From: an uncultured Verrucomicrobiota bacterium
Lineage (GTDB): Bacteria; Verrucomicrobiota; Verrucomicrobiia; Limisphaerales; CAIQOK01
Direction: 5' to 3'
Length of the DNA stretch: 51,540 bases
Assembly (NCBI GenBank): GCA_903873415.1
Contig: CAIQOK010000139.1
Span: 1-51,540, forward strand
The position numbers were made by a program, and so were the translations under genes. Positions within the stretch are counted from its first letter, which is position 1; the number at the start of each line of letters is the position of its first letter. The notes under the pieces were generated by a model. It saw only the letters and a list, made by a program, of their open reading frames with translations. It had not been told where the DNA came from and ran no database searches. Shown here piece by piece: positions 1 through 51,540 of the stretch.

Positions 1-504
1 CACCGCCGGCAGGTTCTTGCTATCGAAAAGCCAGACCAGATCGGAGGGACGCCGCAAGGCGCCCAGCCGCACCCGGTGGTTATCGGCACCGGTTCCGTTG
101 ATATATTCGTTGAGACAATAATGGAAGAGGTTGTTCCCGTTGCTGCGGCGCGGATTGCTCGGACAAATCCAGAGTGAGCGGGCGGGTGTGAGGCCGGCGT
201 TGGTGCGCCAAAGCTGACTGTGATAGGAGGGCAGGCCGAGAGCGGCCGGCAGTTGCACATACCAGCCAGCCTCCGTGTCGGTGTCGGAGGGGTTGGGCAC
301 ACCTTCGGGCGGAAGAAAATCATTGTGATCGGTGGTGTAAAGCTGGGTGGCCAAGCCCCATTGTCTGAGATTATTCAGACAGAAAACGGCCCCGGCCTTT
401 TCCCGGGCCCGTCCCAGCACCGACAGGAGCAGACCGGCCAGAAGCGCGATGATGCTGATCACCACCAGCAACTCGATCAAGGTGAATGCGGTTTTGCCTT
501 TCAT
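1..504 (-). CDS. Type II secretion/type IV pilin-like pseudopilin, 3' end outside window
   Basis: Reading leftward from the ATG at 504, the frame stays open to base 1 (168 codons). The N-terminus is a class III prepilin signal: a short Lys-rich leader, then FTLIELL with the conserved Glu at +5, followed by one hydrophobic helix (about residues 7-29). The residue before the Phe is Ala rather than the usual Gly. The globular part contains LRQWGLATQLYTTDHND and a WICPSNPRR stretch, which fits the large verrucomicrobial/planctomycete family of pseudopilins with an N-terminal methylation motif. Such proteins are cleaved by a prepilin peptidase and sit in the inner membrane or in a pseudopilus; the substrate or role of this one cannot be told. 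The C-terminus lies outside the window. Confidence 0.85.
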   Translation of the reverse strand, partial: MKGKTAFTLIELLVVISIIALLAGLLLSVLGRAREKAGAVFCLNNLRQWGLATQLYTTDHNDFLPPEGVPNPSDTDTEAGWYVQLPAALGLPSYHSQLWRTNAGLTPARSLWICPSNPRRSNGNNLFHYCLNEYINGTGADNHRVRLGALRRPSDLVWLFDSKNLPAV

Positions 505-625
505 ACGCCCCCTCTCCAAAAACACCCGGGTCAAAATACCCCGCCGATTTCATTTTGCAGGTTTTTTGTGGCCTGGGCGGCCGGTTGCGATTGCCTTTGG
601 GCCGGGCAATTCTTAACGTCCAGCC

Positions 626-1309
626 ATGATACGTCTGGTTCTGTTCGACATTGACGGCACGCTGGTGCACACCGGCGGGGCCGGAGTGAAGGCTTTTGCC
701 AAAGTGTTCGCCACGGAATTCCGGGCCACGGATCATTTTGAGAAGCTCAAGTTTGCCGGCCGAACCGATGTCAGCCTGGTGCGCGAGTATTTCAGCTACC
801 ACCGGATCGACCCGACGGCGGAGAATTTCGCGCGCTTTTTCGAGCAATATGTGCTTTGGCTGGATCATATTCTGTCCTCCAGCGAAGCCCGCGCCTGCCC
901 CGGAGTCTGGGAATGGATTGGCGAACTGCGCTCCTTGAGCCGGCCGCCGCTGCTCGGACTGCTCACCGGGAATCTGCAGCTCGGAGCGGAAATCAAGCTG
1001 CGGCACTTCGATCTTTGGAAGGAGTTTGAAACCGGCGCTTTCGCCGACGATCACGAGGAGCGGGATGAGATTGCGGCGGCGGCCCGGGCGCGGGCCGGTC
1101 GGGTGCTGGGGCGCAACCTGCGCGGAGAGGAGATCCTGGTGATAGGTGACACGCCGCTGGACATCCGGTGCGGACGGGCTATTGGGGCGAAGGTTCTGGC
1201 CGTGGCGACCGGCGGGGCCACGCTCGAGGAATTGAAGAGGCACGCCCCGGATTGGGCGGTCCGGGATTTGCGCGAAATTTCCGCCGCGACCCTCTGCGGC
1301 GGCAAGTGA
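626..1309 (+). CDS. HAD-superfamily hydrolase, phosphoglycolate phosphatase-like
   Basis: 227-residue soluble phosphatase of the HAD superfamily. Motif I is FDIDGTL near residue 8 (first Asp the nucleophile, second the acid/base). Motif II is the Thr in LLTGN (about residue 115). Motif IV is GDTPLDI (about residue 173), which binds Mg2+. The cap between motifs I and II is helical, as in subfamily IA enzymes such as Gph. The exact substrate cannot be read from sequence; a small phosphorylated metabolite such as 2-phosphoglycolate is typical. It is convergent with the fmdB-like gene, with 7 bases between stops. No Shine-Dalgarno is evident. Confidence 0.85.
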   Translation: MIRLVLFDIDGTLVHTGGAGVKAFAKVFATEFRATDHFEKLKFAGRTDVSLVREYFSYHRIDPTAENFARFFEQYVLWLDHILSSSEARACPGVWEWIGELRSLSRPPLLGLLTGNLQLGAEIKLRHFDLWKEFETGAFADDHEERDEIAAAARARAGRVLGRNLRGEEILVIGDTPLDIRCGRAIGAKVLAVATGGATLEELKRHAPDWAVRDLREISAATLCGGK

Positions 1310-1316
1310 TTCGGGT

Positions 1317-1538
1317 TTAGTGTCGATGCGGCCCGCCGCCGCAACAACCGCCTCCTCCGCTCTTGCTCCCGCCGGCCGAAGGTGCCGAGTCCACCCCGCT
1401 GGCGGCGAAGGTGGAAAATTTCTTTTCCAGCTTGGCCGAACCACAGCGGGGGCACTTGGATCCTTGCCAGTCGCAGGAACGCACCAGTAATTCGCTGTCC
1501 TGTCCGCACTTTTCGCAGTGAAACTCGTAGAGTGGCAT
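1317..1538 (-). CDS. FmdB-family zinc-ribbon protein
   Basis: 73-residue protein with the FmdB/CxxC_CXXC_SSSS architecture: the start MPLYEFHCEKCG, a second CPRCG pair about 20 residues later, then a low-complexity Gly/Ser/Cys-rich tail ending in GGGPHRH. The four Cys form a rubredoxin-like zinc ribbon. The founding member was proposed as a regulator of formamidase/acetamidase operons, but most homologues have no known function. The tail adds two Cys and two His that might bind more metal (inference). It is the last gene of a likely rsmB-ychF-fmdB minus-strand unit, 32 bases after ychF. Confidence 0.85.
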   Translation of the reverse strand: MPLYEFHCEKCGQDSELLVRSCDWQGSKCPRCGSAKLEKKFSTFAASGVDSAPSAGGSKSGGGGCCGGGPHRH

Positions 1539-1570
1539 TGAAATGGATGGAAAAAGCCGGAAATCCCGCG

Positions 1571-2674
1571 CTAAACATTGAACTTGAACAGGAGCACGTC
1601 CCCGTCCTTCACGACATATTCCTTGCCTTCCATCCGATAAAGTCCTTTTTCACGGGCCGCCGCCACGGAACCGCACTGGACCAAGTCTTCATAGGCGACC
1701 GTTTCTGCTTTAATAAAGCCACGTTCGAAATCCGAGTGAATCACGCCCGCCGCTTTGGGTGCCGTGTCTCCTGTATGAATCGTCCAAGCCCTGACCTCTT
1801 TTTCCCCGGCTGTGAAATAAGTGCGCAACCCTAGAAGGTGATAGGTGGCCCGGATCAGTGCGCCGACGCCCGACTCGGCCACGCCGAGTTCCCGAAGGAA
1901 ATCCTTGGCCTCCGCATCCGACAAATCGATCAAATCACTCTCGATCTGGGCGCTAATGACCACGGCTTCGCAGGCGAAATGTTGTTTGGCATACTCGCGG
2001 ACCTTCTGGACGAAGGGGTTCTGATCCGCACCGGCCAGATCGCTTTCCTTCACATTGCAGGCGAAGATGGTGGGCTTGTCGGTCATCAGCCAGAACAGGC
2101 GGGAGATGGTTTTTTCCTCCGGGGTTAGTTGGAGGGTGAGCGCGGGTTTGCCGGCATTGAGGTGGGGCTCTATTTTTTTGAGCACGCTTTCCTGCGCCAA
2201 GGCTTCCTTGTCGCCCCGCTTGGCATCCTTGGCTACACCCGTCAGCCGTTTCTGCACCGACTCCAAATCGGCCAACACCAGTTCTGTGGTGATGGTTTCG
2301 ATGTCACGCACGGGATCCACTGTGCCAGCCACGTGATGGATGTCGGCATCCTCGAAACAGCGAACCACCTGCATGATGGCGTCCACTTCGCGGATGTGGG
2401 TGAGGAACTTGTTGCCCAAGCCCTCGCCCTGACTGGCACCCTTGACCAAGCCGGCGATGTCCACAAATTCAACCGCGGCCGGGATCACCACATTGGTCTT
2501 GGAGATCTGCTGCAACACCCCAAGCCGCGAGTCCGGCACGGTCACTATCCCCACGTTGGGATCGATGGTGCAGAAGGGATAGTTGGCCGCCTCCGCTTTG
2601 CGGGTGCGCGTGACGGCATTGAACAGGGTGGACTTGCCTACATTGGGCAGTCCGACGATTCCAGCTTTGAGCAT
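1571..2674 (-). CDS. ychF: Redox-regulated ribosome-binding ATPase YchF
   Basis: 367 residues, the normal length for YchF/OLA1. This Obg-related P-loop NTPase binds the ribosome and prefers ATP to GTP. G1 is GLPNVGKST (residues 8-16) and G3 is [17 protein letters not shown]. The G4 position reads NVKE instead of NKxD, the signature that explains ATP preference. A coiled-coil region and a C-terminal TGS domain follow (from about residue 280), with the family-typical [11 protein letters not shown] and [13 protein letters not shown]. The gene lies 54 bases downstream of rsmB and 32 bases upstream of the fmdB-like gene. Confidence 0.97.
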
Positions 2675-2728
2675 AAAATGAGAGTGTGAAAGATTTGAGG
2701 GCGTGTGAACAGGTTTTTTCCGCCGCCG

Positions 2729-4018
2729 TTAACCCAGACAGGCGACAAACGCACCGTCCACATCGTCGGTGAAGGGTGAAATCGACCGTTGATGCAGAAG
2801 TTCCAGCCCGGGTTCCTGCCGCAGAAACTCCGCAACAACGCCTGCGTTTTCCTCCGGTTCAAGGCTGCAGGTGCTGTAGACCAGAAGCCCGCCTGGCTTG
2901 AGCAGGGGCCGGACACGGCGAAGCAAGTCCAGCTGTGTCCCCCGCAGCCGGTCGATCTCTCCGGGGCTTAAGCGCCAGCGCAAGTCCACCCGCCGCCTCA
3001 TCACTCCGGTATTCGAACACGGGGCGTCCACCAGGATCCGGTCAAAACTCCCCAGCCGCTGTTCCAGATCGGCCGGAGCCACCGGTTGCGCGCAGGTCAC
3101 CCCAAGCCGGGCGCAGTTTTCCTCGATCAACCCGCGCCGGGCCGGCACCGGGTCGTGGGCGTCGACGCGCCCCTCATTGCCCATTCGTTGGGCAATGAGG
3201 GTGGTCTTGCCGCCGGGCGCGGCGCAGAAATCCAGAATCCGGTCGCCGGGTTGCGGTGCCAGCTGCTGCACGGCCAGAAGGGTGCTGGGATCCTGAACAT
3301 AAAACCAACCCTGCTGGAAACTGGGCAGCTCTGCCAGCGGCGGCGTGGATTTTAACTCGAACATCTCACTTTCCCCAAACCAGTTGCGGCGGACAAAATC
3401 ATAGTCAACCCCCTCCTCGCGCCACCGTTCCACCAGCCGGCCGGCGTCGGTCTTCAGCGTGTTAAGCCGGGCGAAGGTCTTGGGCGGCGTGTTGTTCCAA
3501 TCCAGCAGACAGGCCACGGAGTCGGCATCCCAGCGATCCAGCCATCGTGCGACCAGCCAGTCGGGATGTGACGCGCCGATGGCGGGGTTGGATGTTTTCA
3601 GTCCGGCCAGAAGCGCTTTGGTCGGTTCGAATTCGCGCAGGTAGCCGCGCAAGACGGCGTTGACGAAACCGGCTTGGAGTCCGAACCCGAAGGTTTTGGC
3701 AAGCTCGACGGTTTCGTTCACCGCCGCGTGGTTGGGGATGCGGTCGAGCCAGAAAATCTGGTAGAGGCCCAGGCGGAGGAGGTTTTGAAGGCCGGGCTTC
3801 TGGGGGCGGCCGGGGGTGGTCTTGCGGGCGACCAGCCAATCAAGCGCCGCCTGCCAGCGCACGACGCCGCAGACTAACTCCTGACACAGCCCCCGGTCTA
3901 GCGGCCGGAGTTGGGCCTTGGCCAGGGCGTTATCAAGCAGGTTTTCAACAAATTCCGTGCCGTTTTCACGGCGGCTTAGAACTTGGGCCGCAATTTCTCT
4001 TGGTTTTTGTCCGTTCAA
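2729..4018 (-). CDS. rsmB: 16S rRNA (cytosine(967)-C(5))-methyltransferase RsmB
   Basis: Uses S-adenosylmethionine to methylate C967 of 16S rRNA. An N-terminal NusB-like RNA-binding domain (about residues 1-140) is followed by the Rossmann methyltransferase domain. AdoMet motif I is ILDFCAAPGGKT. The two Cys of RNA m5C methyltransferases are present in DAPCSNTG and in YSTCSLEPEEN. The open frame extends upstream to 4519, but that would cover the 5' part of the opposite-strand greA. I therefore place the start at the TTG at 4018, giving NGQKPREIAAQVL at the N-terminus and 429 residues, the E. coli RsmB length. No in-frame ATG lies near this point. First gene of the minus-strand unit with ychF and fmdB. 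Confidence 0.9.
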   Translation of the reverse strand: MNGQKPREIAAQVLSRRENGTEFVENLLDNALAKAQLRPLDRGLCQELVCGVVRWQAALDWLVARKTTPGRPQKPGLQNLLRLGLYQIFWLDRIPNHAAVNETVELAKTFGFGLQAGFVNAVLRGYLREFEPTKALLAGLKTSNPAIGASHPDWLVARWLDRWDADSVACLLDWNNTPPKTFARLNTLKTDAGRLVERWREEGVDYDFVRRNWFGESEMFELKSTPPLAELPSFQQGWFYVQDPSTLLAVQQLAPQPGDRILDFCAAPGGKTTLIAQRMGNEGRVDAHDPVPARRGLIEENCARLGVTCAQPVAPADLEQRLGSFDRILVDAPCSNTGVMRRRVDLRWRLSPGEIDRLRGTQLDLLRRVRPLLKPGGLLVYSTCSLEPEENAGVVAEFLRQEPGLELLHQRSISPFTDDVDGAFVACLG

Positions 4019-4069
4019 CGCCTTAAATGATGACAGTTCTGGTAGTGGACTGCGAGTTTTTACAAAAAT

Positions 4070-5917
4070 ATGCGTGAGGAATTTGAGAAGTTGGTCGTTA
4101 CAGGCAAGATCGAAGGGCGCCACGTGGAAACGTTGGTGCAGTTGGCCACGAGCGGTTGCTGCATGCACCGCAGCTGGGGCTTTGGCCGGATCAAGACCGT
4201 TGACACGATCTTTGGCCGCTTCACGATTGATTTCCCCGGCAAGCCCGGACACACCATGGATCTGGCTTTCGCGGCGGATTCCCTCAAGCCGATCTCCAAG
4301 GATCATGTGCTGGCCCGCAAGGCGGCCGATCTGGAGGGCCTGCGCCAGATGGCGGCGACGCATCATCTCGAACTGGTCAAACTTGTCCTCAACAGCTATG
4401 GCGGCCACGCCACCGTGGACCAGATTCAGCAGGCGTTGGTCCCGGAGGTCATCCGTGATGATTGGAAGAAATGGTGGGAGGCGGCCAAGCGTGAATTGAA
4501 AAAAGACGGGCACTTTCAAGTCCCCCTCAAGAAGTCGGAACCCGTCATTTATCAGGCGAAGGAAGTCTCCCTTCAGGACCGGCTCATGGCGGAGTTCCGC
4601 CCCGCCAAAGGATTGAAAGCCCGTTTCACCGTCGCCGCCGAGATTCTCAAGAACGCCGCCGACCTTTCCAATCCTGCTGCCGCTGCGAAGGAGATCTGCA
4701 CGGCCCTCAACGCCGAGATTCCCAGTTATCAGCGCACCCAGCCGGCTGTGGCCCTTGAGGCCATTTTTGTCCGCGATGAAATCCGGGTCTTGGGAGGCCA
4801 GCAGCCCACGCCCGGCGAGGTCACCTCGGCGACCATCTGGGCCCAGGAGATGAGACTAGGCACGCTCCTCGAGGCGGTCCCCGCCGCCCGACATCGCCGC
4901 GCGCTGGAATCCTTCATCGAAGCCCATCCTCAGGACTGGCAGCATCTGCTGCTTACCAACCTCAATTCGGTCTCGTCCCGATTGTGCCGCGAGTTTGCCG
5001 CGCTGCTCATTGAAAACGGCAAGATGGCCGAACTCAAGGAGGCGGTATCACGCTTGATCAGCCAGCACAGCGCCAGCAGCGAGTTGCTCCTCTGGTTCGC
5101 CCGGGAACGCACCGACGCATTTGTGGATATTCTGGGACCGGAAGTCTTCCGCGCCATGCTGACATCCATGGAGCGCGATCAGTTTAACGAGAAACGCTCC
5201 AACCGGCTCCGTGATTTCATCCTGTCCGATCAGGAGTTGCTGCCGGAACTGACCGCCTCGGCCGAACTGGAATTCATCAAAGACCTCACCCGCGCGCTCC
5301 AGCTTTCGCCCGTGTTTGATGACATGGACAAACGCTCGCTCCTGGCCCGCATCGTCAAGAGCCACCCCTCCGTGCAATCGCTCATCAGCGGCGAGCAGTC
5401 GAAGCAGGAGTCCACATTGATTGTGTCTTGGGCCAGCTTGGAGCGGCGGAAAAACGAGTATGCCGATCTGGTGCATAAGAAAATTCCGGCCAACTCCAAG
5501 GAGATCGCCATAGCCCGCAGTTACGGCGACCTGCGCGAAAACCACGAGTACAAGGCCGCCAAGGAAATGCAAAAGATTCTCATGCGCCGCAAGGACGAGC
5601 TGGAATCGCAAATTGTGCGGGCCCGGGGAACGGATTTCACCAATCCACGGGTGGACGTCGCCAGTGTCGGCACGACCGTTCATGCCACCAATCTGGCGAC
5701 CAGCCAGCGCGAATCATTCACCATTCTAGGGGCGTGGGACTCCGACCCGGAGAAGGGCATTGTCAGTTATCTCTCCCCCGTCGCCCAGGCTTTGCTCAAT
5801 CGCAAACCGTCTGATGAGGTTGAGTTTGAGATCCACGGGGCGCGCCATCAGCACCGTCTCGAGAGCATCGAGGCGGCCACGATCTCCATTCCGGAGGTTG
5901 CCGAAACGAAACCGTAA
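4070..5917 (+). CDS. greA: Transcription elongation factor GreA with long N-terminal extension
   Basis: 615 residues, about four times the usual GreA length (near 158). The last ~160 residues are a recognisable GreA: an antiparallel coiled coil carrying SYGDLRENHEYKAAKE, whose Asp and Glu match the acidic tip that inserts into the RNA polymerase secondary channel and stimulates cleavage of backtracked RNA. An FKBP-like C-terminal domain follows, with the VGTTVHA and YLSPVAQALL region. The first ~440 residues are helical and have no motif I recognise; similar long extensions occur in GreA of Chlamydiae and Verrucomicrobia. It diverges from rsmB with about 50 bases between starts and ends just before a strong terminator. 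Confidence 0.9.
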   Translation: MREEFEKLVVTGKIEGRHVETLVQLATSGCCMHRSWGFGRIKTVDTIFGRFTIDFPGKPGHTMDLAFAADSLKPISKDHVLARKAADLEGLRQMAATHHLELVKLVLNSYGGHATVDQIQQALVPEVIRDDWKKWWEAAKRELKKDGHFQVPLKKSEPVIYQAKEVSLQDRLMAEFRPAKGLKARFTVAAEILKNAADLSNPAAAAKEICTALNAEIPSYQRTQPAVALEAIFVRDEIRVLGGQQPTPGEVTSATIWAQEMRLGTLLEAVPAARHRRALESFIEAHPQDWQHLLLTNLNSVSSRLCREFAALLIENGKMAELKEAVSRLISQHSASSELLLWFARERTDAFVDILGPEVFRAMLTSMERDQFNEKRSNRLRDFILSDQELLPELTASAELEFIKDLTRALQLSPVFDDMDKRSLLARIVKSHPSVQSLISGEQSKQESTLIVSWASLERRKNEYADLVHKKIPANSKEIAIARSYGDLRENHEYKAAKEMQKILMRRKDELESQIVRARGTDFTNPRVDVASVGTTVHATNLATSQRESFTILGAWDSDPEKGIVSYLSPVAQALLNRKPSDEVEFEIHGARHQHRLESIEAATISIPEVAETKP

Positions 5918-5946
5918 ACCAAGCGGCGTCGGATCCCCCCTCAACC

Positions 5947-5985
5947 GGGGCGCGAGGAAAACATTTTCCCCGCGCCCTTTTCTTT
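5947..5985 (+). terminator. Rho-independent terminator of greA
   Basis: GC-rich arms GGGCGCG and CGCGCCC enclose a second AT-rich pairing (GGAAAA with TTTTCC), followed directly by TTTTCTTTT. It begins 30 bases after the greA stop and precedes the convergent DUF5069 gene. Confidence 0.9.
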
Positions 5986-5998
5986 TCAGGCGCCGGTC

Positions 5999-6448
5999 CT
6001 AGACCCTCCCGCCAAAGCTCGCGTAATCATCCACATCGAGCCATTCAAACCAGGTTCCAATGTCCTCACGGTTGGGCGCCCCTTTGGAAACCTGATCATT
6101 GAAGTAAGCCCGGGACTCGGCGTCGGACGGCACGCGCTGCTCAGCAAACGCGGACCAAGAGGCCACTTCCGGTTCGGTGCGCTTGTGGGGTGCGTGCCGG
6201 GTGATCCACTGCAGCAATTCGCCGTCGCCGTGGCCTGCGGCCACTTGCTGCTTGAGGGCTTCGGGGTCGATCCCGGTGAAGTCCAGAAACCGCTGGTCCA
6301 AGGGGCAGGCGTAATGGTATTCGCCGTTTTTGCCTGCCAGCAGGGCGCGGCATTTGTCGAGCATGCGGGGCAGGATGACGTAACCGCCCAGCCGGACGCG
6401 CGGGCTGCGCGGGGGTTGCTTGGTGAGGTCGGGGCTGTGAGTGTTCAT
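5999..6448 (-). CDS. DUF5069 domain-containing protein
   Basis: 149-residue soluble protein with the layout of the DUF5069 family. The N-terminal PRSPRVRLGGYVILPRMLDK is followed by the family-typical region DKCRALLAGKNGEYHYACPLDQRFLDFTGID, and near the C-terminus by WFEWLDVDDY. The family is frequent in Verrucomicrobia and Planctomycetes and has no established function. It is a single gene, convergent with greA and separated from it by the greA terminator. No promoter is clear. Confidence 0.8.
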   Translation of the reverse strand: MNTHSPDLTKQPPRSPRVRLGGYVILPRMLDKCRALLAGKNGEYHYACPLDQRFLDFTGIDPEALKQQVAAGHGDGELLQWITRHAPHKRTEPEVASWSAFAEQRVPSDAESRAYFNDQVSKGAPNREDIGTWFEWLDVDDYASFGGRV

Positions 6449-6600
6449 GGTCTTAAGGAATCAATGATGTTTTTTAGGTTGGCTGAAACCGGCCCGCCGT
6501 TTCGGACCGCAGCGGGATAAATTGTGCAGCGAATCGAAATAATAGCAAGACGGCGGCGCGCGGTGGCCCGGACTTCTCCTCAATGCTTCAAAGGCGGAGC

Positions 6601-6629
6601 TTGACCTACTACAGGGCATTCTCTAGGAT
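6601..6629 (+). promoter_or_regulatory. Predicted sigma70-type promoter of the ilv leader
   Basis: TTGACC (6601-6606) and TAGGAT (6624-6629) are separated by 17 bases. Transcription would start near 6636, at or next to the ATG of the leader peptide, so the leader mRNA may be leaderless. The alternative is that AGGA (6625-6628) acts as a Shine-Dalgarno, 7 bases before the ATG, and the promoter lies further upstream. Confidence 0.6.
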
Positions 6630-6635
6630 GAATCC

Positions 6636-6710
6636 ATGTTGCAGAAATTTCGGCATTTAGCCCGGGTCGTCGTAGTAGGATGCGACGCCGTTGGCGCTTG
6701 TCGAAACTGA
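6636..6710 (+). CDS. ilv operon attenuator leader peptide (valine-rich)
   Basis: 24-codon ORF from ATG 6636 to TGA 6708-6710. Codons 11-14 are GTC GTC GTA GTA, four valines in a row, with a fifth Val at codon 19 and Leu at codons 2 and 8. It lies between a predicted promoter and an intrinsic terminator, about 80 bases before ilvB. The layout matches known branched-chain amino acid leader peptides such as IvbL and IlvL: ribosome stalling at Val codons when Val-tRNA is scarce would prevent the terminator from forming. That role is inferred from the arrangement. The ORF is too short for ordinary gene finders. Confidence 0.8.
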   Translation: MLQKFRHLARVVVVGCDAVGACRN

Positions 6711-6725
6711 TCACGTTTTAACAAG

Positions 6726-6758
6726 AACCCACGGCTGGCAACGGTCGTGGGTTTTTTA
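6726..6758 (+). terminator. Attenuator terminator upstream of ilvB
   Basis: Arms AACCCACG (6726-6733) and CGTGGGTT (6746-6753) enclose a 12-base loop and run into a T-tract. It lies between the leader peptide and ilvB. Upstream hairpin: CGTCG (6668-6672) pairs with CGACG (6683-6687) over the Val codons. Candidate antiterminator: CCGTTGG (6688-6694) can pair with the 5' arm region CCCACGG (6728-6734) with one mismatch, which would exclude the terminator. Confidence 0.85.
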
Positions 6759-6793
6759 TTATCCGCGCCGTGCCGCCACAATCAATAAAAAGT

Positions 6794-8680
6794 ATGAGCA
6801 AGCCCCCACCCATTGCCGGAAAGAAAAAAACCGCCCCCCGGCGCGCCGAGGTCGGCGCAGCCATGTTCGGCCGCGATATCCTGGTCGAAGCACTCGAACG
6901 CGAAGGGGTCGAAGTCATCTTCGCCTACCCCGGGGGCGCCAGCATGGAGATCCACCAGTCGCTGACCAAATCCAAAAAAATCCGCACCATTCTTCCACGC
7001 CACGAGCAGGGCGGGAGCTTTGCCGCCGAGGGCTATGCCCGCGTGACCGGCAAGGCAGGCGTCTGCATGACCACCAGCGGCCCCGGCGCCACTAACCTGG
7101 TCACCGCCATCGCCGATGCCTACATGGATTCCTGCCCGCTTATCGCCATCACCGGCCAGGTCAATCAAGCCATGATCGGGCGCGGCGCATTTCAGGAAAC
7201 CGACATCATCGGTGTGACCCTGCCGATTGTGAAGCACTCCTACCTCATCACCGATGTCAATGATATCGCGCGTATCGTCAAGGAGGCGTTCTACATCGCC
7301 CAGTCCGGGCGCCCCGGCCCGGTGGTTATCGACTTCCCAAAGAACGTCCAGCAGGCCAAGGCCCAGCCGGTCTGGCCAACGCTTGAAGAGGTCAAGAAGG
7401 GTTTGCGCGGCTATGACCAACCCGAACTGCGCGCCGACGAGGTGGCGTTGAACGAGATCATCGGCCTCATCGAAAAGGCGGAGCGCCCGGTTCTTTATTG
7501 CGGTGGCGGCATTGTCTCCAGCGGGGCGGCCGCCGAACTGAAAAAATTCGCCGAGGCGGCCAACATTCCCGTGACGACTACCCTCATGGGTATCGGCGCC
7601 TTTCCCGAGACCCATCCGCTCTCGCTGCGCTGGCTTGGCATGCACGGCGCCGCCTTTGCCAACTGGGCCGTCAATGGCGAATACGAGCAACGCATGAACG
7701 TTGCCGACCCCATGGTCAAGCTCAAGGACGGCGCGGACCTGCTGCTGGCCTTCGGCGTGCGTTTTGACGACCGTGTGACCGGGAAGTTCGAGGAATTCTG
7801 CAAGCACGGCACCATTGTCCACCTGGATATTGACGCCTCGGAATTGAACAAGAACCGCAAAGCCCACCTGCCGGTGGTGGGCAATATCAAGGACGCATTG
7901 ACCCGTCTGAACCGGTTGCTGTCCCAGCGGCCTTTGGCCAAGAAACACACCTCCTGGCTGGCGCAGATCGAGGAGTGGAAAAAGAAAGGCCCCTTCGCCT
8001 ACGAAATCACCAGCGAAATCGCCAACAGCGACCACATGAAAGACCATCTGGCCGGCCAGGAAAACCAGGTCATACTCCAGCAGATGGTGGTGGAGACGCT
8101 TTATGAATTGACCAAGGGCGAAGCTTATATCACTACCGGCGTCGGCCAGCACCAGATGTGGGCCGGCCAGTGGTATAAGTACAAATACCCCCGCCAGTTT
8201 GTCACCAGCGGCGGCCTCGGCTCTATGGGCTATGGCTATCCCGCCGCGCTTGGCATGAAGGTCGCCTTGCCCGACAAACAGGTGGTGGATATCGACGGGG
8301 ACGGATCATTCCTGATGAATATCCAGGAACTGGCCACGGCGCATGTGGAGAAGATCAATGCCAAGGCCATCATCCTGAACAACCAGCATCTCGGAATGGT
8401 GGTTCAGTGGGAGGATAATTTCTTCGACGGCAACCGCGGCCACACCTACCTCGGCAACCCCGAAGACCGCGCCCAAGTTTATCCCGATTACGTCCGCGTC
8501 TGCAATTCATTCAATGTGAAATGCGAGCGGGTCATGTATAAAAAAGATCTCCGGGCCGCCATCCAGCGGATGCTTGATGCCGACGAACCCTACGTATTGG
8601 ACGTCATTGTTCCTTATAGCTCGCACGTGCTGCCGTTCATCCCAGCCGGGCGGACCGTGGCGGACATGATTTGGAAATAA
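6794..8680 (+). CDS. ilvB: Acetolactate synthase large (catalytic) subunit
   Basis: 628 residues. This ThDP-dependent enzyme condenses pyruvate with pyruvate or 2-oxobutyrate, the first common step of Val, Leu and Ile synthesis. Seen in the sequence: the catalytic Glu in PRHEQGGSFAAEGYA (N-terminal Pyr domain), the FDDR motif of the central FAD-binding domain, and a GDG...NN ThDP/Mg site beginning GDGSFLMNIQEL in the C-terminal PP domain. The start MSKPPP at 6794 is preferred to an ATG eight codons upstream. No ilvN regulatory subunit follows: the next gene is ubiE on the opposite strand. Expression is probably controlled by the Val-codon attenuator just upstream. Confidence 0.95.
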   Translation: MSKPPPIAGKKKTAPRRAEVGAAMFGRDILVEALEREGVEVIFAYPGGASMEIHQSLTKSKKIRTILPRHEQGGSFAAEGYARVTGKAGVCMTTSGPGATNLVTAIADAYMDSCPLIAITGQVNQAMIGRGAFQETDIIGVTLPIVKHSYLITDVNDIARIVKEAFYIAQSGRPGPVVIDFPKNVQQAKAQPVWPTLEEVKKGLRGYDQPELRADEVALNEIIGLIEKAERPVLYCGGGIVSSGAAAELKKFAEAANIPVTTTLMGIGAFPETHPLSLRWLGMHGAAFANWAVNGEYEQRMNVADPMVKLKDGADLLLAFGVRFDDRVTGKFEEFCKHGTIVHLDIDASELNKNRKAHLPVVGNIKDALTRLNRLLSQRPLAKKHTSWLAQIEEWKKKGPFAYEITSEIANSDHMKDHLAGQENQVILQQMVVETLYELTKGEAYITTGVGQHQMWAGQWYKYKYPRQFVTSGGLGSMGYGYPAALGMKVALPDKQVVDIDGDGSFLMNIQELATAHVEKINAKAIILNNQHLGMVVQWEDNFFDGNRGHTYLGNPEDRAQVYPDYVRVCNSFNVKCERVMYKKDLRAAIQRMLDADEPYVLDVIVPYSSHVLPFIPAGRTVADMIWK

Positions 8681-8704
8681 CCCCTCGGACCAAACTTCCC
8701 TCGC

Positions 8705-8737
8705 GCCGGTTGGAGAATGAATCTTTCTCCAACCGGC
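8705..8737. terminator. Perfect hairpin between convergent ilvB and ubiE
   Basis: A 13-base perfect inverted repeat (GCCGGTTGGAGAA, seven-base loop, TTCTCCAACCGGC) lies 24 bases after the ilvB stop. No T-tract follows on either strand, so it may be a non-canonical terminator or a 3'-end stabilising hairpin. The rest of 8738-8956 shows nothing I can name. Confidence 0.5.
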
Positions 8738-8956
8738 AGCTTCGGTTGCAAGCTTGTCCGATGAACTGCTTGCCCCGCTAAAGATTTAGAGTGGTTTCTT
8801 TGCCGGCACGGGAGGTGAAGTCTCTCGGGGTAATAAGCAGCGACCCGACCATTGACCCGCGCCCCGCCTCTGCCGGATGATTTCCCAAACCCAGCTCCTG
8901 GATTTCCTTCAGCAATTGCAGTCTGGGCTCTTTTGATTGAGCCCGTCCCGTCTTGC

Positions 8957-9670
8957 CTATTTCTCCCCGTAATTGATGCTCATCACCCCGCCCAGCAGAT
9001 TCAGGCTGAGCACATTCTTCAAGCCGAGTGTCCGCATCTGTGCCTCCACGCCGCGCTGCGCAGGGTAATGCTCCAGAGATTCGAGAATGTAGCTGTAGGC
9101 CGCGGCATCGCCGCAACTGACCCGTCCCAATACCGGCACGAACCAGCGCAGATAGGCAAAATAAAGTGTGCGCCAAGGCACCCAATCCGGTTTGCCGAAG
9201 TCCAGAACCAGAAGCCGCCCGCCGGGTTTGGCCACACGCCGCATCTCCGCCAGCCCGGTCTCCCAACTGGCCAGATTCCGCAGCCCGTAACCGACCGTCA
9301 CCACATCGAAGGTGTCGCTGGAGAAAGGCAGCTGTTGAGCGTCTCCTTGGAGGAAACCCGGATTAAGCGCTTTTGATTTTGAATTCTTCGCCCGCGCGAT
9401 CCCGAGCATCGGCTCGCTGAAATCCAATCCCGTCACTGTGGCACCAAGTCGGGCCAGAGCAAATGCGATGTCGCCCGTGCCGCAACAAACATCGAGGGCC
9501 TGCTGCCCCGGGCGGATGCGGGTCAGGCGGACCAACCGGCGCTTCCACCACCGATGCAGGCCGAAGCTCTGGAGATCGTTGATGAGGTCGTATCGGGGCG
9601 CGATGCGGGCGAACAGTTCATGAACCTGCGCGGCGCGCTTCTCACCCGGTTGATAAAATTTATTGCTCAT
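8957..9670 (-). CDS. ubiE: Demethylmenaquinone/ubiquinone C-methyltransferase UbiE/MenG
   Basis: AdoMet-dependent C-methyltransferase of the quinone pathway. The start chosen (MSNKFYQPGEKR at 9670) gives 237 residues, close to MenG/UbiE size. The frame is open to an ATG at 9736, which would add 22 residues resembling no family N-terminus. Seen: LFARIAPRYDLINDLQSFGLHRWWK (written here in parts: the APRYDLIN segment is the UbiE signature region), motif I DVCCGTGDIA, VGYGLRNL and MRRVAKPGGRLLVLDFGKP. Without other quinone genes in the window, menaquinone and ubiquinone substrates cannot be separated. It stands alone, convergent with ilvB and divergent from the next gene. Confidence 0.93.
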   Translation of the reverse strand: MSNKFYQPGEKRAAQVHELFARIAPRYDLINDLQSFGLHRWWKRRLVRLTRIRPGQQALDVCCGTGDIAFALARLGATVTGLDFSEPMLGIARAKNSKSKALNPGFLQGDAQQLPFSSDTFDVVTVGYGLRNLASWETGLAEMRRVAKPGGRLLVLDFGKPDWVPWRTLYFAYLRWFVPVLGRVSCGDAAAYSYILESLEHYPAQRGVEAQMRTLGLKNVLSLNLLGGVMSINYGEK

Positions 9671-9852
9671 GCCCGGCGCTGCGACGGGCAGCTCCGGACA
9701 ACAGTCTGGCGCAGCTGAATCAAGAGCGCGACTCAATTTCCGAATCCAGCCATCCGCACCGGACGAACGCGAGATGAAATTCGGTTGTTCCGGGTGTTGC
9801 GCCGCGGGGTCCTTGACTTTGGAACAGTTCGCCTGTAAAGGATAAAACTCTT

Positions 9853-11322
9853 ATGACCGAACCCACCCTCGCAGCACCCCATTCATCCCGTTCGGTTCGG
9901 CTCCGGCAAAACGCCCGGCGCGTATTGATTGCAGTGCTCGCTCTCCTCGCCGTGGGGGCTCTGGTGGTGACGGAGGAAAACTGGCGGGGTAAGCGCGCCT
10001 GGGAGAACTACCGGCGCGAAGGGGAAGCCAAAGGTGAACACTTCGACCTCGCCTGGTTCACGACCAAGCCCGTAGCGCCGGAACAAAACTTTTTCGCCAC
10101 CCCTTTTCTAGCGCCGCTGCTCAATTACGAAATCATCCAAGGCGAAGTGCGCTGGAAGGATACGAATGGTATTGCCCGGGTGAGAAGCCTCGGAATTGTC
10201 AGCGGCTTCCCCGGGGGCGACCTGAAGGCGGCACAGAATTATTTTAGATCCAACACGAATTTTCCGGCCGCCCCCGCAGCGCAGGATCCGGCGCACGATG
10301 TTCTTTTCGCATTGGAAAAATTCAGGCCTGTTCTTTTGGAACTGCGCGCTGCAGTCAAGCGTCCGGCCGCGGTTTACTCCCTCCATCCGGAGCGCGACGT
10401 GATGGCAGCCATGGAGATGTTTTCAGTTCTGAAATCAGCGGCCCAAACCGCCAACCTACATGCGCGCGCCAGCCTTGAGGCCGGCCACCCGGCTGACGCG
10501 CTGGATGACGTGCGATTCGTATTTGGCGTGGCACAATCACTTAAAGGCGAACCCGCACTCATCGCCCATTTTGTACGGATTGGCATTTTGCATCTGCCCC
10601 TGCAAACCATCAACGACGGACTCGCCAAAAATCTCTGGCCGGCGTCGCAGCTCCTTGAGTTGCAACTCCTTTTACTGTCGGACGATTTGCTTGCAGACTA
10701 TGGGAGCATGATGCGCGGGGAGCGGGCGTTCGGAAATGAACTCATGGCCCATCAAATCGCGGGCGATGATGGGGCTGGAATAGCCCGGACTGGCGGGTTC
10801 GGTCTGCCCCGATTTTTGTCTCCTCACGGCATGCTCTATCAAAACCAGGTTTCAATGAATCGGATGCACGACCTACTAACCCTGCCTGCCGTGGACAGCG
10901 GCGCGCATCGCGTCTTTCCGGAGCGGTGCAGCACCAATGAATTCCCCAAAGCGCTGGGAAAGAAGACGCCTTATAACATGTTCGCTTGGATGACAGTTCC
11001 AGCCTTGCATAAGGCTGCGCTCCGCTTCGCCTATACCCAGAACTCATTTGATCAAACAGCCGTGGTTTGCGCACTCGAAAGATACCACCTAAAGAACGGC
11101 GATTATCCCGAGGTTCTGGCCGCCCTGACACCGGAGTTCATCGGCGCCGTTCCGCTGGATATTATCGGCGGCCAACCTCTGCACTATCACCGCTCCGTGC
11201 CCGCCAACTTCCAGCTCTATTCCGTCGGCTGGAACGGTAAGGATGACGGCGGCGGCATCGCCCGGAACAAAAACGGCAAAGAAGATATGGAAAATGGGGA
11301 CTGGGTCTGGCCGGTAAAATAA
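9853..11322 (+). CDS. Membrane-anchored protein of unknown function
   Basis: 489 residues. A basic N-terminus is followed by one hydrophobic helix (about residues 24-42, VLIAVLALLAVGALVV), then a long soluble part that is probably periplasmic. The segment after the helix (KRAWENYRREGEAKGEHFDLAWF) resembles conserved uncharacterised proteins that I associate with Verrucomicrobia and Planctomycetes. Later parts are helical, with SLEAGHPADALDDVRFVFGV. The C-terminal part contains YHLKNGDYPEVLAAL and YHRSVPANFQLYSVGWNGKDDGG, which resembles the C-terminal region of pseudopilin-type proteins. I do not recognise a catalytic motif. TTGACT at 9813 and a TGTAAAGGAT stretch lie just upstream. Confidence 0.75.
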   Translation: MTEPTLAAPHSSRSVRLRQNARRVLIAVLALLAVGALVVTEENWRGKRAWENYRREGEAKGEHFDLAWFTTKPVAPEQNFFATPFLAPLLNYEIIQGEVRWKDTNGIARVRSLGIVSGFPGGDLKAAQNYFRSNTNFPAAPAAQDPAHDVLFALEKFRPVLLELRAAVKRPAAVYSLHPERDVMAAMEMFSVLKSAAQTANLHARASLEAGHPADALDDVRFVFGVAQSLKGEPALIAHFVRIGILHLPLQTINDGLAKNLWPASQLLELQLLLLSDDLLADYGSMMRGERAFGNELMAHQIAGDDGAGIARTGGFGLPRFLSPHGMLYQNQVSMNRMHDLLTLPAVDSGAHRVFPERCSTNEFPKALGKKTPYNMFAWMTVPALHKAALRFAYTQNSFDQTAVVCALERYHLKNGDYPEVLAALTPEFIGAVPLDIIGGQPLHYHRSVPANFQLYSVGWNGKDDGGGIARNKNGKEDMENGDWVWPVK

Positions 11323-11415
11323 AGCGTGCAGCAGCCAAAGCGTGGAGTCTCCATTTCTTATCCGCCCTGCAGTCATAAACCGCTTATACAGGCCACTGCT
11401 GTTTTCCTTCCCCCT

Positions 11416-11443
11416 TTGCACCTTAGTTCCTTTGCACTAAAAT
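11416..11443 (+). promoter_or_regulatory. Predicted promoter giving a leaderless transcript
   Basis: TTGCAC (11416-11421), 16-base spacer, TAAAAT (11438-11443). The GTG start of the MDR dehydrogenase is at 11450, where transcription would begin, so the mRNA is predicted to be leaderless. Confidence 0.6.
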
Positions 11444-11449
11444 CATGGC

Positions 11450-12523
11450 GTGAAAGCCATTCAATTGGTCAGCCATGGAGCACCCGGGAGGTTTGAACTG
11501 CGCGACCTGCCAGATCCGGTACCCGGCCCGGAGGAGGTCGTGGTTGATGTCCGCGCCTGCGGCCTAAACCATTTGGATCTCTGGCTCGAGGAGGCTGGGT
11601 TGCCGCTGTTGGTTCCGTTACCGCGCACGCCCGGCGGAGAAATTTCAGGCGTAATTTCCAGCGTGGGCATCAACGTCACCGGCTGGCACCCCGGCGACCG
11701 GGTGGCCGTGCAATCCAATCTCTTCTGCGGGGACTGTGAATTCTGCCAGCAGGGCGAGGAATCCCTCTGCCTGCGTGGTGGACTGCTGGGAGTGACGCAG
11801 GATGGAGGATTCGCCGAACAGGTCTTGGTTGCATCGCAGGCACTCGTGCGCCTGCCCCCGGGGCTGGATTTTCATACCAGCGCCGCCCTCACACTGGCCG
11901 GCAGCACCGCCATGCACATGCTCTCCGACCGCGCCCGGGTCCGGCCTGGAGACTGGGTTTTGGCCATCGGCGGTGCGAGCGGCGTCGGGTCGGCGGCAAT
12001 CCAGATTGCCCGGCAACTCGGCGCACGTGTGATCAGCACCGGCTCCACGGAAGCCAAGCGCATGCTGGCCCGCCGACTCGGCGCAGAGTTAGCACTCGAT
12101 TCCACCGATCCGGCCTGGCCTGCCGAAGTCCGCAAGGCAACCAATAAACACGGCGTTGATATCGTGGTGGAGCATGTCGGCGGCGAGATGTTGCAGAAGT
12201 CTTTCGAATGCCTTGCGCGCAACGGCACAATAGTCACCTGCGGCGCCACAGCCGGGCGGGAAGTCTCCCTCAACCTGTGGCCGCTCTTTGTTAAACAGCA
12301 GCGTCTGGTCGGCAGCTATGGGCGGAATCGAGCCGACATACAAACGACGCTTGAATGGGCTGCGGCAGGTACGCTCAGGCCGGTGATCGATTCGGTCTTG
12401 TCGCTGCAGGAAACACCCGAAGCCTTTGCCAAACTGCGTTCGCGCTCCGTCTTGGGCAAGGTGATCGTCGATCCCCATCGCATCGGGTCATTTACGCGTC
12501 CGGGTGGTTGGGGAGGGTGCTGA
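11450..12523 (+). CDS. Zinc-binding dehydrogenase of the MDR superfamily
   Basis: 357 residues with GTG start. Two-domain medium-chain dehydrogenase/reductase: a GroES-like catalytic domain (to about residue 130) and a Rossmann domain with IGGASGVGSAAIQIA. The structural-zinc lobe is intact, with four Cys in CGDCEFCQQGEESLC. The motif that normally supplies a catalytic zinc ligand (GHE) reads GGE here, so this is probably not a classical zinc alcohol dehydrogenase but a quinone-reductase-like or enoyl-reductase-like member. Substrate unknown; NADPH use is inferred from the fold. It ends 4 bases before the DUF1361 gene, so the two are probably cotranscribed. Confidence 0.88.
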   Translation: MKAIQLVSHGAPGRFELRDLPDPVPGPEEVVVDVRACGLNHLDLWLEEAGLPLLVPLPRTPGGEISGVISSVGINVTGWHPGDRVAVQSNLFCGDCEFCQQGEESLCLRGGLLGVTQDGGFAEQVLVASQALVRLPPGLDFHTSAALTLAGSTAMHMLSDRARVRPGDWVLAIGGASGVGSAAIQIARQLGARVISTGSTEAKRMLARRLGAELALDSTDPAWPAEVRKATNKHGVDIVVEHVGGEMLQKSFECLARNGTIVTCGATAGREVSLNLWPLFVKQQRLVGSYGRNRADIQTTLEWAAAGTLRPVIDSVLSLQETPEAFAKLRSRSVLGKVIVDPHRIGSFTRPGGWGGC

Positions 12524-12527
12524 CGTC

Positions 12528-13244
12528 ATGAAACTGCTGAAGCTCTTGTTAAAACCCGAAACCTTCGTCCCGGTGTTGGCTCTGATTTTTGCTTCGGGGA
12601 TGGATGTAGCGTTGGTGACCGGACGGATTGTGCAGACACATAACATCCGCTATGCCTATCTGATCTGGAATCTGTTTTTGGGCTGGCTTCCCCTTTTTTT
12701 TGCCCTCTTAGCCGTGGAACGGGCCAAGTCCGGTAACGGAAGGGGATGGGTATGGATTTGGAGCGGGCTCTGGCTTCTTTTCTTCCCCAACGCACCCTAT
12801 ATCTTCACGGATTTGATTCATCTGGTGCTGGATTTTGCGGGGCATTTTTGGGGGGATCTCATCCTGATTTTGTGCTGCGCGGTGACTGGGCTGCTCCTGG
12901 GTTTTATCTCGCTCTATTTGATGCACGCCTTGGTGGAAGGGTGCCGCGGGATTGCGGCGGGCTGGGTCTTTGCCGCCGCGGCCAGCGGTCTGGCCGGCTT
13001 GGGTGTTTTTCTGGGCCGGTTCTTCCGCCTGAATAGCTGGGATGCGTTAATGCGAACATCCAAGTTGATTCAAGACCTGAGCACAGGCAAGCCGCATGAG
13101 GTCAAGGCTTATCCGTCGGCCGCCTTTCCGCTGCTCTTTGGACTCTTTCTTTTTATCACCTACGTGGCTTTGCATGGGATGACCCATCTTTCAAAGCCCC
13201 GGTTCCACAATCCGGGCCGCCGGGCTGAAGACCAAGCCGGATGA
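12528..13244 (+). CDS. DUF1361 integral membrane protein
   Basis: 238 residues with about six hydrophobic helices. The family signatures are visible: NLFLGWLPLFFALL after the second helix and FFPNAPYIFTDLIHL in the middle. DUF1361 proteins are inner-membrane proteins of unknown function. The ATG at 12528 is preferred to a GTG at 12504 because GGAGG (12512-12516) precedes it and the GTG start would overlap the upstream gene. It is the last gene of a two-gene unit, convergent with asd. Confidence 0.85.
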   Translation: MKLLKLLLKPETFVPVLALIFASGMDVALVTGRIVQTHNIRYAYLIWNLFLGWLPLFFALLAVERAKSGNGRGWVWIWSGLWLLFFPNAPYIFTDLIHLVLDFAGHFWGDLILILCCAVTGLLLGFISLYLMHALVEGCRGIAAGWVFAAAASGLAGLGVFLGRFFRLNSWDALMRTSKLIQDLSTGKPHEVKAYPSAAFPLLFGLFLFITYVALHGMTHLSKPRFHNPGRRAEDQAG

Positions 13245-13313
13245 AAATTCGCCACGAAGCAGCGCCCCAGGCCCAAGGGTGACTATCAGGCTGGCAACCT
13301 CCGAGCCGTAGAC

Positions 13314-14318
13314 TTACTTGAGCAGCTCCTCAGCAATCTGAACCGCATTGAGTGCCGCCCCTTTGAGCAACTGATCTCCGCTGACCCAGAAGCACAGCCC
13401 GTTATCCAAGGCGCAATCCATCCGGACACGCCCGACTTCGCAATTGTATTTCTCGGATGTGAAGAGCGGCATTGGATATTTCTTGTTCTCCGGATCATCA
13501 ACGAGATCCACGCCGGGGGATTTTTGCAGCACCGCCCGCGCGGCTTCCACGGTCACCGGCTTCTCAAATTCGGCTGTGACGGCAACGGAATGCGAGCGGT
13601 AGACCGGCACGCGCACACAGGTCACACTGGCCCGGAAGGTGGGGTGATGCATGATCTTGCGCCCTTCATTCTCCATCTTCATCTCTTCTTGGGTGTAACC
13701 GGTGGGCAGAAAGGAATCCACGTGCGGCAGGACGTTGAAGGCGATCTGGTGGGGATAAACTTCTTTGGTGACGGGTTGCTTGGTGACAATCTGTTCGACC
13801 TGACGCTCCAGTTCCTCGATCGCCTTGGCACCGGTGCCCGATACGGCCTGATAGCTTGAAGCGAAGATGCGCTTCACCCCGAACGCGCGGTGCAGCGGGT
13901 AGAGCGCCATCAAGGTGATCGCCGTCGTGCAATTTGGATTGGCCAGAATGCCTTGGTGCTTCTTTACGTCCTCAGGGTTGACCTCCGGCACCACAAGCGG
14001 GACGTTGTCATCCATTCGGAAGGCGCTGGAATTGTCCACCACGACGCAGCCGGCCTTGGCGGCGATGGGGGCAAACTCCTTGGAAATCGAGCCGCCCGCG
14101 CTGAAGAGGGCGATATCAATGCCCGCAAACGAATCCTGGGTGAGTTCCTCCACTGTGATTTCCTGGCCGCGGAAGGCGAGCCTCTTGCCGACGGAGCGGG
14201 CGGAGGCAAGCAGGGTGAGCTTGCTCACTGGAAAATTCCTCTTTTCGAGGGTTTTGATCATTTCGATGCCCACGGCACCGGTGGCACCGACGATCGCGAC
14301 ATGCGGTTTCTTGTTCAT
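13314..14318 (-). CDS. asd: Aspartate-semialdehyde dehydrogenase
   Basis: 334 residues. NADP-dependent reduction of aspartyl phosphate to aspartate semialdehyde, the branch-point step for Lys, diaminopimelate, Thr and Met. Seen: GATGAVG (residues 10-16) for NADP; SAGGSISKEFAP; the catalytic Cys in NPNCTT (about residue 129); the YQAVSGTGAKAIEEL region; and the catalytic His in RVPVYRSHS. The frame is open upstream to 14387, but a consensus promoter at 14332-14359 places the transcript start inside that extension, so the ATG at 14318 is the start. Convergent with the DUF1361 gene. Confidence 0.96.
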   Translation of the reverse strand: MNKKPHVAIVGATGAVGIEMIKTLEKRNFPVSKLTLLASARSVGKRLAFRGQEITVEELTQDSFAGIDIALFSAGGSISKEFAPIAAKAGCVVVDNSSAFRMDDNVPLVVPEVNPEDVKKHQGILANPNCTTAITLMALYPLHRAFGVKRIFASSYQAVSGTGAKAIEELERQVEQIVTKQPVTKEVYPHQIAFNVLPHVDSFLPTGYTQEEMKMENEGRKIMHHPTFRASVTCVRVPVYRSHSVAVTAEFEKPVTVEAARAVLQKSPGVDLVDDPENKKYPMPLFTSEKYNCEVGRVRMDCALDNGLCFWVSGDQLLKGAALNAVQIAEELLK

Positions 14319-14331
14319 ATCAAAGAAGTCG

Positions 14332-14359
14332 ATTATACTTGGGCCTTTGGGGGTGTCAA
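14332..14359 (-). promoter_or_regulatory. Consensus sigma70 promoter of asd
   Basis: On the minus strand: TTGACA (14354-14359), 16-base spacer, TATAAT (14332-14337), both hexamers matching consensus exactly. Transcription would start near 14325, leaving a 5' UTR of only about 7 bases before the ATG at 14318. This fixes the asd start. Confidence 0.85.
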
Positions 14360-14387
14360 TCGACTCGGCGGGCCAAGGAGCGCGCAA

Positions 14388-14639
14388 GCCAAGGGTTTGA
14401 CCCTAAATCCCGTTTTGGGGCATTGATCAGTAACCACGGCCTGGGTGATTCGCTTTGGCGGTGCTTGGTTGACACTCGGGTTCCATCTGCATGGCTTGTA
14501 GGGTGTAGGTCCGTACCCCCCCCCAATCGATCTCCGGTCCGCGGCTGGGCCTATGGTGGCAGCGCCGCGAATCCTTGGATCCAGTAGGGGTGGGTTCTTT
14601 CAAATTGTGTCCGGTGTGGATTTCTCCTAAGGTCCAGTC
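14388..14639. other. Intergenic region between asd and ffh, possible structured RNA
   Basis: About 250 bases without a credible ORF. An exact TTGACA (14469-14474) has no good -10 box at the usual distance. From about 14500 to 14600 it is GC-rich, with nested complementarity: CGCGGC with GCCGCG, and a run of C from 14515 with GGGGTGGG near 14588. The conserved SRP RNA core (a GGAA tetraloop with GCAGCC) is not present, so I do not call it ffs. Confidence 0.3.
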
Positions 14640-15986
14640 ATGTTCGATTCGTTGAGCGGCAAACTCCAAAACGCATTCCGCAATCTGCGCGGCTTGGGCA
14701 AAATCTCCGAGAGCAACGTCGGTGAAGCCTTGCGCGAGGTCAGGCTGGCCTTGGTCGAGGCCGACGTGAATTTCAAGGTTGCGCGTGATTTTCTGGAGCG
14801 CGTCAAGGTCAAGGCCCTCGGAGCGGAGGTGGTGGCCAGCGTCCAGCCCGGCCAACAGATTGTAAAAATCATCCACGACGAATTGGTGGATTTGCTTGGA
14901 TCCCAAAACGCCGCGTTAAACCTGTCCGGGAATCCGGCTTGTTTGATGTTGGTAGGGCTGCACGGGGCCGGCAAGACCACTTCCGCCGGCAAGCTGGCTC
15001 GCCTCCTCCACAAGCAGGGCCGCACCCCGCTGCTCATCGCGGCGGATGTCTATAGACCGGCGGCGATGGATCAGCTTGAGACCTTGGGCAAACAGCTCGG
15101 GCTGCCCGTGTTCGTGCGGCGGGGCGAGACGGACGTGTTGAAAATCGCCCGGGAAGCCTTGGAATTCTCCCGTGCCAACAACCGCAACACCCTGATCTTC
15201 GACACGGCCGGCCGGTTGCAGATTGATGAGCCGCTGGTTCAGGAGCTGGTCCGGCTGCGCGACCTGGTCCAACCGCAGGAGATACTGCTGGTGCTGGACG
15301 CTGCCACCGGCCAAGAGGCCGTGAATGTCGCCACCCATTTCGATAAGGCCCTGCAAATTACTGGTGCGATCCTCACCAAACTTGACGGTGACGCGCGTGG
15401 TGGCGCGGCGCTGAGTCTGAAAAGTGTCACGGGCAAGCCGATCAAGTTTGCCGGCGTGGGCGAGAAACTTGAGGAGTTCGAGGCGTTCCATCCCGAGCGG
15501 ATGGCCTCGCGGATCTTGGGAATGGGTGACGTGGTCAGCCTGGTGGAGAAGGCTGCCGAAGCGGTAAATCTCGAGGATGCGCAGCGGATGGAAGATAAGA
15601 TGCGCAGAGGCGAGTTCACCATGGAGGATTTTCTGGAACAACTGCAGGCAATGAAAAAGCTCGGGTCGCTCGAGAATATCATGAAAATGCTGCCCGGCGG
15701 AGCCGAAGCCTTGAAACAAACCGACATCTCCAAGCAGGAACGTGAATTTAAGCGCATGGAGGCAATGATCTGCGGCATGACACACCAGGAACGCCGTAGC
15801 CCTCAAATCCTCAATGCCAAGCGCCGCATCCGCATCGCCAAGGGCAGCGGGGTCACCGTGACCGAGCTGAACAACATGCTCAACAAGTTTGCGCAGATGC
15901 AGCAAATGATGAAAAAAATGGGCAAGTTCCAAAAGATGATGGGACGCATGGGCGGGGCGGGTATGGGAATGTTCGGTCGGGGTTGA
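14640..15986 (+). CDS. ffh: Signal recognition particle protein Ffh (SRP54)
   Basis: 448 residues. Binds SRP RNA and the signal sequences of nascent membrane proteins, and docks to FtsY for cotranslational insertion. The N domain starts MFDSLSGKLQNAFRNLRG. In the G domain, G1 is GLHGAGKTTSAGKLA (usual form GLQGSGKTT), then DVYRPAA, G3 DTAGRLQ and TKLDGDARGG. The C-terminal M domain is Met-rich, with SGVTVTELNNMLNKF and a closing tract of QMQQMMKKMGKFQKMMGR type that forms the signal-peptide groove. All three domains are complete. Confidence 0.97.
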   Translation: MFDSLSGKLQNAFRNLRGLGKISESNVGEALREVRLALVEADVNFKVARDFLERVKVKALGAEVVASVQPGQQIVKIIHDELVDLLGSQNAALNLSGNPACLMLVGLHGAGKTTSAGKLARLLHKQGRTPLLIAADVYRPAAMDQLETLGKQLGLPVFVRRGETDVLKIAREALEFSRANNRNTLIFDTAGRLQIDEPLVQELVRLRDLVQPQEILLVLDAATGQEAVNVATHFDKALQITGAILTKLDGDARGGAALSLKSVTGKPIKFAGVGEKLEEFEAFHPERMASRILGMGDVVSLVEKAAEAVNLEDAQRMEDKMRRGEFTMEDFLEQLQAMKKLGSLENIMKMLPGGAEALKQTDISKQEREFKRMEAMICGMTHQERRSPQILNAKRRIRIAKGSGVTVTELNNMLNKFAQMQQMMKKMGKFQKMMGRMGGAGMGMFGRG

Positions 15987-16165
15987 TCCGCTCCCGCCTT
16001 TTAATATCCTTGTCCCGAAGAACGACGCCATGGCCCCCAAAAAGCTGGATACTATCCCCGCCGTTCGCGTCCCTGCTGGAAATCCCCAAACCGTTGGAAG
16101 CCTCCGCAAGGGGACCTAGTTTGTCTCGACCCTTCAGACCGCTGGACTCTACTGTGCTCCTCGGC

Positions 16166-17452
16166 ATGCGATACCATCCGAATCCGATTTCTCCGGTTGT
16201 TTCCCGGCGCGCGTTTTTGAAATCATCCTCTGCCCTGGCTGCCGGCCTCCCACTGTCGGGCCTGTTTGCCGCGGCACAGAAGCAGACCAAGGGGCCCCTC
16301 ATGGCCTATGTGGGGACGTTCAGCTCTCCGCTCCGTGATACGCTGCCGACTCAGGTTGATCTGCCTCCCGGAAATGGCCGCGGCATCCACCTCTTTCAAG
16401 TCGACCGCAATACCGGAGTTCTGACACCAAACGGTGTCTACGAGCTGGGGACCAGCCCGAGCTGTCTGGCTTTGAATGCCGCCGGAACCCGGCTCTACTC
16501 CTCTAATGAGACCGACCGCGTTGGGGACAGCAAGGAAGGCACGGTCAGTGCCTTCGCCATCAACCGGGCGGATGGCCAACTCAAACTCCTAAACAGCGTC
16601 CGTTCCGGCGGGGCCGGGCCGACCTATGTCAGCCTGCACCCCTCGGGCCGGTTTCTATTTGTTGCAAATTATTTCGGCGGATCGGTCGCGGTGCTGCCCC
16701 TTCTATCCGACGGTCGGTTGGGAGATGCAACCGATGTTAAAAGCGATTCCGGAAACATTGGACCGGTCCGGGCGATCCATGCCCCTGAGGGCACCTTCGC
16801 CTTCAGCGGTCATGACCGGACTCATGCCCACATGATTCAGGCCGATCCGGCGGGGCGGCTCGTTTTGCATATCGATCTGGGCTTGGACCGCATCTTTGTC
16901 TGGAAGTTCGACTGTGAGATTGGCGTGCTGACGCCGAATGATCCCGCGGGGATTCAACTCCCGCCAGGGGACGGGCCGCGGCATTTTCATTTTCACCCGA
17001 ATGGGCGTTGGTTCTATTCCATTCAGGAGGAGGGCTCGAATATCGTTCTTTTTGACTACGATGCCGCGAGTGGACGGCTTGCCGCGCGTCAGACCCTCTC
17101 CAGCCTGCCGTCCGGGTTCGCCGGCAGCAACTTCTGCTCCGAAATTCTTGTTTCTGCCGACGGCCGGTTTGTCTATGCCGGCAACCGCCTGCACGACAGT
17201 ATCAGCATCTTCTCCATCGCGCCGACCGGTGAGCTGGGCTTTGTCGGCGAGGAGTGGACGCACGGAAACTATCCGCGCAGTTTCAGCTTCGATCCGGCCG
17301 GCCGCTTCCTTTACTGTTGCAACCAGCGTGGCGACAATGTCGTCAGCTTTCGGGTGAACCGGAAAACCGGGGGATTGAAGTTCACCGGGCACTACACGCC
17401 CGTAGGTAATCCATCGATCATTACGTTTCTCGATCTGTCGAGGGCGGGCTGA
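16166..17452 (+). CDS. Tat-exported lactonase-fold beta-propeller (6-phosphogluconolactonase-like)
   Basis: 428 residues. The N-terminus has a twin-arginine signal, SRRAFLKSSSALAAG, ending near the Ala-rich FAAAQ. The body is a seven-bladed propeller of the lactonase family (PF10282): blades with repeated HPSGRFLFVANY, HPNGRWFYSIQE and SADGRFVYAGNR cores. Family members include 6-phosphogluconolactonase YbhE/Pgl, but an exported copy must act on an extracytoplasmic substrate that cannot be told from sequence. The frame is open from 15983, but the ATG at 16166 gives a normal Tat signal length and avoids overlap with ffh. Confidence 0.87.
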   Translation: MRYHPNPISPVVSRRAFLKSSSALAAGLPLSGLFAAAQKQTKGPLMAYVGTFSSPLRDTLPTQVDLPPGNGRGIHLFQVDRNTGVLTPNGVYELGTSPSCLALNAAGTRLYSSNETDRVGDSKEGTVSAFAINRADGQLKLLNSVRSGGAGPTYVSLHPSGRFLFVANYFGGSVAVLPLLSDGRLGDATDVKSDSGNIGPVRAIHAPEGTFAFSGHDRTHAHMIQADPAGRLVLHIDLGLDRIFVWKFDCEIGVLTPNDPAGIQLPPGDGPRHFHFHPNGRWFYSIQEEGSNIVLFDYDAASGRLAARQTLSSLPSGFAGSNFCSEILVSADGRFVYAGNRLHDSISIFSIAPTGELGFVGEEWTHGNYPRSFSFDPAGRFLYCCNQRGDNVVSFRVNRKTGGLKFTGHYTPVGNPSIITFLDLSRAG

Positions 17453-17723
17453 AGCGCGTGTGTTTTGGGATTTAGCCGTCTTCTGAGAGGTGGAGCAACT
17501 CGAATATCGTCTTCACTGTGCCGGAAGGAAGATAGATCCATGCCACTCAATCCGTCACAGACGGCGCGCCGGTGTCGCTCGAGCCCCGTTTGGGACAATT
17601 CCGAATTTTTGGGGTTATATTCCGAGGCCGGGTCCAAGGCGTCAGGCTGCCTTGATGGTGCGCCCCCGCAAAACATCCAATGTTAAACATTGCTATGTAA
17701 CCGGCGCGCACTGAGACTCACGC
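17453..17723. other. Intergenic region, no gene recognised
   Basis: 270 bases between the lactonase gene and the 62-residue gene. Short overlapping frames exist, but none resembles a protein. TATGTAA (17694-17700) could be a weak -10 region for the downstream gene. Confidence 0.4.
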
Positions 17724-17912
17724 ATGCGCAATAGCCTGCAACAACACGGGATCAAGGAAATTTACAAGCAACTCCGCTTGCGGATGAAGAATAGCGGACT
17801 GGAAACCATTGATGTTCAGATCACCCGTAGGGCGGGAAAATATCTGTATAATTTCACCGGTTCAGCCGAACAAGTCGTCAAGGCGGAGCAGATTCTTGCG
17901 GCTTGGGCCTGA
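17724..17912 (+). CDS. Small hypothetical protein, 62 residues
   Basis: The predicted protein is regular and polar, with a balanced composition unlike a random frame: IKEIYKQLRLRMKNSGL, then ETIDVQITRRAGKYLYNFTG and SAEQVVKAEQILAAWA. A strong intrinsic terminator follows 57 bases after its stop, which supports an independent transcript. The alpha-beta-beta-alpha pattern with a G-S-x-E-Q helix start is loosely KH-like, so nucleic-acid binding is possible (weak inference). I do not recognise the family. Confidence 0.6.
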   Translation: MRNSLQQHGIKEIYKQLRLRMKNSGLETIDVQITRRAGKYLYNFTGSAEQVVKAEQILAAWA

Positions 17913-17969
17913 CCTTGTTCCGCCGCCGCCCGGCCGAAACAAACGGCACAGCGGCCAGCCAATCAAACA

Positions 17970-18004
17970 ACCCGCACGGCGAAAGTTGTGCGGGTCTTTC
18001 TTTT
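17970..18004 (+). terminator. Rho-independent terminator after the 62-residue gene
   Basis: ACCCGCAC (17970-17977), a ten-base loop, GTGCGGGT (17988-17995), then CTTTCTTTT. Strong stem and T-rich tail on the plus strand. Confidence 0.88.
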
Positions 18005-18212
18005 CGAAACCCACTCCACGCGGAAAAGCGAGTGGAATGCGTCTCTGTTCTTCCAGGCTTGATGAACAGGTCGACTTGCATGGGATCCTTCGAATCCTCC
18101 ATAGCGATTGGCTGAAAACGCTCAAATTCTTACCAGGACTGGGTTTTATTCTGATGCGCGAGTGTGATTGTCGATTTGAACATTGAATATTTGCGCGGAT
18201 TTGGATGGCTGA

Positions 18213-18530
18213 ATCTTGAAACATTCGCACCCATATTCCGACTTGTGCCACGCCTTCCAAGCCAAGCTCATCATAAGGATTCGCCTGCTGATCAAGAGCC
18301 GCTACGGGCTTCTACCGCTCCTCGCCGCTCTTCAGTGGGTCTCTGGATACACACCCCCTTTCAAGGCCGAGATTTTCGCCCTGCTTTAGGCTGGAATATC
18401 CGCCGGCAAACACACCGCCGGGCGGAAAGGCGTGGACCCCTGGCAGATTTTCGTCCTTGGCGTCGTTCGCCCGATCCTGTGCGCCGACTGGGACCGGATA
18501 GAGAATGTTGCCAATTATTTAATATTCCGC
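18213..18530 (+). pseudogene. Degenerate transposase fragment
   Basis: A frame read through one internal stop (TAG at 18387-18389, where CAG would fit) encodes HPYSDLCHAFQAK, then IKSRYGLLPLLAALQWVSGY, PPFKAEIFALL-stop-AGISAGKHTAGRKG, DPWQIFVLGVVRPILCADWDRIENVANY. The WQIFVLGVVR...DWDR(I/L)..VANY pattern matches the N-terminal part of ISNCY-type transposases as I recall them. Both the 5' start and the catalytic C-terminal part are missing. The exact IS family is uncertain. No terminal repeats were found. Confidence 0.6.
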
Positions 18531-18730
18531 ACCCCACCAGACGGCAGAACCTTGGCGGCTCGTCGATAAGGATTCATCATCGGCCTGCCCACACAGGGGA
18601 GTGCCATCCTCGGAGGGGATTGGAGAATTCAGAGTGGGTGTTGGAACGGCTGTTTTGGCTGAAGACCTCTGAATTTTTTCAATTAACGGTATCCTTTGTG
18701 CACCTTCGCCGTTAGGCAGATTCCTTGGGT

Positions 18731-18766
18731 ACAAAAAAAAAGCCGGGTAACAAATCCGGCTTTTTA
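18731..18766. terminator. Bidirectional hairpin terminator
   Basis: A run of A, AGCCGG, a nine-base loop, CCGGCT, then a run of T. It could terminate transcription from either side; the gene it once served is not evident. Confidence 0.8.
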
Positions 18767-19398
18767 CACACGGCACTGAGAACGCAGCGCCTTTTAACTC
18801 TTTTATAATAGGATGACAGCCGTGCCTTCCCAAGTCACCAGAACTGGTTACACGACGGCTCCGTTTTCTGGTTTCATAAATTGGGACTGGGCAGTCTAAT
18901 CCAAACAACTTCAGCACTGGCAAAGCCGTATATTCCCAGCCTGGTGATATTTTGCGGCAGAATTGCGTGCATGATCGCCAACCCGAACTCGAGGTTGTCC
19001 GTCCAGATGCGCCAGATCCTACGGTGACATTCTTCAGTTTGCGGAAGGAGGGTTTTCGCGTGAGGTGGGCGCTTCGCCAATGGAAATTTCAGCGGGCAGG
19101 GGTGGCGGTATCCCGTGATGATTTTTTCGCACCGGAAAATGCGGCCTTCCTCAAGCGTCTGGCGACCAAGTCACCATCGCGAGACCACGCCGAATCAGTC
19201 CATAAATCTCATCTTGCGGCTCCCAATTTGTTGTTGAGGAGGTGACGGACCGTCATCTCTTCCGTTCTGCCGATTCACACGATGTCCGGCTTCTGCTCCT
19301 TTTCGCGCCCGATCCGAAGCGCCGGCTCAAGGTTTTGTCCCGGATGGTCGATGCCGGCTTTCCTGCGCGGTCCGGTCTGCTATGCTGGGCTCTCCTGA

Positions 19399-22300
19399 AT
19401 GCCTTACGCTCGGATTGAAGAACTGAAGATGCTGCTGCCGCAGTGCATGTTGCCCGACTGGGTGCGACTGGGGCGGAGGCTCGGACGGATTTTGCGCGAC
19501 CCGCATCCTGCGGATCAGCGCGATGCCCTGTTGGAACGATTGCTCCAGCAGGTCCACGCTTCCAGGGCTTTGCGGGCGGAGCGCCTGCTTCATGTGCCCG
19601 TCTCCACTTACCCGCCAGATTTGCCTATCACCGCCCGCAAGGACGAAATTGTCGCCGCCATCCGGGCCAACCAGGTGGTGGTCATTGCGGGTGAAACCGG
19701 TTCGGGCAAGACCACCCAGATTCCCAAGATGTGTCTGGAGGCCGGGCTGGGGGTTGAGGCCAAGATTGGTTGCACGCAACCCCGCCGCGTTGCGGCGCTT
19801 TCCATCTCGCGCCGCATCGCCGAGGAGTTGCAGGTCGCTTGGGGGCGCGATGTTGGTTGCAAGATCCGGTTTGACGACCGGTCGGGGGCCCGGACTTACA
19901 TCAAGCTGATGACCGACGGCATTCTTCTGGCGGAAGCCCAAGGCGACCCGGATCTTGCGGACTACAACGCCATTATTCTCGATGAAGCCCATGAGCGGAG
20001 CCTGAATATTGATTTTCTTCTGGGTCATTTGAAGGGGCTCCTGGCCCGGCGCAGGGATCTTAAGCTGATTGTCACCTCCGCCACCATCGACACGGCAGCC
20101 TTCTCCCGGCATTTCGATAACGCCCCGGTCATTGAGGTGTCGGGACGGCTTTATCCGGTTGAGGTGCGGTATCAACCGCTGGACGCGGAGTCCGAGGAGC
20201 TGGGGGAGATCAGCTATGTGGATGCCGCGGTGCAGGCGGCCGAGCGCATTCTTTACGAAACGGATTTCGGCGACGTCTTGATTTTCATGCCGGGCGAGCG
20301 GGATATCCGTGAGACAGGGGACCTGTTAGAGGGGCGGTTTTCAGGTGATGCCGAGATTGTTCCGCTCTTTGGCCGGTTGGGCGCAGGGGAACAGCAGCGC
20401 GTGTTTTCAACGTCCGCGCGCCGCAAGATTGTCATCGCCACCAACATTGCTGAAACCTCGCTGACCATTCCCGGAATCCGTTATGTCATCGATGCGGGGC
20501 TGGCGCGGATCAGCCGGTATAATCCCCGGACCCGAACCAAGCGGTTGCCGGTCGAAGCGGTGTCTCAGAGCAGTGCCAACCAGCGCAAAGGGCGTGCCGG
20601 GCGGGTTGAGGCGGGTGTTTGCATCCGTCTTTATTCGCAGGAGGATTTTGAAGGGCGGCCTGCGTTCACCCAGCCGGAAATCCAGCGGGCCAATCTTGCG
20701 GAGGTGATTCTGCGGATGAAGGCGTTTCATCTTGGGGATATTGAGACCTTTCCTTTTGTGCAGCCGCCGGCTCCGGCGGCCATTTCCAATGGTTACGCGC
20801 TGCTTCAGGAACTCGGCGCACTGGATGAACAGCGCGGCCTCACCCGGCTTGGTGAGGATTTGGCCCGGCTGCCGATCGATCCAACGCTGGGGCGGATGCT
20901 GCTTCAGTCGCAGAGTGAACATGCAACCCGCGAACTCTTGATCATTGCCGCCGGCCTGAGCATCCAAGATCCGCGCGAACGGCCCTTGGACCAGAAGGAG
21001 GCTGCCGCTGCGGCCCACCGGCAATTCACCAATCCCCAGTCCGATTTCCTTTCGCTCTTGAACATTTGGAATGCGGTGCATGACGAGTGGGATCGGCTGC
21101 GGTCGCAGGGGCAGCGCCGGAAGTTCTGCAAGCAGCGGTTTTTGTCCTATCTGAGGATGCGCGAGTGGCAGGATGTGTACGCCCAGTTGCAGGAAGCACT
21201 GGAGGATTTGGGTGTGGTAAAGCTCAATACCAGCAGCGCCGCCTACGACGCCATCCACCGCTCGATTCTTGCCGGGTTGATCGGACACGTGGCGCGGTTT
21301 GAGGACCGGAACACTTACAAGGCTGCTGGGAACCGGCTGGTCTCCGTCTTTCCTGGCTCGGCGCTGTATGCCCGCGGCGAGCCGCAGAGGAAGCCGGCTG
21401 CCAAAGGTCCCAAGCCGCCGCCAAAGCCCAAATCGACCCAGCCACAGTGGGTCGTGGCCGGGGAGATAGTTGAGACCTCGCAGCTTTTTGCCCGCACGGT
21501 GGCGGGCATTGATCCGCAGTGGATTTTTCAGCTCGCGCCGCATTGCTGCAAAGTCACGCATCAAAATCCCCACTGGAATCCGGGTGCGGGCAACGTGTTG
21601 ATTGAGGAGATTGTCACGCTGCATGGATTGGAAGTGCAAAGGCGCAAAGTCGCCTACGGCAACTTGAATCCCAAGGATGCCACCGCCATCTTCATCCGCT
21701 CGGCGCTGGTGGAGGAGGATTTGTTGCCGGGACGCAGAAGGCGCGAAGACGACGCCGAACCGGATCGGGATGAGGTTCGTGTTTTGACTCCCGTGCGGGA
21801 GACGAAGCCTGAGCTGCCGACGCAGTATCGGTTCATGGCCCATAACCGGAGCGTCCGGGAGAAAATCGAGAACTGGCGCACCCGGGTCCGGAACCACGCT
21901 TTGGGGGATCTGGACCAGGCGTTGGCCTGTTTTTACGCCCGCCATATCACCGGGATGTCGTCGATCCATGAGTTGAACCGGCTATTGCACGATCCTGCCA
22001 TGCAGGGGGTTTTGTCGATTACCGACGTGGAACTGGCGGGTGGACAGATGTTGGACTACGACGCGCAGGCCTTTCCCGACGCAGTGCCCGTCAGCGGTCA
22101 ACCGGTTCCGCTTGCCTATGCCTATGCACCGGGCGAAGAGCATGACGGTGTGACGATTGAACTGCCCTTTGCCCTGGCCCAGACGGCTTCGTCGGCGCTG
22201 ATCGCGTGGGCCGTGCCGGGACTGCGCGAGGAAATGGTCAACGAACTACTCCGTGCCCTGCCCAAATCCATCCGCCGCGAGCTGATGCCTTTTCCGCCCA

Positions 22301-23199
22301 AGGTTGCGGAGATTGTCGGATCTTTCCAACCATCAGGGACTTCCTTTCTGCAGGATTTGGGCGCCTTTTTGCATCGCACCTACGGAGTGGCGGTGCAGGC
22401 GGCCGATTGGCCCGCCAATGCCCTGCCGGCGCATCTCCGGCCCCGGATCGAAATTGTGGATCACGAGCGGAAAACCCTCGGCATTGGCCGCGACCTTGAC
22501 CAGCTTCAGCAGCGTCTCAAGCAGGCGCCGCCCAAGCCGGCCGCCCAATCCGATTCGGCGGACTGGATGCGGGCCGCGCTGCAATGGGAGCGGTTCGGCC
22601 TGACGGGCTGGACGTTGGGGGATCTACCCGAACGCATCACTGTGAGCGAAGGGCCGGGGTTGCCGGTATATGCCTGGCCCGCCATTGAGTTTGCCGAAGG
22701 GGTGGTGAATCTGCGGCTCTGCCGCAGCATGGATGCGGCCCGGGCGGCGTCGCTGGGCGGGGTGCAGCGGCTGGTGGAGTTGGCCATCCAGAAGGATCTG
22801 GCCTGGCTCGAAAAGGATTTGCGCGCATTGAGCCGGCATGAGGCGCTCTATGCCCCGGTCGGGGACAGTGCCGAGTTGCGGGAAACCTCGATGGAACATC
22901 TGAAGCGGCATCTCCTGCCCGCCGGCCCGCAGTCCGCTCTAACGCTCGGCCATTTTGAGGCGGCGGTTGCGGCGGCGCGTGAGCGGCTGCCCGGACTCGC
23001 CACGCAGTTCATGGACCGGCTGCTTCTCGTTCTGCAACTGCGCCAACAGGTTCAGCAACGGATCGGTGCGGCGCCGGCCCCGCGCGCACAAAAACTTTCC
23101 TCACTCAGTCAGCTCGGCTCCCCAGTGCGGCGCGGGCAAGCAGTCCGCTGCTTTTGGAGCTGGACGGTCTGGTGTCAGCGCGGTTTCTGGAGCGTGTGA
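19399..23199 (+). CDS. hrpA: ATP-dependent RNA helicase HrpA, frameshifted near the 3' end
   Basis: DEAH-box RNA helicase of about 1,370 residues when both frames are joined; E. coli HrpA is about 1,300. Seen: Walker A GETGSGKTTQIPK (about residue 98), DEAHERS (about 194), SATIDTAAFS, the NIAETSLTIPGIRYVIDAG motif, and motif VI QRKGRAGRVEAGVCIRLYS. A helicase-associated region and the long HrpA-specific DUF3418 part follow. The reading frame continues to 23199, but from about 23120 the protein no longer fits the family. The true C-terminus lies in another frame (23154-23504). Joining requires a -1 shift or restoring one lost base. Few bacteria depend on hrpA, so loss of the last ~115 residues may be tolerated. 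Confidence 0.92.
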   Translation: MPYARIEELKMLLPQCMLPDWVRLGRRLGRILRDPHPADQRDALLERLLQQVHASRALRAERLLHVPVSTYPPDLPITARKDEIVAAIRANQVVVIAGETGSGKTTQIPKMCLEAGLGVEAKIGCTQPRRVAALSISRRIAEELQVAWGRDVGCKIRFDDRSGARTYIKLMTDGILLAEAQGDPDLADYNAIILDEAHERSLNIDFLLGHLKGLLARRRDLKLIVTSATIDTAAFSRHFDNAPVIEVSGRLYPVEVRYQPLDAESEELGEISYVDAAVQAAERILYETDFGDVLIFMPGERDIRETGDLLEGRFSGDAEIVPLFGRLGAGEQQRVFSTSARRKIVIATNIAETSLTIPGIRYVIDAGLARISRYNPRTRTKRLPVEAVSQSSANQRKGRAGRVEAGVCIRLYSQEDFEGRPAFTQPEIQRANLAEVILRMKAFHLGDIETFPFVQPPAPAAISNGYALLQELGALDEQRGLTRLGEDLARLPIDPTLGRMLLQSQSEHATRELLIIAAGLSIQDPRERPLDQKEAAAAAHRQFTNPQSDFLSLLNIWNAVHDEWDRLRSQGQRRKFCKQRFLSYLRMREWQDVYAQLQEALEDLGVVKLNTSSAAYDAIHRSILAGLIGHVARFEDRNTYKAAGNRLVSVFPGSALYARGEPQRKPAAKGPKPPPKPKSTQPQWVVAGEIVETSQLFARTVAGIDPQWIFQLAPHCCKVTHQNPHWNPGAGNVLIEEIVTLHGLEVQRRKVAYGNLNPKDATAIFIRSALVEEDLLPGRRRREDDAEPDRDEVRVLTPVRETKPELPTQYRFMAHNRSVREKIENWRTRVRNHALGDLDQALACFYARHITGMSSIHELNRLLHDPAMQGVLSITDVELAGGQMLDYDAQAFPDAVPVSGQPVPLAYAYAPGEEHDGVTIELPFALAQTASSALIAWAVPGLREEMVNELLRALPKSIRRELMPFPPKVAEIVGSFQPSGTSFLQDLGAFLHRTYGVAVQAADWPANALPAHLRPRIEIVDHERKTLGIGRDLDQLQQRLKQAPPKPAAQSDSADWMRAALQWERFGLTGWTLGDLPERITVSEGPGLPVYAWPAIEFAEGVVNLRLCRSMDAARAASLGGVQRLVELAIQKDLAWLEKDLRALSRHEALYAPVGDSAELRETSMEHLKRHLLPAGPQSALTLGHFEAAVAAARERLPGLATQFMDRLLLVLQLRQQVQQRIGAAPAPRAQKLSSLSQLGSPVRRGQAVRCFWSWTVWCQRGFWSV

Positions 23200-23504
23200 G
23201 CTATGAACGGCTGGCTCAATTGCCGCGCTACTTAAAGGCGCTGTTGATCCGCGCCGAACGCGCCGCGCTGAATCCCGTGAAAAACCTGGATCGACTCCGC
23301 CAGCTCGCGCCCTATCAGGAGGCACTTGAGAAATTGCGAATGCAACCGGCCCGGACTCCGGAAGTGGCCCGTCAGGTCGAGGCGTTCCGGTGGATGATCG
23401 AGGAGTTCAAGGTCTCACTTTTCGCCCAGGAGCTTGGGACCGCCATGCCGGTTTCACCCAAAAGGCTGGAGCAGCAACTTGAATTGGCCCGGCACGGTGC
23501 GTAG
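23154..23504 (+). pseudogene. hrpA: C-terminal part of HrpA in the -1 frame
   Basis: About 115 residues beginning ELDGLVSARFLERVSYERL and continuing PRYLKALLIRAERAALNPVK, the usual end of the HrpA DUF3418 region. In this frame the open stretch extends upstream past 23091, overlapping the main frame by at least 100 bases, so the shift lies between about 23090 and 23150. It has no plausible start of its own (only TTG) and should be read as part of hrpA. Confidence 0.85.
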
Positions 23505-23529
23505 GCGGGCCGGGCCGGGCTTTGTGATT

Positions 23530-24042
23530 TTCAGGTGGCAGCCTTGTTTGCAGTGGCGCACGACGTGGGGAGTGCTTTGAGGTGAAGAATGACACATGAA
23601 GAAAAGAGCAAAGCGCAAGAAGGCAAGGTTGTGGGGCGACTCGCTGGAATTGGCCCGGATTACAGCCGAGCCGAACCATGTTCCTTGCTCTTTCAGGTTT
23701 CAGCCTTTTCTTCAAAGCTCCAGCGGAGCGTCCTGTCTCGGGAAAATCGGCTTCACACCCTGGCCTCCCCGCCCGGCAGGGAGAGGGTGACCGCAGGCCG
23801 GGTGAGGGAAGATTCGCGGAGAGGTCGTTTGTGTCGCCCCTACGGGTCTTGAGAATGTTTTTGGTTCTAATCCATAGACATGCCGCGCATCCGGCGCTTG
23901 AAAACCCAAGCCTCCGAGGCGCTTTGCTCTTGGCTATACCGGAAGCGCCTTTTCACTTCGGCGACCACGGGGCGGAAAAGCGCCCCGAAATCATCACACT
24001 AACGGCCATCCTCATCCCCAAAAACGTTCGCCCAATGGCAGG
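23530..24042 (+). repeat. Dispersed intergenic repeat, copy 1
   Basis: Diverged copy of the element at 27192-27600, same orientation. Best-conserved core (23711-23830): TTCAAAGCTCCAGCGGAGCG, then CCTGT, then GGGAGAGGGTG, CCGCAGGCCGGGTGAGGG. Later shared blocks are CCGGCGCTTGAAAACC and ATCCTCATCC with CGCCCAA near the end. It fills the gap between convergent hrpA and the Ski2-like helicase gene. There is no credible ORF. Confidence 0.8.
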
Positions 24043-24050
24043 ATTTAGGA

Positions 24051-26711
24051 TTAGGTCAGGCGTCCGATTCGCCGCAGGCGCAAGGTCGGTTCGCCTAGTT
24101 CGCGCGACTTGATGAGATCCACCTCGAACTCCGCGACCCAATCGTTGTGTTCCTCCGGATCCACCAGCATCTGTTGCACCCGCCATGATTTTTTGTCTTC
24201 GGCTGGCACCACATAGGTGTGGCGCGCGTTTCGGGCGTTGGGTTCGAGACAGAGCCGTTGATGATCGGTGAGGTAGGAGTCGAGCGTCTGTTGCAGCCTG
24301 GCAACCGTCCAGGGAATATCGTCCGCATCCAGCGGAGCTGCGGCGGTCGCTTCGGCCGGAACGGCAACCAGGGTTCCCAGCGCCGCTTCATGATCGCCAA
24401 TGACCAGGCCTCGCAGGAAGGTGAAGATGCGGTTGCGGATCGATGCGGTGAACGCCTTCGTATCGCGGGTGATGTCCGCATCCGCCGCCTCGGCGCCCGG
24501 CGGTCGGACTTCCTTGGTTTCGTCGGGGCGGTAATTGGGATCGCGCATTTTTTCCCACTCGTCCAACAGGCTGGAGTCCACCTGCCGGATCATGGTGCCC
24601 AGATAGAGTTCCATTTCTCGGACCTGGTCGTTTTTGGCTGAATTCGGGACGGTTTGGGCCAGCACCTTGAACACGCTGTTGAGGTGCCGCAGCAAAACAC
24701 CTTCGGCCCGGTGCAGTTCGTAGAGCTTGATGTAATCCGAGAAGGACCGGAATTCTTCGAACATCTCGCGGACGATTGATTTGGGCCGGATATTTTCTTG
24801 TCCCACCCAAGGGTGTCGCGCCGAGAACTCGTTGAAGGTGGAGTAGACAAACTCGCGGTTAGGTTTGGGATATTCGAGCTTCTCCAGTTCCTCCATGCGC
24901 TGGTCATATTCGAGCCCTTCCATTTTCATCTCCGCCATCTTCTGGTCCTTCACCTTGTCAAGCTGCTTGCGCAGAATGATGTCCGGATTTTCCAGGATGG
25001 ACTCCACCAGAGTGAGCAGGACCAGTGCGTAGTCCTCGGATTCCGGGTCGAGCAGCGGGATTGTTTCCAGCAGGTAAAGGGAGAGGACCTGGTCCATGGA
25101 AAAGTCGTCTTGGAGATTGATGTTGACGCGGATTTTCTGACCGGTTGCCGCAGGTGAATCAAGGCCGCCGCTTTGTGGCGGCACGCACTTTGCGCCGCTT
25201 GTTTCCGAATGGGCATCCTGAGACCGGATGGCGCCGGGTTCGATGAACTCCACAATCTTCCGGTCGAGCAGGGAGCGGAACAATTGCCATGCCCGCTTGA
25301 CATGAGCCTGTTTCTGCCGTGGCGATTCGTGGCAGTCGCGGAGGAGTTTGCGCATGGCGGCGCATCCGTCGCCTTTCCGGCTGAGCACATTCAGCAACAT
25401 CCCGTGCGTGACTTGGAAACGGGAGGTCAATCGTTCCGGCGGCGCGCTGATGAGCCGCAGGAAGGTGTTCTTGTCCCAATTGACGAAATTCTTCTCCGGC
25501 GGCTGGCGCTTGACGCTTTTCTTGCCGTCGCGCGCGGATTTCTCCGCCAGCTTGAGGTTCTCGATGACATGTTCGGGCGCCTGTGCCACCACCCAGCCCC
25601 GGTCGTCAAACCCCTTCCGCCCGGCCCGTCCGCCGATCTGGTGGAAATCCCGCGCTGTGAGGATGCCGGTTTTTTGACCGTCGAACTTGCACAGGCGGGT
25701 GAAGAGCACCGTGCGGATGGGGACATTGACGCCGACGCCCAGGGTGTCGGTGCCGCAGATGACTTTGAGCAGGCCTTTCTGCGCAAGCTGTTCGATCAGC
25801 ACCCGGTATTTTGGCAGGAGTCCGGCGTGATGGAGGCCGATGCCGTGCCGGAGCCATTTTTTGATTTCCGGTCCGTAGGGGCTGGTGAACTTGAATCCTT
25901 CCAGCATGCCAGCGATGGCGGATTTCTCTTCGCGGCTGCAGAAGTTGAGGCTTGTGAAATCCTGGGCGCTTTGGGCCGCCTCCAGCTGGGTGAAGTGGAC
26001 CACGTAGACCGGGGCCTTGCCGCCGGCGATGAGGCTTTCAAGCGTTTTGGCCAGAGGCAGTTCGGAGTAGGCATGCTCCAGCGGCACGGGCCGGTCGGCG
26101 GAGGTCACGCTCACGGTCGGCCGGCCGGTGAGCCGGGTGAGAGCCTCCTCAAAAAACGTGGTTTCCCCCAATGTGGCTGACATCAGAAGAAAGCGCGTCT
26201 GCGGCAGGGTCAGCAGCGGCACCTGCCACGCTGCGCCGCGCTCCCGATCTGCATAGTAGTGGAACTCGTCCATGACGACATCCTGCACGGTGGCCGCCGC
26301 GCCTTCGCGCAAGGCGATGTTGGCCAGGATCTCCGCCGTGCAGCATAGAATGGGGGCGTCGCGGTTCACCGACGCGTCACCGGTGCTCAAGCCGACATTG
26401 TCCGCGCCGAATTCGCGGCAGAGGGCCATGAACTTTTCGTTCACAAGCGCCTTGATTGGGCAGGTATAGACCGAGCGTTTGCCCCGGGCGATGGCTTGGA
26501 AGTGCAGTGCGGTGGCCACCAGCGATTTGCCCGAGCCGGTGGGCGTGTTGAGAATCACGTTCTTCTCTTCAAACAATTCTAGGATGGCGGATTCCTGGGC
26601 TGCATAGAGCTGCAAACGCCGGCCTTCGGTGTATTCCAGAAACCGTTCCAGCAGCAAATCGCTGCCGGGTCTCCCGTCATGCGGGATAAGATCGTAAAGT
26701 GTCGCAGCCAC
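24051..26711 (-). CDS. Ski2-like DEAD/DEAH-box RNA helicase (DUF3516 type)
   Basis: 886 residues with GTG start. Superfamily 2 helicase: Walker A TPTGSGKS (residues 56-63), [12 protein letters not shown] (motif Ia), DEFHYY in place of DEAD/DEVH (about 148), [22 protein letters not shown] and [16 protein letters not shown] (motif VI). The C-terminal half is long and helical and matches the bacterial Ski2-like family annotated with DUF3516, whose members are thought to unwind RNA; the in-cell role is not established. It diverges from ppnP. The gene lies between the two copies of the intergenic repeat. Confidence 0.9.
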
Positions 26712-26868
26712 AGGGCTGGGACTCTAGCGCTTTCCGGCGTCGCTGAGAAGCAAGATGAACGAGTCTTGTTCCCGCTTGAAACAGGGAGAGCCAGCGCGGG
26801 GTGCAAGAATTTGGACTGTGGCGGTGGATTTTATTGTCAGGGCCGGGGAAAACCGGCATTTAGTGGGC

Positions 26869-27147
26869 ATGAAACATAATTCGTATTTTGATGGGAAAGT
26901 GCAAAGCCTGGCTGTCGGCACCGCCGATGGTCCCGCCACGGTCGGCGTGATTGAACCGGGCGAATACAGTTTCGGCACGGATTGCGTGGAGCACATGCAC
27001 GTGGTGGTCGGCACGCTCAAGGCGAAGCTGCCCGGGGGCGAATGGCAGAGCTATGCGGGCGGCCAGTCCTTTGTTGTTCCTGCCAACGTGCGGTTTGAGG
27101 TGCAAGCCGCGGGCGATGTGGCCTACCTCTGTCATTACAAGCGCTAA
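26869..27147 (+). CDS. ppnP: Pyrimidine/purine nucleoside phosphorylase PpnP
   Basis: 92 residues, close to the 94 of E. coli PpnP (DUF1255). A small cupin that phosphorolyses several nucleosides to base plus ribose-1-phosphate. Seen: an N-terminal NSYFDGKVQSLA (NEYFxGKVxS in the family), ATVGVIEPGEYSFGT, a central VVVGTLKAKLPG, and SFVVPANVRFEVQ followed by YLCHYKR at the end. The frame is open 38 codons upstream, but the ATG at 26869 gives exactly the family N-terminus. Divergent from the Ski2-like helicase gene. Confidence 0.94.
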   Translation: MKHNSYFDGKVQSLAVGTADGPATVGVIEPGEYSFGTDCVEHMHVVVGTLKAKLPGGEWQSYAGGQSFVVPANVRFEVQAAGDVAYLCHYKR

Positions 27148-27191
27148 AGCCCGGGCTAGAGGCAAGGGGCCGCAGTGTCTCGGCGGTCCGC

Positions 27192-27600
27192 TTCAGGTTT
27201 CAGCTCTGTCTTCTGTGGCGCGCGACCTCAGGAGCGCCTTGACACAAAGCGCACAGTGGCAAGGATATGGGGCGACCCGCTTGGATCCGCGCGAATTCCT
27301 GCCTCTTCTTTCCACTCTTCCTTCAAAGCTCCAGCGGAGCGGCCTGTTTATAGAAAACCGGCCCGCCCTCCTCCCGCCCGGCCGGGAGAGGGTGGCCGCA
27401 GGCCGGGTGAGGGGGCGATTGGCAGAGAGACCGCCTCTGCCGCATCTGCGGGGCTGGGGAATATTTTTTAGGTTTTGTATTTATAGACAGGCCGCGGCTC
27501 CGGCGCTTGAAAACCAAGGACTCTGAACCCCTTCGCGCTTGGGGCTTTCATCAAAGACGAAGTGCTATCCTCATCCTATAAAAATCGCCCAACGGAGGAG
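27192..27600 (+). repeat. Dispersed intergenic repeat, copy 2
   Basis: Second copy of the element at 23530-24042. Core at 27321-27440 with CTTCAAAGCTCCAGCGGAGC, GGCCTGTTTATAGAAAAC, a GGCCGGGAGAGGGTG palindromic stretch and CCGCAGGCCGGGTGAGGG; tail with CCGGCGCTTGAAAACC, ATCCTCATCC and CGCCCAA. It lies between convergent ppnP and the lipoprotein gene. Confidence 0.8.
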
Positions 27601-27650
27601 CGGCACTTTTCTCAAGAACCCTTTTGTTTTCGCGTGGTTGGCGGTTTTAT

Positions 27651-27681
27651 AAAAAAAGCCGCAAACCCGAAGGTTGCGGCT
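27651..27681 (-). terminator. Rho-independent terminator of the lipoprotein gene
   Basis: Read on the minus strand: AGCCGCAA, nine-base loop, TTGCGGCT, then seven T. It lies 25 bases after the stop of the lipoprotein gene. Confidence 0.88.
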
Positions 27682-27705
27682 TTAAAAACTAAGGGCTTGG
27701 TAATC

Positions 27706-28077
27706 TCAGCGGACTTTTAGGCTGTATTCCTTGGAGAGGAATGTGTCAGGCAGGGGCGGGCCGAAGGCGTTCTTCAGATATTCAAACTTGTAGCGGTATC
27801 GCACCACCGTGGCGCCCGACGGCACCGGCACTGCGCCTTCCCACCGGTTGGACATCAGCATGGTGGGGTGCATGGGATAATAGTCGTTGCCGACAACAAT
27901 CTGGGGTTTGATAGAATCCCAGCGAAGTGTCTGCTGCTTGCAGGCGAGGGATACTTCGACGGGATAAAAATTGTCGGGGTTTCGGCTCTGCTGCTTGGGG
28001 GTCAAATTGGTGATCCGCGCGGCGCAACCGGCCAGCAGCACTGGCAAGAGCGAGATTATGAATAGTTTCTTCAACAT
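27706..28077 (-). CDS. Putative lipoprotein of unknown function
   Basis: 123 residues. The N-terminus MLKKLFIISLLPVLLAGC is a signal peptide with lipobox LAGC, so Cys18 should be lipidated and the protein membrane-anchored. The rest is short and beta-rich, with HPTMLMSNRWEGAVPVP and VVRYRYKFEY, and ends SLKVR. The fold suggests a small immunoglobulin-like or transthyretin-like domain (weak inference). The frame is open upstream to 28251, but only the ATG at 28077 gives a proper signal peptide. A terminator follows. Confidence 0.8.
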   Translation of the reverse strand: MLKKLFIISLLPVLLAGCAARITNLTPKQQSRNPDNFYPVEVSLACKQQTLRWDSIKPQIVVGNDYYPMHPTMLMSNRWEGAVPVPSGATVVRYRYKFEYLKNAFGPPLPDTFLSKEYSLKVR

Positions 28078-28274
28078 GAATTGCAGCGTGACAAAAGCCC
28101 CGGAAATTGTAAAGGCGATTTCAACAAAGGCCCATTCCGTTCGGAAACCGCATACCGAGGAACACTCGCCATTTTGGGAACACCAAGCTTCGGGAATATT
28201 GGTTCGCAGCCATTTCCCGGTTTGGGGGTTTAAGCCTCGCCAACCCGTCATCCGTCCCGAGTTGGCGTTGCGGT

Positions 28275-28691
28275 TCAGTCGATCTGAAGGGCGCGCTCAA
28301 GCAATTCTGGGAGATGAGCCAGGAGAGCGGTATCGCCGACGGCCAGAAGCGCTCCGGCGGCGCGGGCCGAGTCCCGTCGTGAATCCTCGTTGTCGGGAGC
28401 GAAGCTGATGATGGGCAGGTGCTGGGTGTCCGGCGTGTTCCTGAGCTGGTGGATCGCGGCGCAGACATCTTGGCGGGTGGACATAACGTCCGTCAGAACG
28501 AGCATTGGCTTGTCCTGCTGTGCGCAGGTGAGCAGCAGGCTGGCGTCGGTTACCGCCTTTACCCGATAGTGCAGGTCTTGCAACCGGTTCACCAGCTGCG
28601 TGCCCGGAAGCAGCCGCTCATACATCACCAGTGCCAAAGGTTGCATCATGGGGCTGAAGATGGGAGCCCGTCGGGCGAATTGCAAAAACAT
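28275..28691 (-). CDS. Receiver-domain-like protein lacking most phosphorylation residues
   Basis: 138 residues. The alternating beta/alpha pattern and the central strand MLVLTDVMS suggest a response-regulator receiver fold with Asp68 at the phospho-acceptor position. The N-terminal acidic pair is absent (the strand reads LALVMYERL), and the Lys expected in the last strand is missing (LLAVGDTAL). It is therefore either a pseudo-receiver or an unrelated fold. There is no output domain. Alternative starts are the tandem ATGs at 28649 and 28646. No partner kinase is nearby. Homology is uncertain; the ORF itself looks real from its composition. Confidence 0.6.
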   Translation of the reverse strand: MFLQFARRAPIFSPMMQPLALVMYERLLPGTQLVNRLQDLHYRVKAVTDASLLLTCAQQDKPMLVLTDVMSTRQDVCAAIHQLRNTPDTQHLPIISFAPDNEDSRRDSARAAGALLAVGDTALLAHLPELLERALQID

Positions 28692-28938
28692 TCCGCTTCA
28701 GGTCGCTATTCTCCGCCGCGGCCCGAGTGGCCCGGGCTCGGGCGACAGATCGCGGGTGCGTGCCGTCGTCTAAAATAGTTCTTTCAAACGGAAATGCGTG
28801 CGGTTTTTTCTCGACAAAACACACATTCGACTGGCACATACATTTCAGCAGTGCGTCAAATCCAGAGCCCATCAGTTGTTATGGTGCAGTCTCGGCGGGG
28901 CCTTTATTCCCCTCATTAGGCTCTCCATTCCCTGTTGT

Positions 28939-28944
28939 TATACT
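28939..28944 (+). promoter_or_regulatory. -10 box of the tagD-tagF-NRPS unit
   Basis: TATACT ends 5 bases before the GTG start at 28950, so transcription should begin at or one base after that codon. No good -35 hexamer is seen 17 bases upstream (TTAGGC at 28916-28921 is the best). Confidence 0.45.
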
Positions 28945-28949
28945 GCAAA

Positions 28950-29339
28950 GTGAAGTTAAACCGAGTAATAACCTATGGCACATACGACATTTTACATGGC
29001 GGCCATATTAATTTGTTGCGGCAGGCAAAAGCCATGGGTGATTACCTGACGGTGGGGCTCTCCAGCGACCCCTTCAATAAAATTAAAAAGAAAGTCTCCT
29101 ATAATCCTCTCGCGGCCCGTAGAACAGTTCTCGAGGCGATACGCTATGTCGACCGGGTCATTATCGAGGAAACCTGGGAGCAAAAGATGGAAGACGTGAT
29201 CAAATACGAAATTGACGTGCTCGTCATGGGGGACGATTGGCTGGGGAAGTTTGATTTTCTGAAAACAGTTTGCGAGGTGGTTTATCTGCCAAGGACCAAA
29301 GGTGTTTCATCATCGCAGATAAAAGCCGGACTTCTTTGA
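28950..29339 (+). CDS. tagD: Glycerol-3-phosphate cytidylyltransferase (TagD/GCT type)
   Basis: 129 residues, typical for TagD. Makes CDP-glycerol from CTP and sn-glycerol 3-phosphate. The CTP-binding motif HxGH appears as HGGH within GTYDILHGGHINLLRQAK (about residues 8-25), and the second signature RTxGxSS appears as RTKGVSSSQIK near the C-terminus. The GTG at 28950 gives the usual VITYGTYDILH start; a TTG five codons upstream is also possible. The stop overlaps the TTG start of the next gene, indicating translational coupling. CDP-glycerol is best known for teichoic acid in Gram-positives, so its partner gene here is notable. Confidence 0.92.
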   Translation: MKLNRVITYGTYDILHGGHINLLRQAKAMGDYLTVGLSSDPFNKIKKKVSYNPLAARRTVLEAIRYVDRVIIEETWEQKMEDVIKYEIDVLVMGDDWLGKFDFLKTVCEVVYLPRTKGVSSSQIKAGLL

Positions 29340-30535
29340 AACAACCCACTTTTTTGCATCTGTTCAAGGAACTGGCAAGGGAGCTTGTTTATTGGGTTTA
29401 TTGGGCGATTCCCAAATTCCCATTCGCCGTCGTCTATGGCTCCCCTGATTTGGAGGACAATGCGTTGGCACTTCAGTCCGCGCTGAACGCAACCAGTTTG
29501 CGCAAGGTGGTGCTGCTTGTGGTCAATCCGGACAACGCCGCCGGTTTCGAGCTGGCACCCAAGACGATCGTTGTGCGCAAAGACTCGATGCGCGGTTCGG
29601 CTTGGTTCCTTTTTGCAAAGTATGTTTTTTTCACGCACCGCTGCTTCATGTACCGTTTCCCGTCCAAGGTCGTCTCTGTCAATTTATGGCATGGAATGCC
29701 AATCAAGAAAGTCGGCTGGATGCTTAAAGGAAATCGCGGTTATGAATCCCGCTACTCGATTGCCACATCGGATTTCTGGGCCGGGTATGTGCAGAAATCA
29801 CTCCGCCCGTTCGGGCAGACCCTCGTCACGGGACTCCCGCGCAACGACCGCCTTTTTCTGCCCTCCCACAACCTGTGGCAGCGCCTGGGCCTAGCCGCAA
29901 CCGTGGGGAGCAAAAAAACTCTCGGCTGGCTCCCCACCTACCGCCAGAGTTTTCGCGGCGAGATCAGGGCCGACGGCGTGGAAAGCGGGAATGTCTTTGG
30001 CCTCGAAGGCCTCTCGCCTGAAGCGTTAAATGTTTTCCTGAAAAAACAGGGCGGCTTTGCCATAGTCAAACCGCATCCCATGGCTCAGGCCTCCGAAAAC
30101 CTTCAACTCAGCAATCTCCTGATTATAAATGACCAGTGGCTGCAAAAGCATCAAACATCCCTCTATGAGCTGCTCGGTCAATGCAGTGTTCTGGTCTCTG
30201 ACATTTCCAGTGTGGTCGTTGATTATTTGCTTCTCAACCGGCCGGTCATCCACCTTATTCCCGACTTGAAGGAGTATCAGAATTCCCGCGGCTTTTCGCT
30301 CGAGCCCTTGGAAAAATATCTGGCGGGCCCCCTGGTCACCAACTCGGAAGAGCTTTTCTCGCAACTGGCGCCCACCTTGAATGGCCAAGATTCCCATGCC
30401 GCTCAACGTGAACGCGTGTTGCAATTGTTTCACAAGGACCGTGACAATCGCTCCACTTCGAGACTGCTGTGGCAATTGAACTTGAGTCCTCAACCATTCC
30501 CGCCAATGAGCGGGCCCGGCTCAGAAGCGGCGTGA
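29336..30535 (+). CDS. CDP-glycerol glycerophosphotransferase, TagF/TagB-like
   Basis: 399 residues. GT-B-like glycerophosphotransferase expected to move glycerol phosphate from CDP-glycerol to an acceptor. Seen: NLWHGMPIKKVGWM (family QxWHGTPLK), TGLPRNDRLF, LPTYRQSF (family APTWR), KPHP (about residue 264), and SDISSVVVDYLLLNRPVIHL (family TDYSSVxFDY). The His residues of WHG and KPHP, catalytic in TagF, are both kept. The start is placed at the TTG at 29336 overlapping the tagD stop; the frame is open further upstream only inside tagD. The start of the protein is amphipathic, as in membrane-associated TagF. The NRPS gene follows after 16 bases. Confidence 0.88.
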   Translation: MKQPTFLHLFKELARELVYWVYWAIPKFPFAVVYGSPDLEDNALALQSALNATSLRKVVLLVVNPDNAAGFELAPKTIVVRKDSMRGSAWFLFAKYVFFTHRCFMYRFPSKVVSVNLWHGMPIKKVGWMLKGNRGYESRYSIATSDFWAGYVQKSLRPFGQTLVTGLPRNDRLFLPSHNLWQRLGLAATVGSKKTLGWLPTYRQSFRGEIRADGVESGNVFGLEGLSPEALNVFLKKQGGFAIVKPHPMAQASENLQLSNLLIINDQWLQKHQTSLYELLGQCSVLVSDISSVVVDYLLLNRPVIHLIPDLKEYQNSRGFSLEPLEKYLAGPLVTNSEELFSQLAPTLNGQDSHAAQRERVLQLFHKDRDNRSTSRLLWQLNLSPQPFPPMSGPGSEAA

Positions 30536-30551
30536 AACTCAGTTGCCTCTT

Positions 30552-33500
30552 ATGACCCAGTCCGAACGGCATCAGATCCTCGTCGAGTGGAACCGGACGG
30601 AGCGGGAGTATCCGCGGGACAAGTGCGTGCATCAGTTGTTCGAGGAGCAGGCGGAGAGGACCCCTGAGGCGGTGGCTGTGGAGTTTGCGGAGCGGTCGCT
30701 GACCTACCGCGAACTTGACGTGCAGGCCGGGCGGCTTGCCGCGCATCTGCGCTCGCTGGGGGTGGGCCCGGACGCGCTGGTGGGCCTCTGCGTGGAGCGC
30801 TCGCTGGAAATGACGGTGGCGCTGCTGGGCATCCTCAAGGCGGGCGGCGCCTATCTGCCATTGGATCCGGACCTTCCGCCCGAGCGCTTGGCCTTCATGC
30901 TTCAGGACTCCAACCTGCCTGTTCTGATCACTCAGCGCCGGCTGGCTGGACGCGTCGGCATCTCAGCGGCGCACAGGGTGTGGATTGATGAATGCGGGTG
31001 GCAGACGGAGCCGGAGACCCCGCCGCAAACCGGCCCATCCACTTCGCTGGCTTACGTGCTCTACACTTCCGGTTCGACCGGCCAGCCCAAGGGCGTTCAG
31101 ATTTCCCATCAGGCTCTGGTCAACTGCATCTGGCATTTCATCGAAACGTTGAAAATCCGCCCGCACGACGGCTGGATGGCTGTCACGACGCTTTCATTTG
31201 ATATCGCCGCCCTGGAAATTTGGCTCCCGCTCCTGGCCGGGGCGCGGGTGATTGTCGCCACCCGCGCGATGGCTCAGGACGGACAAATGCTCAACCGCGC
31301 ATTGATGGCTACCGGCGCCACAATCCTGCAGGCGACACCGGCCACCTGGCAGGCCTTGCTCCATTCCGGTTGGCAGGGAAACCCCAAACTCCGGATCCTC
31401 TGCGGCGGCGAAGCTCTGCCGCAGGCGCTCGCCGACCGCCTCGCCATGCTGGGTTCCTGCGCTTGGAACCTTTATGGGCCAACCGAAACAACAATCTATT
31501 CCTCCGACAATCAATTGCTCCCCCATAGTCCGGTCACGATCGGCCGTCCGCTCGCCAACACGCGGGTTTATATCCTCGACGCGGATGGCCGCCCCGTCCC
31601 CATCGGTGTGGCTGGAAATCTTGTGATCGGCGGCGACGGTCTGGCGCGTGGATATCTCAACCGGCCCGAACTAACCGCCGAACGATTCATTTCCGATCCT
31701 TTCTCCGCCACGCCTGGCGCCCGGCTTTACCGGACTGGAGACATTGCCCGCTGGCGGGCCGACGGCAACATCGAATACCTCGGACGCGCCGATCATCAGG
31801 TGAAAATCCGCGGCTACCGCATTGAGCTGGGGGAGATTGAGTCTGTTTTGGGCGGGCATCCTGGCGTCTCCGCCTGCACTGTGCTGGCCCGGGATCAAGG
31901 TGGCGGGGACAAGGTCCTGGCCGCCTTCGTGGTGGTCCGGAAGCCCGGCGGGCTGGATGCGGAAACGCTGAGGCAATGGCTCGGGGCTAAGCTGCCGGAC
32001 TACATGGTGCCGGCGCGGTTTTTTTCGGTGCCTGCGCTGCCGCTCACGCCCAATGGCAAGGTGGACCGCAAGGCCCTGGAAAAAACCGACGCAGTGGAGC
32101 TGGTCTCGGGGACGGACCACCTCGCGCCGCGCAGCCAAATTGAACGGGACTTGGTGGAGATATGGAAGGGGGTGTTGGGCCGCGAGAAGGTGGGCGTGCG
32201 GGACAACTTTTTCCATCTGGGCGGTCACTCGCTCCTGGCGGTGATGGTGTGCGCGCAGCTGAGGCAAAGGCTCAACCTGGATGTTTCCGTGCGTGCGCTC
32301 TTCGATCATCCCACGGTCGAGGGATTGGCGGGGCACTTGAAAGCGGCGGTGGTGGATTCCTCCGCTGCCAGCCCTGTTGAAAAGGCGGACCAGCGCCAGC
32401 CTCTGCCCCTGTCCTTTGCCCAGCAGGGAATGTGGTTCCTGCAGCAGACTCTGCCGGACCCGGCCACCTACAACCAGCCCGCGGCCATCCACCTGTCCGG
32501 CCCGGTGGATCAGGACCGGATCCGTCGGTGTCTGGATGTGATCGTCGGGCGCCATGAGATATTGCGCACGGCCTTGGTGCGGCAGGATGAAAGCCTGGTG
32601 CAGCAGGTTTTCGCCGCGAACGAATGCGCGCTGCCCTGGATGGAAGTGGACCTGCGGCTCTTGGCGCCGGACGGACAAACGTCCGCGCTGGAGGAGCGAT
32701 TGCTGGCCGAGGCGCGAAGACCCTTTGATCTGGCTCTGGCACCGTTGTGGCGGGTGGCGTGGATCAGGATTTCCGGCGATGAACAGGTGCTGGCCTTTAC
32801 CTTTCATCACAGCATCGTAGATGAATGGTCGGTGCGTTTGTTCCTCCGCGAGTTGGAGATTCTTTACGCGGTGGACGCGCAGGCCGGGCTGGCCGCTCTG
32901 CCCCCTTTGCCTGTGCAATACGCCGATCACGCCCTGTGGCAGAGGCGGCGCTTGACTGGGGAGCGGCTTGCAACACACCTGGGCTACTGGCGCGAGCAAC
33001 TCCGGGATTTGCCGCCCCCCTTGGAACTGCCCTCCTGTTTTCCGCGCCCGGCCCGGCCCGGGGGGCGCGGGGCGACGCGTCGTTTCCGGCTCGAGGGCCC
33101 GGTCGCGGCCCGGATGCGCCAGCTGGCCAGCGAGGAAGGGGCGACCCTCTTCACCGTGATGCTTGCGGTCTTTCAGGTCTGGCTGCATCGGCACACCGGT
33201 GCGGGCGATGTTGTGGTCGGCACGCCGATGACCGGCCGGGACCGGCCGGAGGTGCAGTCGTTGCTGGGGCTTTTCCTGAACATGCTGCCCATCCGCACCC
33301 GGGTGGATCCGGGCCGGAATTTCCGCGAAGTTCTGCGGCAGGTGCGGGCCACTTTGCTGGATGCCCTGAGCCACGCGGAACTGCCCTTTGAGCAGATGGT
33401 TGGGCTTGCGGTTAGGGACCGCTCCCCGCGATGGCAACCCTTGTATCAGGTTATGTTTGTGTTGTTGGAGGGGGAATCTTTTCTGCCGCAATTGGGGCTG

Positions 33501-36398
33501 GCCCGGGGTCGGCATATTCCGGCCCGCACCGGGACGAGCAAGAGCGATCTGGTCTTGAGCATCCAGGCCGGGGAAGAGGGATGGGAATGCGAGTTTGAAT
33601 ACGACACGGACCTGTTCAGCGGGGAGGGTGTGGCCGCGATGTCGAGGCACCTGACGGAGCTGCTGCGCTCGATCGGGCAGCATCCTGAGCAGGCTGTCGG
33701 CGGACTGAACCTGCTGCCGGAGTCGGACCGGCATCAGATCCTTGTCGAGTGGAACCGGACGGAGCGGGAGTATCCGCGGGACAAGTGCGTGCATCAGTTG
33801 TTTGAGGAGCAGGTGGAGAGGACCCCCGAGGCGGTGGCTGTGGAGTTTGCGGAGCGGTCGCTGACCTACCGCGAACTTGACGCGCAGGCCGGGCGGCTTG
33901 CCGCGCACCTGCGCTCGCTGGGGGTGGGCCCGGACGCGCTGGTGGGCCTCTGCGTGGAGCGCTCGCTGGAAATGACGGTGGCGCTGCTGGGCATCCTCAA
34001 GGCGGGCGGCGCCTATTGTTCCTTGGATGAGACCCTGCCGGACGAACGGCTGGGCTGGATACTGGCCGATGCGCGCCCGGTTCTGCTGCTCGCGCGGGGC
34101 CGGTTGCTGCCGCGTCTGGCCAATCTGGCCGGTTCAATCCCGGTGAACCCGCCCGTCGTGGCCGGCATTGAGGATCTATTGTCGGCACCGTCAGGCGGCC
34201 CCTGTTTTGGTGATCCGCGGCCGCGGCCGCTCAGTCCGGTTTACGTGAGCTACACGTCCGGATCGACCGGCCACCCCAAGGGCGTGGTGGTGCCGCATCG
34301 CGGAGTCGTGCGCTTGGTCAAGGGGGTTGATTATGCTTCGTTCAGCGCGGCGGAGACCTTTCTGCACCTGTCTCCGCTGTCGTTTGATGCGTCCACTTTT
34401 GAGATCTGGGGCCCGCTGCTCAACGGGGGACGACTGGTGCTGCTGCCGCCGGGGCAGCCCTCGCTGGTGGAGATTGGTACCGTCATCGGCCGGCGTGGAG
34501 TCACCACCTTGTGGCTTACGGCGGGCCTGTTTCATCTCATGGTGGATGAGCGCTTGGACGATCTGAAACCGTTGCGCCAGTTGTTGGCTGGAGGGGATGT
34601 GCTCTCGCCCGGGCATGTCAGCCGGGCGCGCCGGGGGCTGCCGGGCTGCCGGATCATCAACGGCTACGGTCCGACGGAGAACACCACCTTCACCTGTTGC
34701 CACACCGTGACGGAGGAAAACGCATCGGGTGCGGGCGTGCCGGTGGGGCGTCCGGTTTCAAACACGCAAGTGTATGTGCTGGACCCGTTTCTACGCCCGG
34801 TTCCAGCGGGTGTGCCCGGCGAGCTGTACGCCGGAGGCGACGGTCTGGCGCTCGGCTATTTGAACCGGCCGGAGCTGACGGCGGAGAAATTCATTCCCAG
34901 TCCCTTTGCGGCCGGCGCCCGGCTTTATCGGACTGGGGACATCGCCCGCTGGCGGGCCGACGGCAACATCGAATACCTCGGACGCGCCGATCATCAGGTG
35001 AAAATCCGCGGCTACCGCATTGAGCTGGGGGAGATTGAGTCTGTTCTGGGGGGGTATCCCGGCATTTCCGCCTGTGGTGTGCTGGCCCGGGATCAAGGCG
35101 GCGGGGACAAGGTCCTGACCGCCTTCGTGGTGGTCCGGAAGCCCGGCGGGCTGGATGCGGAAACGCTGCGGGAATGGCTGGGCGCAAAGCTGCCGGACTA
35201 CATGGTGCCGGCGCGGTTCTTTTCGGTGGCGGCGCTGCCGCTCACGCCCAATGGCAAGGTGGACCGCAAGGCCCTGGAAAAAACCGACGCAGTGGAGCTG
35301 GTCTCGGGGACGGACTACCTCGCGCCGCGCAGCCAAATTGAACGGGACTTGGTGGAGATATGGAAGGGGGTGTTGGGCCGCGAGAAGGTGGGCGTGCGGG
35401 ACAATTTTTTTCATCTGGGCGGCCACTCGCTGACGGCGGTGCGGTTGACCGGGCAAGTTGAGAAGGTATTCGGATGCAAGTTGCCCATAGCGTCTTTGTT
35501 CCAGTCGCCCACTATTGAAGCGCTGGCGCGGCGGCTGGGGGAGAAGGACTGGAAGTCGCCCTGGAGTTCGCTGGTTGCTCTCCAACCGCTGGGTTCAAAA
35601 CCGCCCTTGTTTTTCGTTCATGGTGTCCGCGGTGAAGTGTATCGCTATTTGGACTTGATCAAACATTTGCCGGCGGACCAGCCCTGTTACGGTATCCAAG
35701 CAGTCGGGTTGGACGATAAATCCGCTCGCCACAGGACGGTTGAAGAAATGGCGGCCCACTACGTTGGGGAAATTCTTCAATTGCAACCGGAGGGTGCTTA
35801 TTATCTGGCCGGCTATTCAATGGGAGGGTTGGTGGCTTATGAGATGGCGCGGCAACTTCAGCGTCAAGGCCGGCGCGTTTTGTTTTTGGGCCTCTTGGAC
35901 AGTGGACCCGCAGGCAAGGTTCCGGTTTTTTTCTACGGATTACAGATGGCTTTTTATCTTCCCCGCCGCTGCTGGTTTCATCTGCGAAGATGGTTCGGAC
36001 TGCCCGTGGCGGAGCGTTTTGATTACTTGCGCCGGCGCTGGCGCTCACTTCTAATTCTGATCACCCGCAACTGGTCAAATCCTCCGGCAGTGGCGGCTGC
36101 GCCGGAGAAAAAACTGCAAGGTCCTGAGGTTCCGGCTGGTTTTATCGATTACTACCACATGGTGGCCTCAGCCTATCAGCTCCAGCCCTATCCCGGAGCC
36201 GTCGATGTTTTTGTTAGTGACCAATACGCTCCCGGCTGGAAAACGTACTGGAAACATCTGGCCCGCGGTGGAGCCGCCTTCCATCGGATTCCGGGCCAGC
36301 ATTTTGAGATATTCAACCCTGACAATGTGGTTGTGTTTGCTCAATTATTCAGGTCCTCGCTTCATCGGGCTCAAGCGAAGGAACAGGATTCCGTGTAA
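30552..36398 (+). CDS. Two-module non-ribosomal peptide synthetase, A-PCP-C-A-PCP-TE
   Basis: 1948 residues. Module 1: adenylation (LYTSGSTGQPKG about residue 170, YGPTETT about 306) and carrier protein (LGGHSL about 555, Ser is the phosphopantetheine site), with no condensation domain in front. Module 2: condensation (FHHSIVDEWS about 752; HHxxxD kept, last Gly replaced by Glu), adenylation (YTSGSTGHPKG about 1233), carrier (LGGHSL about 1622). A type I thioesterase ends the protein (GYSMGG near 1753; His in GQHFEIF near 1914). By eye against GrsA the pocket codes are DILQLGLIYK (module 1, glycine-like) and DAFWLGGTFK (module 2, valine-like), so a Gly-Val dipeptide or derivative is the predicted product. 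No phosphopantetheinyl transferase or MbtH gene is in the window. It lies in one transcription unit with tagD and the TagF-like gene. Confidence 0.95.
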   Translation: MTQSERHQILVEWNRTEREYPRDKCVHQLFEEQAERTPEAVAVEFAERSLTYRELDVQAGRLAAHLRSLGVGPDALVGLCVERSLEMTVALLGILKAGGAYLPLDPDLPPERLAFMLQDSNLPVLITQRRLAGRVGISAAHRVWIDECGWQTEPETPPQTGPSTSLAYVLYTSGSTGQPKGVQISHQALVNCIWHFIETLKIRPHDGWMAVTTLSFDIAALEIWLPLLAGARVIVATRAMAQDGQMLNRALMATGATILQATPATWQALLHSGWQGNPKLRILCGGEALPQALADRLAMLGSCAWNLYGPTETTIYSSDNQLLPHSPVTIGRPLANTRVYILDADGRPVPIGVAGNLVIGGDGLARGYLNRPELTAERFISDPFSATPGARLYRTGDIARWRADGNIEYLGRADHQVKIRGYRIELGEIESVLGGHPGVSACTVLARDQGGGDKVLAAFVVVRKPGGLDAETLRQWLGAKLPDYMVPARFFSVPALPLTPNGKVDRKALEKTDAVELVSGTDHLAPRSQIERDLVEIWKGVLGREKVGVRDNFFHLGGHSLLAVMVCAQLRQRLNLDVSVRALFDHPTVEGLAGHLKAAVVDSSAASPVEKADQRQPLPLSFAQQGMWFLQQTLPDPATYNQPAAIHLSGPVDQDRIRRCLDVIVGRHEILRTALVRQDESLVQQVFAANECALPWMEVDLRLLAPDGQTSALEERLLAEARRPFDLALAPLWRVAWIRISGDEQVLAFTFHHSIVDEWSVRLFLRELEILYAVDAQAGLAALPPLPVQYADHALWQRRRLTGERLATHLGYWREQLRDLPPPLELPSCFPRPARPGGRGATRRFRLEGPVAARMRQLASEEGATLFTVMLAVFQVWLHRHTGAGDVVVGTPMTGRDRPEVQSLLGLFLNMLPIRTRVDPGRNFREVLRQVRATLLDALSHAELPFEQMVGLAVRDRSPRWQPLYQVMFVLLEGESFLPQLGLARGRHIPARTGTSKSDLVLSIQAGEEGWECEFEYDTDLFSGEGVAAMSRHLTELLRSIGQHPEQAVGGLNLLPESDRHQILVEWNRTEREYPRDKCVHQLFEEQVERTPEAVAVEFAERSLTYRELDAQAGRLAAHLRSLGVGPDALVGLCVERSLEMTVALLGILKAGGAYCSLDETLPDERLGWILADARPVLLLARGRLLPRLANLAGSIPVNPPVVAGIEDLLSAPSGGPCFGDPRPRPLSPVYVSYTSGSTGHPKGVVVPHRGVVRLVKGVDYASFSAAETFLHLSPLSFDASTFEIWGPLLNGGRLVLLPPGQPSLVEIGTVIGRRGVTTLWLTAGLFHLMVDERLDDLKPLRQLLAGGDVLSPGHVSRARRGLPGCRIINGYGPTENTTFTCCHTVTEENASGAGVPVGRPVSNTQVYVLDPFLRPVPAGVPGELYAGGDGLALGYLNRPELTAEKFIPSPFAAGARLYRTGDIARWRADGNIEYLGRADHQVKIRGYRIELGEIESVLGGYPGISACGVLARDQGGGDKVLTAFVVVRKPGGLDAETLREWLGAKLPDYMVPARFFSVAALPLTPNGKVDRKALEKTDAVELVSGTDYLAPRSQIERDLVEIWKGVLGREKVGVRDNFFHLGGHSLTAVRLTGQVEKVFGCKLPIASLFQSPTIEALARRLGEKDWKSPWSSLVALQPLGSKPPLFFVHGVRGEVYRYLDLIKHLPADQPCYGIQAVGLDDKSARHRTVEEMAAHYVGEILQLQPEGAYYLAGYSMGGLVAYEMARQLQRQGRRVLFLGLLDSGPAGKVPVFFYGLQMAFYLPRRCWFHLRRWFGLPVAERFDYLRRRWRSLLILITRNWSNPPAVAAAPEKKLQGPEVPAGFIDYYHMVASAYQLQPYPGAVDVFVSDQYAPGWKTYWKHLARGGAAFHRIPGQHFEIFNPDNVVVFAQLFRSSLHRAQAKEQDSV
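30567..30854 (+). repeat. NRPS module repeat, N-terminal A-domain block, copy 1
   Basis: Aligns without gaps to 33729-34016; about 6 differences in 288 bases by eye. It encodes the A-domain start from RHQILVEWN to the AGGAY motif. Similarity stops abruptly after that motif. Confidence 0.9.
31716..32233 (+). repeat. NRPS module repeat, A-domain C-terminal part plus carrier, copy 1
   Basis: Aligns without gaps to 34914-35431; about 26 differences in 518 bases by eye. It covers LYRTGDIARW through the carrier-protein LGGHSL motif. Confidence 0.9.
33729..34016 (+). repeat. NRPS module repeat, N-terminal A-domain block, copy 2
   Basis: Partner of 30567-30854, offset 3162 bases. Confidence 0.9.
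34914..35431 (+). repeat. NRPS module repeat, A-domain C-terminal part plus carrier, copy 2
   Basis: Partner of 31716-32233, offset 3198 bases. The 36-base difference from the first block's offset lies in the unlike pocket cores between the blocks. Confidence 0.9.
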
Positions 36399-36639
36399 CC
36401 GCTCCGACGATGAGAGGAGGTTGCGCGTTTGCGATTATCCGCGTCCGGTCGGATCTGTCTAACCTTCGCAAACTGAATCCAGACTGGGAGTTGCAATCGG
36501 GACAATCGGGAAAGAAAGGCTCTTAACAAGGCAGTCATTAACCCCATGGATGAAGCGCTTCGGTCCGGACTATTCCATTCACGCTATCTCTGCGAGCGCG
36601 GTTCTCAGTTCGTTGCAACTCCGATTTTAAAGGAGGATT

Positions 36640-37536
36640 TCAGGAAACCGACCAGCTGAGGATGGCTTTTTGGACATGAAGCCGGTTTTCTGCCTCCTCG
36701 AATATTGTTCCGGCATGGGCTTCCAGAGTTGGCTCGTCAATTTCCTTGCCGCGGTAGGCCGGCAGACAGTGCATCACCAGCGCGTCGGGTCGTGCCAGAT
36801 CAACCAGTTCTTGGTTGATCTGGTAGCCCGTCAGGGTATCGATGCGATCTTTGGCTTCGGCTTCCTTGCCCATGGAAATCCACACATCCGTATAGAGCAG
36901 GTCGGCCCCTTGGGCGGCGTCTTGAATGTTGGACGTCACGGAGATGCGGCCGCCGGCGCGGCGGAGGATTTGTTGCGGGGGTTGAAAGGGGGAGGGCGAG
37001 GCGATGCGCAGTTCGAATCCGAACTTGGCCGCCGCAAAGATCCAGGAATTGGCCACATTGCAGGCGCCGTCACCGATGAACGCCACGGTTCTGCCTCGAA
37101 TGGATCCGCGTTTTTCTTGGAACGTGAAAATATCGGCCAGGATTTGGCAGGGATGCTCGTCGTCGGTCAGCGCGTTGATGGTTGGGAGACCGGAGTAGGC
37201 GGCGAATTCCTCCACATCCTGCTGGGCAAAGGTGCGGATGACCGCGCCGTGAAGCATCCGGCCCATGACCCGGGCGGTGTCCTTGATAGGCTCGCCGCGG
37301 CCTAGTTGGATATCGTTGGAGCTGAGAAACATCACTTGGCCGCCGAGTTCCCGGATGCCGACCTCGAAGGAGATGCGGGTGCGGGTGGACTGCTTTGAGA
37401 AGAGCAGCGCCCATGTGTGCCCGGCCAGCGGCTGCGAGGTGTGGCGACCCCGTTGCGCCTTGAGCGTGGTTGTCGCCGACAGAATACCTTCCATGTCCGC
37501 CAAGGACAGGGTCTCGAGTTTCAGCAAGCTTTTCAT
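36640..37536 (-). CDS. argF: Ornithine carbamoyltransferase
   Basis: 298 residues. Condenses ornithine and carbamoyl phosphate to citrulline. Seen: the carbamoyl-phosphate motif SxRTR in SKQSTRTRISFE (about residues 48-59), FLSSNDIQLGRGEP, DDEHPCQILAD, and the ornithine-binding MHCLPAYRGKEI with its catalytic Cys. The start at ATG 37536 (MKSLLKLETL) fits the family; the open frame upstream overlaps argD. Last gene of argB-argD-argF, 37 bases after argD. The 241 bases to the NRPS stop (36399-36639) hold only two 36-38-codon frames that resemble nothing. Confidence 0.96.
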   Translation of the reverse strand: MKSLLKLETLSLADMEGILSATTTLKAQRGRHTSQPLAGHTWALLFSKQSTRTRISFEVGIRELGGQVMFLSSNDIQLGRGEPIKDTARVMGRMLHGAVIRTFAQQDVEEFAAYSGLPTINALTDDEHPCQILADIFTFQEKRGSIRGRTVAFIGDGACNVANSWIFAAAKFGFELRIASPSPFQPPQQILRRAGGRISVTSNIQDAAQGADLLYTDVWISMGKEAEAKDRIDTLTGYQINQELVDLARPDALVMHCLPAYRGKEIDEPTLEAHAGTIFEEAENRLHVQKAILSWSVS

Positions 37537-37573
37537 TTTGCGGAAATGTCGAGACTCGCAGGTGGGCGGACGA

Positions 37574-38857
37574 TTATCCAGCCAATTTCGCGGCCACGGA
37601 TTCAATCAGGTCCAATCCTTCGCCGGCGTCGATCCGTGGCAGGTTCAGGGCCGGCAAGAGGCGGACAATATTTGTGCCGGCAGGGATAGTGAGTAGTCCG
37701 GCTTCATGCAGCCGGTTCACAAAGCGGATTGAAACAGGCTTGGCAGAATCCCCGGGCAAGGAGGGTATATTCTCCGCCAGTTCCATGCCCAGCATCAATC
37801 CCAGTCCGCGCGCGCCGCGGAGGATGGCGGGATATTTTTGTGCCAGAGCCTCAATACCGCGTTGCAAAACTTCGCCGGTCTGGCGGGCGTGGTCGGCGAG
37901 GTTTTCCCTGCGGATGACTTCCAGGATTTTCAGGGCGACGGCGCAACCCAGCGGCGTGCCGCCGTAGGTTGTGCCGTGGGTGCCGGCGCCCAGCAGGTCC
38001 GCATAGGGTGAACGCACCCAGAAAGCCCCAATGGGGAAACCGCCTCCGAGAGATTTGGCCATGGAGATGGCGTCGGGCAGGAAGTTTTCCCCACCCGGGA
38101 CGCCTTCGAGGATTCGTTGGTAGCTTTGAAACCGGCCCGTCCGGAAGTGGCCGCACTGCACGGAGTCCATAAGCAGCAGCAGTTGTTTCTCGTCGCACAA
38201 CCGGCGCAGAGCCAGCAAATATTCCGCTGTGGCGGGCGTGACCCCACCCTCGCCTTGAATGCCCTCGATCAATACCGCGACCGTGGCGGGCGAAATGGCG
38301 TCGCGCATTGCTTGGGGATTGTTGAAGGGCACATGCCGGAAGCCTGGCGTCATTGGTTCAAACCCCTTTTTCACCTTGTCTTGGCCGGTGGCGGCGATGC
38401 CGGCAAGGGTGCGGCCGTGAAAGGAGTTGAGCGTGGTGAGTATTTCAAACCGGCCTTGGTCATGGCCGTATTTGCGCGCCAGTTTGTAAAGGCCTTCGTT
38501 TGCCTCGGCGCCACTGTTGCAGAAAAAAACCTTTCCGGGTGCGATCAGGTTTGACAGGGCCTCAGCCAAGCGGCCCTGGGGCTCGTGGTAGTAGAGGTTG
38601 GAGACATGTACCAGCTTGCGGGATTGCTCAATGAGAGCCTCGGTGATGGCCGGATGGGCATGGCCGAGGGAGTTGACGGCGATGCCGCCACCCAGGTCCA
38701 GATAGCGATTGCCGGCGACGTCGAAAACATGGCTGCCCGATCCGTGGGTGAAGGCCAGATCAAACCGGCCGTAACTGGGGACGACGTGCTGGTGGAACAG
38801 TCCGCGAATGGCTTCAAACGGGCTGCCGGCGGCGGGGCTGGTGATGGGTTCGCTCAT
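37574..38857 (-). CDS. argD: Acetylornithine aminotransferase
   Basis: 427 residues, class III PLP aminotransferase. Converts N-acetylglutamate semialdehyde plus Glu to N-acetylornithine. Seen: NSGAEANEGLYKLARKYG, SFHGRTLAGIAATGQ, the PLP-nitrogen Asp in LLMDSVQCGHFRTGRF (the usual DE(V/I)QxG has Ser in place of Glu), and the Schiff-base Lys in DAISMAKSLGGGFPIGAF. The start is the ATG at 38857 (MSEPITSPAAG). Middle gene of the arginine unit, 55 bases after argB. A diaminopimelate or succinylornithine role also occurs in this family, but the neighbours argue for arginine. Confidence 0.95.
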   Translation of the reverse strand: MSEPITSPAAGSPFEAIRGLFHQHVVPSYGRFDLAFTHGSGSHVFDVAGNRYLDLGGGIAVNSLGHAHPAITEALIEQSRKLVHVSNLYYHEPQGRLAEALSNLIAPGKVFFCNSGAEANEGLYKLARKYGHDQGRFEILTTLNSFHGRTLAGIAATGQDKVKKGFEPMTPGFRHVPFNNPQAMRDAISPATVAVLIEGIQGEGGVTPATAEYLLALRRLCDEKQLLLLMDSVQCGHFRTGRFQSYQRILEGVPGGENFLPDAISMAKSLGGGFPIGAFWVRSPYADLLGAGTHGTTYGGTPLGCAVALKILEVIRRENLADHARQTGEVLQRGIEALAQKYPAILRGARGLGLMLGMELAENIPSLPGDSAKPVSIRFVNRLHEAGLLTIPAGTNIVRLLPALNLPRIDAGEGLDLIESVAAKLAG

Positions 38858-38912
38858 AAAACAATGGTTTTGACGGCACAGGGATTTAAAGGAGACAAAT
38901 ATAAACCGGCAT

Positions 38913-39794
38913 TCAAGGGACAACCTCTGTTCCAACGCCCTTGTCGGTGAAGATTTCCAGCATGACAGAATGCGCCACGCGGCCGTCCACCAAGGACACC
39001 TGCTCCACCCCGGCCCGGATCGCCGCCACCGCGCTGTCCACCTTGGGTATCATGCCCTTGTCCACGATTCCGGCAGCCTTAAGCCCCGGAACCTCACCGA
39101 TTCGCAAATGGGTGATGAGCGTGGCGGGGTCCTTTGGATCGCGCATCAGGCCCGGGACGTCGGACATGAAGACGAGCCGTCGCGCGTTCAAGGCAATGGC
39201 AGCCATCGCCGCTGCGACGTCGGCATTGCAGTTGTAGATTTTCCCGTCCTCGCCTCGCGCCGTTGGACTGATCACCGGGGTGAATCCGCACCAGATGGAT
39301 TCCTTGAGTGGCGCGACATTAACCTCGATCACTTCGCCCACGTAGCCGATGTCCAGCTTGCGGCCGGGATGCTCCTTGTCATCGAGCCAGAGTTTGCGGC
39401 ATTTGAAAATGTCCGGACCGGCAAAGCCCACCGCCCTGCCGCCCAAGGCGTTGATGGTCCGGACCACCTCCGGGTTGATTTCGCGGGAGAGGACATCATC
39501 GACAATTTGGGCTGTGGCCTCGTCGGTGACGCGCTGACCCTGAATGAAATCGGCTTTGAGCCCCGCCTTTTCCATGGCGCGGGTGATGGCCTTGCCGCCG
39601 CCGTGGACGACGACCGGGTTGATCTCCACGGCTTCCAGGAAGACGATGTCCCGGGCCACGCCCTGACGCAGTGCGGGATCGGGGGAGTCCATGAACGATC
39701 CCCCGTATTTCACGACGAAGGTGGCGCCGCTGAATTTCTGGATGTAGGGGAGCGCTTCAAGCAGCGTGCCCGCTTTGGCAATCAGGTCTTGCAT
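38913..39794 (-). CDS. argB: Acetylglutamate kinase
   Basis: 293 residues. Phosphorylates N-acetylglutamate, the second step of arginine synthesis. Seen: FVVKYGGSFM (phosphate binding), VVVHGGGKAIT with the three Gly, GQRVTD, YNCNADVAAA, FMSDVPGLM, and GGMIPKV-type KGMIPKVDSAVAAI near the C-terminus. Arg residues compatible with the arginine-sensitive hexameric type are present at the N-terminus, but inhibition cannot be read off. First gene of argB-argD-argF; argC, argJ, argG and argH are not in the window. The start at ATG 39794 (MQDLIAKAGTL) is the family start. Confidence 0.96.
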   Translation of the reverse strand: MQDLIAKAGTLLEALPYIQKFSGATFVVKYGGSFMDSPDPALRQGVARDIVFLEAVEINPVVVHGGGKAITRAMEKAGLKADFIQGQRVTDEATAQIVDDVLSREINPEVVRTINALGGRAVGFAGPDIFKCRKLWLDDKEHPGRKLDIGYVGEVIEVNVAPLKESIWCGFTPVISPTARGEDGKIYNCNADVAAAMAAIALNARRLVFMSDVPGLMRDPKDPATLITHLRIGEVPGLKAAGIVDKGMIPKVDSAVAAIRAGVEQVSLVDGRVAHSVMLEIFTDKGVGTEVVP

Positions 39795-39992
39795 GGCATC
39801 AAATAGTTGTCCGCGGTGATTCAACAGGGAATGCGGACGGAATTCAAACCGGAACATTCAACCAGGCTTGGGCAGGGAAGCGGAACGGACGGTCCGCCAA
39901 GGCGGGCCGGCGCTCCGATTTTCCGGGGCCTTGGGGCGTAAGGGGATTCACCGGGGAGGCTGCAAAAAGTCTGGTGAGGCCGATGGTATCTT

Positions 39993-39998
39993 TATAAC
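39993..39998 (+). promoter_or_regulatory. -10 box of the sugar-nucleotide cluster
   Basis: TATAAC ends 14 bases before the ATG at 40013, so the 5' UTR would be about 8 bases. No convincing -35 hexamer. Confidence 0.4.
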
Positions 39999-40012
39999 AT
40001 GCGCCCCAAGAA

Positions 40013-40987
40013 ATGCATATTGTTTTTGTCACCGGCGCGGCGGGCTTTATCGGCAGCACTTTGGTTGACCGCCTTTTACTCGACGGCAAGCAGGTTGTTG
40101 GATGGGATAATTTTTCCACCGGCCAGCGACGGTTTCTTGAGAGTGCCCTGAGGCACCCCGGCTTCAAGCTCGTGGAAGGTGACAATCTGGATTCAACCGC
40201 GCTGACAAAAGCCATGGCCGGGTGTGACACGGTGTTTCACCTCGCCGCCAATGCCGACGTCCGCTTCGGGCTGGAACATCCGGCCAAGGATCTCCAGCAA
40301 AACACCATCGCCACCTTCAACGTGCTTGAAGCCATGCGCGCCAACGGCATCCGGCGCATCGCTTTCAGCTCCACCGGGAGCGTCTATGGCGAGGCGGAAA
40401 AAATCCCGACGCCCGAAGATGCGCCGTTTCCGGTGCAGACCTCGCTCTATGCGGCCTCCAAAATCTCCGGCGAGGGGATGATTTCCTCCTATTGTGAAGG
40501 GTTCAAGTTTGAGGGTTATATTTTCCGTTTTGTCTCCATCCTCGGCGAGCGCTACACGCACGGCCATGTCTTTGATTTTTACCGTCAGCTTCTCGAACAT
40601 CCCGGGCAGTTGAAGGTGCTGGGCGACGGTTCCCAGCGGAAGAGCTATCTCTATGTTCAGGATTGTCTCAGCGCCATGCTCCATGTGATGAATCAGGGCA
40701 CGGCCAAAAAGGCCCGGCACGGCGTGGAAATCTACAACCTCGGCGCCGACGAATATGTGCAGGTGAACAACTCGATCGGATTCATCTGCGGTGCGCTGGG
40801 CCTGGAACCCCGGCTCGAATACACCGGCGGCCAGCGGGGATGGGTCGGCGACAACCCGTTCATTTTTCTGCAGACCGCGAAGATTCGCGCCACCGGATGG
40901 CAGCCGACGCTCACGATTGAACAGGGGATTGGCCGCACCCTGCAATGGTTGCAGCAGAACCAGTGGGTCTACGAAACCCGGCACTGA
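40013..40987 (+). CDS. NAD-dependent epimerase/dehydratase (extended SDR)
   Basis: 324 residues. Sugar-nucleotide enzyme of the UDP-glucose 4-epimerase / dTDP-glucose 4,6-dehydratase family. Seen: VTGAAGFIGSTLVDRLL (NAD-binding GxxGxxG, residues 6-17), FHLAANADVRFGLEHP, FSSTGSVYGE (active-site Ser/Thr), YAASKISGE (catalytic Tyr and Lys), and RFVSILGERYTHGHVFDF. The SSTGSVYGE plus YAASK pattern is epimerase-like. First of four same-strand genes (to 44280), which suggests synthesis of a modified sugar for a surface polymer. Divergent from argB. Confidence 0.9.
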   Translation: MHIVFVTGAAGFIGSTLVDRLLLDGKQVVGWDNFSTGQRRFLESALRHPGFKLVEGDNLDSTALTKAMAGCDTVFHLAANADVRFGLEHPAKDLQQNTIATFNVLEAMRANGIRRIAFSSTGSVYGEAEKIPTPEDAPFPVQTSLYAASKISGEGMISSYCEGFKFEGYIFRFVSILGERYTHGHVFDFYRQLLEHPGQLKVLGDGSQRKSYLYVQDCLSAMLHVMNQGTAKKARHGVEIYNLGADEYVQVNNSIGFICGALGLEPRLEYTGGQRGWVGDNPFIFLQTAKIRATGWQPTLTIEQGIGRTLQWLQQNQWVYETRH

Positions 40988-41075
40988 CCGCCGAAATCAG
41001 GCCCGGAAAAATCCGAATGACGAAAAACAGGTTCTGCCGCATCGGCTTTGCAGCATCAGCTTTTTAACCGTTCCC

Positions 41076-42344
41076 ATGAACATTTGCGTCCTTGGTCTCT
41101 GGCATTTGGGCAGCGTCACCGCGGCGTGCAGCGCCAGATGGTTTAACGTCGTCGGTCTGGATTTCGAGCCGGGAACGGTTGGTAACCTTGGGGCCGGCCG
41201 TGCCCCGCTGCTGGAACCCGGGCTCAACGAACTCCTGGCAGCCGGACTGGCGTCGGGAAAACTTTCTTTCACGACTGATCCGCAAGCCGCCTGCTCCCAA
41301 GCCGATGTTCTGTGGCTGACCTGCGACACCCCGGTCAATGAATCCGATGAATCCGATGTGGGGAGCGTGACGGCCAAGCTACGACGGGCGCTGCCGCATC
41401 TCCCGGCCGGCGCGCTGGTTCTCATTTCCGCCCAGTTGCCGGTGGGGACATGCGCCGCGCTGGAGGCGGAGTTTCCCGGGTTCCATTTCGCCTGCTACCC
41501 GGAGAACCTCCGGCTGGGCAAGGCCCTGGACTCTTTTGAAAAGGCCGAACGGATTGTCGTCGGCCTCCGTTCCGATGCCAAACGGGCCCTGCTGGAGCAG
41601 CTTCTCTCCCCTTTCACGCCGCAGATTGTGTTTATGCGCACCGAGTCGGCCGAGATGGTGAAGCATGCGCTCAACTCGTTTCTGGCACTTTCAATAACCT
41701 TCATCAACGAAGTGGCCCGGCTTTGCGAGCATACCGGCGCCGATGCCAAGGAAGTAGCGTTCGGGCTCAAGACGGAGGCGCGTATCGGGTCCAAGGCTTA
41801 TCTGGGGCCTGGCGGACCATTCGCCGGCGGCACGCTGGCCCGCGACGTGGTCACCCTCACCCAATTGGCCCGAGTCACGGGCGAGACCATTTCTGTCATC
41901 CCGGCCATCAAACAGAGCAACGATCTGCATCGGGGCTGGGTTTTCCGCCGTTTGGAGGCGAGGCTGGGTGGTTTGCGGGGCCGGAAAATCGCCGTGCTCG
42001 GGCTGACATACACCACGAACACGGACACGCTGCGGCGTAGTGCCGCAGTGGAACTCTGTTTCAAGCTGCTGCAAGCCGGCGCGCAGGTGACCGCCTTCGA
42101 TCCGGCAGTCAGGACACTTCCGCCCGAATTGCATGCCGTCTCGCTCTGTCCTGATTTGGCGGCGGCGGTTCGGGGCGTTGAGGCCGTGGCAGTCTGCACC
42201 GAGTGGCCCCAGTTCCGGCAGGCTGACTGGACGGCCCTCGCGGCAACCCTGCGCGGGCGGGTTTTCGTGGACGCGAACTGTTTTTTGGAAAGGGAATTAA
42301 AAGGAATCTCCGGCGTGGAGCATTTGTCTGTCGGCCGCGCATGA
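41076..42344 (+). CDS. Nucleotide-sugar dehydrogenase homologue with Thr at the catalytic Cys site
   Basis: 422 residues. UDP-glucose/GDP-mannose dehydrogenase family: the start MNICVLGLWHLGSVTAACSA (NAD site), LLEPGLNELLAAG, the central SAEMVKHALNSFLALSITFINEVA, and the C-terminal LGLTYTTNTDTLRRSAAVEL. Normal members have a catalytic Cys in GGSC(F/L)PKD; here the aligned segment is FAGGTLARDV, placing Thr at that position, so the usual two-step oxidation to a uronic acid through a thioester seems excluded. Similar AGGTLARD members exist to my recollection; their reaction is not known to me. The start is at ATG 41076; the frame upstream overlaps the epimerase gene. Confidence 0.85.
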   Translation: MNICVLGLWHLGSVTAACSARWFNVVGLDFEPGTVGNLGAGRAPLLEPGLNELLAAGLASGKLSFTTDPQAACSQADVLWLTCDTPVNESDESDVGSVTAKLRRALPHLPAGALVLISAQLPVGTCAALEAEFPGFHFACYPENLRLGKALDSFEKAERIVVGLRSDAKRALLEQLLSPFTPQIVFMRTESAEMVKHALNSFLALSITFINEVARLCEHTGADAKEVAFGLKTEARIGSKAYLGPGGPFAGGTLARDVVTLTQLARVTGETISVIPAIKQSNDLHRGWVFRRLEARLGGLRGRKIAVLGLTYTTNTDTLRRSAAVELCFKLLQAGAQVTAFDPAVRTLPPELHAVSLCPDLAAAVRGVEAVAVCTEWPQFRQADWTALAATLRGRVFVDANCFLERELKGISGVEHLSVGRA

Positions 42345-42425
42345 CATGAACCAACCGGGATTTCAAACTTTTTTCCAAGTGAAAGAGGGTTCATCTTCGG
42401 GGATCAATCCCAGAAAGCCGTGTTT

Positions 42426-43286
42426 ATGAAGCTGGAAAACACCAACGCCCTGATCACCGGCGGCAGCCAAGGGCTCGGCAAGGCCATCGCAACCCAGTTT
42501 CTGGGGGAAGGTGCCAACGTTGTTCTTTGCGCCCGCAGCGAGGCGGAACTCTTTGCCACCCGTTCCGGACTGGCGTCGCAATTTCCCGACCGTAAAATCC
42601 TGGCGCGGACCTGCGACGTGGCCAATGAAGCCCAGGTGAACGAGCTTGCCGCCTTCGCCCTGAGCGAGTTGGGCTCGATTCAGGCGCTCGTTCTCAATGC
42701 CGGTGTTTACGGGCCCATGGGGCCGACGGAAAGCGTCGCACTCGACGAGTGGCGCCGCGCCATGGACATCAATCTGTTCGGGGTGCTGTTGCCCTGCCGT
42801 GCGCTGATTCCGCATTTCAAGAGCGCCGGACGCGGCAAGATTGTAGTTCTCAGCGGCGGCGGCGCAACCAATCCCCTCCCCAACATCAGCGCCTACGCTG
42901 CCTCGAAGGCCGCCGTGGTTCGCCTGATGGAGACGCTGGCCGAGGAGTTGCGCGGCTTCAGGGTGGATGTGAACGCGATTGCCCCTGGTGCTTTGGCCAC
43001 ACGGCTGGTGGATGAAGTGTTGGCCGCCGGACCGGGTAAGGTGGGCGCCGCCTTTTTCGAGAAGAACAAGAGTTGGAAGGAGAAGGGGGCCGTGCCGTTG
43101 GAACTCGGCGCGGGACTGGCGGTTTACCTCGCCAGCAGCGAAAGCGACGGCATTACCGGCAAGCTTCTCAGCGCCCAGTGGGATCCCTGGAAGGATTTAC
43201 AGCAACACCGCGAGGAGCTGGCCAGCTCCGATATTTACTGCCTGCGCCGCATCGTTCCGGAAGATCGCGGCAAGAAATGGAATTAA
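42426..43286 (+). CDS. Short-chain dehydrogenase/reductase
   Basis: 286 residues. Classical SDR: ALITGGSQGLGKAIA (NAD(P) site, residues 8-22), LNAGVYGP (NAG motif), catalytic Ser in VVLSGGGATN, YAASK (Tyr and Lys). The C-terminal tail is longer than usual and ends SSDIYCLRRIVPEDRG. The following Gfo/Idh/MocA gene starts 1 base after its stop, so the two are surely coupled. Probable role: ketone/alcohol step on a sugar or sugar nucleotide. Start at ATG 42426 rather than the GTG two codons earlier. Confidence 0.9.
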   Translation: MKLENTNALITGGSQGLGKAIATQFLGEGANVVLCARSEAELFATRSGLASQFPDRKILARTCDVANEAQVNELAAFALSELGSIQALVLNAGVYGPMGPTESVALDEWRRAMDINLFGVLLPCRALIPHFKSAGRGKIVVLSGGGATNPLPNISAYAASKAAVVRLMETLAEELRGFRVDVNAIAPGALATRLVDEVLAAGPGKVGAAFFEKNKSWKEKGAVPLELGAGLAVYLASSESDGITGKLLSAQWDPWKDLQQHREELASSDIYCLRRIVPEDRGKKWN

Positions 43287-43287
43287 T

Positions 43288-44280
43288 ATGAACCCACGTG
43301 TGGCCCTCGTCGGATGCGGTTTGATTGGTCAAAAGCGGCTCAACCTCCTGCCCCCAGGCAGTGTCACTGTCGCCTGCGACACCCAGCCCGAGCGCGCCCG
43401 GAAAATCGCCGCGCAAAGCCCCGGCTGCAGCGTCACAGGTTCCTTTCAGGAGGCGGTCGCTTCCTCCGAGGTGGATGTGGTGATGATTGCCACGCTCAAT
43501 TCCGCGCTGGCACCGGTGGCCCTGGCGGCGGTGAAACACGGCAAACACGTTCTCGTCGAGAAGCCGGCCGCCATAAGTGTTGCCGAACTCGAAGAGTTGG
43601 AGGCGGCGGCCCGGTTGACCGGCGCATTGGTCCGCGTCGGTTATAACCACCGCTATCACCCGGCCTGCTTGAAGGCATTGGAACTCTTTCATGGCGGGGT
43701 GCTGGGCCCGATGATGTTTTTGCGCGGCCGCTACGGACAGGGGGGGCGACTCGGATACGAGAAGGAATGGCGCGCGGATCCTAAACTTTCCGGCGGTGGC
43801 GAGTTGATCGATCAGGGGGTGCATCTGATTGATCTGGCGGGGATTTTTCTGGGGGAGTTCACCAGGGTGGAAGGCCATGCGACGACCTATTTTTGGGATA
43901 TGCCCGTGGACGACAACGCATTCCTGAGCCTGCGCAACGCTGCCGGTCACACGGCCTGGCTGCAGGTCAGTTGCAGCGAGTGGAAAAACATGTTCAGCCT
44001 GGAAATCTACGGACGCGACGCAAAACTGCACTGGGAAGGCTTGGGCGGGAGCTATGGCATCGAAAAGCTGACCTGCTACAGGATGCTCCCGCAAATGGGG
44101 CCGCCGGAAACGACCATCTGGGAATTCCCGCGCGGGGATGAATCATGGAAGTTGGAGATGGCTGAGTTTTTTGAGGACATCCGGCTCAAACGAACCCCGG
44201 TCCCGGGATTGCGCGAGGCCAAGGCAGCGCTGCAGGTGGTTGAGAAAATCTATGACCAAGGAGCCACCCCGGCGACCTGA
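43288..44280 (+). CDS. Gfo/Idh/MocA-family oxidoreductase
   Basis: 330 residues. NAD(P)-dependent sugar or inositol dehydrogenase: GCGLIGQKRLNLLP (residues 9-22), VLVEKPAAISVAELEEL (EKP motif, Lys for catalysis), and GGGELIDQGVHLIDLAGIFLG with the HxxD catalytic pattern. No signal peptide, so cytoplasmic, unlike the Tat-exported relative at 47194-48609. Last of four genes in the sugar-nucleotide cluster; a terminator follows at 44336. Confidence 0.92.
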   Translation: MNPRVALVGCGLIGQKRLNLLPPGSVTVACDTQPERARKIAAQSPGCSVTGSFQEAVASSEVDVVMIATLNSALAPVALAAVKHGKHVLVEKPAAISVAELEELEAAARLTGALVRVGYNHRYHPACLKALELFHGGVLGPMMFLRGRYGQGGRLGYEKEWRADPKLSGGGELIDQGVHLIDLAGIFLGEFTRVEGHATTYFWDMPVDDNAFLSLRNAAGHTAWLQVSCSEWKNMFSLEIYGRDAKLHWEGLGGSYGIEKLTCYRMLPQMGPPETTIWEFPRGDESWKLEMAEFFEDIRLKRTPVPGLREAKAALQVVEKIYDQGATPAT

Positions 44281-44335
44281 GCCGGCTGGCCTTGCCATCG
44301 CTTTACAGTGATAATAGTCGCTGAAGGCTCGGCAG

Positions 44336-44376
44336 CTGAAACAACCGGTTGAGATCGGGTTTCAGGCCGTTTTTTC
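44336..44376 (+). terminator. Terminator of the sugar-nucleotide cluster
   Basis: CTGAAAC (44336-44342) pairs with GTTTCAG (44359-44365); an inner CCG/CGG pairing extends the stem; GCCG and six T follow. It lies 55 bases after the Gfo/Idh/MocA stop. Confidence 0.7.
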
Positions 44377-44390
44377 AGACAAGGTGACGA

Positions 44391-44494
44391 GGCTCAAACC
44401 TAAAATTTGGCTTAACCAAACTCATAGCAGCCGACGTGAGGCGGTTCTGACTAATCTCTAATTTTTCAGGTTGAGCCTTGCCGCCTCGGCTGCT
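44391..44494 (+). ncRNA. Candidate structured RNA or 5' UTR element upstream of pgsA
   Basis: Long stem: AGCAGCC (44426-44432) with GGCTGCT (44488-44494), and GAGGCGG (44438-44444) with CCGCCTC (44481-44487), separated on the 5' side only by a GACGT bulge. In addition GGCTCAAACCT (44391-44401) is complementary, with one bulged A, to AGGTTGAGCC (44468-44477) in the loop, which would form a pseudoknot or an alternative fold. It ends 79 bases before the pgsA ATG. No known Rfam class is recognised. Confidence 0.45.
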
Positions 44495-44573
44495 CAGGAG
44501 TCCACGCCGAATAGAATTTACTTCTGCCGCGCTTTCGACACCTTCCTTCTTACGACTTGCCAATGATATTCCC

Positions 44574-45170
44574 ATGAACCTGCCCAACAAGCTGACCGCC
44601 TCGCGCTTCGTCATCACCGCGGCGTTTCTGCTCGTCCTGTTTGCGCAGATTCCTTGGAACGCCACCATCGCACTGGTCCTGTTCTGTCTGGCCGGCGTGA
44701 CTGACTTCCTCGACGGCACCATTGCCCGCCGTCGCAATCTCATCACCAACTTCGGCATTCTTATGGACCCGCTGGCCGACAAGATCATGGTATGCTCGGC
44801 CTTCATCGCTTTCGTCGGCCTCCAATGGATGCCGGCATGGATGGTCGTAATCATTGTCGCCCGCGAGCTGTCCATCACCGGGCTTCGGCTGCTGGCCGCC
44901 TCCAAGCATGTTGTTCTCGCCGCCGAGCGCTTCGGTAAACACAAAACCATCTCCCAGATCACCGCCATCAACGCGATTTTTGTTTGGGTCATTGTCGGCC
45001 AGAATCAGTGGGGTAGTGCGGGGCAATTGATTTTCGGCTGGAATCTTTTCGGCAAACCCTGGGTGTGGTGGTTTATGGAAGGCGCCAAGTGGGTTGCAGT
45101 GACACTCACCTTCAGCTCGGGCTGGCTGTATCTCTGGAGAAACCGCGCCCTCTATCTGGACGACATGTGA
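44574..45170 (+). CDS. pgsA: CDP-diacylglycerol--glycerol-3-phosphate 3-phosphatidyltransferase
   Basis: 198 residues, inner membrane. Makes phosphatidylglycerophosphate from CDP-diacylglycerol and glycerol 3-phosphate. The CDP-alcohol phosphotransferase motif is complete: DFLDGTIARRRNLITNFGILMDPLADK gives DGxxAR, then G and the two spaced Asp (quoted region about residues 40-66; key residues D, G, A, R, G, D, D). About five membrane helices. The stop overlaps the GTG of pgpA (ATGTGA), coupling two consecutive steps. Confidence 0.95.
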   Translation: MNLPNKLTASRFVITAAFLLVLFAQIPWNATIALVLFCLAGVTDFLDGTIARRRNLITNFGILMDPLADKIMVCSAFIAFVGLQWMPAWMVVIIVARELSITGLRLLAASKHVVLAAERFGKHKTISQITAINAIFVWVIVGQNQWGSAGQLIFGWNLFGKPWVWWFMEGAKWVAVTLTFSSGWLYLWRNRALYLDDM

Positions 45171-45688
45171 ACAAGCTCCTTCTCTGGATTTCACAGGGCT
45201 TTGGAATCGGACGCATCCCCTTCGCTCCGGGGACCTTCGGATCTTTGCTCGGATTGGGCTGGTTCGCACTGCTCCTGCTGACCGGCAGCTTCACCTTGTT
45301 TGCGCTGGGCACGCTCGCCGGACTGGCCGCCTCGGTCTGGTTATGTGGCGTGGGTGAACGGGTCCTGAAAGAGAGGGATCCCGGTTCGATCGTCCTCGAT
45401 GAAATCACCGCCATTCCCCTTTGTTTTCTTGGATGGATCGGGGTTCATCTCTGGCAAGGCGGCGGTTGGCCCGGACCGGAATTCTTTTTCACAACACCCC
45501 GGCTGATGGGAACCTTGGGTGTGTTCGCCGCCTTTCGCTTCTTTGATATCGCCAAGCCCACACCCGTGCGTCAGAGCCAGTCGCTCCCTGGAGGATGGGG
45601 AGTAACGATCGACGACGCTCTGGCCGCGGTCTATGTGAATCTTGTCGTGCTTTCAATCCCGGGTGTCCGCACATGGTCGGGCCATTAA
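45167..45688 (+). CDS. pgpA: Phosphatidylglycerophosphatase A
   Basis: 173 residues, membrane protein. Dephosphorylates phosphatidylglycerophosphate to phosphatidylglycerol. Seen: GFGIGRIPFAPGTFGSLLGL near the N-terminus, VLDEITAIPLCFLG (acidic VxDE motif), FRFFDIAKPTPVRQSQSLPGG (family FRxFDIxKPxPI), and GVTIDDALAAVYVN (family DDxxAG). The GTG at 45167 overlaps the pgsA stop. With pgsA it forms the phosphatidylglycerol branch. Confidence 0.95.
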   Translation: MNKLLLWISQGFGIGRIPFAPGTFGSLLGLGWFALLLLTGSFTLFALGTLAGLAASVWLCGVGERVLKERDPGSIVLDEITAIPLCFLGWIGVHLWQGGGWPGPEFFFTTPRLMGTLGVFAAFRFFDIAKPTPVRQSQSLPGGWGVTIDDALAAVYVNLVVLSIPGVRTWSGH

Positions 45689-45749
45689 GCGCAGTGCCCT
45701 GCTGTAAAATTGCTCGCAGAAGCCCCCGGCGGTTGGCAGGTTGGTCGGC

Positions 45750-47060
45750 ATGACTCGCGTCCAGTCCGAACACCTCTTTGCCGAAGCGTTGAAATACATT
45801 CCCGGTGGCGTCAACTCGCCGGTGCGCGCCTTCCGCGCCGTTGGCGGACAGCCCTTCTTCGTCAACCACGCGTCCGGCTGCCGGATCCGGGACGTGGACG
45901 GCAACGAACTGATCGACTATGTCCTGACCTGGGGGCCGGCCATTCTTGGCCACGCCCATCCGAAAATCATCGCAGCGGTCAAAGCCGCTGCCGATCACGG
46001 CACCAGCTTCGGCATCCCCAATCCGCTGGAGGTGACGATGGCCAAATTGATTTGCTCGCTTGTGCCCAGTGTGGAGAAAGTACGGCTGACCAGTTCCGGA
46101 ACAGAGGCCTGCATGAGCGCCATCCGGCTGGCCCGGGGGTTTACCCGACGCGACAAGATCATCAAATTTGACGGTTGCTATCACGGCCATGCGGATTCGT
46201 TACTGGTGAAAGCGGGAAGCGGTGCATTGACCTTCGGGTATCCCGACAGCGCCGGGGTTCCGCCGGCGTTCACGCAGCACACCATCGTCCTGCCCTTCAA
46301 CGATGCCGACGCCGTGCGCGCCGTCTTTGCCGCCAATCCCGGTCAAATCGCAGGTATCATTGTCGAGCCTGTGCCTGGCAATGCGGGGCTGTATCTTCCG
46401 CAGCCGGGTTATCTTGAATTTCTCAGCCGGATGACCCAAGAGGACGGGGCATTGCTGATTTTCGACGAGGTGATGACGGGGTTCCGACTGGCACCAGGCG
46501 GGGCACAGCAACGCTTTGGGATCAAGCCGGACTTGAGTTGTTTTGGCAAGGTGATCGGAGGAGGTCTCCCGGTGGGGGCGTTTGGCGGACGGGCAGAGAT
46601 CATGGATCAGCTCGCGCCTCTGGGGCCGGTTTATCATGCAGGAACACTCAATGGCAATCCGCTGGCGCTGGCGGCCGGCCTGGCAGCCCTGAAAGAACTG
46701 GGAGTTTTTGACGGGGGCGGAAAGCAGCCAATGGACAATGCCTATGACCGCCTAGAGAAAACCGGAGCGCAATTGGAATCGGGAATGCGCGACGCCGCAA
46801 AGAGCGCCGGCATCCCGGTGCAATTCAACCGCTGCGGCTCCATGTTCTGCGCCTACTTCACCAGCGAGCCCGTGCACCATCTGACCGACGCGATGAAGAG
46901 CGACCGTGAACGGTTCAAGAGGTTCTTCCATGGAATGCTGGCCGAAGGAATCTATCTGGCCCCGTCCCAGTTTGAAGCCGGATTCATCTCAACGGCCCAT
47001 AGCCAGTCGGATATCGAAAGCACCGTAAGCGCGGCGGCCAAGGTGCTTCGAACGCTCTGA
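45750..47060 (+). CDS. hemL: Glutamate-1-semialdehyde 2,1-aminomutase
   Basis: 436 residues, PLP enzyme. Converts glutamate-1-semialdehyde to 5-aminolevulinate in the C5 heme pathway. Seen: YIPGGVNSPVRAFRAVGG, TSSGTEACMSAIRLARGFTRRDK (first part), FDGCYHGHADSLLVKAGSG, FDEVMTGFRLAPGGAQ, and the PLP Lys in FGKVIGGGLPVGAFGG. The closing FISTAHSQSDIESTV is typical. TAAAAT at 45704-45709 could be a -10 box for a separate promoter. Start at ATG 45750 (MTRVQSEHLF); an ATG three codons earlier is possible. Confidence 0.96.
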   Translation: MTRVQSEHLFAEALKYIPGGVNSPVRAFRAVGGQPFFVNHASGCRIRDVDGNELIDYVLTWGPAILGHAHPKIIAAVKAAADHGTSFGIPNPLEVTMAKLICSLVPSVEKVRLTSSGTEACMSAIRLARGFTRRDKIIKFDGCYHGHADSLLVKAGSGALTFGYPDSAGVPPAFTQHTIVLPFNDADAVRAVFAANPGQIAGIIVEPVPGNAGLYLPQPGYLEFLSRMTQEDGALLIFDEVMTGFRLAPGGAQQRFGIKPDLSCFGKVIGGGLPVGAFGGRAEIMDQLAPLGPVYHAGTLNGNPLALAAGLAALKELGVFDGGGKQPMDNAYDRLEKTGAQLESGMRDAAKSAGIPVQFNRCGSMFCAYFTSEPVHHLTDAMKSDRERFKRFFHGMLAEGIYLAPSQFEAGFISTAHSQSDIESTVSAAAKVLRTL

Positions 47061-47193
47061 GTTCCTCCGGAAAGCAGTCACCCGAATCGCCTCGTAACGA
47101 CGGACAAGAAGCCTTACCGGAATAATCCCGGCTTCGACTTTAACCGCATGCCGAGAAGGCCTTTGCGGGGCTCCCTGCTGGTCTGGGGAGGGC

Positions 47194-48609
47194 TCAGCCC
47201 TTCACCAGACCGGCCCGCTTCAGGACGGCTTGAACATCGTATTCCGGCTTCCGTGCTTTCCGGCCGAGCAGGGCATTGGCTGCAGCATCTCCATCGAAGC
47301 GCTCCAGCGCGGCATTCCAAACCAGCTTGCGCTTGAGTTTCATCCCAAGCCATGCGGCGTAGCAGGCCTGCAGGCTGCGAGCCGATTGCTGGATGGGGGC
47401 GATGGGCTGGCGGTTTGCAGCGATACTTTCAAGCCAGTTCAAATGATGCTGTTTGCTCGGCATCCAGCGCGTTGCATTGCCGCCTAGCGGCGAGAGAATC
47501 TTTTCGTCGCTGGCGCGCAGGGCGCGATTGGCATCGGCCGGGGCATTGGGATCGCTGGCGGTGACTTTTGCTGAGCCGCGGGTGCAAAACACCCATCCCT
47601 CGCTGCCTTCAAAGCGCAGGCCGGTCTCAAACTCGTTGTCGAGAATGACACGGACGTTGTTGGGATACTGCATCTCGACGTGATAATCGCGGTGCACAGT
47701 CCAGGCATCGTCCTTCATGAATCCGGCACGGGCTTCAATGGCAGAGGGGCCACCCAACTCCTGCCCCATAGCCCATTGGGCGATATCGATGTGATGTGCG
47801 CCCCAGTTGGTGATCATTCCAAGACCGAAATCCTCGGTGGTGATCCATCCGGGACGACCGCTCAGGCTGTCCTGGGGATGCACGCGAAGCTCCATGTAAG
47901 GCTGCTGGGGAGCGGGACCCAGCCAGCGCTCGAAATCAAAGGTGGCTGGCACCGGTTGGGGTGCGGGGCGGTGGCCGCTGGGATTGTCCAGACCGACGCC
48001 GATTTTGATGGTATGAAGCGTTCCAATCCGACCGTTGCGCACGGCTTCGCTGGCGGCGCGAAAACTGCCCCACGGATTTTCCGAGCGCTGCTGCGAGCCG
48101 GTCTGAAGAATGATTCCTTTGGCTTCGACTGCGGTGCGCAGGGCGATAGCCCCAGCCACGTCATAGGTAACGGGCTTCTGCACGTAAATGTGCTTTCCCG
48201 CCAACGCCGCCTCCACCGCCAGCAGCGCATGCCAGTGGTCGGGAACGGTGATGACGACGGCATCAACATCCTTTCGCGCCAGCACCTCGCGATAGTCATG
48301 GTAGGTCTGCACATCGACACCCGACTCCCCCTGCTTCTGGTAATGTTCCACGGCAAGTTTCCTGCCCGCCGTCAGCCGGTTGGAATCGAGATCGCATACT
48401 GCCACAAGTCGACCCAGCGGGTGAGCCATGACATCCGACATGTCGCCCCGGCCCATGCGGCCGCAACCGATTTGGGCCACCTGGATGCGTTTGCCGGGAG
48501 TGGAGGCGCCAAACAATGAGGTCGCAGACATCAGATTCGGCAAGACCGCCAGACCGGCGCTGCCGCGGGTGACGGTTTTGAGAAAGCTCCGACGATTTTG
48601 GGGTTTCAT
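47194..48609 (-). CDS. Tat-exported Gfo/Idh/MocA-family oxidoreductase
   Basis: 471 residues. Twin-arginine signal NRRSFLKTVTRGSAGLAVLP, then the Rossmann start IQVAQIGCGRMGRGDM. EKP is replaced by VQKPVTYD, with the Lys kept. The C-terminal domain contains GMITNWGAHHIDIAQWAMG (family GxxxDxGxHxxD type). Such exported, NAD(P)-binding members are numerous in Verrucomicrobia, Planctomycetes and Bacteroidetes; some act on 3-keto-glycosides or glycans. It follows the DUF1080 gene by 27 bases on the same strand, a frequent partnership. Confidence 0.92.
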   Translation of the reverse strand: MKPQNRRSFLKTVTRGSAGLAVLPNLMSATSLFGASTPGKRIQVAQIGCGRMGRGDMSDVMAHPLGRLVAVCDLDSNRLTAGRKLAVEHYQKQGESGVDVQTYHDYREVLARKDVDAVVITVPDHWHALLAVEAALAGKHIYVQKPVTYDVAGAIALRTAVEAKGIILQTGSQQRSENPWGSFRAASEAVRNGRIGTLHTIKIGVGLDNPSGHRPAPQPVPATFDFERWLGPAPQQPYMELRVHPQDSLSGRPGWITTEDFGLGMITNWGAHHIDIAQWAMGQELGGPSAIEARAGFMKDDAWTVHRDYHVEMQYPNNVRVILDNEFETGLRFEGSEGWVFCTRGSAKVTASDPNAPADANRALRASDEKILSPLGGNATRWMPSKQHHLNWLESIAANRQPIAPIQQSARSLQACYAAWLGMKLKRKLVWNAALERFDGDAAANALLGRKARKPEYDVQAVLKRAGLVKG

Positions 48610-48636
48610 GGCAATGAAATAAATGGATGCGGGTAA

Positions 48637-50082
48637 TTAGTTGGTCTTTAACACGCGGATTTTAATATTCCTGAACGAAACCTCGTTTCCGTGTTCCTGC
48701 AGCAGGATGTGGCCATCCGTCCAGTGCGGGAATTCAGGGATGTTTTTGAACTTACTCTGGGCAAAAGCAGCCTGGAATTCAGGCGATGTGCGATCGTATT
48801 CCAGAATTTTCTCACCGTTAAGCCAGTGCTGCACACGGTCGCCCCGCACGATGATATGAGCGGTATTCCACTCGCCGATGGGGTTGGGCTTCTTGGTGGT
48901 CGCCGCAGGAAGTAAGTCATAGAGGGATCCCAAAGTGCGATTGCCGTCGCGGCCCAGTTTCGCGTCAGGATGCCGGAGGTCGTCGAGGATTTGAAATTCA
49001 CAACCGATGGCAGATCCAACAGTCGCTTTAGCGCCGGTGGTCGTGACGGAGGATAGGCGGGGATGGACGAAATACTTGATCCCGCTATTGGCGCCGGGTG
49101 TGAGTTTGAAGTCCACCTTAAGTTCAAAGCGGGAATATTTCTTCAGCGTAACAATGTCGCCGCCGCGAGCCGCCTCCTCACCCCCATTCTCATGCACGGT
49201 CAGAATGCCGTCGTGAATCTTCCACCCTTTTTCAGGGAAGGTGTCCGCCTTGGCGCTGCGCCACCCTTCCGTGGTCCGTCCGTCCCAAAGCAACTCCCAG
49301 CCAGCCCGTTTTTCATCAGCCGTGAGAGTGTTCCGCGGTGCGGCGGCCTGACTCTCCGATGTTTTAATGCGGATATTGCGGAACCGGACCTTCAGCCCTG
49401 TCCGGGCGGCATCATCGCCCACGCGATGAACCTGCAAGGCGATCAATCCCATGGGCGTAAGGCTATCGGTGATTTCTGCGCGGCTTTCCCCATTGAGCCA
49501 GGTTTTGATGGAGGATCCAGCAGCCACAATCCGCAGATGATTCCAGTCTCCAGGCCTGCTGACCTTGCGGCCCTGCTCGCTGAAAGCCAATCCCTGGGAT
49601 CCTTTTTCGCCATCAATCGGATAAAGCCATCCGCGCCGCCCCTCGTCGTAGATACCTCCGGTCCACATCCGACCCCGCTCGGTATCCATGTCGATTTCAC
49701 ACTGATAGCCATGGACGCGATCCGGTCGGACGGTGATGGTCTTGCCGTTTAAATGAAGCGTGCGGCTGTCCGGGAAAACCTCGCTGCGGATCTGCACGCC
49801 GGAGTTGAGCCGGGCATCACACTGATAGTCCAGTTCCAGCTCAAAGTCGCCAAAGCTGCGGGTGGTGCAGAGAAAACTGTTGTTGGTTCCCCTGACGGTT
49901 TCACCGGTCAGAATGCCGTCGGCAACGGAATATTTAGCCTTCCCGGTATGCTGCACCCACCCCTCCAGGTTCTTTCCATTGAACAACTCCTGCCAGCCGT
50001 CCTGCGCCTGCAGTTGCGGGGCAACAAGTCCCAAGCCGAGCAGCAGTGAGAAAACCAGGCGGGGGAGCTTGAATTGATTCAT
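48637..50082 (-). CDS. Exported protein with two DUF1080 (3-keto-disaccharide hydrolase) domains
   Basis: 481 residues. Sec-type signal peptide (LVFSLLLGLGLVAPQLQAQ), then two concanavalin-like DUF1080 domains: the first starts WQELFNGKNLEGWVQHTG (about residue 31), the second WELLWDGRTTEGWRSAKA (about residue 263). Domain-typical RSEVFPDSR, GAIYDEGRRG-like GGIYDEGRRGW and NHLRIVAAGSSIKTWLNG in the first; GANSGIKYFVHP, GCEFQILDDLRHPDA and HWLNGEKILEYDR in the second; ends ILLQEHGNEVSFRNIKIR. Characterised members hydrolyse 3-keto-glycosides or bind glycans outside the cell. First gene of a pair with the Gfo/Idh/MocA gene. Confidence 0.93.
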   Translation of the reverse strand: MNQFKLPRLVFSLLLGLGLVAPQLQAQDGWQELFNGKNLEGWVQHTGKAKYSVADGILTGETVRGTNNSFLCTTRSFGDFELELDYQCDARLNSGVQIRSEVFPDSRTLHLNGKTITVRPDRVHGYQCEIDMDTERGRMWTGGIYDEGRRGWLYPIDGEKGSQGLAFSEQGRKVSRPGDWNHLRIVAAGSSIKTWLNGESRAEITDSLTPMGLIALQVHRVGDDAARTGLKVRFRNIRIKTSESQAAAPRNTLTADEKRAGWELLWDGRTTEGWRSAKADTFPEKGWKIHDGILTVHENGGEEAARGGDIVTLKKYSRFELKVDFKLTPGANSGIKYFVHPRLSSVTTTGAKATVGSAIGCEFQILDDLRHPDAKLGRDGNRTLGSLYDLLPAATTKKPNPIGEWNTAHIIVRGDRVQHWLNGEKILEYDRTSPEFQAAFAQSKFKNIPEFPHWTDGHILLQEHGNEVSFRNIKIRVLKTN

Positions 50083-50181
50083 AGATTGATTTGATTATTC
50101 AGGCGTTTGGAAAACGGTGCAAGACTTTTACCTGCTTTCACCCGCAATCAACACCTCATGCCCCATTCCTGTCGGTCCTTT

Positions 50182-51373
50182 TCACTTGGCCCCCTTGAGC
50201 AACTGCTGCTTGATGTTGTCAGGGAGACTGACTTTTCCAAGCCAAGCCTCTGCTGCGGCGTGGTCGGTCTGGAGCCACTGCCGGGCGAGATTTTCCAGCG
50301 AGTTCTGCCGCGCTAGTGGATCGGTCAACGCCTCAGCCCAGGGAGCAGCCATTCCGGGATTCTGCCAGACGAGCTGGTTGACATAACTCTGAACCGCCCT
50401 CTGCTTGGCACTGTCTTCCGGCAAGGTCCCCAACCACTGCCCCGCCCCGGCCGCATCACTCTGACTCCAACCCGAAACCACATTCTGCAGAGCTGCGTCG
50501 CGAGTCGAGCCTGACGGGAAGGTGGACACCCACTTGGCGGCCGACTGCGGATCCGCATAGGCCCACTGCGAAACGACCTGTCCCACTGAGCGATTCTGCG
50601 TGTCGCCGGGCGGGAGTGATGAAGCGAAAGAGGCGGCTTCCTGGGGCGAACTTTGAGAGAGACCGGAGACCACACCGGAAATAAAAGCGTCCCGGGCTCC
50701 CCCCTCGGGCAGCTTCTGGACATAGCCCACCGCAGCCGAAGAATCATTCTGTGCGAGAGCAGCGGCCGCACTGGTCAAGAAACTGTTCTGCAACCTGCCG
50801 GGTTGCAGGGTCCGGGTGGCGTAATCCAACGCAGCCTGCGGATCGTTCTTTGCCCACTCCGAGCTGATGTTGCCCATGGCGTTCTGCTTGGCTCCCCCTT
50901 CCGGCAACTGCTGAACCCAATCCAGCGCGCCCGATATATCCGACTGCGACAACACGTCGCTGATATGGCCGATCAGGTTGTCGCGTTCCTGACCGGGCGG
51001 GAGCGTATTGGCAAACTGCGCCGCGGCCTTGGGATCATTTTGGGCCAACTGCCAGCCCAGGCTGCGCAAGGCATTCTGCTTTGCCGGTCCCTGCGGCAAG
51101 GTCTGAAGCCAATCGATCGCTGATTGCGGATCAGAATTATTGCCAAAGCCATTGGCGATCTGGCTGATCGGATTCATTTGTGCATTCCCCGGCGGGAGCA
51201 TCAAGGCCAGCGAGGCGGCCAGCTTAGGATCCTGATAAGCCAACGAACCAATTGCATTTTGAAGGATGTGGTTGCGCTCCTGACCGGCCGGCATACTCTG
51301 AACAAAGTTGATTGCCTGTTGGGAATCCTGCTCGATCCATTGCTGGATAATACTCCCCAGAAGGTTGGCCTTA
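50182..51373 (-). pseudogene. 32-residue tandem-repeat protein, 5' end disrupted by an insertion element
   Basis: The remaining part is about 12 back-to-back repeats of exactly 32 residues (a few 33) of the type DPQSAAxWxxxLPxGxxRxxxLxxVxxxWxxx, for example starting DPQSAIDWLQTLPQGPAKQN and DPKAAAQFANTLPPGQERDN. The last repeat ends in LPDNIKQQLLKGAK. The pattern suggests a helical solenoid like those in verrucomicrobial exported proteins; function unknown. The repeats continue in frame upstream of the first internal ATG (51294) to 51373, where they meet an IS end. The frame then enters IS sequence and reaches a TGA near 51451, so the original start is lost. Confidence 0.8.
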
Positions 51374-51540
51374 GAGCCTGTCTGAAAAAGAGAGGCGGGC
51401 GTTTTCGGCGAGTATAAAACCGAAATAAAAACAAAAAACGCTTGATTTCACTGTCCGGTTTTTGGGCTTTCATTCGCGGCAGCGCTTTTCAGGCGATGAA
51501 AATCGCCTTTTATGACACGAACCTCACCGATGCCCAATGG
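51374..51540 (+). mobile_element. Left end of an IS5-like insertion sequence, continuing beyond the window
   Basis: The IS begins at or near GAGCCTGTCTGAAAAAGAG (51374), an IS5/IS1031-type terminal sequence as I recall them, preceded by TTA or CTTA that could be part of a target duplication. The repeat-protein reading frame stops making sense exactly here. The transposase start follows at 51496. The right end and the target duplication partner lie outside the window. Confidence 0.7.
51496..51540 (+). CDS. IS5-family transposase, N-terminal 15 codons only
   Basis: ATG at 51496 encodes MKIAFYDTNLTDAQW at the window edge. The (D/E)LTDAQW start is typical of IS5-family (DUF4096) transposases, where it continues into the loop that precedes the catalytic DDE domain. 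Everything after Trp15 is outside the window. Confidence 0.7.
   Translation, partial: MKIAFYDTNLTDAQW

Follow-up and report, generated by a model that had tools for sequence, protein, structure and literature searches.

Near-identical flanks around unlike adenylation cores in a two-module peptide synthetase gene of an uncultured Verrucomicrobiota bacterium

A 51,540-nucleotide stretch of an uncultured Verrucomicrobiota genome (contig CAIQOK010000139.1, hereafter the window) carries on its forward strand a non-ribosomal peptide synthetase (NRPS) gene (30552-36398), in which the two adenylation-carrier units are almost identical on both sides of the substrate pocket and plainly unlike within it. 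We consider it likely that these are two old and distinct modules whose flanks have been homogenised by repeated gene-conversion-like exchange within the genome, with a third module on another contig (C157) taking part, and that module 1 had earlier received a glycine-type core. The left exchange tract would start in the C-A linker and end at motif A2, and the right one would start at A7, include Asub and end at GGHSL in the carrier protein; exchange would have spared the substrate-selecting core as well as the carrier-protein half turned towards the following domain (C or TE). We infer that the exchanges were conversions, and the data are equally compatible with reciprocal exchange.

The two-module gene and its blocks

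The open frame extends from a TTG start at 30543 to 36398, with the first ATG at 30552, and is unbroken over 1948 codons. Pfam detects two AMP-binding, two PP-binding, one Condensation and one Thioesterase domain in the order A1-T1-C-A2-T2-TE, i.e. A, T and C in sequence followed by a release domain as in a type I modular NRPS, and the translation shows the motifs GGHSL, GYSMGG, YTSGSTG and PNGK. The genome belongs to Verrucomicrobia subdivision 3, and the condensation domain of this gene (32397-33728, forward strand) is the only one detected in it. Judging from the domain content, A1 would load a small residue, perhaps glycine, onto T1, the C domain would link this residue with an aliphatic one on T2, and the TE would free the dipeptide or hand it to an acceptor, the predicted substrates being read from the ten pocket letters alone.

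The two A-T units were aligned by codons, and a blind two-state segmentation of this alignment (all features on the forward strand) yielded two blocks per module. The N block, from the C-A linker to the A2 motif (KAGGAY), occupies 30567-30854 in module 1 and 33729-34016 in module 2 and is 97.9% identical over 288 nt; the C block at 31716-32233 and 34914-35431 comprises A7 (YRTGD), Asub and the first half of the carrier protein up to GGHSL and is 95.0% identical over 518 nt. The cores between them (30855-31715, 861 nt; 34017-34913, 897 nt) are 36-47% identical at the nucleotide level, the conserved A3 motif excepted, and the same range was found beyond the blocks. Both blocks, the dissimilar stretch of 860-900 bases between them and the sharp left boundary at AGGAY had been proposed in an initial annotation of this DNA, and all agree with the segmentation apart from one detail: the second block does not run through the carrier protein, as had been stated, and stops in mid-domain at FFxxGGHSL, the start of carrier-protein helix 2, behind which T1 and T2 no longer resemble each other. 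Along the sequence, where identity was followed in a sliding window, the change from block to core takes only a few bases, with ...GGCGGCGCCTAT continuing as CTGCCATTGG versus TGTTCCTTGG.

The synonymous divergence between module 1 and module 2 is 0.055 in the N block and 0.147 in the C block, compared with 1.2 in the core and 1.15 downstream of the block. This clearly indicates a recent common sequence of the blocks, and conservation of the protein cannot account for the likeness of the flanks. The divergence is also uneven among the flank tracts themselves: the C block gives 0.20 and 0.087 for its two halves, the N block and the left part of the C block differ from each other (p 0.02), and 10 of the 26 bases that distinguish the C blocks fall within 60 nt (p 0.013). 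The N blocks differ at 6 bases, and the longest exact match between the modules, located at the N block edge, is 108 nt. Among 402 within-locus module pairs from 139 loci, only the pair in this NRPS combined a nucleotide identity of at least 85% in both flanks with a core below 70%. One-sided versions of the pattern were seen in a planctomycete and a cyanobacterium (L029, 7440-17855, and L025, 6549-17396), where three modules each have N-flanks with 90-94% nucleotide identity and unlike cores.

Relatives, conflicting trees and a third copy

The A-T-C-A-T-TE plan is common to two relatives (L022 and L035) and recurs as the terminal stretch of longer proteins in two others (L039 and L023). Their second adenylation cores are 52-66% identical to the A2 core of the window (62-66% for L022, L035 and L023, as well as for the single-module protein L082), and the pocket letters DAFLLGGTFK, of an aliphatic, valine-like type, are the same in all of them. 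The nearest relatives of the window's C domain are likewise the C domains of these four proteins (58% for L022, 53-55% for L023, L035 and L039), and in all five an HHxxxDE or HHxxxDD motif, HHSIVDE in the window, replaces the canonical HHxxxDG. Since distant relatives have the plan, the A2 core and the C domain in common with the window, modules 1 and 2 must have been separate long before their flanks became alike. The flanks themselves are closer to their paralogues in the same genome than to their orthologues: the N-flank is 97% identical between the window's own modules versus 57-77% with the dimodular relatives, and the C-flank 96% versus 45-64%.

The phylogenies of cores and flanks disagree, which was predicted in the initial annotation. 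A clade uniting the cores of the window's two modules is rejected (AU 1e-136), and so are trees that place the module 2 C-flank with the module-2-type flanks of L022, L035, L039 and L023 (AU 0.035) or the module 2 N-flank with that of L022 module 2 (AU 0.023), the N-flank trees being weak with 4 of 42 inner branches starred. The module 2 C-flank groups with module-1-type flanks instead (set support 97), which speaks for module 1 as the source and module 2 as the recipient of the copy. This direction, moderately supported by that one moderate test, would be the main one. The C-flank of L082 is likewise placed with the module-1 type; a flank of this kind may thus have been present in module 2 beforehand, which makes the direction uncertain. 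A strain-level relative with unconverted flanks was not found, and the sole genus sibling compared has no NRPS gene; the exchanges are thus not seen as direct events, and with relatives that are only 50-65% identical the order of events is coarse.

Additional evidence for exchange within the genome comes from C157, where an A-T-TE gene lies beside a phosphopantetheinyl transferase gene. Module 1 has 245 nt in common with this gene (31989-32233, forward strand, 93.5%) and module 2 has 401 ungapped nt (35175-35575, forward strand, 94.0%), comprising the A10 region, the whole T2 and the T-TE linker, while the likeness is confined to this inner tract and the core, the N side and the TE of the C157 gene are unlike their counterparts in the NRPS. 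The last 144 nt of the tract common to module 2 and C157 contain 1 synonymous change at 36 sites, compared with 15 at 61 in the preceding stretch (p 0.004). The tracts differ both in extent and in age; patches of this kind are the mark of repeated exchange, and the unequal synonymous divergence between them argues against one single event. The third module would have joined the exchange over this 245-401-nt tract.

The core of module 1 and rival explanations

The A1 core, with the glycine-like pocket letters DILALGLIYK assigned by alignment, falls into a clade of glycine-type cores (support 98/98). Its grouping with the module 1 core of L035 or L022 is rejected (2e-4 and 6e-6, respectively). 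In a first quick core tree a grouping with the L035/L078 cores was not rejected (AU 0.57), because a better tree had escaped the free search; in a careful tree with fewer rows it was rejected (0.02). The modules in which the other glycine-type cores reside have very different flanks, whereas the flanks of A1 are of the family type. Furthermore, L022, L035 and L039 carry other cores at the module-1 position beside the invariant A2 code, and the first-core pocket letters in the relatives are DLTIVGEVGK, DIFTNALIYK and DLTIVGHVGK. A glycine-type core in family-type flanks, together with the other first cores of the relatives, marks the first core as a position of turnover. The conflict between core and flank trees and the sharp edges at core motifs support a replacement of the module 1 core, in which the family-type flanks would have been kept, and this event appears to be separate from the flank likeness and older. 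The search for donor cores among relatives, as suggested in the initial annotation, yielded no close donor, with best matches of 56-57% in 320 genomes of the order and 55% in 384 genomes of the class; the replacement is therefore old or the donor unsampled.

One module could also be a recent duplicate of the other, with a core subsequently replaced from elsewhere. The flanks bracket the core exactly at reported natural hot spots of core swapping (PMC7486941, PMC8097286) and the A1 core differs in type from the cores of the relatives, as expected from this scenario; we nevertheless regard it as unlikely, since the two-module plan, the C domain, the A2 core and the second half of T1 all have counterparts in relatives, so that the modules predate the likeness of the flanks, and since neither the unequal synonymous divergence among the flank tracts nor the restriction of the C157 likeness to the inner tract is in line with it. 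Of the two origins offered in the initial annotation, duplication followed by core replacement thus holds for the replacement in module 1 and fails as a cause of the flank likeness, while gene conversion that keeps the flanks alike is favoured by the unequal divergence, the C157 tract and the position of the module 2 C-flanks among those of the module-1 type.

A chimeric assembly, in which the metagenome assembler collapsed or misjoined repeats, would be conceivable in a genome that is split over 189 contigs and with an exact match of the length found at the N block edge. A misjoin permutes cores among copies and would not make flanks that are near-identical yet distinct, and the differing bases in both blocks, the intact frame over the whole gene and an A2 core and TE arranged as in L022 and L035 make an artefact very improbable. 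It is also quite unlikely that module 2 owes its flanks to a wholesale merger rather than to module 1, with the likeness brought in by an A-T-C-A-T cassette whose flanks were similar beforehand and which came to lie between the TagD-TagF pair and the TE of an L082-like gene. This merger would fit the composition and the nearest relatives of the neighbouring parts, as described below, but it accounts for the ends of the cassette and not for the near identity inside, and it leaves the tract common with C157 in the same genome unexplained. We therefore retain repeated exchange between two old modules as the preferred explanation.

Core swaps and concerted evolution in NRPSs have already been described, and the NRPS of the window is a clean natural example. 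Natural replacement of the core leaves the C-A linker, Asub and the Asub-T region intact (Baunach 2021, PMC8097286), and its hot spots lie in the A2-A4 interval and from A5 onwards (Calcott 2020, PMC7486941); recombination of cores inside one genome (Booth 2022, PMC9205934) and breakpoints in the middle of the T domain (Fewer 2007, PMC2174460) are known as well. The window resembles these cases in its unlike cores between a conserved C-A linker and Asub-T, in its edges at motif A2 and near A7, and in the gain of a glycine-type core as in the wollamide synthetase. It differs in that the near-identical flanks occur in two modules of one enzyme, that recent movement mainly concerns the flanks and that no donor core was identified for this NRPS. 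As in the concerted evolution of NRPSs and PKSs (Medema 2014, PMC4256081), pieces of domains are homogenised in one cluster and parts are protected by functional divergence; here, in contrast, the tracts end inside domains, at positions resolved to single bases, and one participating module lies on another contig. On its right side, the C block ends in the same motif as the XUT IV fusion site (FFxxGGxS in the carrier protein, PMC12668312), and in both cases the half of the carrier protein facing TE or C is kept, although XUT is an engineering rule and the boundary described here a natural one. The tract ends reveal which parts of an NRPS are exchangeable: the stretches from the linker to A2 and from A7 to GGHSL move freely, whereas evolution leaves alone the pocket core and that half of the carrier protein which faces downstream, and these natural ends are the cut points used by engineers. 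Furthermore, trees of adenylation domains built from flanks or whole domains can mislead about the history of modules.

TagD, TagF and the thioesterase

Upstream of the NRPS, on the same forward strand, lie genes for a TagD-like glycerol-3-phosphate cytidylyltransferase (28935-29339; TIGR01518, 174 bits at a cut-off of 165) and a TagF/TarF-like CDP-glycerol glycerophosphotransferase (29270-30535; PF04464, 2.4e-39), the latter ending 16 bases before the NRPS ATG. In L082/L160, a bin of Verrucomicrobia subdivision 3 that belongs to the same order as the source genome, TagF is fused to A-T-TE in one protein of 1328 aa, and in L082 it is preceded by TagD. L082 is also the nearest relative of the window's TagF-like protein and of its low-GC thioesterase (35576-36398, forward strand; 58%, compared with 51% for C157 and 49% for L022). 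GC3 drops from 78% to 56% at 35565 in the T2-TE linker, a change point that was located without using the end of the C157 tract at 35575 and that coincides with it. Composition and nearest relatives suggest that the high-GC A-T-C-A-T part was inserted between an older TagD-TagF pair and the TE. A TagF of the type found beside the NRPS occurs in only 3 of the 384 class genomes, including that of the window, and in L159 TagD and TagF are present and an adenylation domain is absent.

Tentatively, the NRPS and the TagD- and TagF-like proteins may belong to a common pathway. An ancestral TagF-A-T-TE protein, which would have added one amino acid to a glycerol-phosphate product, as L082 suggests, could have gained the ability to add a dipeptide once its A-T part had been exchanged, at the linkers, for an A-T-C-A-T cassette, with conversion of the flanks afterwards. 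Our literature search for NRPSs linked with CDP-glycerol enzymes returned nothing relevant.

On the other side of the NRPS, argF-argD-argB-like genes (36640-39857) are oriented towards it, and the genus mate has these genes without an adjoining NRPS. Considered as a possible empty site, the genus mate yields no readable one, its argFDB and helicase regions being located on different contigs. On the contig of the third module (L097), the phosphopantetheinyl transferase gene (4183-4944) and the 3' end of the A-T-TE gene (4928-7609, minus strand) overlap, and the transferase could prime all carrier proteins in the genome.

Follow-up and report, generated by a model that had tools for sequence, protein, structure and literature searches.

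Threonine in place of the catalytic cysteine in a conserved group of nucleotide-sugar dehydrogenase homologues encoded within a recurrent nine-gene sugar operon

Introduction

The active site of nucleotide-sugar dehydrogenases (NSDHs) is highly conserved. Eighteen residues were described as invariant among 229 NDP-sugar dehydrogenases, Cys260, Gly9, and Thr118 among them, and Tyr10 was found in 98% (PMC4794789; Streptococcus pyogenes numbering). According to that account, the first step has Asp264 as its base, the second oxidation proceeds by covalent catalysis through Cys260, Tyr10 catalyzes thioester hydrolysis, and Thr118 holds the catalytic water; the water of Thr118 and Asp264 serves the first step, too. 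For the human enzyme, Thr131 and Asp280 are described as handling the water and Cys276 as carrying out the thiohemiacetal chemistry (PMC3184952).

Two described routes to long-chain sugar nucleotides are relevant here. By one of them, Streptomyces produces the octose of lincomycin, a rare sugar of eight carbons. The lincosamide clusters, as listed in Table 2 of PMC4351081, encode the C8 phosphatase LmbK, the dehydrogenase LmbL, the epimerase LmbM, the isomerase LmbN, the oxidoreductase LmbZ, the kinase LmbP, the guanylyltransferase LmbO, the aminotransferase LmbS, and the transaldolase LmbR. A 2025 review assigns the conversion of GDP-octose to GDP-lincosamide jointly to LmbM, LmbL, CcbZ, and CcbS (PMC12945683). 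The Campylobacter GDP-heptose route comprises four enzymes and starts from sedoheptulose-7-phosphate, with no transaldolase in the route as described or anywhere mentioned in that account (PMC10680097).

Here, we describe an NSDH homologue that lacks the catalytic cysteine and is encoded in an operon of nine recurrent genes. We know of no NSDH homologue in the GDP-heptose pathway. A search for the nine-gene operon in the open-licence PMC literature, subscription papers being outside its scope, returned papers on lincosamides and unrelated papers.

Results

The window, i.e., the whole stretch of 51,540 nucleotides that was analyzed, contains on its plus strand an open reading frame (ORF; positions 41076 to 42344) for an NSDH homologue of 422 amino acids (aa). 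The protein scored 270.8 bits against the NCBIfam nucleotide sugar dehydrogenase model TIGR03026, above the cutoff of 189.8, and contains all three Pfam domains (PF03721, PF00984, and PF03720), each over its cutoff. Alignments made with phmmer against solved structures and with MAFFT placed Thr253 (codon ACG, 41832 to 41834) at the catalytic Cys of UDP-glucose dehydrogenases (UGDHs), four residues before the catalytic Asp, which is retained as Asp257; both lie in the segment FAGGTLARDV (aa 249 to 258; 41820 to 41849, plus strand). Two further sites are altered on the same strand. GLWHLG (aa 7 to 12; 41094 to 41111) stands for the NAD-site motif GxGYVG, with the second Gly changed to Trp and Tyr10 to His, and Ser118-Ala119-Gln120 (41427 to 41435) stands for Lys-Ser-Thr, which puts Gln at the position of Thr118 of S. 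pyogenes UGDH.

The same pattern recurs throughout the relatives of this gene. The fetched loci contain 146 NSDH places. After removal of identical sequences and of those with a stop, an X, or fewer than 300 aa, 122 distinct sequences remained, and these carry Thr (n = 95), Asn (n = 2), or Cys (n = 25) at the catalytic position. Another alignment, some rows of which came from duplicate records, gave Thr in 95 of 97 rows, Asn in the other two, and Cys in all 25 ordinary NSDHs aligned with them. Residues are numbered below as in S. pyogenes, the positions having been assigned from motifs rather than from an alignment with the S. pyogenes protein. Every Thr-type sequence has Trp for Gly9, His for Tyr10, and Gln (Gln120 of the window protein) for Thr118; the 25 Cys-type sequences have Gly at position 9 and Thr at position 118 in all cases and Tyr at position 10 in 24. 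Also uniform in all 95 Thr-type sequences, the window copy included, is Thr for Cys260, and Leu for Glu145 and Arg for Lys263 are equally constant, with Gly257 changed to Ala in 91 and Ser in 3 and kept in 1. Retained in 95 of 95 are Thr83, Glu141, Glu201, Lys204, Asn208, Asn219, Gly258, Asp264, and Asn287. The diphosphate-binding Lys (UGDH Lys320; aa 313 of the window protein, 42012 to 42014) is more variable, with Thr in 50 Thr-type sequences, including that of the window, and Lys in 45. A group-marker position is Leu, like that of the UDP-glucose dehydrogenases, where GDP-mannose dehydrogenases have His.

The absence of the catalytic cysteine is real, conserved, and functionally informative. 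Among the residues by which a four-electron NDP-sugar dehydrogenase is recognized, Cys260, Gly9, Thr118, and Tyr10 are missing from all 95 Thr-type sequences, and Glu141, Lys204, Asn208, and Asp264 are present in all 95. Since the replaced positions belong to the second half-reaction and the retained ones to the first hydride transfer, the second half-reaction appears to have been dismantled and the first preserved. The Gln at the Thr118 position may have a role of its own, because the water that Thr118 and Asp264 hold takes part in the first step as well. Degeneration of the gene was rejected as an explanation, since the replacements are themselves invariant. A compensating cysteine was also considered and rejected: Cys126, Cys140, and Cys374 are more common in the Thr-type group (68, 65, and 60 of 95, respectively), but none is invariant, although Cys140 is near the active-site Glu143 in the sequence. 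No other cysteine is invariant among the 95 sequences, either, the best kept, Cys18 and Cys217, occurring also in Cys-type enzymes.

An AlphaFold model of the window protein (mean pLDDT 95.3, pTM 0.90, 37 aligned sequences) takes the UGDH fold, with Thr253 at the start of helix 253 to 268. Its best solved match by Foldseek and VIA-align was 3gg2 (Z 46.3, rmsd 1.7 over 411 residues), with further matches to 4a7p (Z 45.5) and human UGDH (Z 44). Searches of the PDB gave no Lmb protein among the matches listed. With the UDP-glucose 6-dehydrogenase family (TIGR03026; 3gg2, 4a7p, and BceC 2y0e) the protein shares the three domains, the fold, and Lys204, Asn208, Asp264, and Glu141, but identity is only ∼31 to 33%, the GxGxxG motif is altered, and the catalytic Cys, Tyr10, and Thr118 are absent; the C6-carboxylate chemistry of that family is not to be expected of it. 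A preliminary description of this DNA had placed Thr at the catalytic Cys position of FAGGTLARDV, which the alignments and the 95 Thr-type relatives confirm. It had also regarded both the fold and the NAD site as intact. The predicted fold agrees with this, whereas the NAD site does not, given GLWHLG for GxGYVG with Trp9 and His10 in 95 of 95.

A scan of a species-genome collection yielded 299 relatives; the 80 best were taken further, and 4 more came from viral-catalogue contigs. Named carriers include members of the Verrucomicrobiota, Chloroflexota, Acidobacteriota, Myxococcota, Nitrospirota, Bdellovibrionota, Pseudomonadota, and SAR324, as well as Lentisphaerae records, and the copies on Rhizobium and Lawsonia plasmids are 43 to 50% identical. 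Within the same order, where some NSDH-type match was found in 97 of 97 genomes, the close type was present in 9 (own genome counted), namely the genome of the window, seven with full-length copies at 57 to 75% identity, and one with a partial copy. In a quick maximum-likelihood tree of 64 NSDH rows, two of them long-branched and six of odd composition, the Thr-type rows with GLWHLG formed one side of a branch with an SH-aLRT value of 97, and all non-Cys rows grouped together (SH-aLRT 95), so that a single loss of the cysteine is sufficient to account for them. The four viral-catalogue (IMG/VR) contigs, L128, L129, L130, and L131, are candidate viruses on which the Thr-type gene occurs with operon genes: L128 carries the genes for epimerase, Thr-type NSDH, SDR, Gfo, GHMP, and NTase plus TAL and SIS, and L131 carries NTase, HAD, TAL, SIS, and epimerase genes together with GHMP and the Thr-type NSDH.

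The Asn-type sequences form a sister clade (L046:5974-7236, L167:14021-15583, and L047:5995-7296) with GLSHLG and GGNLERD at the corresponding positions and are found in genomes G031 and G081. The G031 copy stands with SIS, HAD, and TAL genes and with a gene for a protein having PfkB and cytidylyltransferase-like domains. This fusion beside the SIS-HAD-TAL set suggests that the sister clade serves a related sugar by another route of nucleotide activation.

In the window, the Thr-type gene is preceded by a gene for an NAD-dependent epimerase (EPIM; 40013 to 40987, plus strand, 324 aa), which is LmbM-like by gene type, has STGSVYG and YAASK motifs, and scored 172.9 bits against Pfam Epimerase. 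It is followed, on the same strand, by genes for an SDR-family oxidoreductase (42426 to 43286, ATG at 42426, 286 aa; 173.8 bits, Pfam adh_short) and a Gfo/Idh/MocA oxidoreductase (43288 to 44280, 330 aa; 75.2 bits, Pfam GFO_IDH_MocA), the latter LmbZ-like by gene type. A survey of gene neighborhoods at 93 loci showed these four to be part of a recurrent nine-gene operon with the usual order EPIM, NSDH, SDR, Gfo, GHMP kinase, nucleotidyltransferase (NTase), SIS isomerase, HAD phosphatase, and transaldolase (TAL), seen, e.g., in Rhizobium plasmids, a betaproteobacterium, Chloroflexota, and Nitrospirota. On plasmid 3 of Lawsonia intracellularis (L036), an obligate intracellular pathogen of pigs, the operon is reordered and adjoins glycosyltransferase genes.

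The partners were counted at the 93 loci as follows: EPIM, 84; SDR, 73; Gfo/Idh/MocA, 74; GHMP kinase, 61; NTase, 54; transaldolase, 53; SIS, 48; and HAD, 46. Many loci end at contig ends. Because some ORFs are overextended, these numbers are lower bounds. Flanks of 1.2 kb or more upstream and 8 kb or more downstream were available at 54 loci. Of these, 35 (HAD) to 51 (EPIM) had any single partner, and 27 had all eight partners of the NSDH homologue, namely the seven of lincosamide type and the SDR. The epimerase has the STGSVYG form, the dehydratase motif DExYG occurs in 0 of 88 members of its cluster, and all 75 members of the Gfo/Idh/MocA cluster have an EKP motif. The window copy of the latter has EKP as well but fell outside the family clustering, probably because its ORF is overextended. 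Recurrent flanking genes encode GT2 glycosyltransferases, a GT9 glycosyltransferase, and a methyltransferase, with which a surface glycan as the destination of the sugar would fit.

The window holds the first four operon genes, and the remainder lie on two other contigs of the same genome, so that all pathway genes are present, spread over three contigs. Contig C128 carries GHMP (88%) and NTase (79% identity to the operon at locus L067) with SIS, HAD, and TAL, and contig C170 carries a second SIS-HAD-TAL set.

Compared by gene type and not by sequence, the operon shares eight types with the lincosamide octose pathway (lmb/ccb) as tabulated: transaldolase, isomerase, kinase, phosphatase, nucleotidyltransferase, epimerase, dehydrogenase, and oxidoreductase. 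For this comparison, LmbL is taken as homologous to UGDH and LmbZ as belonging to the Gfo/Idh/MocA proteins, and the other Lmb proteins are likewise assigned to their presumed fold types. The operon differs in having the SDR, which is absent from the lmb table, and in having no aminotransferase of the LmbS type among its nine recurrent genes, flanking ORFs having been family-searched in part. It differs, too, in that its neighbors are genes for glycosyltransferases and methyltransferases rather than antibiotic genes. No lmb-like cluster was recognized on the plasmids searched, including a Streptomyces plasmid whose transaldolase (47%) adjoins a hexitol phosphatase and a lactone oxidase; the transaldolase family is indeed found in unrelated settings, too.

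Of 387 genomes of the phylum, 34 had the transaldolase and 62 the kinase. The Thr-type NSDH was found in 14, all of which had both of the others. Naive hypergeometric P values (9e-17 with transaldolase, 2e-12 with kinase) count each genome as an independent case and, given shared ancestry, overstate the significance. Conversely, 20 of the 34 transaldolase genomes had no Thr-type match. Stretches from 15 of these 20 were inspected, and two contained a divergent Thr-type NSDH below the cutoff, with GLWHQG and GGTLARD (L159:4940-6250 and L160:6292-7578). The other 13 stretches, one of them a 5-kb contig, had no NSDH match, and activation genes were present with or without EPIM, SDR, and Gfo. The Thr-type NSDH is thus optional to the pathway. 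SDR identity was 50 to 77% at 13 loci with the Thr-type NSDH versus 40 to 47% at 7 loci without it (including L160, which has the divergent form), whereas EPIM and Gfo were about equally similar in both cases. This split ties the SDR to the NSDH step.

Discussion

The co-occurrence of transaldolase, isomerase, kinase, phosphatase, and nucleotidyltransferase genes in the operon points to a sugar of seven or eight carbons, so that production of an unusual long-chain sugar may be widespread among unrelated bacteria. The transaldolase would make a ketose phosphate and the SIS protein would isomerize it; GHMP kinase and HAD phosphatase would then shift the phosphate to C1, and the nucleotidyltransferase would activate the sugar as an NDP-sugar, whose stereochemistry or oxidation state EPIM, NSDH, SDR, and Gfo/Idh/MocA may alter. 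UGDHs oxidize C6 of their substrate, and when the sugar has seven or eight carbons, this position bears a side-chain secondary alcohol. The product of its oxidation would be a ketone, and since a ketone is not convertible to a carboxylate, the catalytic Cys, the thioester-hydrolyzing Tyr, and the water-holding Thr would become dispensable.

We propose with moderate confidence that the Thr-type NSDH is a former UDP-glucose-dehydrogenase-type enzyme which performs a single NAD-dependent two-electron oxidation of the C6 secondary alcohol of an NDP-octose to a ketone. As in UGDH, the first hydride transfer would fall to Asp257, Lys196, and Asn200, and the resulting 6-ketone would probably be taken over by the SDR, e.g., for reduction to the other epimer. 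What we observed is an invariant residue pattern, a fold, an operon, and a co-occurrence of genes; the ketone, its position at C6, the eight-carbon chain, the nucleotide, and the order of steps are our reading of them. Formation of a ketone alone, we infer, would explain both why Cys and Tyr10 were lost and why Asp, Lys, and Asn were retained. Several observations weigh against the proposal: the SDR and the lack of a recurrent aminotransferase, the optional nature of the NSDH, the transaldolase family in other settings, Thr for the diphosphate-binding Lys in 50 of 95 sequences, and the divided indications on the nucleotide from the NTase scores and the group-marker Leu. The preliminary description had raised the possibilities that the enzyme stops at the aldehyde or performs another redox step on a sugar nucleotide, and that it builds one unusual sugar together with the epimerase, SDR, and Gfo/Idh/MocA enzymes. 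The last idea gains support from the presence of the same four genes together across phyla, along with five sugar activation genes. Another redox step is likewise supported, but a stop at a hexose 6-aldehyde is not the preferred reading, the partners being C7/C8 sugar genes.

The strongest competing explanation, though an unlikely one, is that NAD+ is reduced and reoxidized within one site, so that the enzyme would be a 6,8-dehydratase or 6-epimerase rather than a net dehydrogenase. The concerted alteration of several NAD- and water-site residues would agree with this, as would the joint action of LmbM, LmbL, CcbZ, and CcbS on GDP-octose. One enzyme of that set is said to reduce and then reoxidize NAD+ within a single active site, and the abstract of a 2020 PNAS paper reportedly names 6-epimerization, 6,8-dehydration, 4-epimerization, and 6-transamination as steps of the lincosamide octose route. 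The linked SDR, however, also fits an external reductase.

Rather unlikely, too, is that the operon makes a variant of NDP-D-glycero-D-manno-heptose and that the enzyme oxidizes the secondary alcohol at C6 of a heptose. The pathway to GDP-D-glycero-D-manno-heptose uses the same four activation reactions and homologous protein families, SIS, GHMP, HAD, and NTase being distant homologues of GmhA, HddA, GmhB, and HddC, and the best solved relative of the operon kinase is a heptose kinase (3k85). A transaldolase can also make sedoheptulose-7-phosphate. The four operon proteins of L067 nevertheless all stayed below the cutoffs of the NCBIfam heptose equivalogs (SIS, 49.3 versus 209.45; GHMP, 166.1 versus 600; HAD, 129.9 versus 178; and NTase, 97 versus 300), and TAL exceeded its transaldolase cutoff (308.8 versus 281.95). 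The NTase scored best with MurU (124.9 bits) and next with HddC (97 bits), reaching neither cutoff. The Campylobacter route, as described, moreover does without a transaldolase.

A halt at the aldehyde stage (C6) with a common hexose nucleotide, the leading idea of the preliminary description, is improbable: residues of the first oxidation are retained and those of the second gone, in agreement with it, but the conserved partners belong to a C7/C8 sugar pathway and not to UDP-glucose or GDP-mannose, and a free dialdose nucleotide is a reactive species. Quite improbable is oxidation of an aldehyde hydrate to the acid without a covalent intermediate. The human C276A mutant could oxidize added aldehyde, yet it failed to complete the reaction from UDP-glucose (PMC3184952), and both Tyr10 and Thr118 are gone in 95 of 95 Thr-type sequences. 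A structural or regulatory pseudoenzyme, suggested by the loss of several canonical residues, is very improbable when the catalytic Lys, Asn, Asp, and Glu and the replacements alike are constant in 95 of 95.

With the C6 ketone of an NDP-octose as the preferred product, a wider picture can be put forward tentatively. Some 10 phyla and some viral-catalogue contigs may share a modular nine-gene NDP-octose pathway for surface polysaccharides, of which the lincomycin sugar might be an offshoot, and the Thr-type NSDHs may be a distinct enzyme class acting on long-chain sugar nucleotides by oxidation or internal rearrangement of the side-chain alcohol at C6. Should the octose reading prove true, C8 sugars would be a common component of bacterial glycans rather than a peculiarity of a single antibiotic, and it would become testable where the lincosamide sugar came from. 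Thr-type genes are labelled UDP-glucose or nucleotide sugar dehydrogenase in many genomes, whereby a uronic acid is ascribed to them that is probably beyond the enzyme; the signature of Trp9-His10, Gln120, and Thr253 would tell the two chemistries apart by sequence alone.

Elsewhere in the window, a large putative nonribosomal peptide synthetase (NRPS) ORF of 1951 aa (30543 to 36398) seems on visual inspection to comprise two adenylation modules and to end in a thioesterase-like region, with arginine-biosynthesis-like genes nearby. A second Gfo/Idh/MocA protein is encoded at 47194 to 48609 (minus strand), and its ORF begins with an apparent twin-arginine-type leader (MKPQNRRSFLK), likewise judged by eye.
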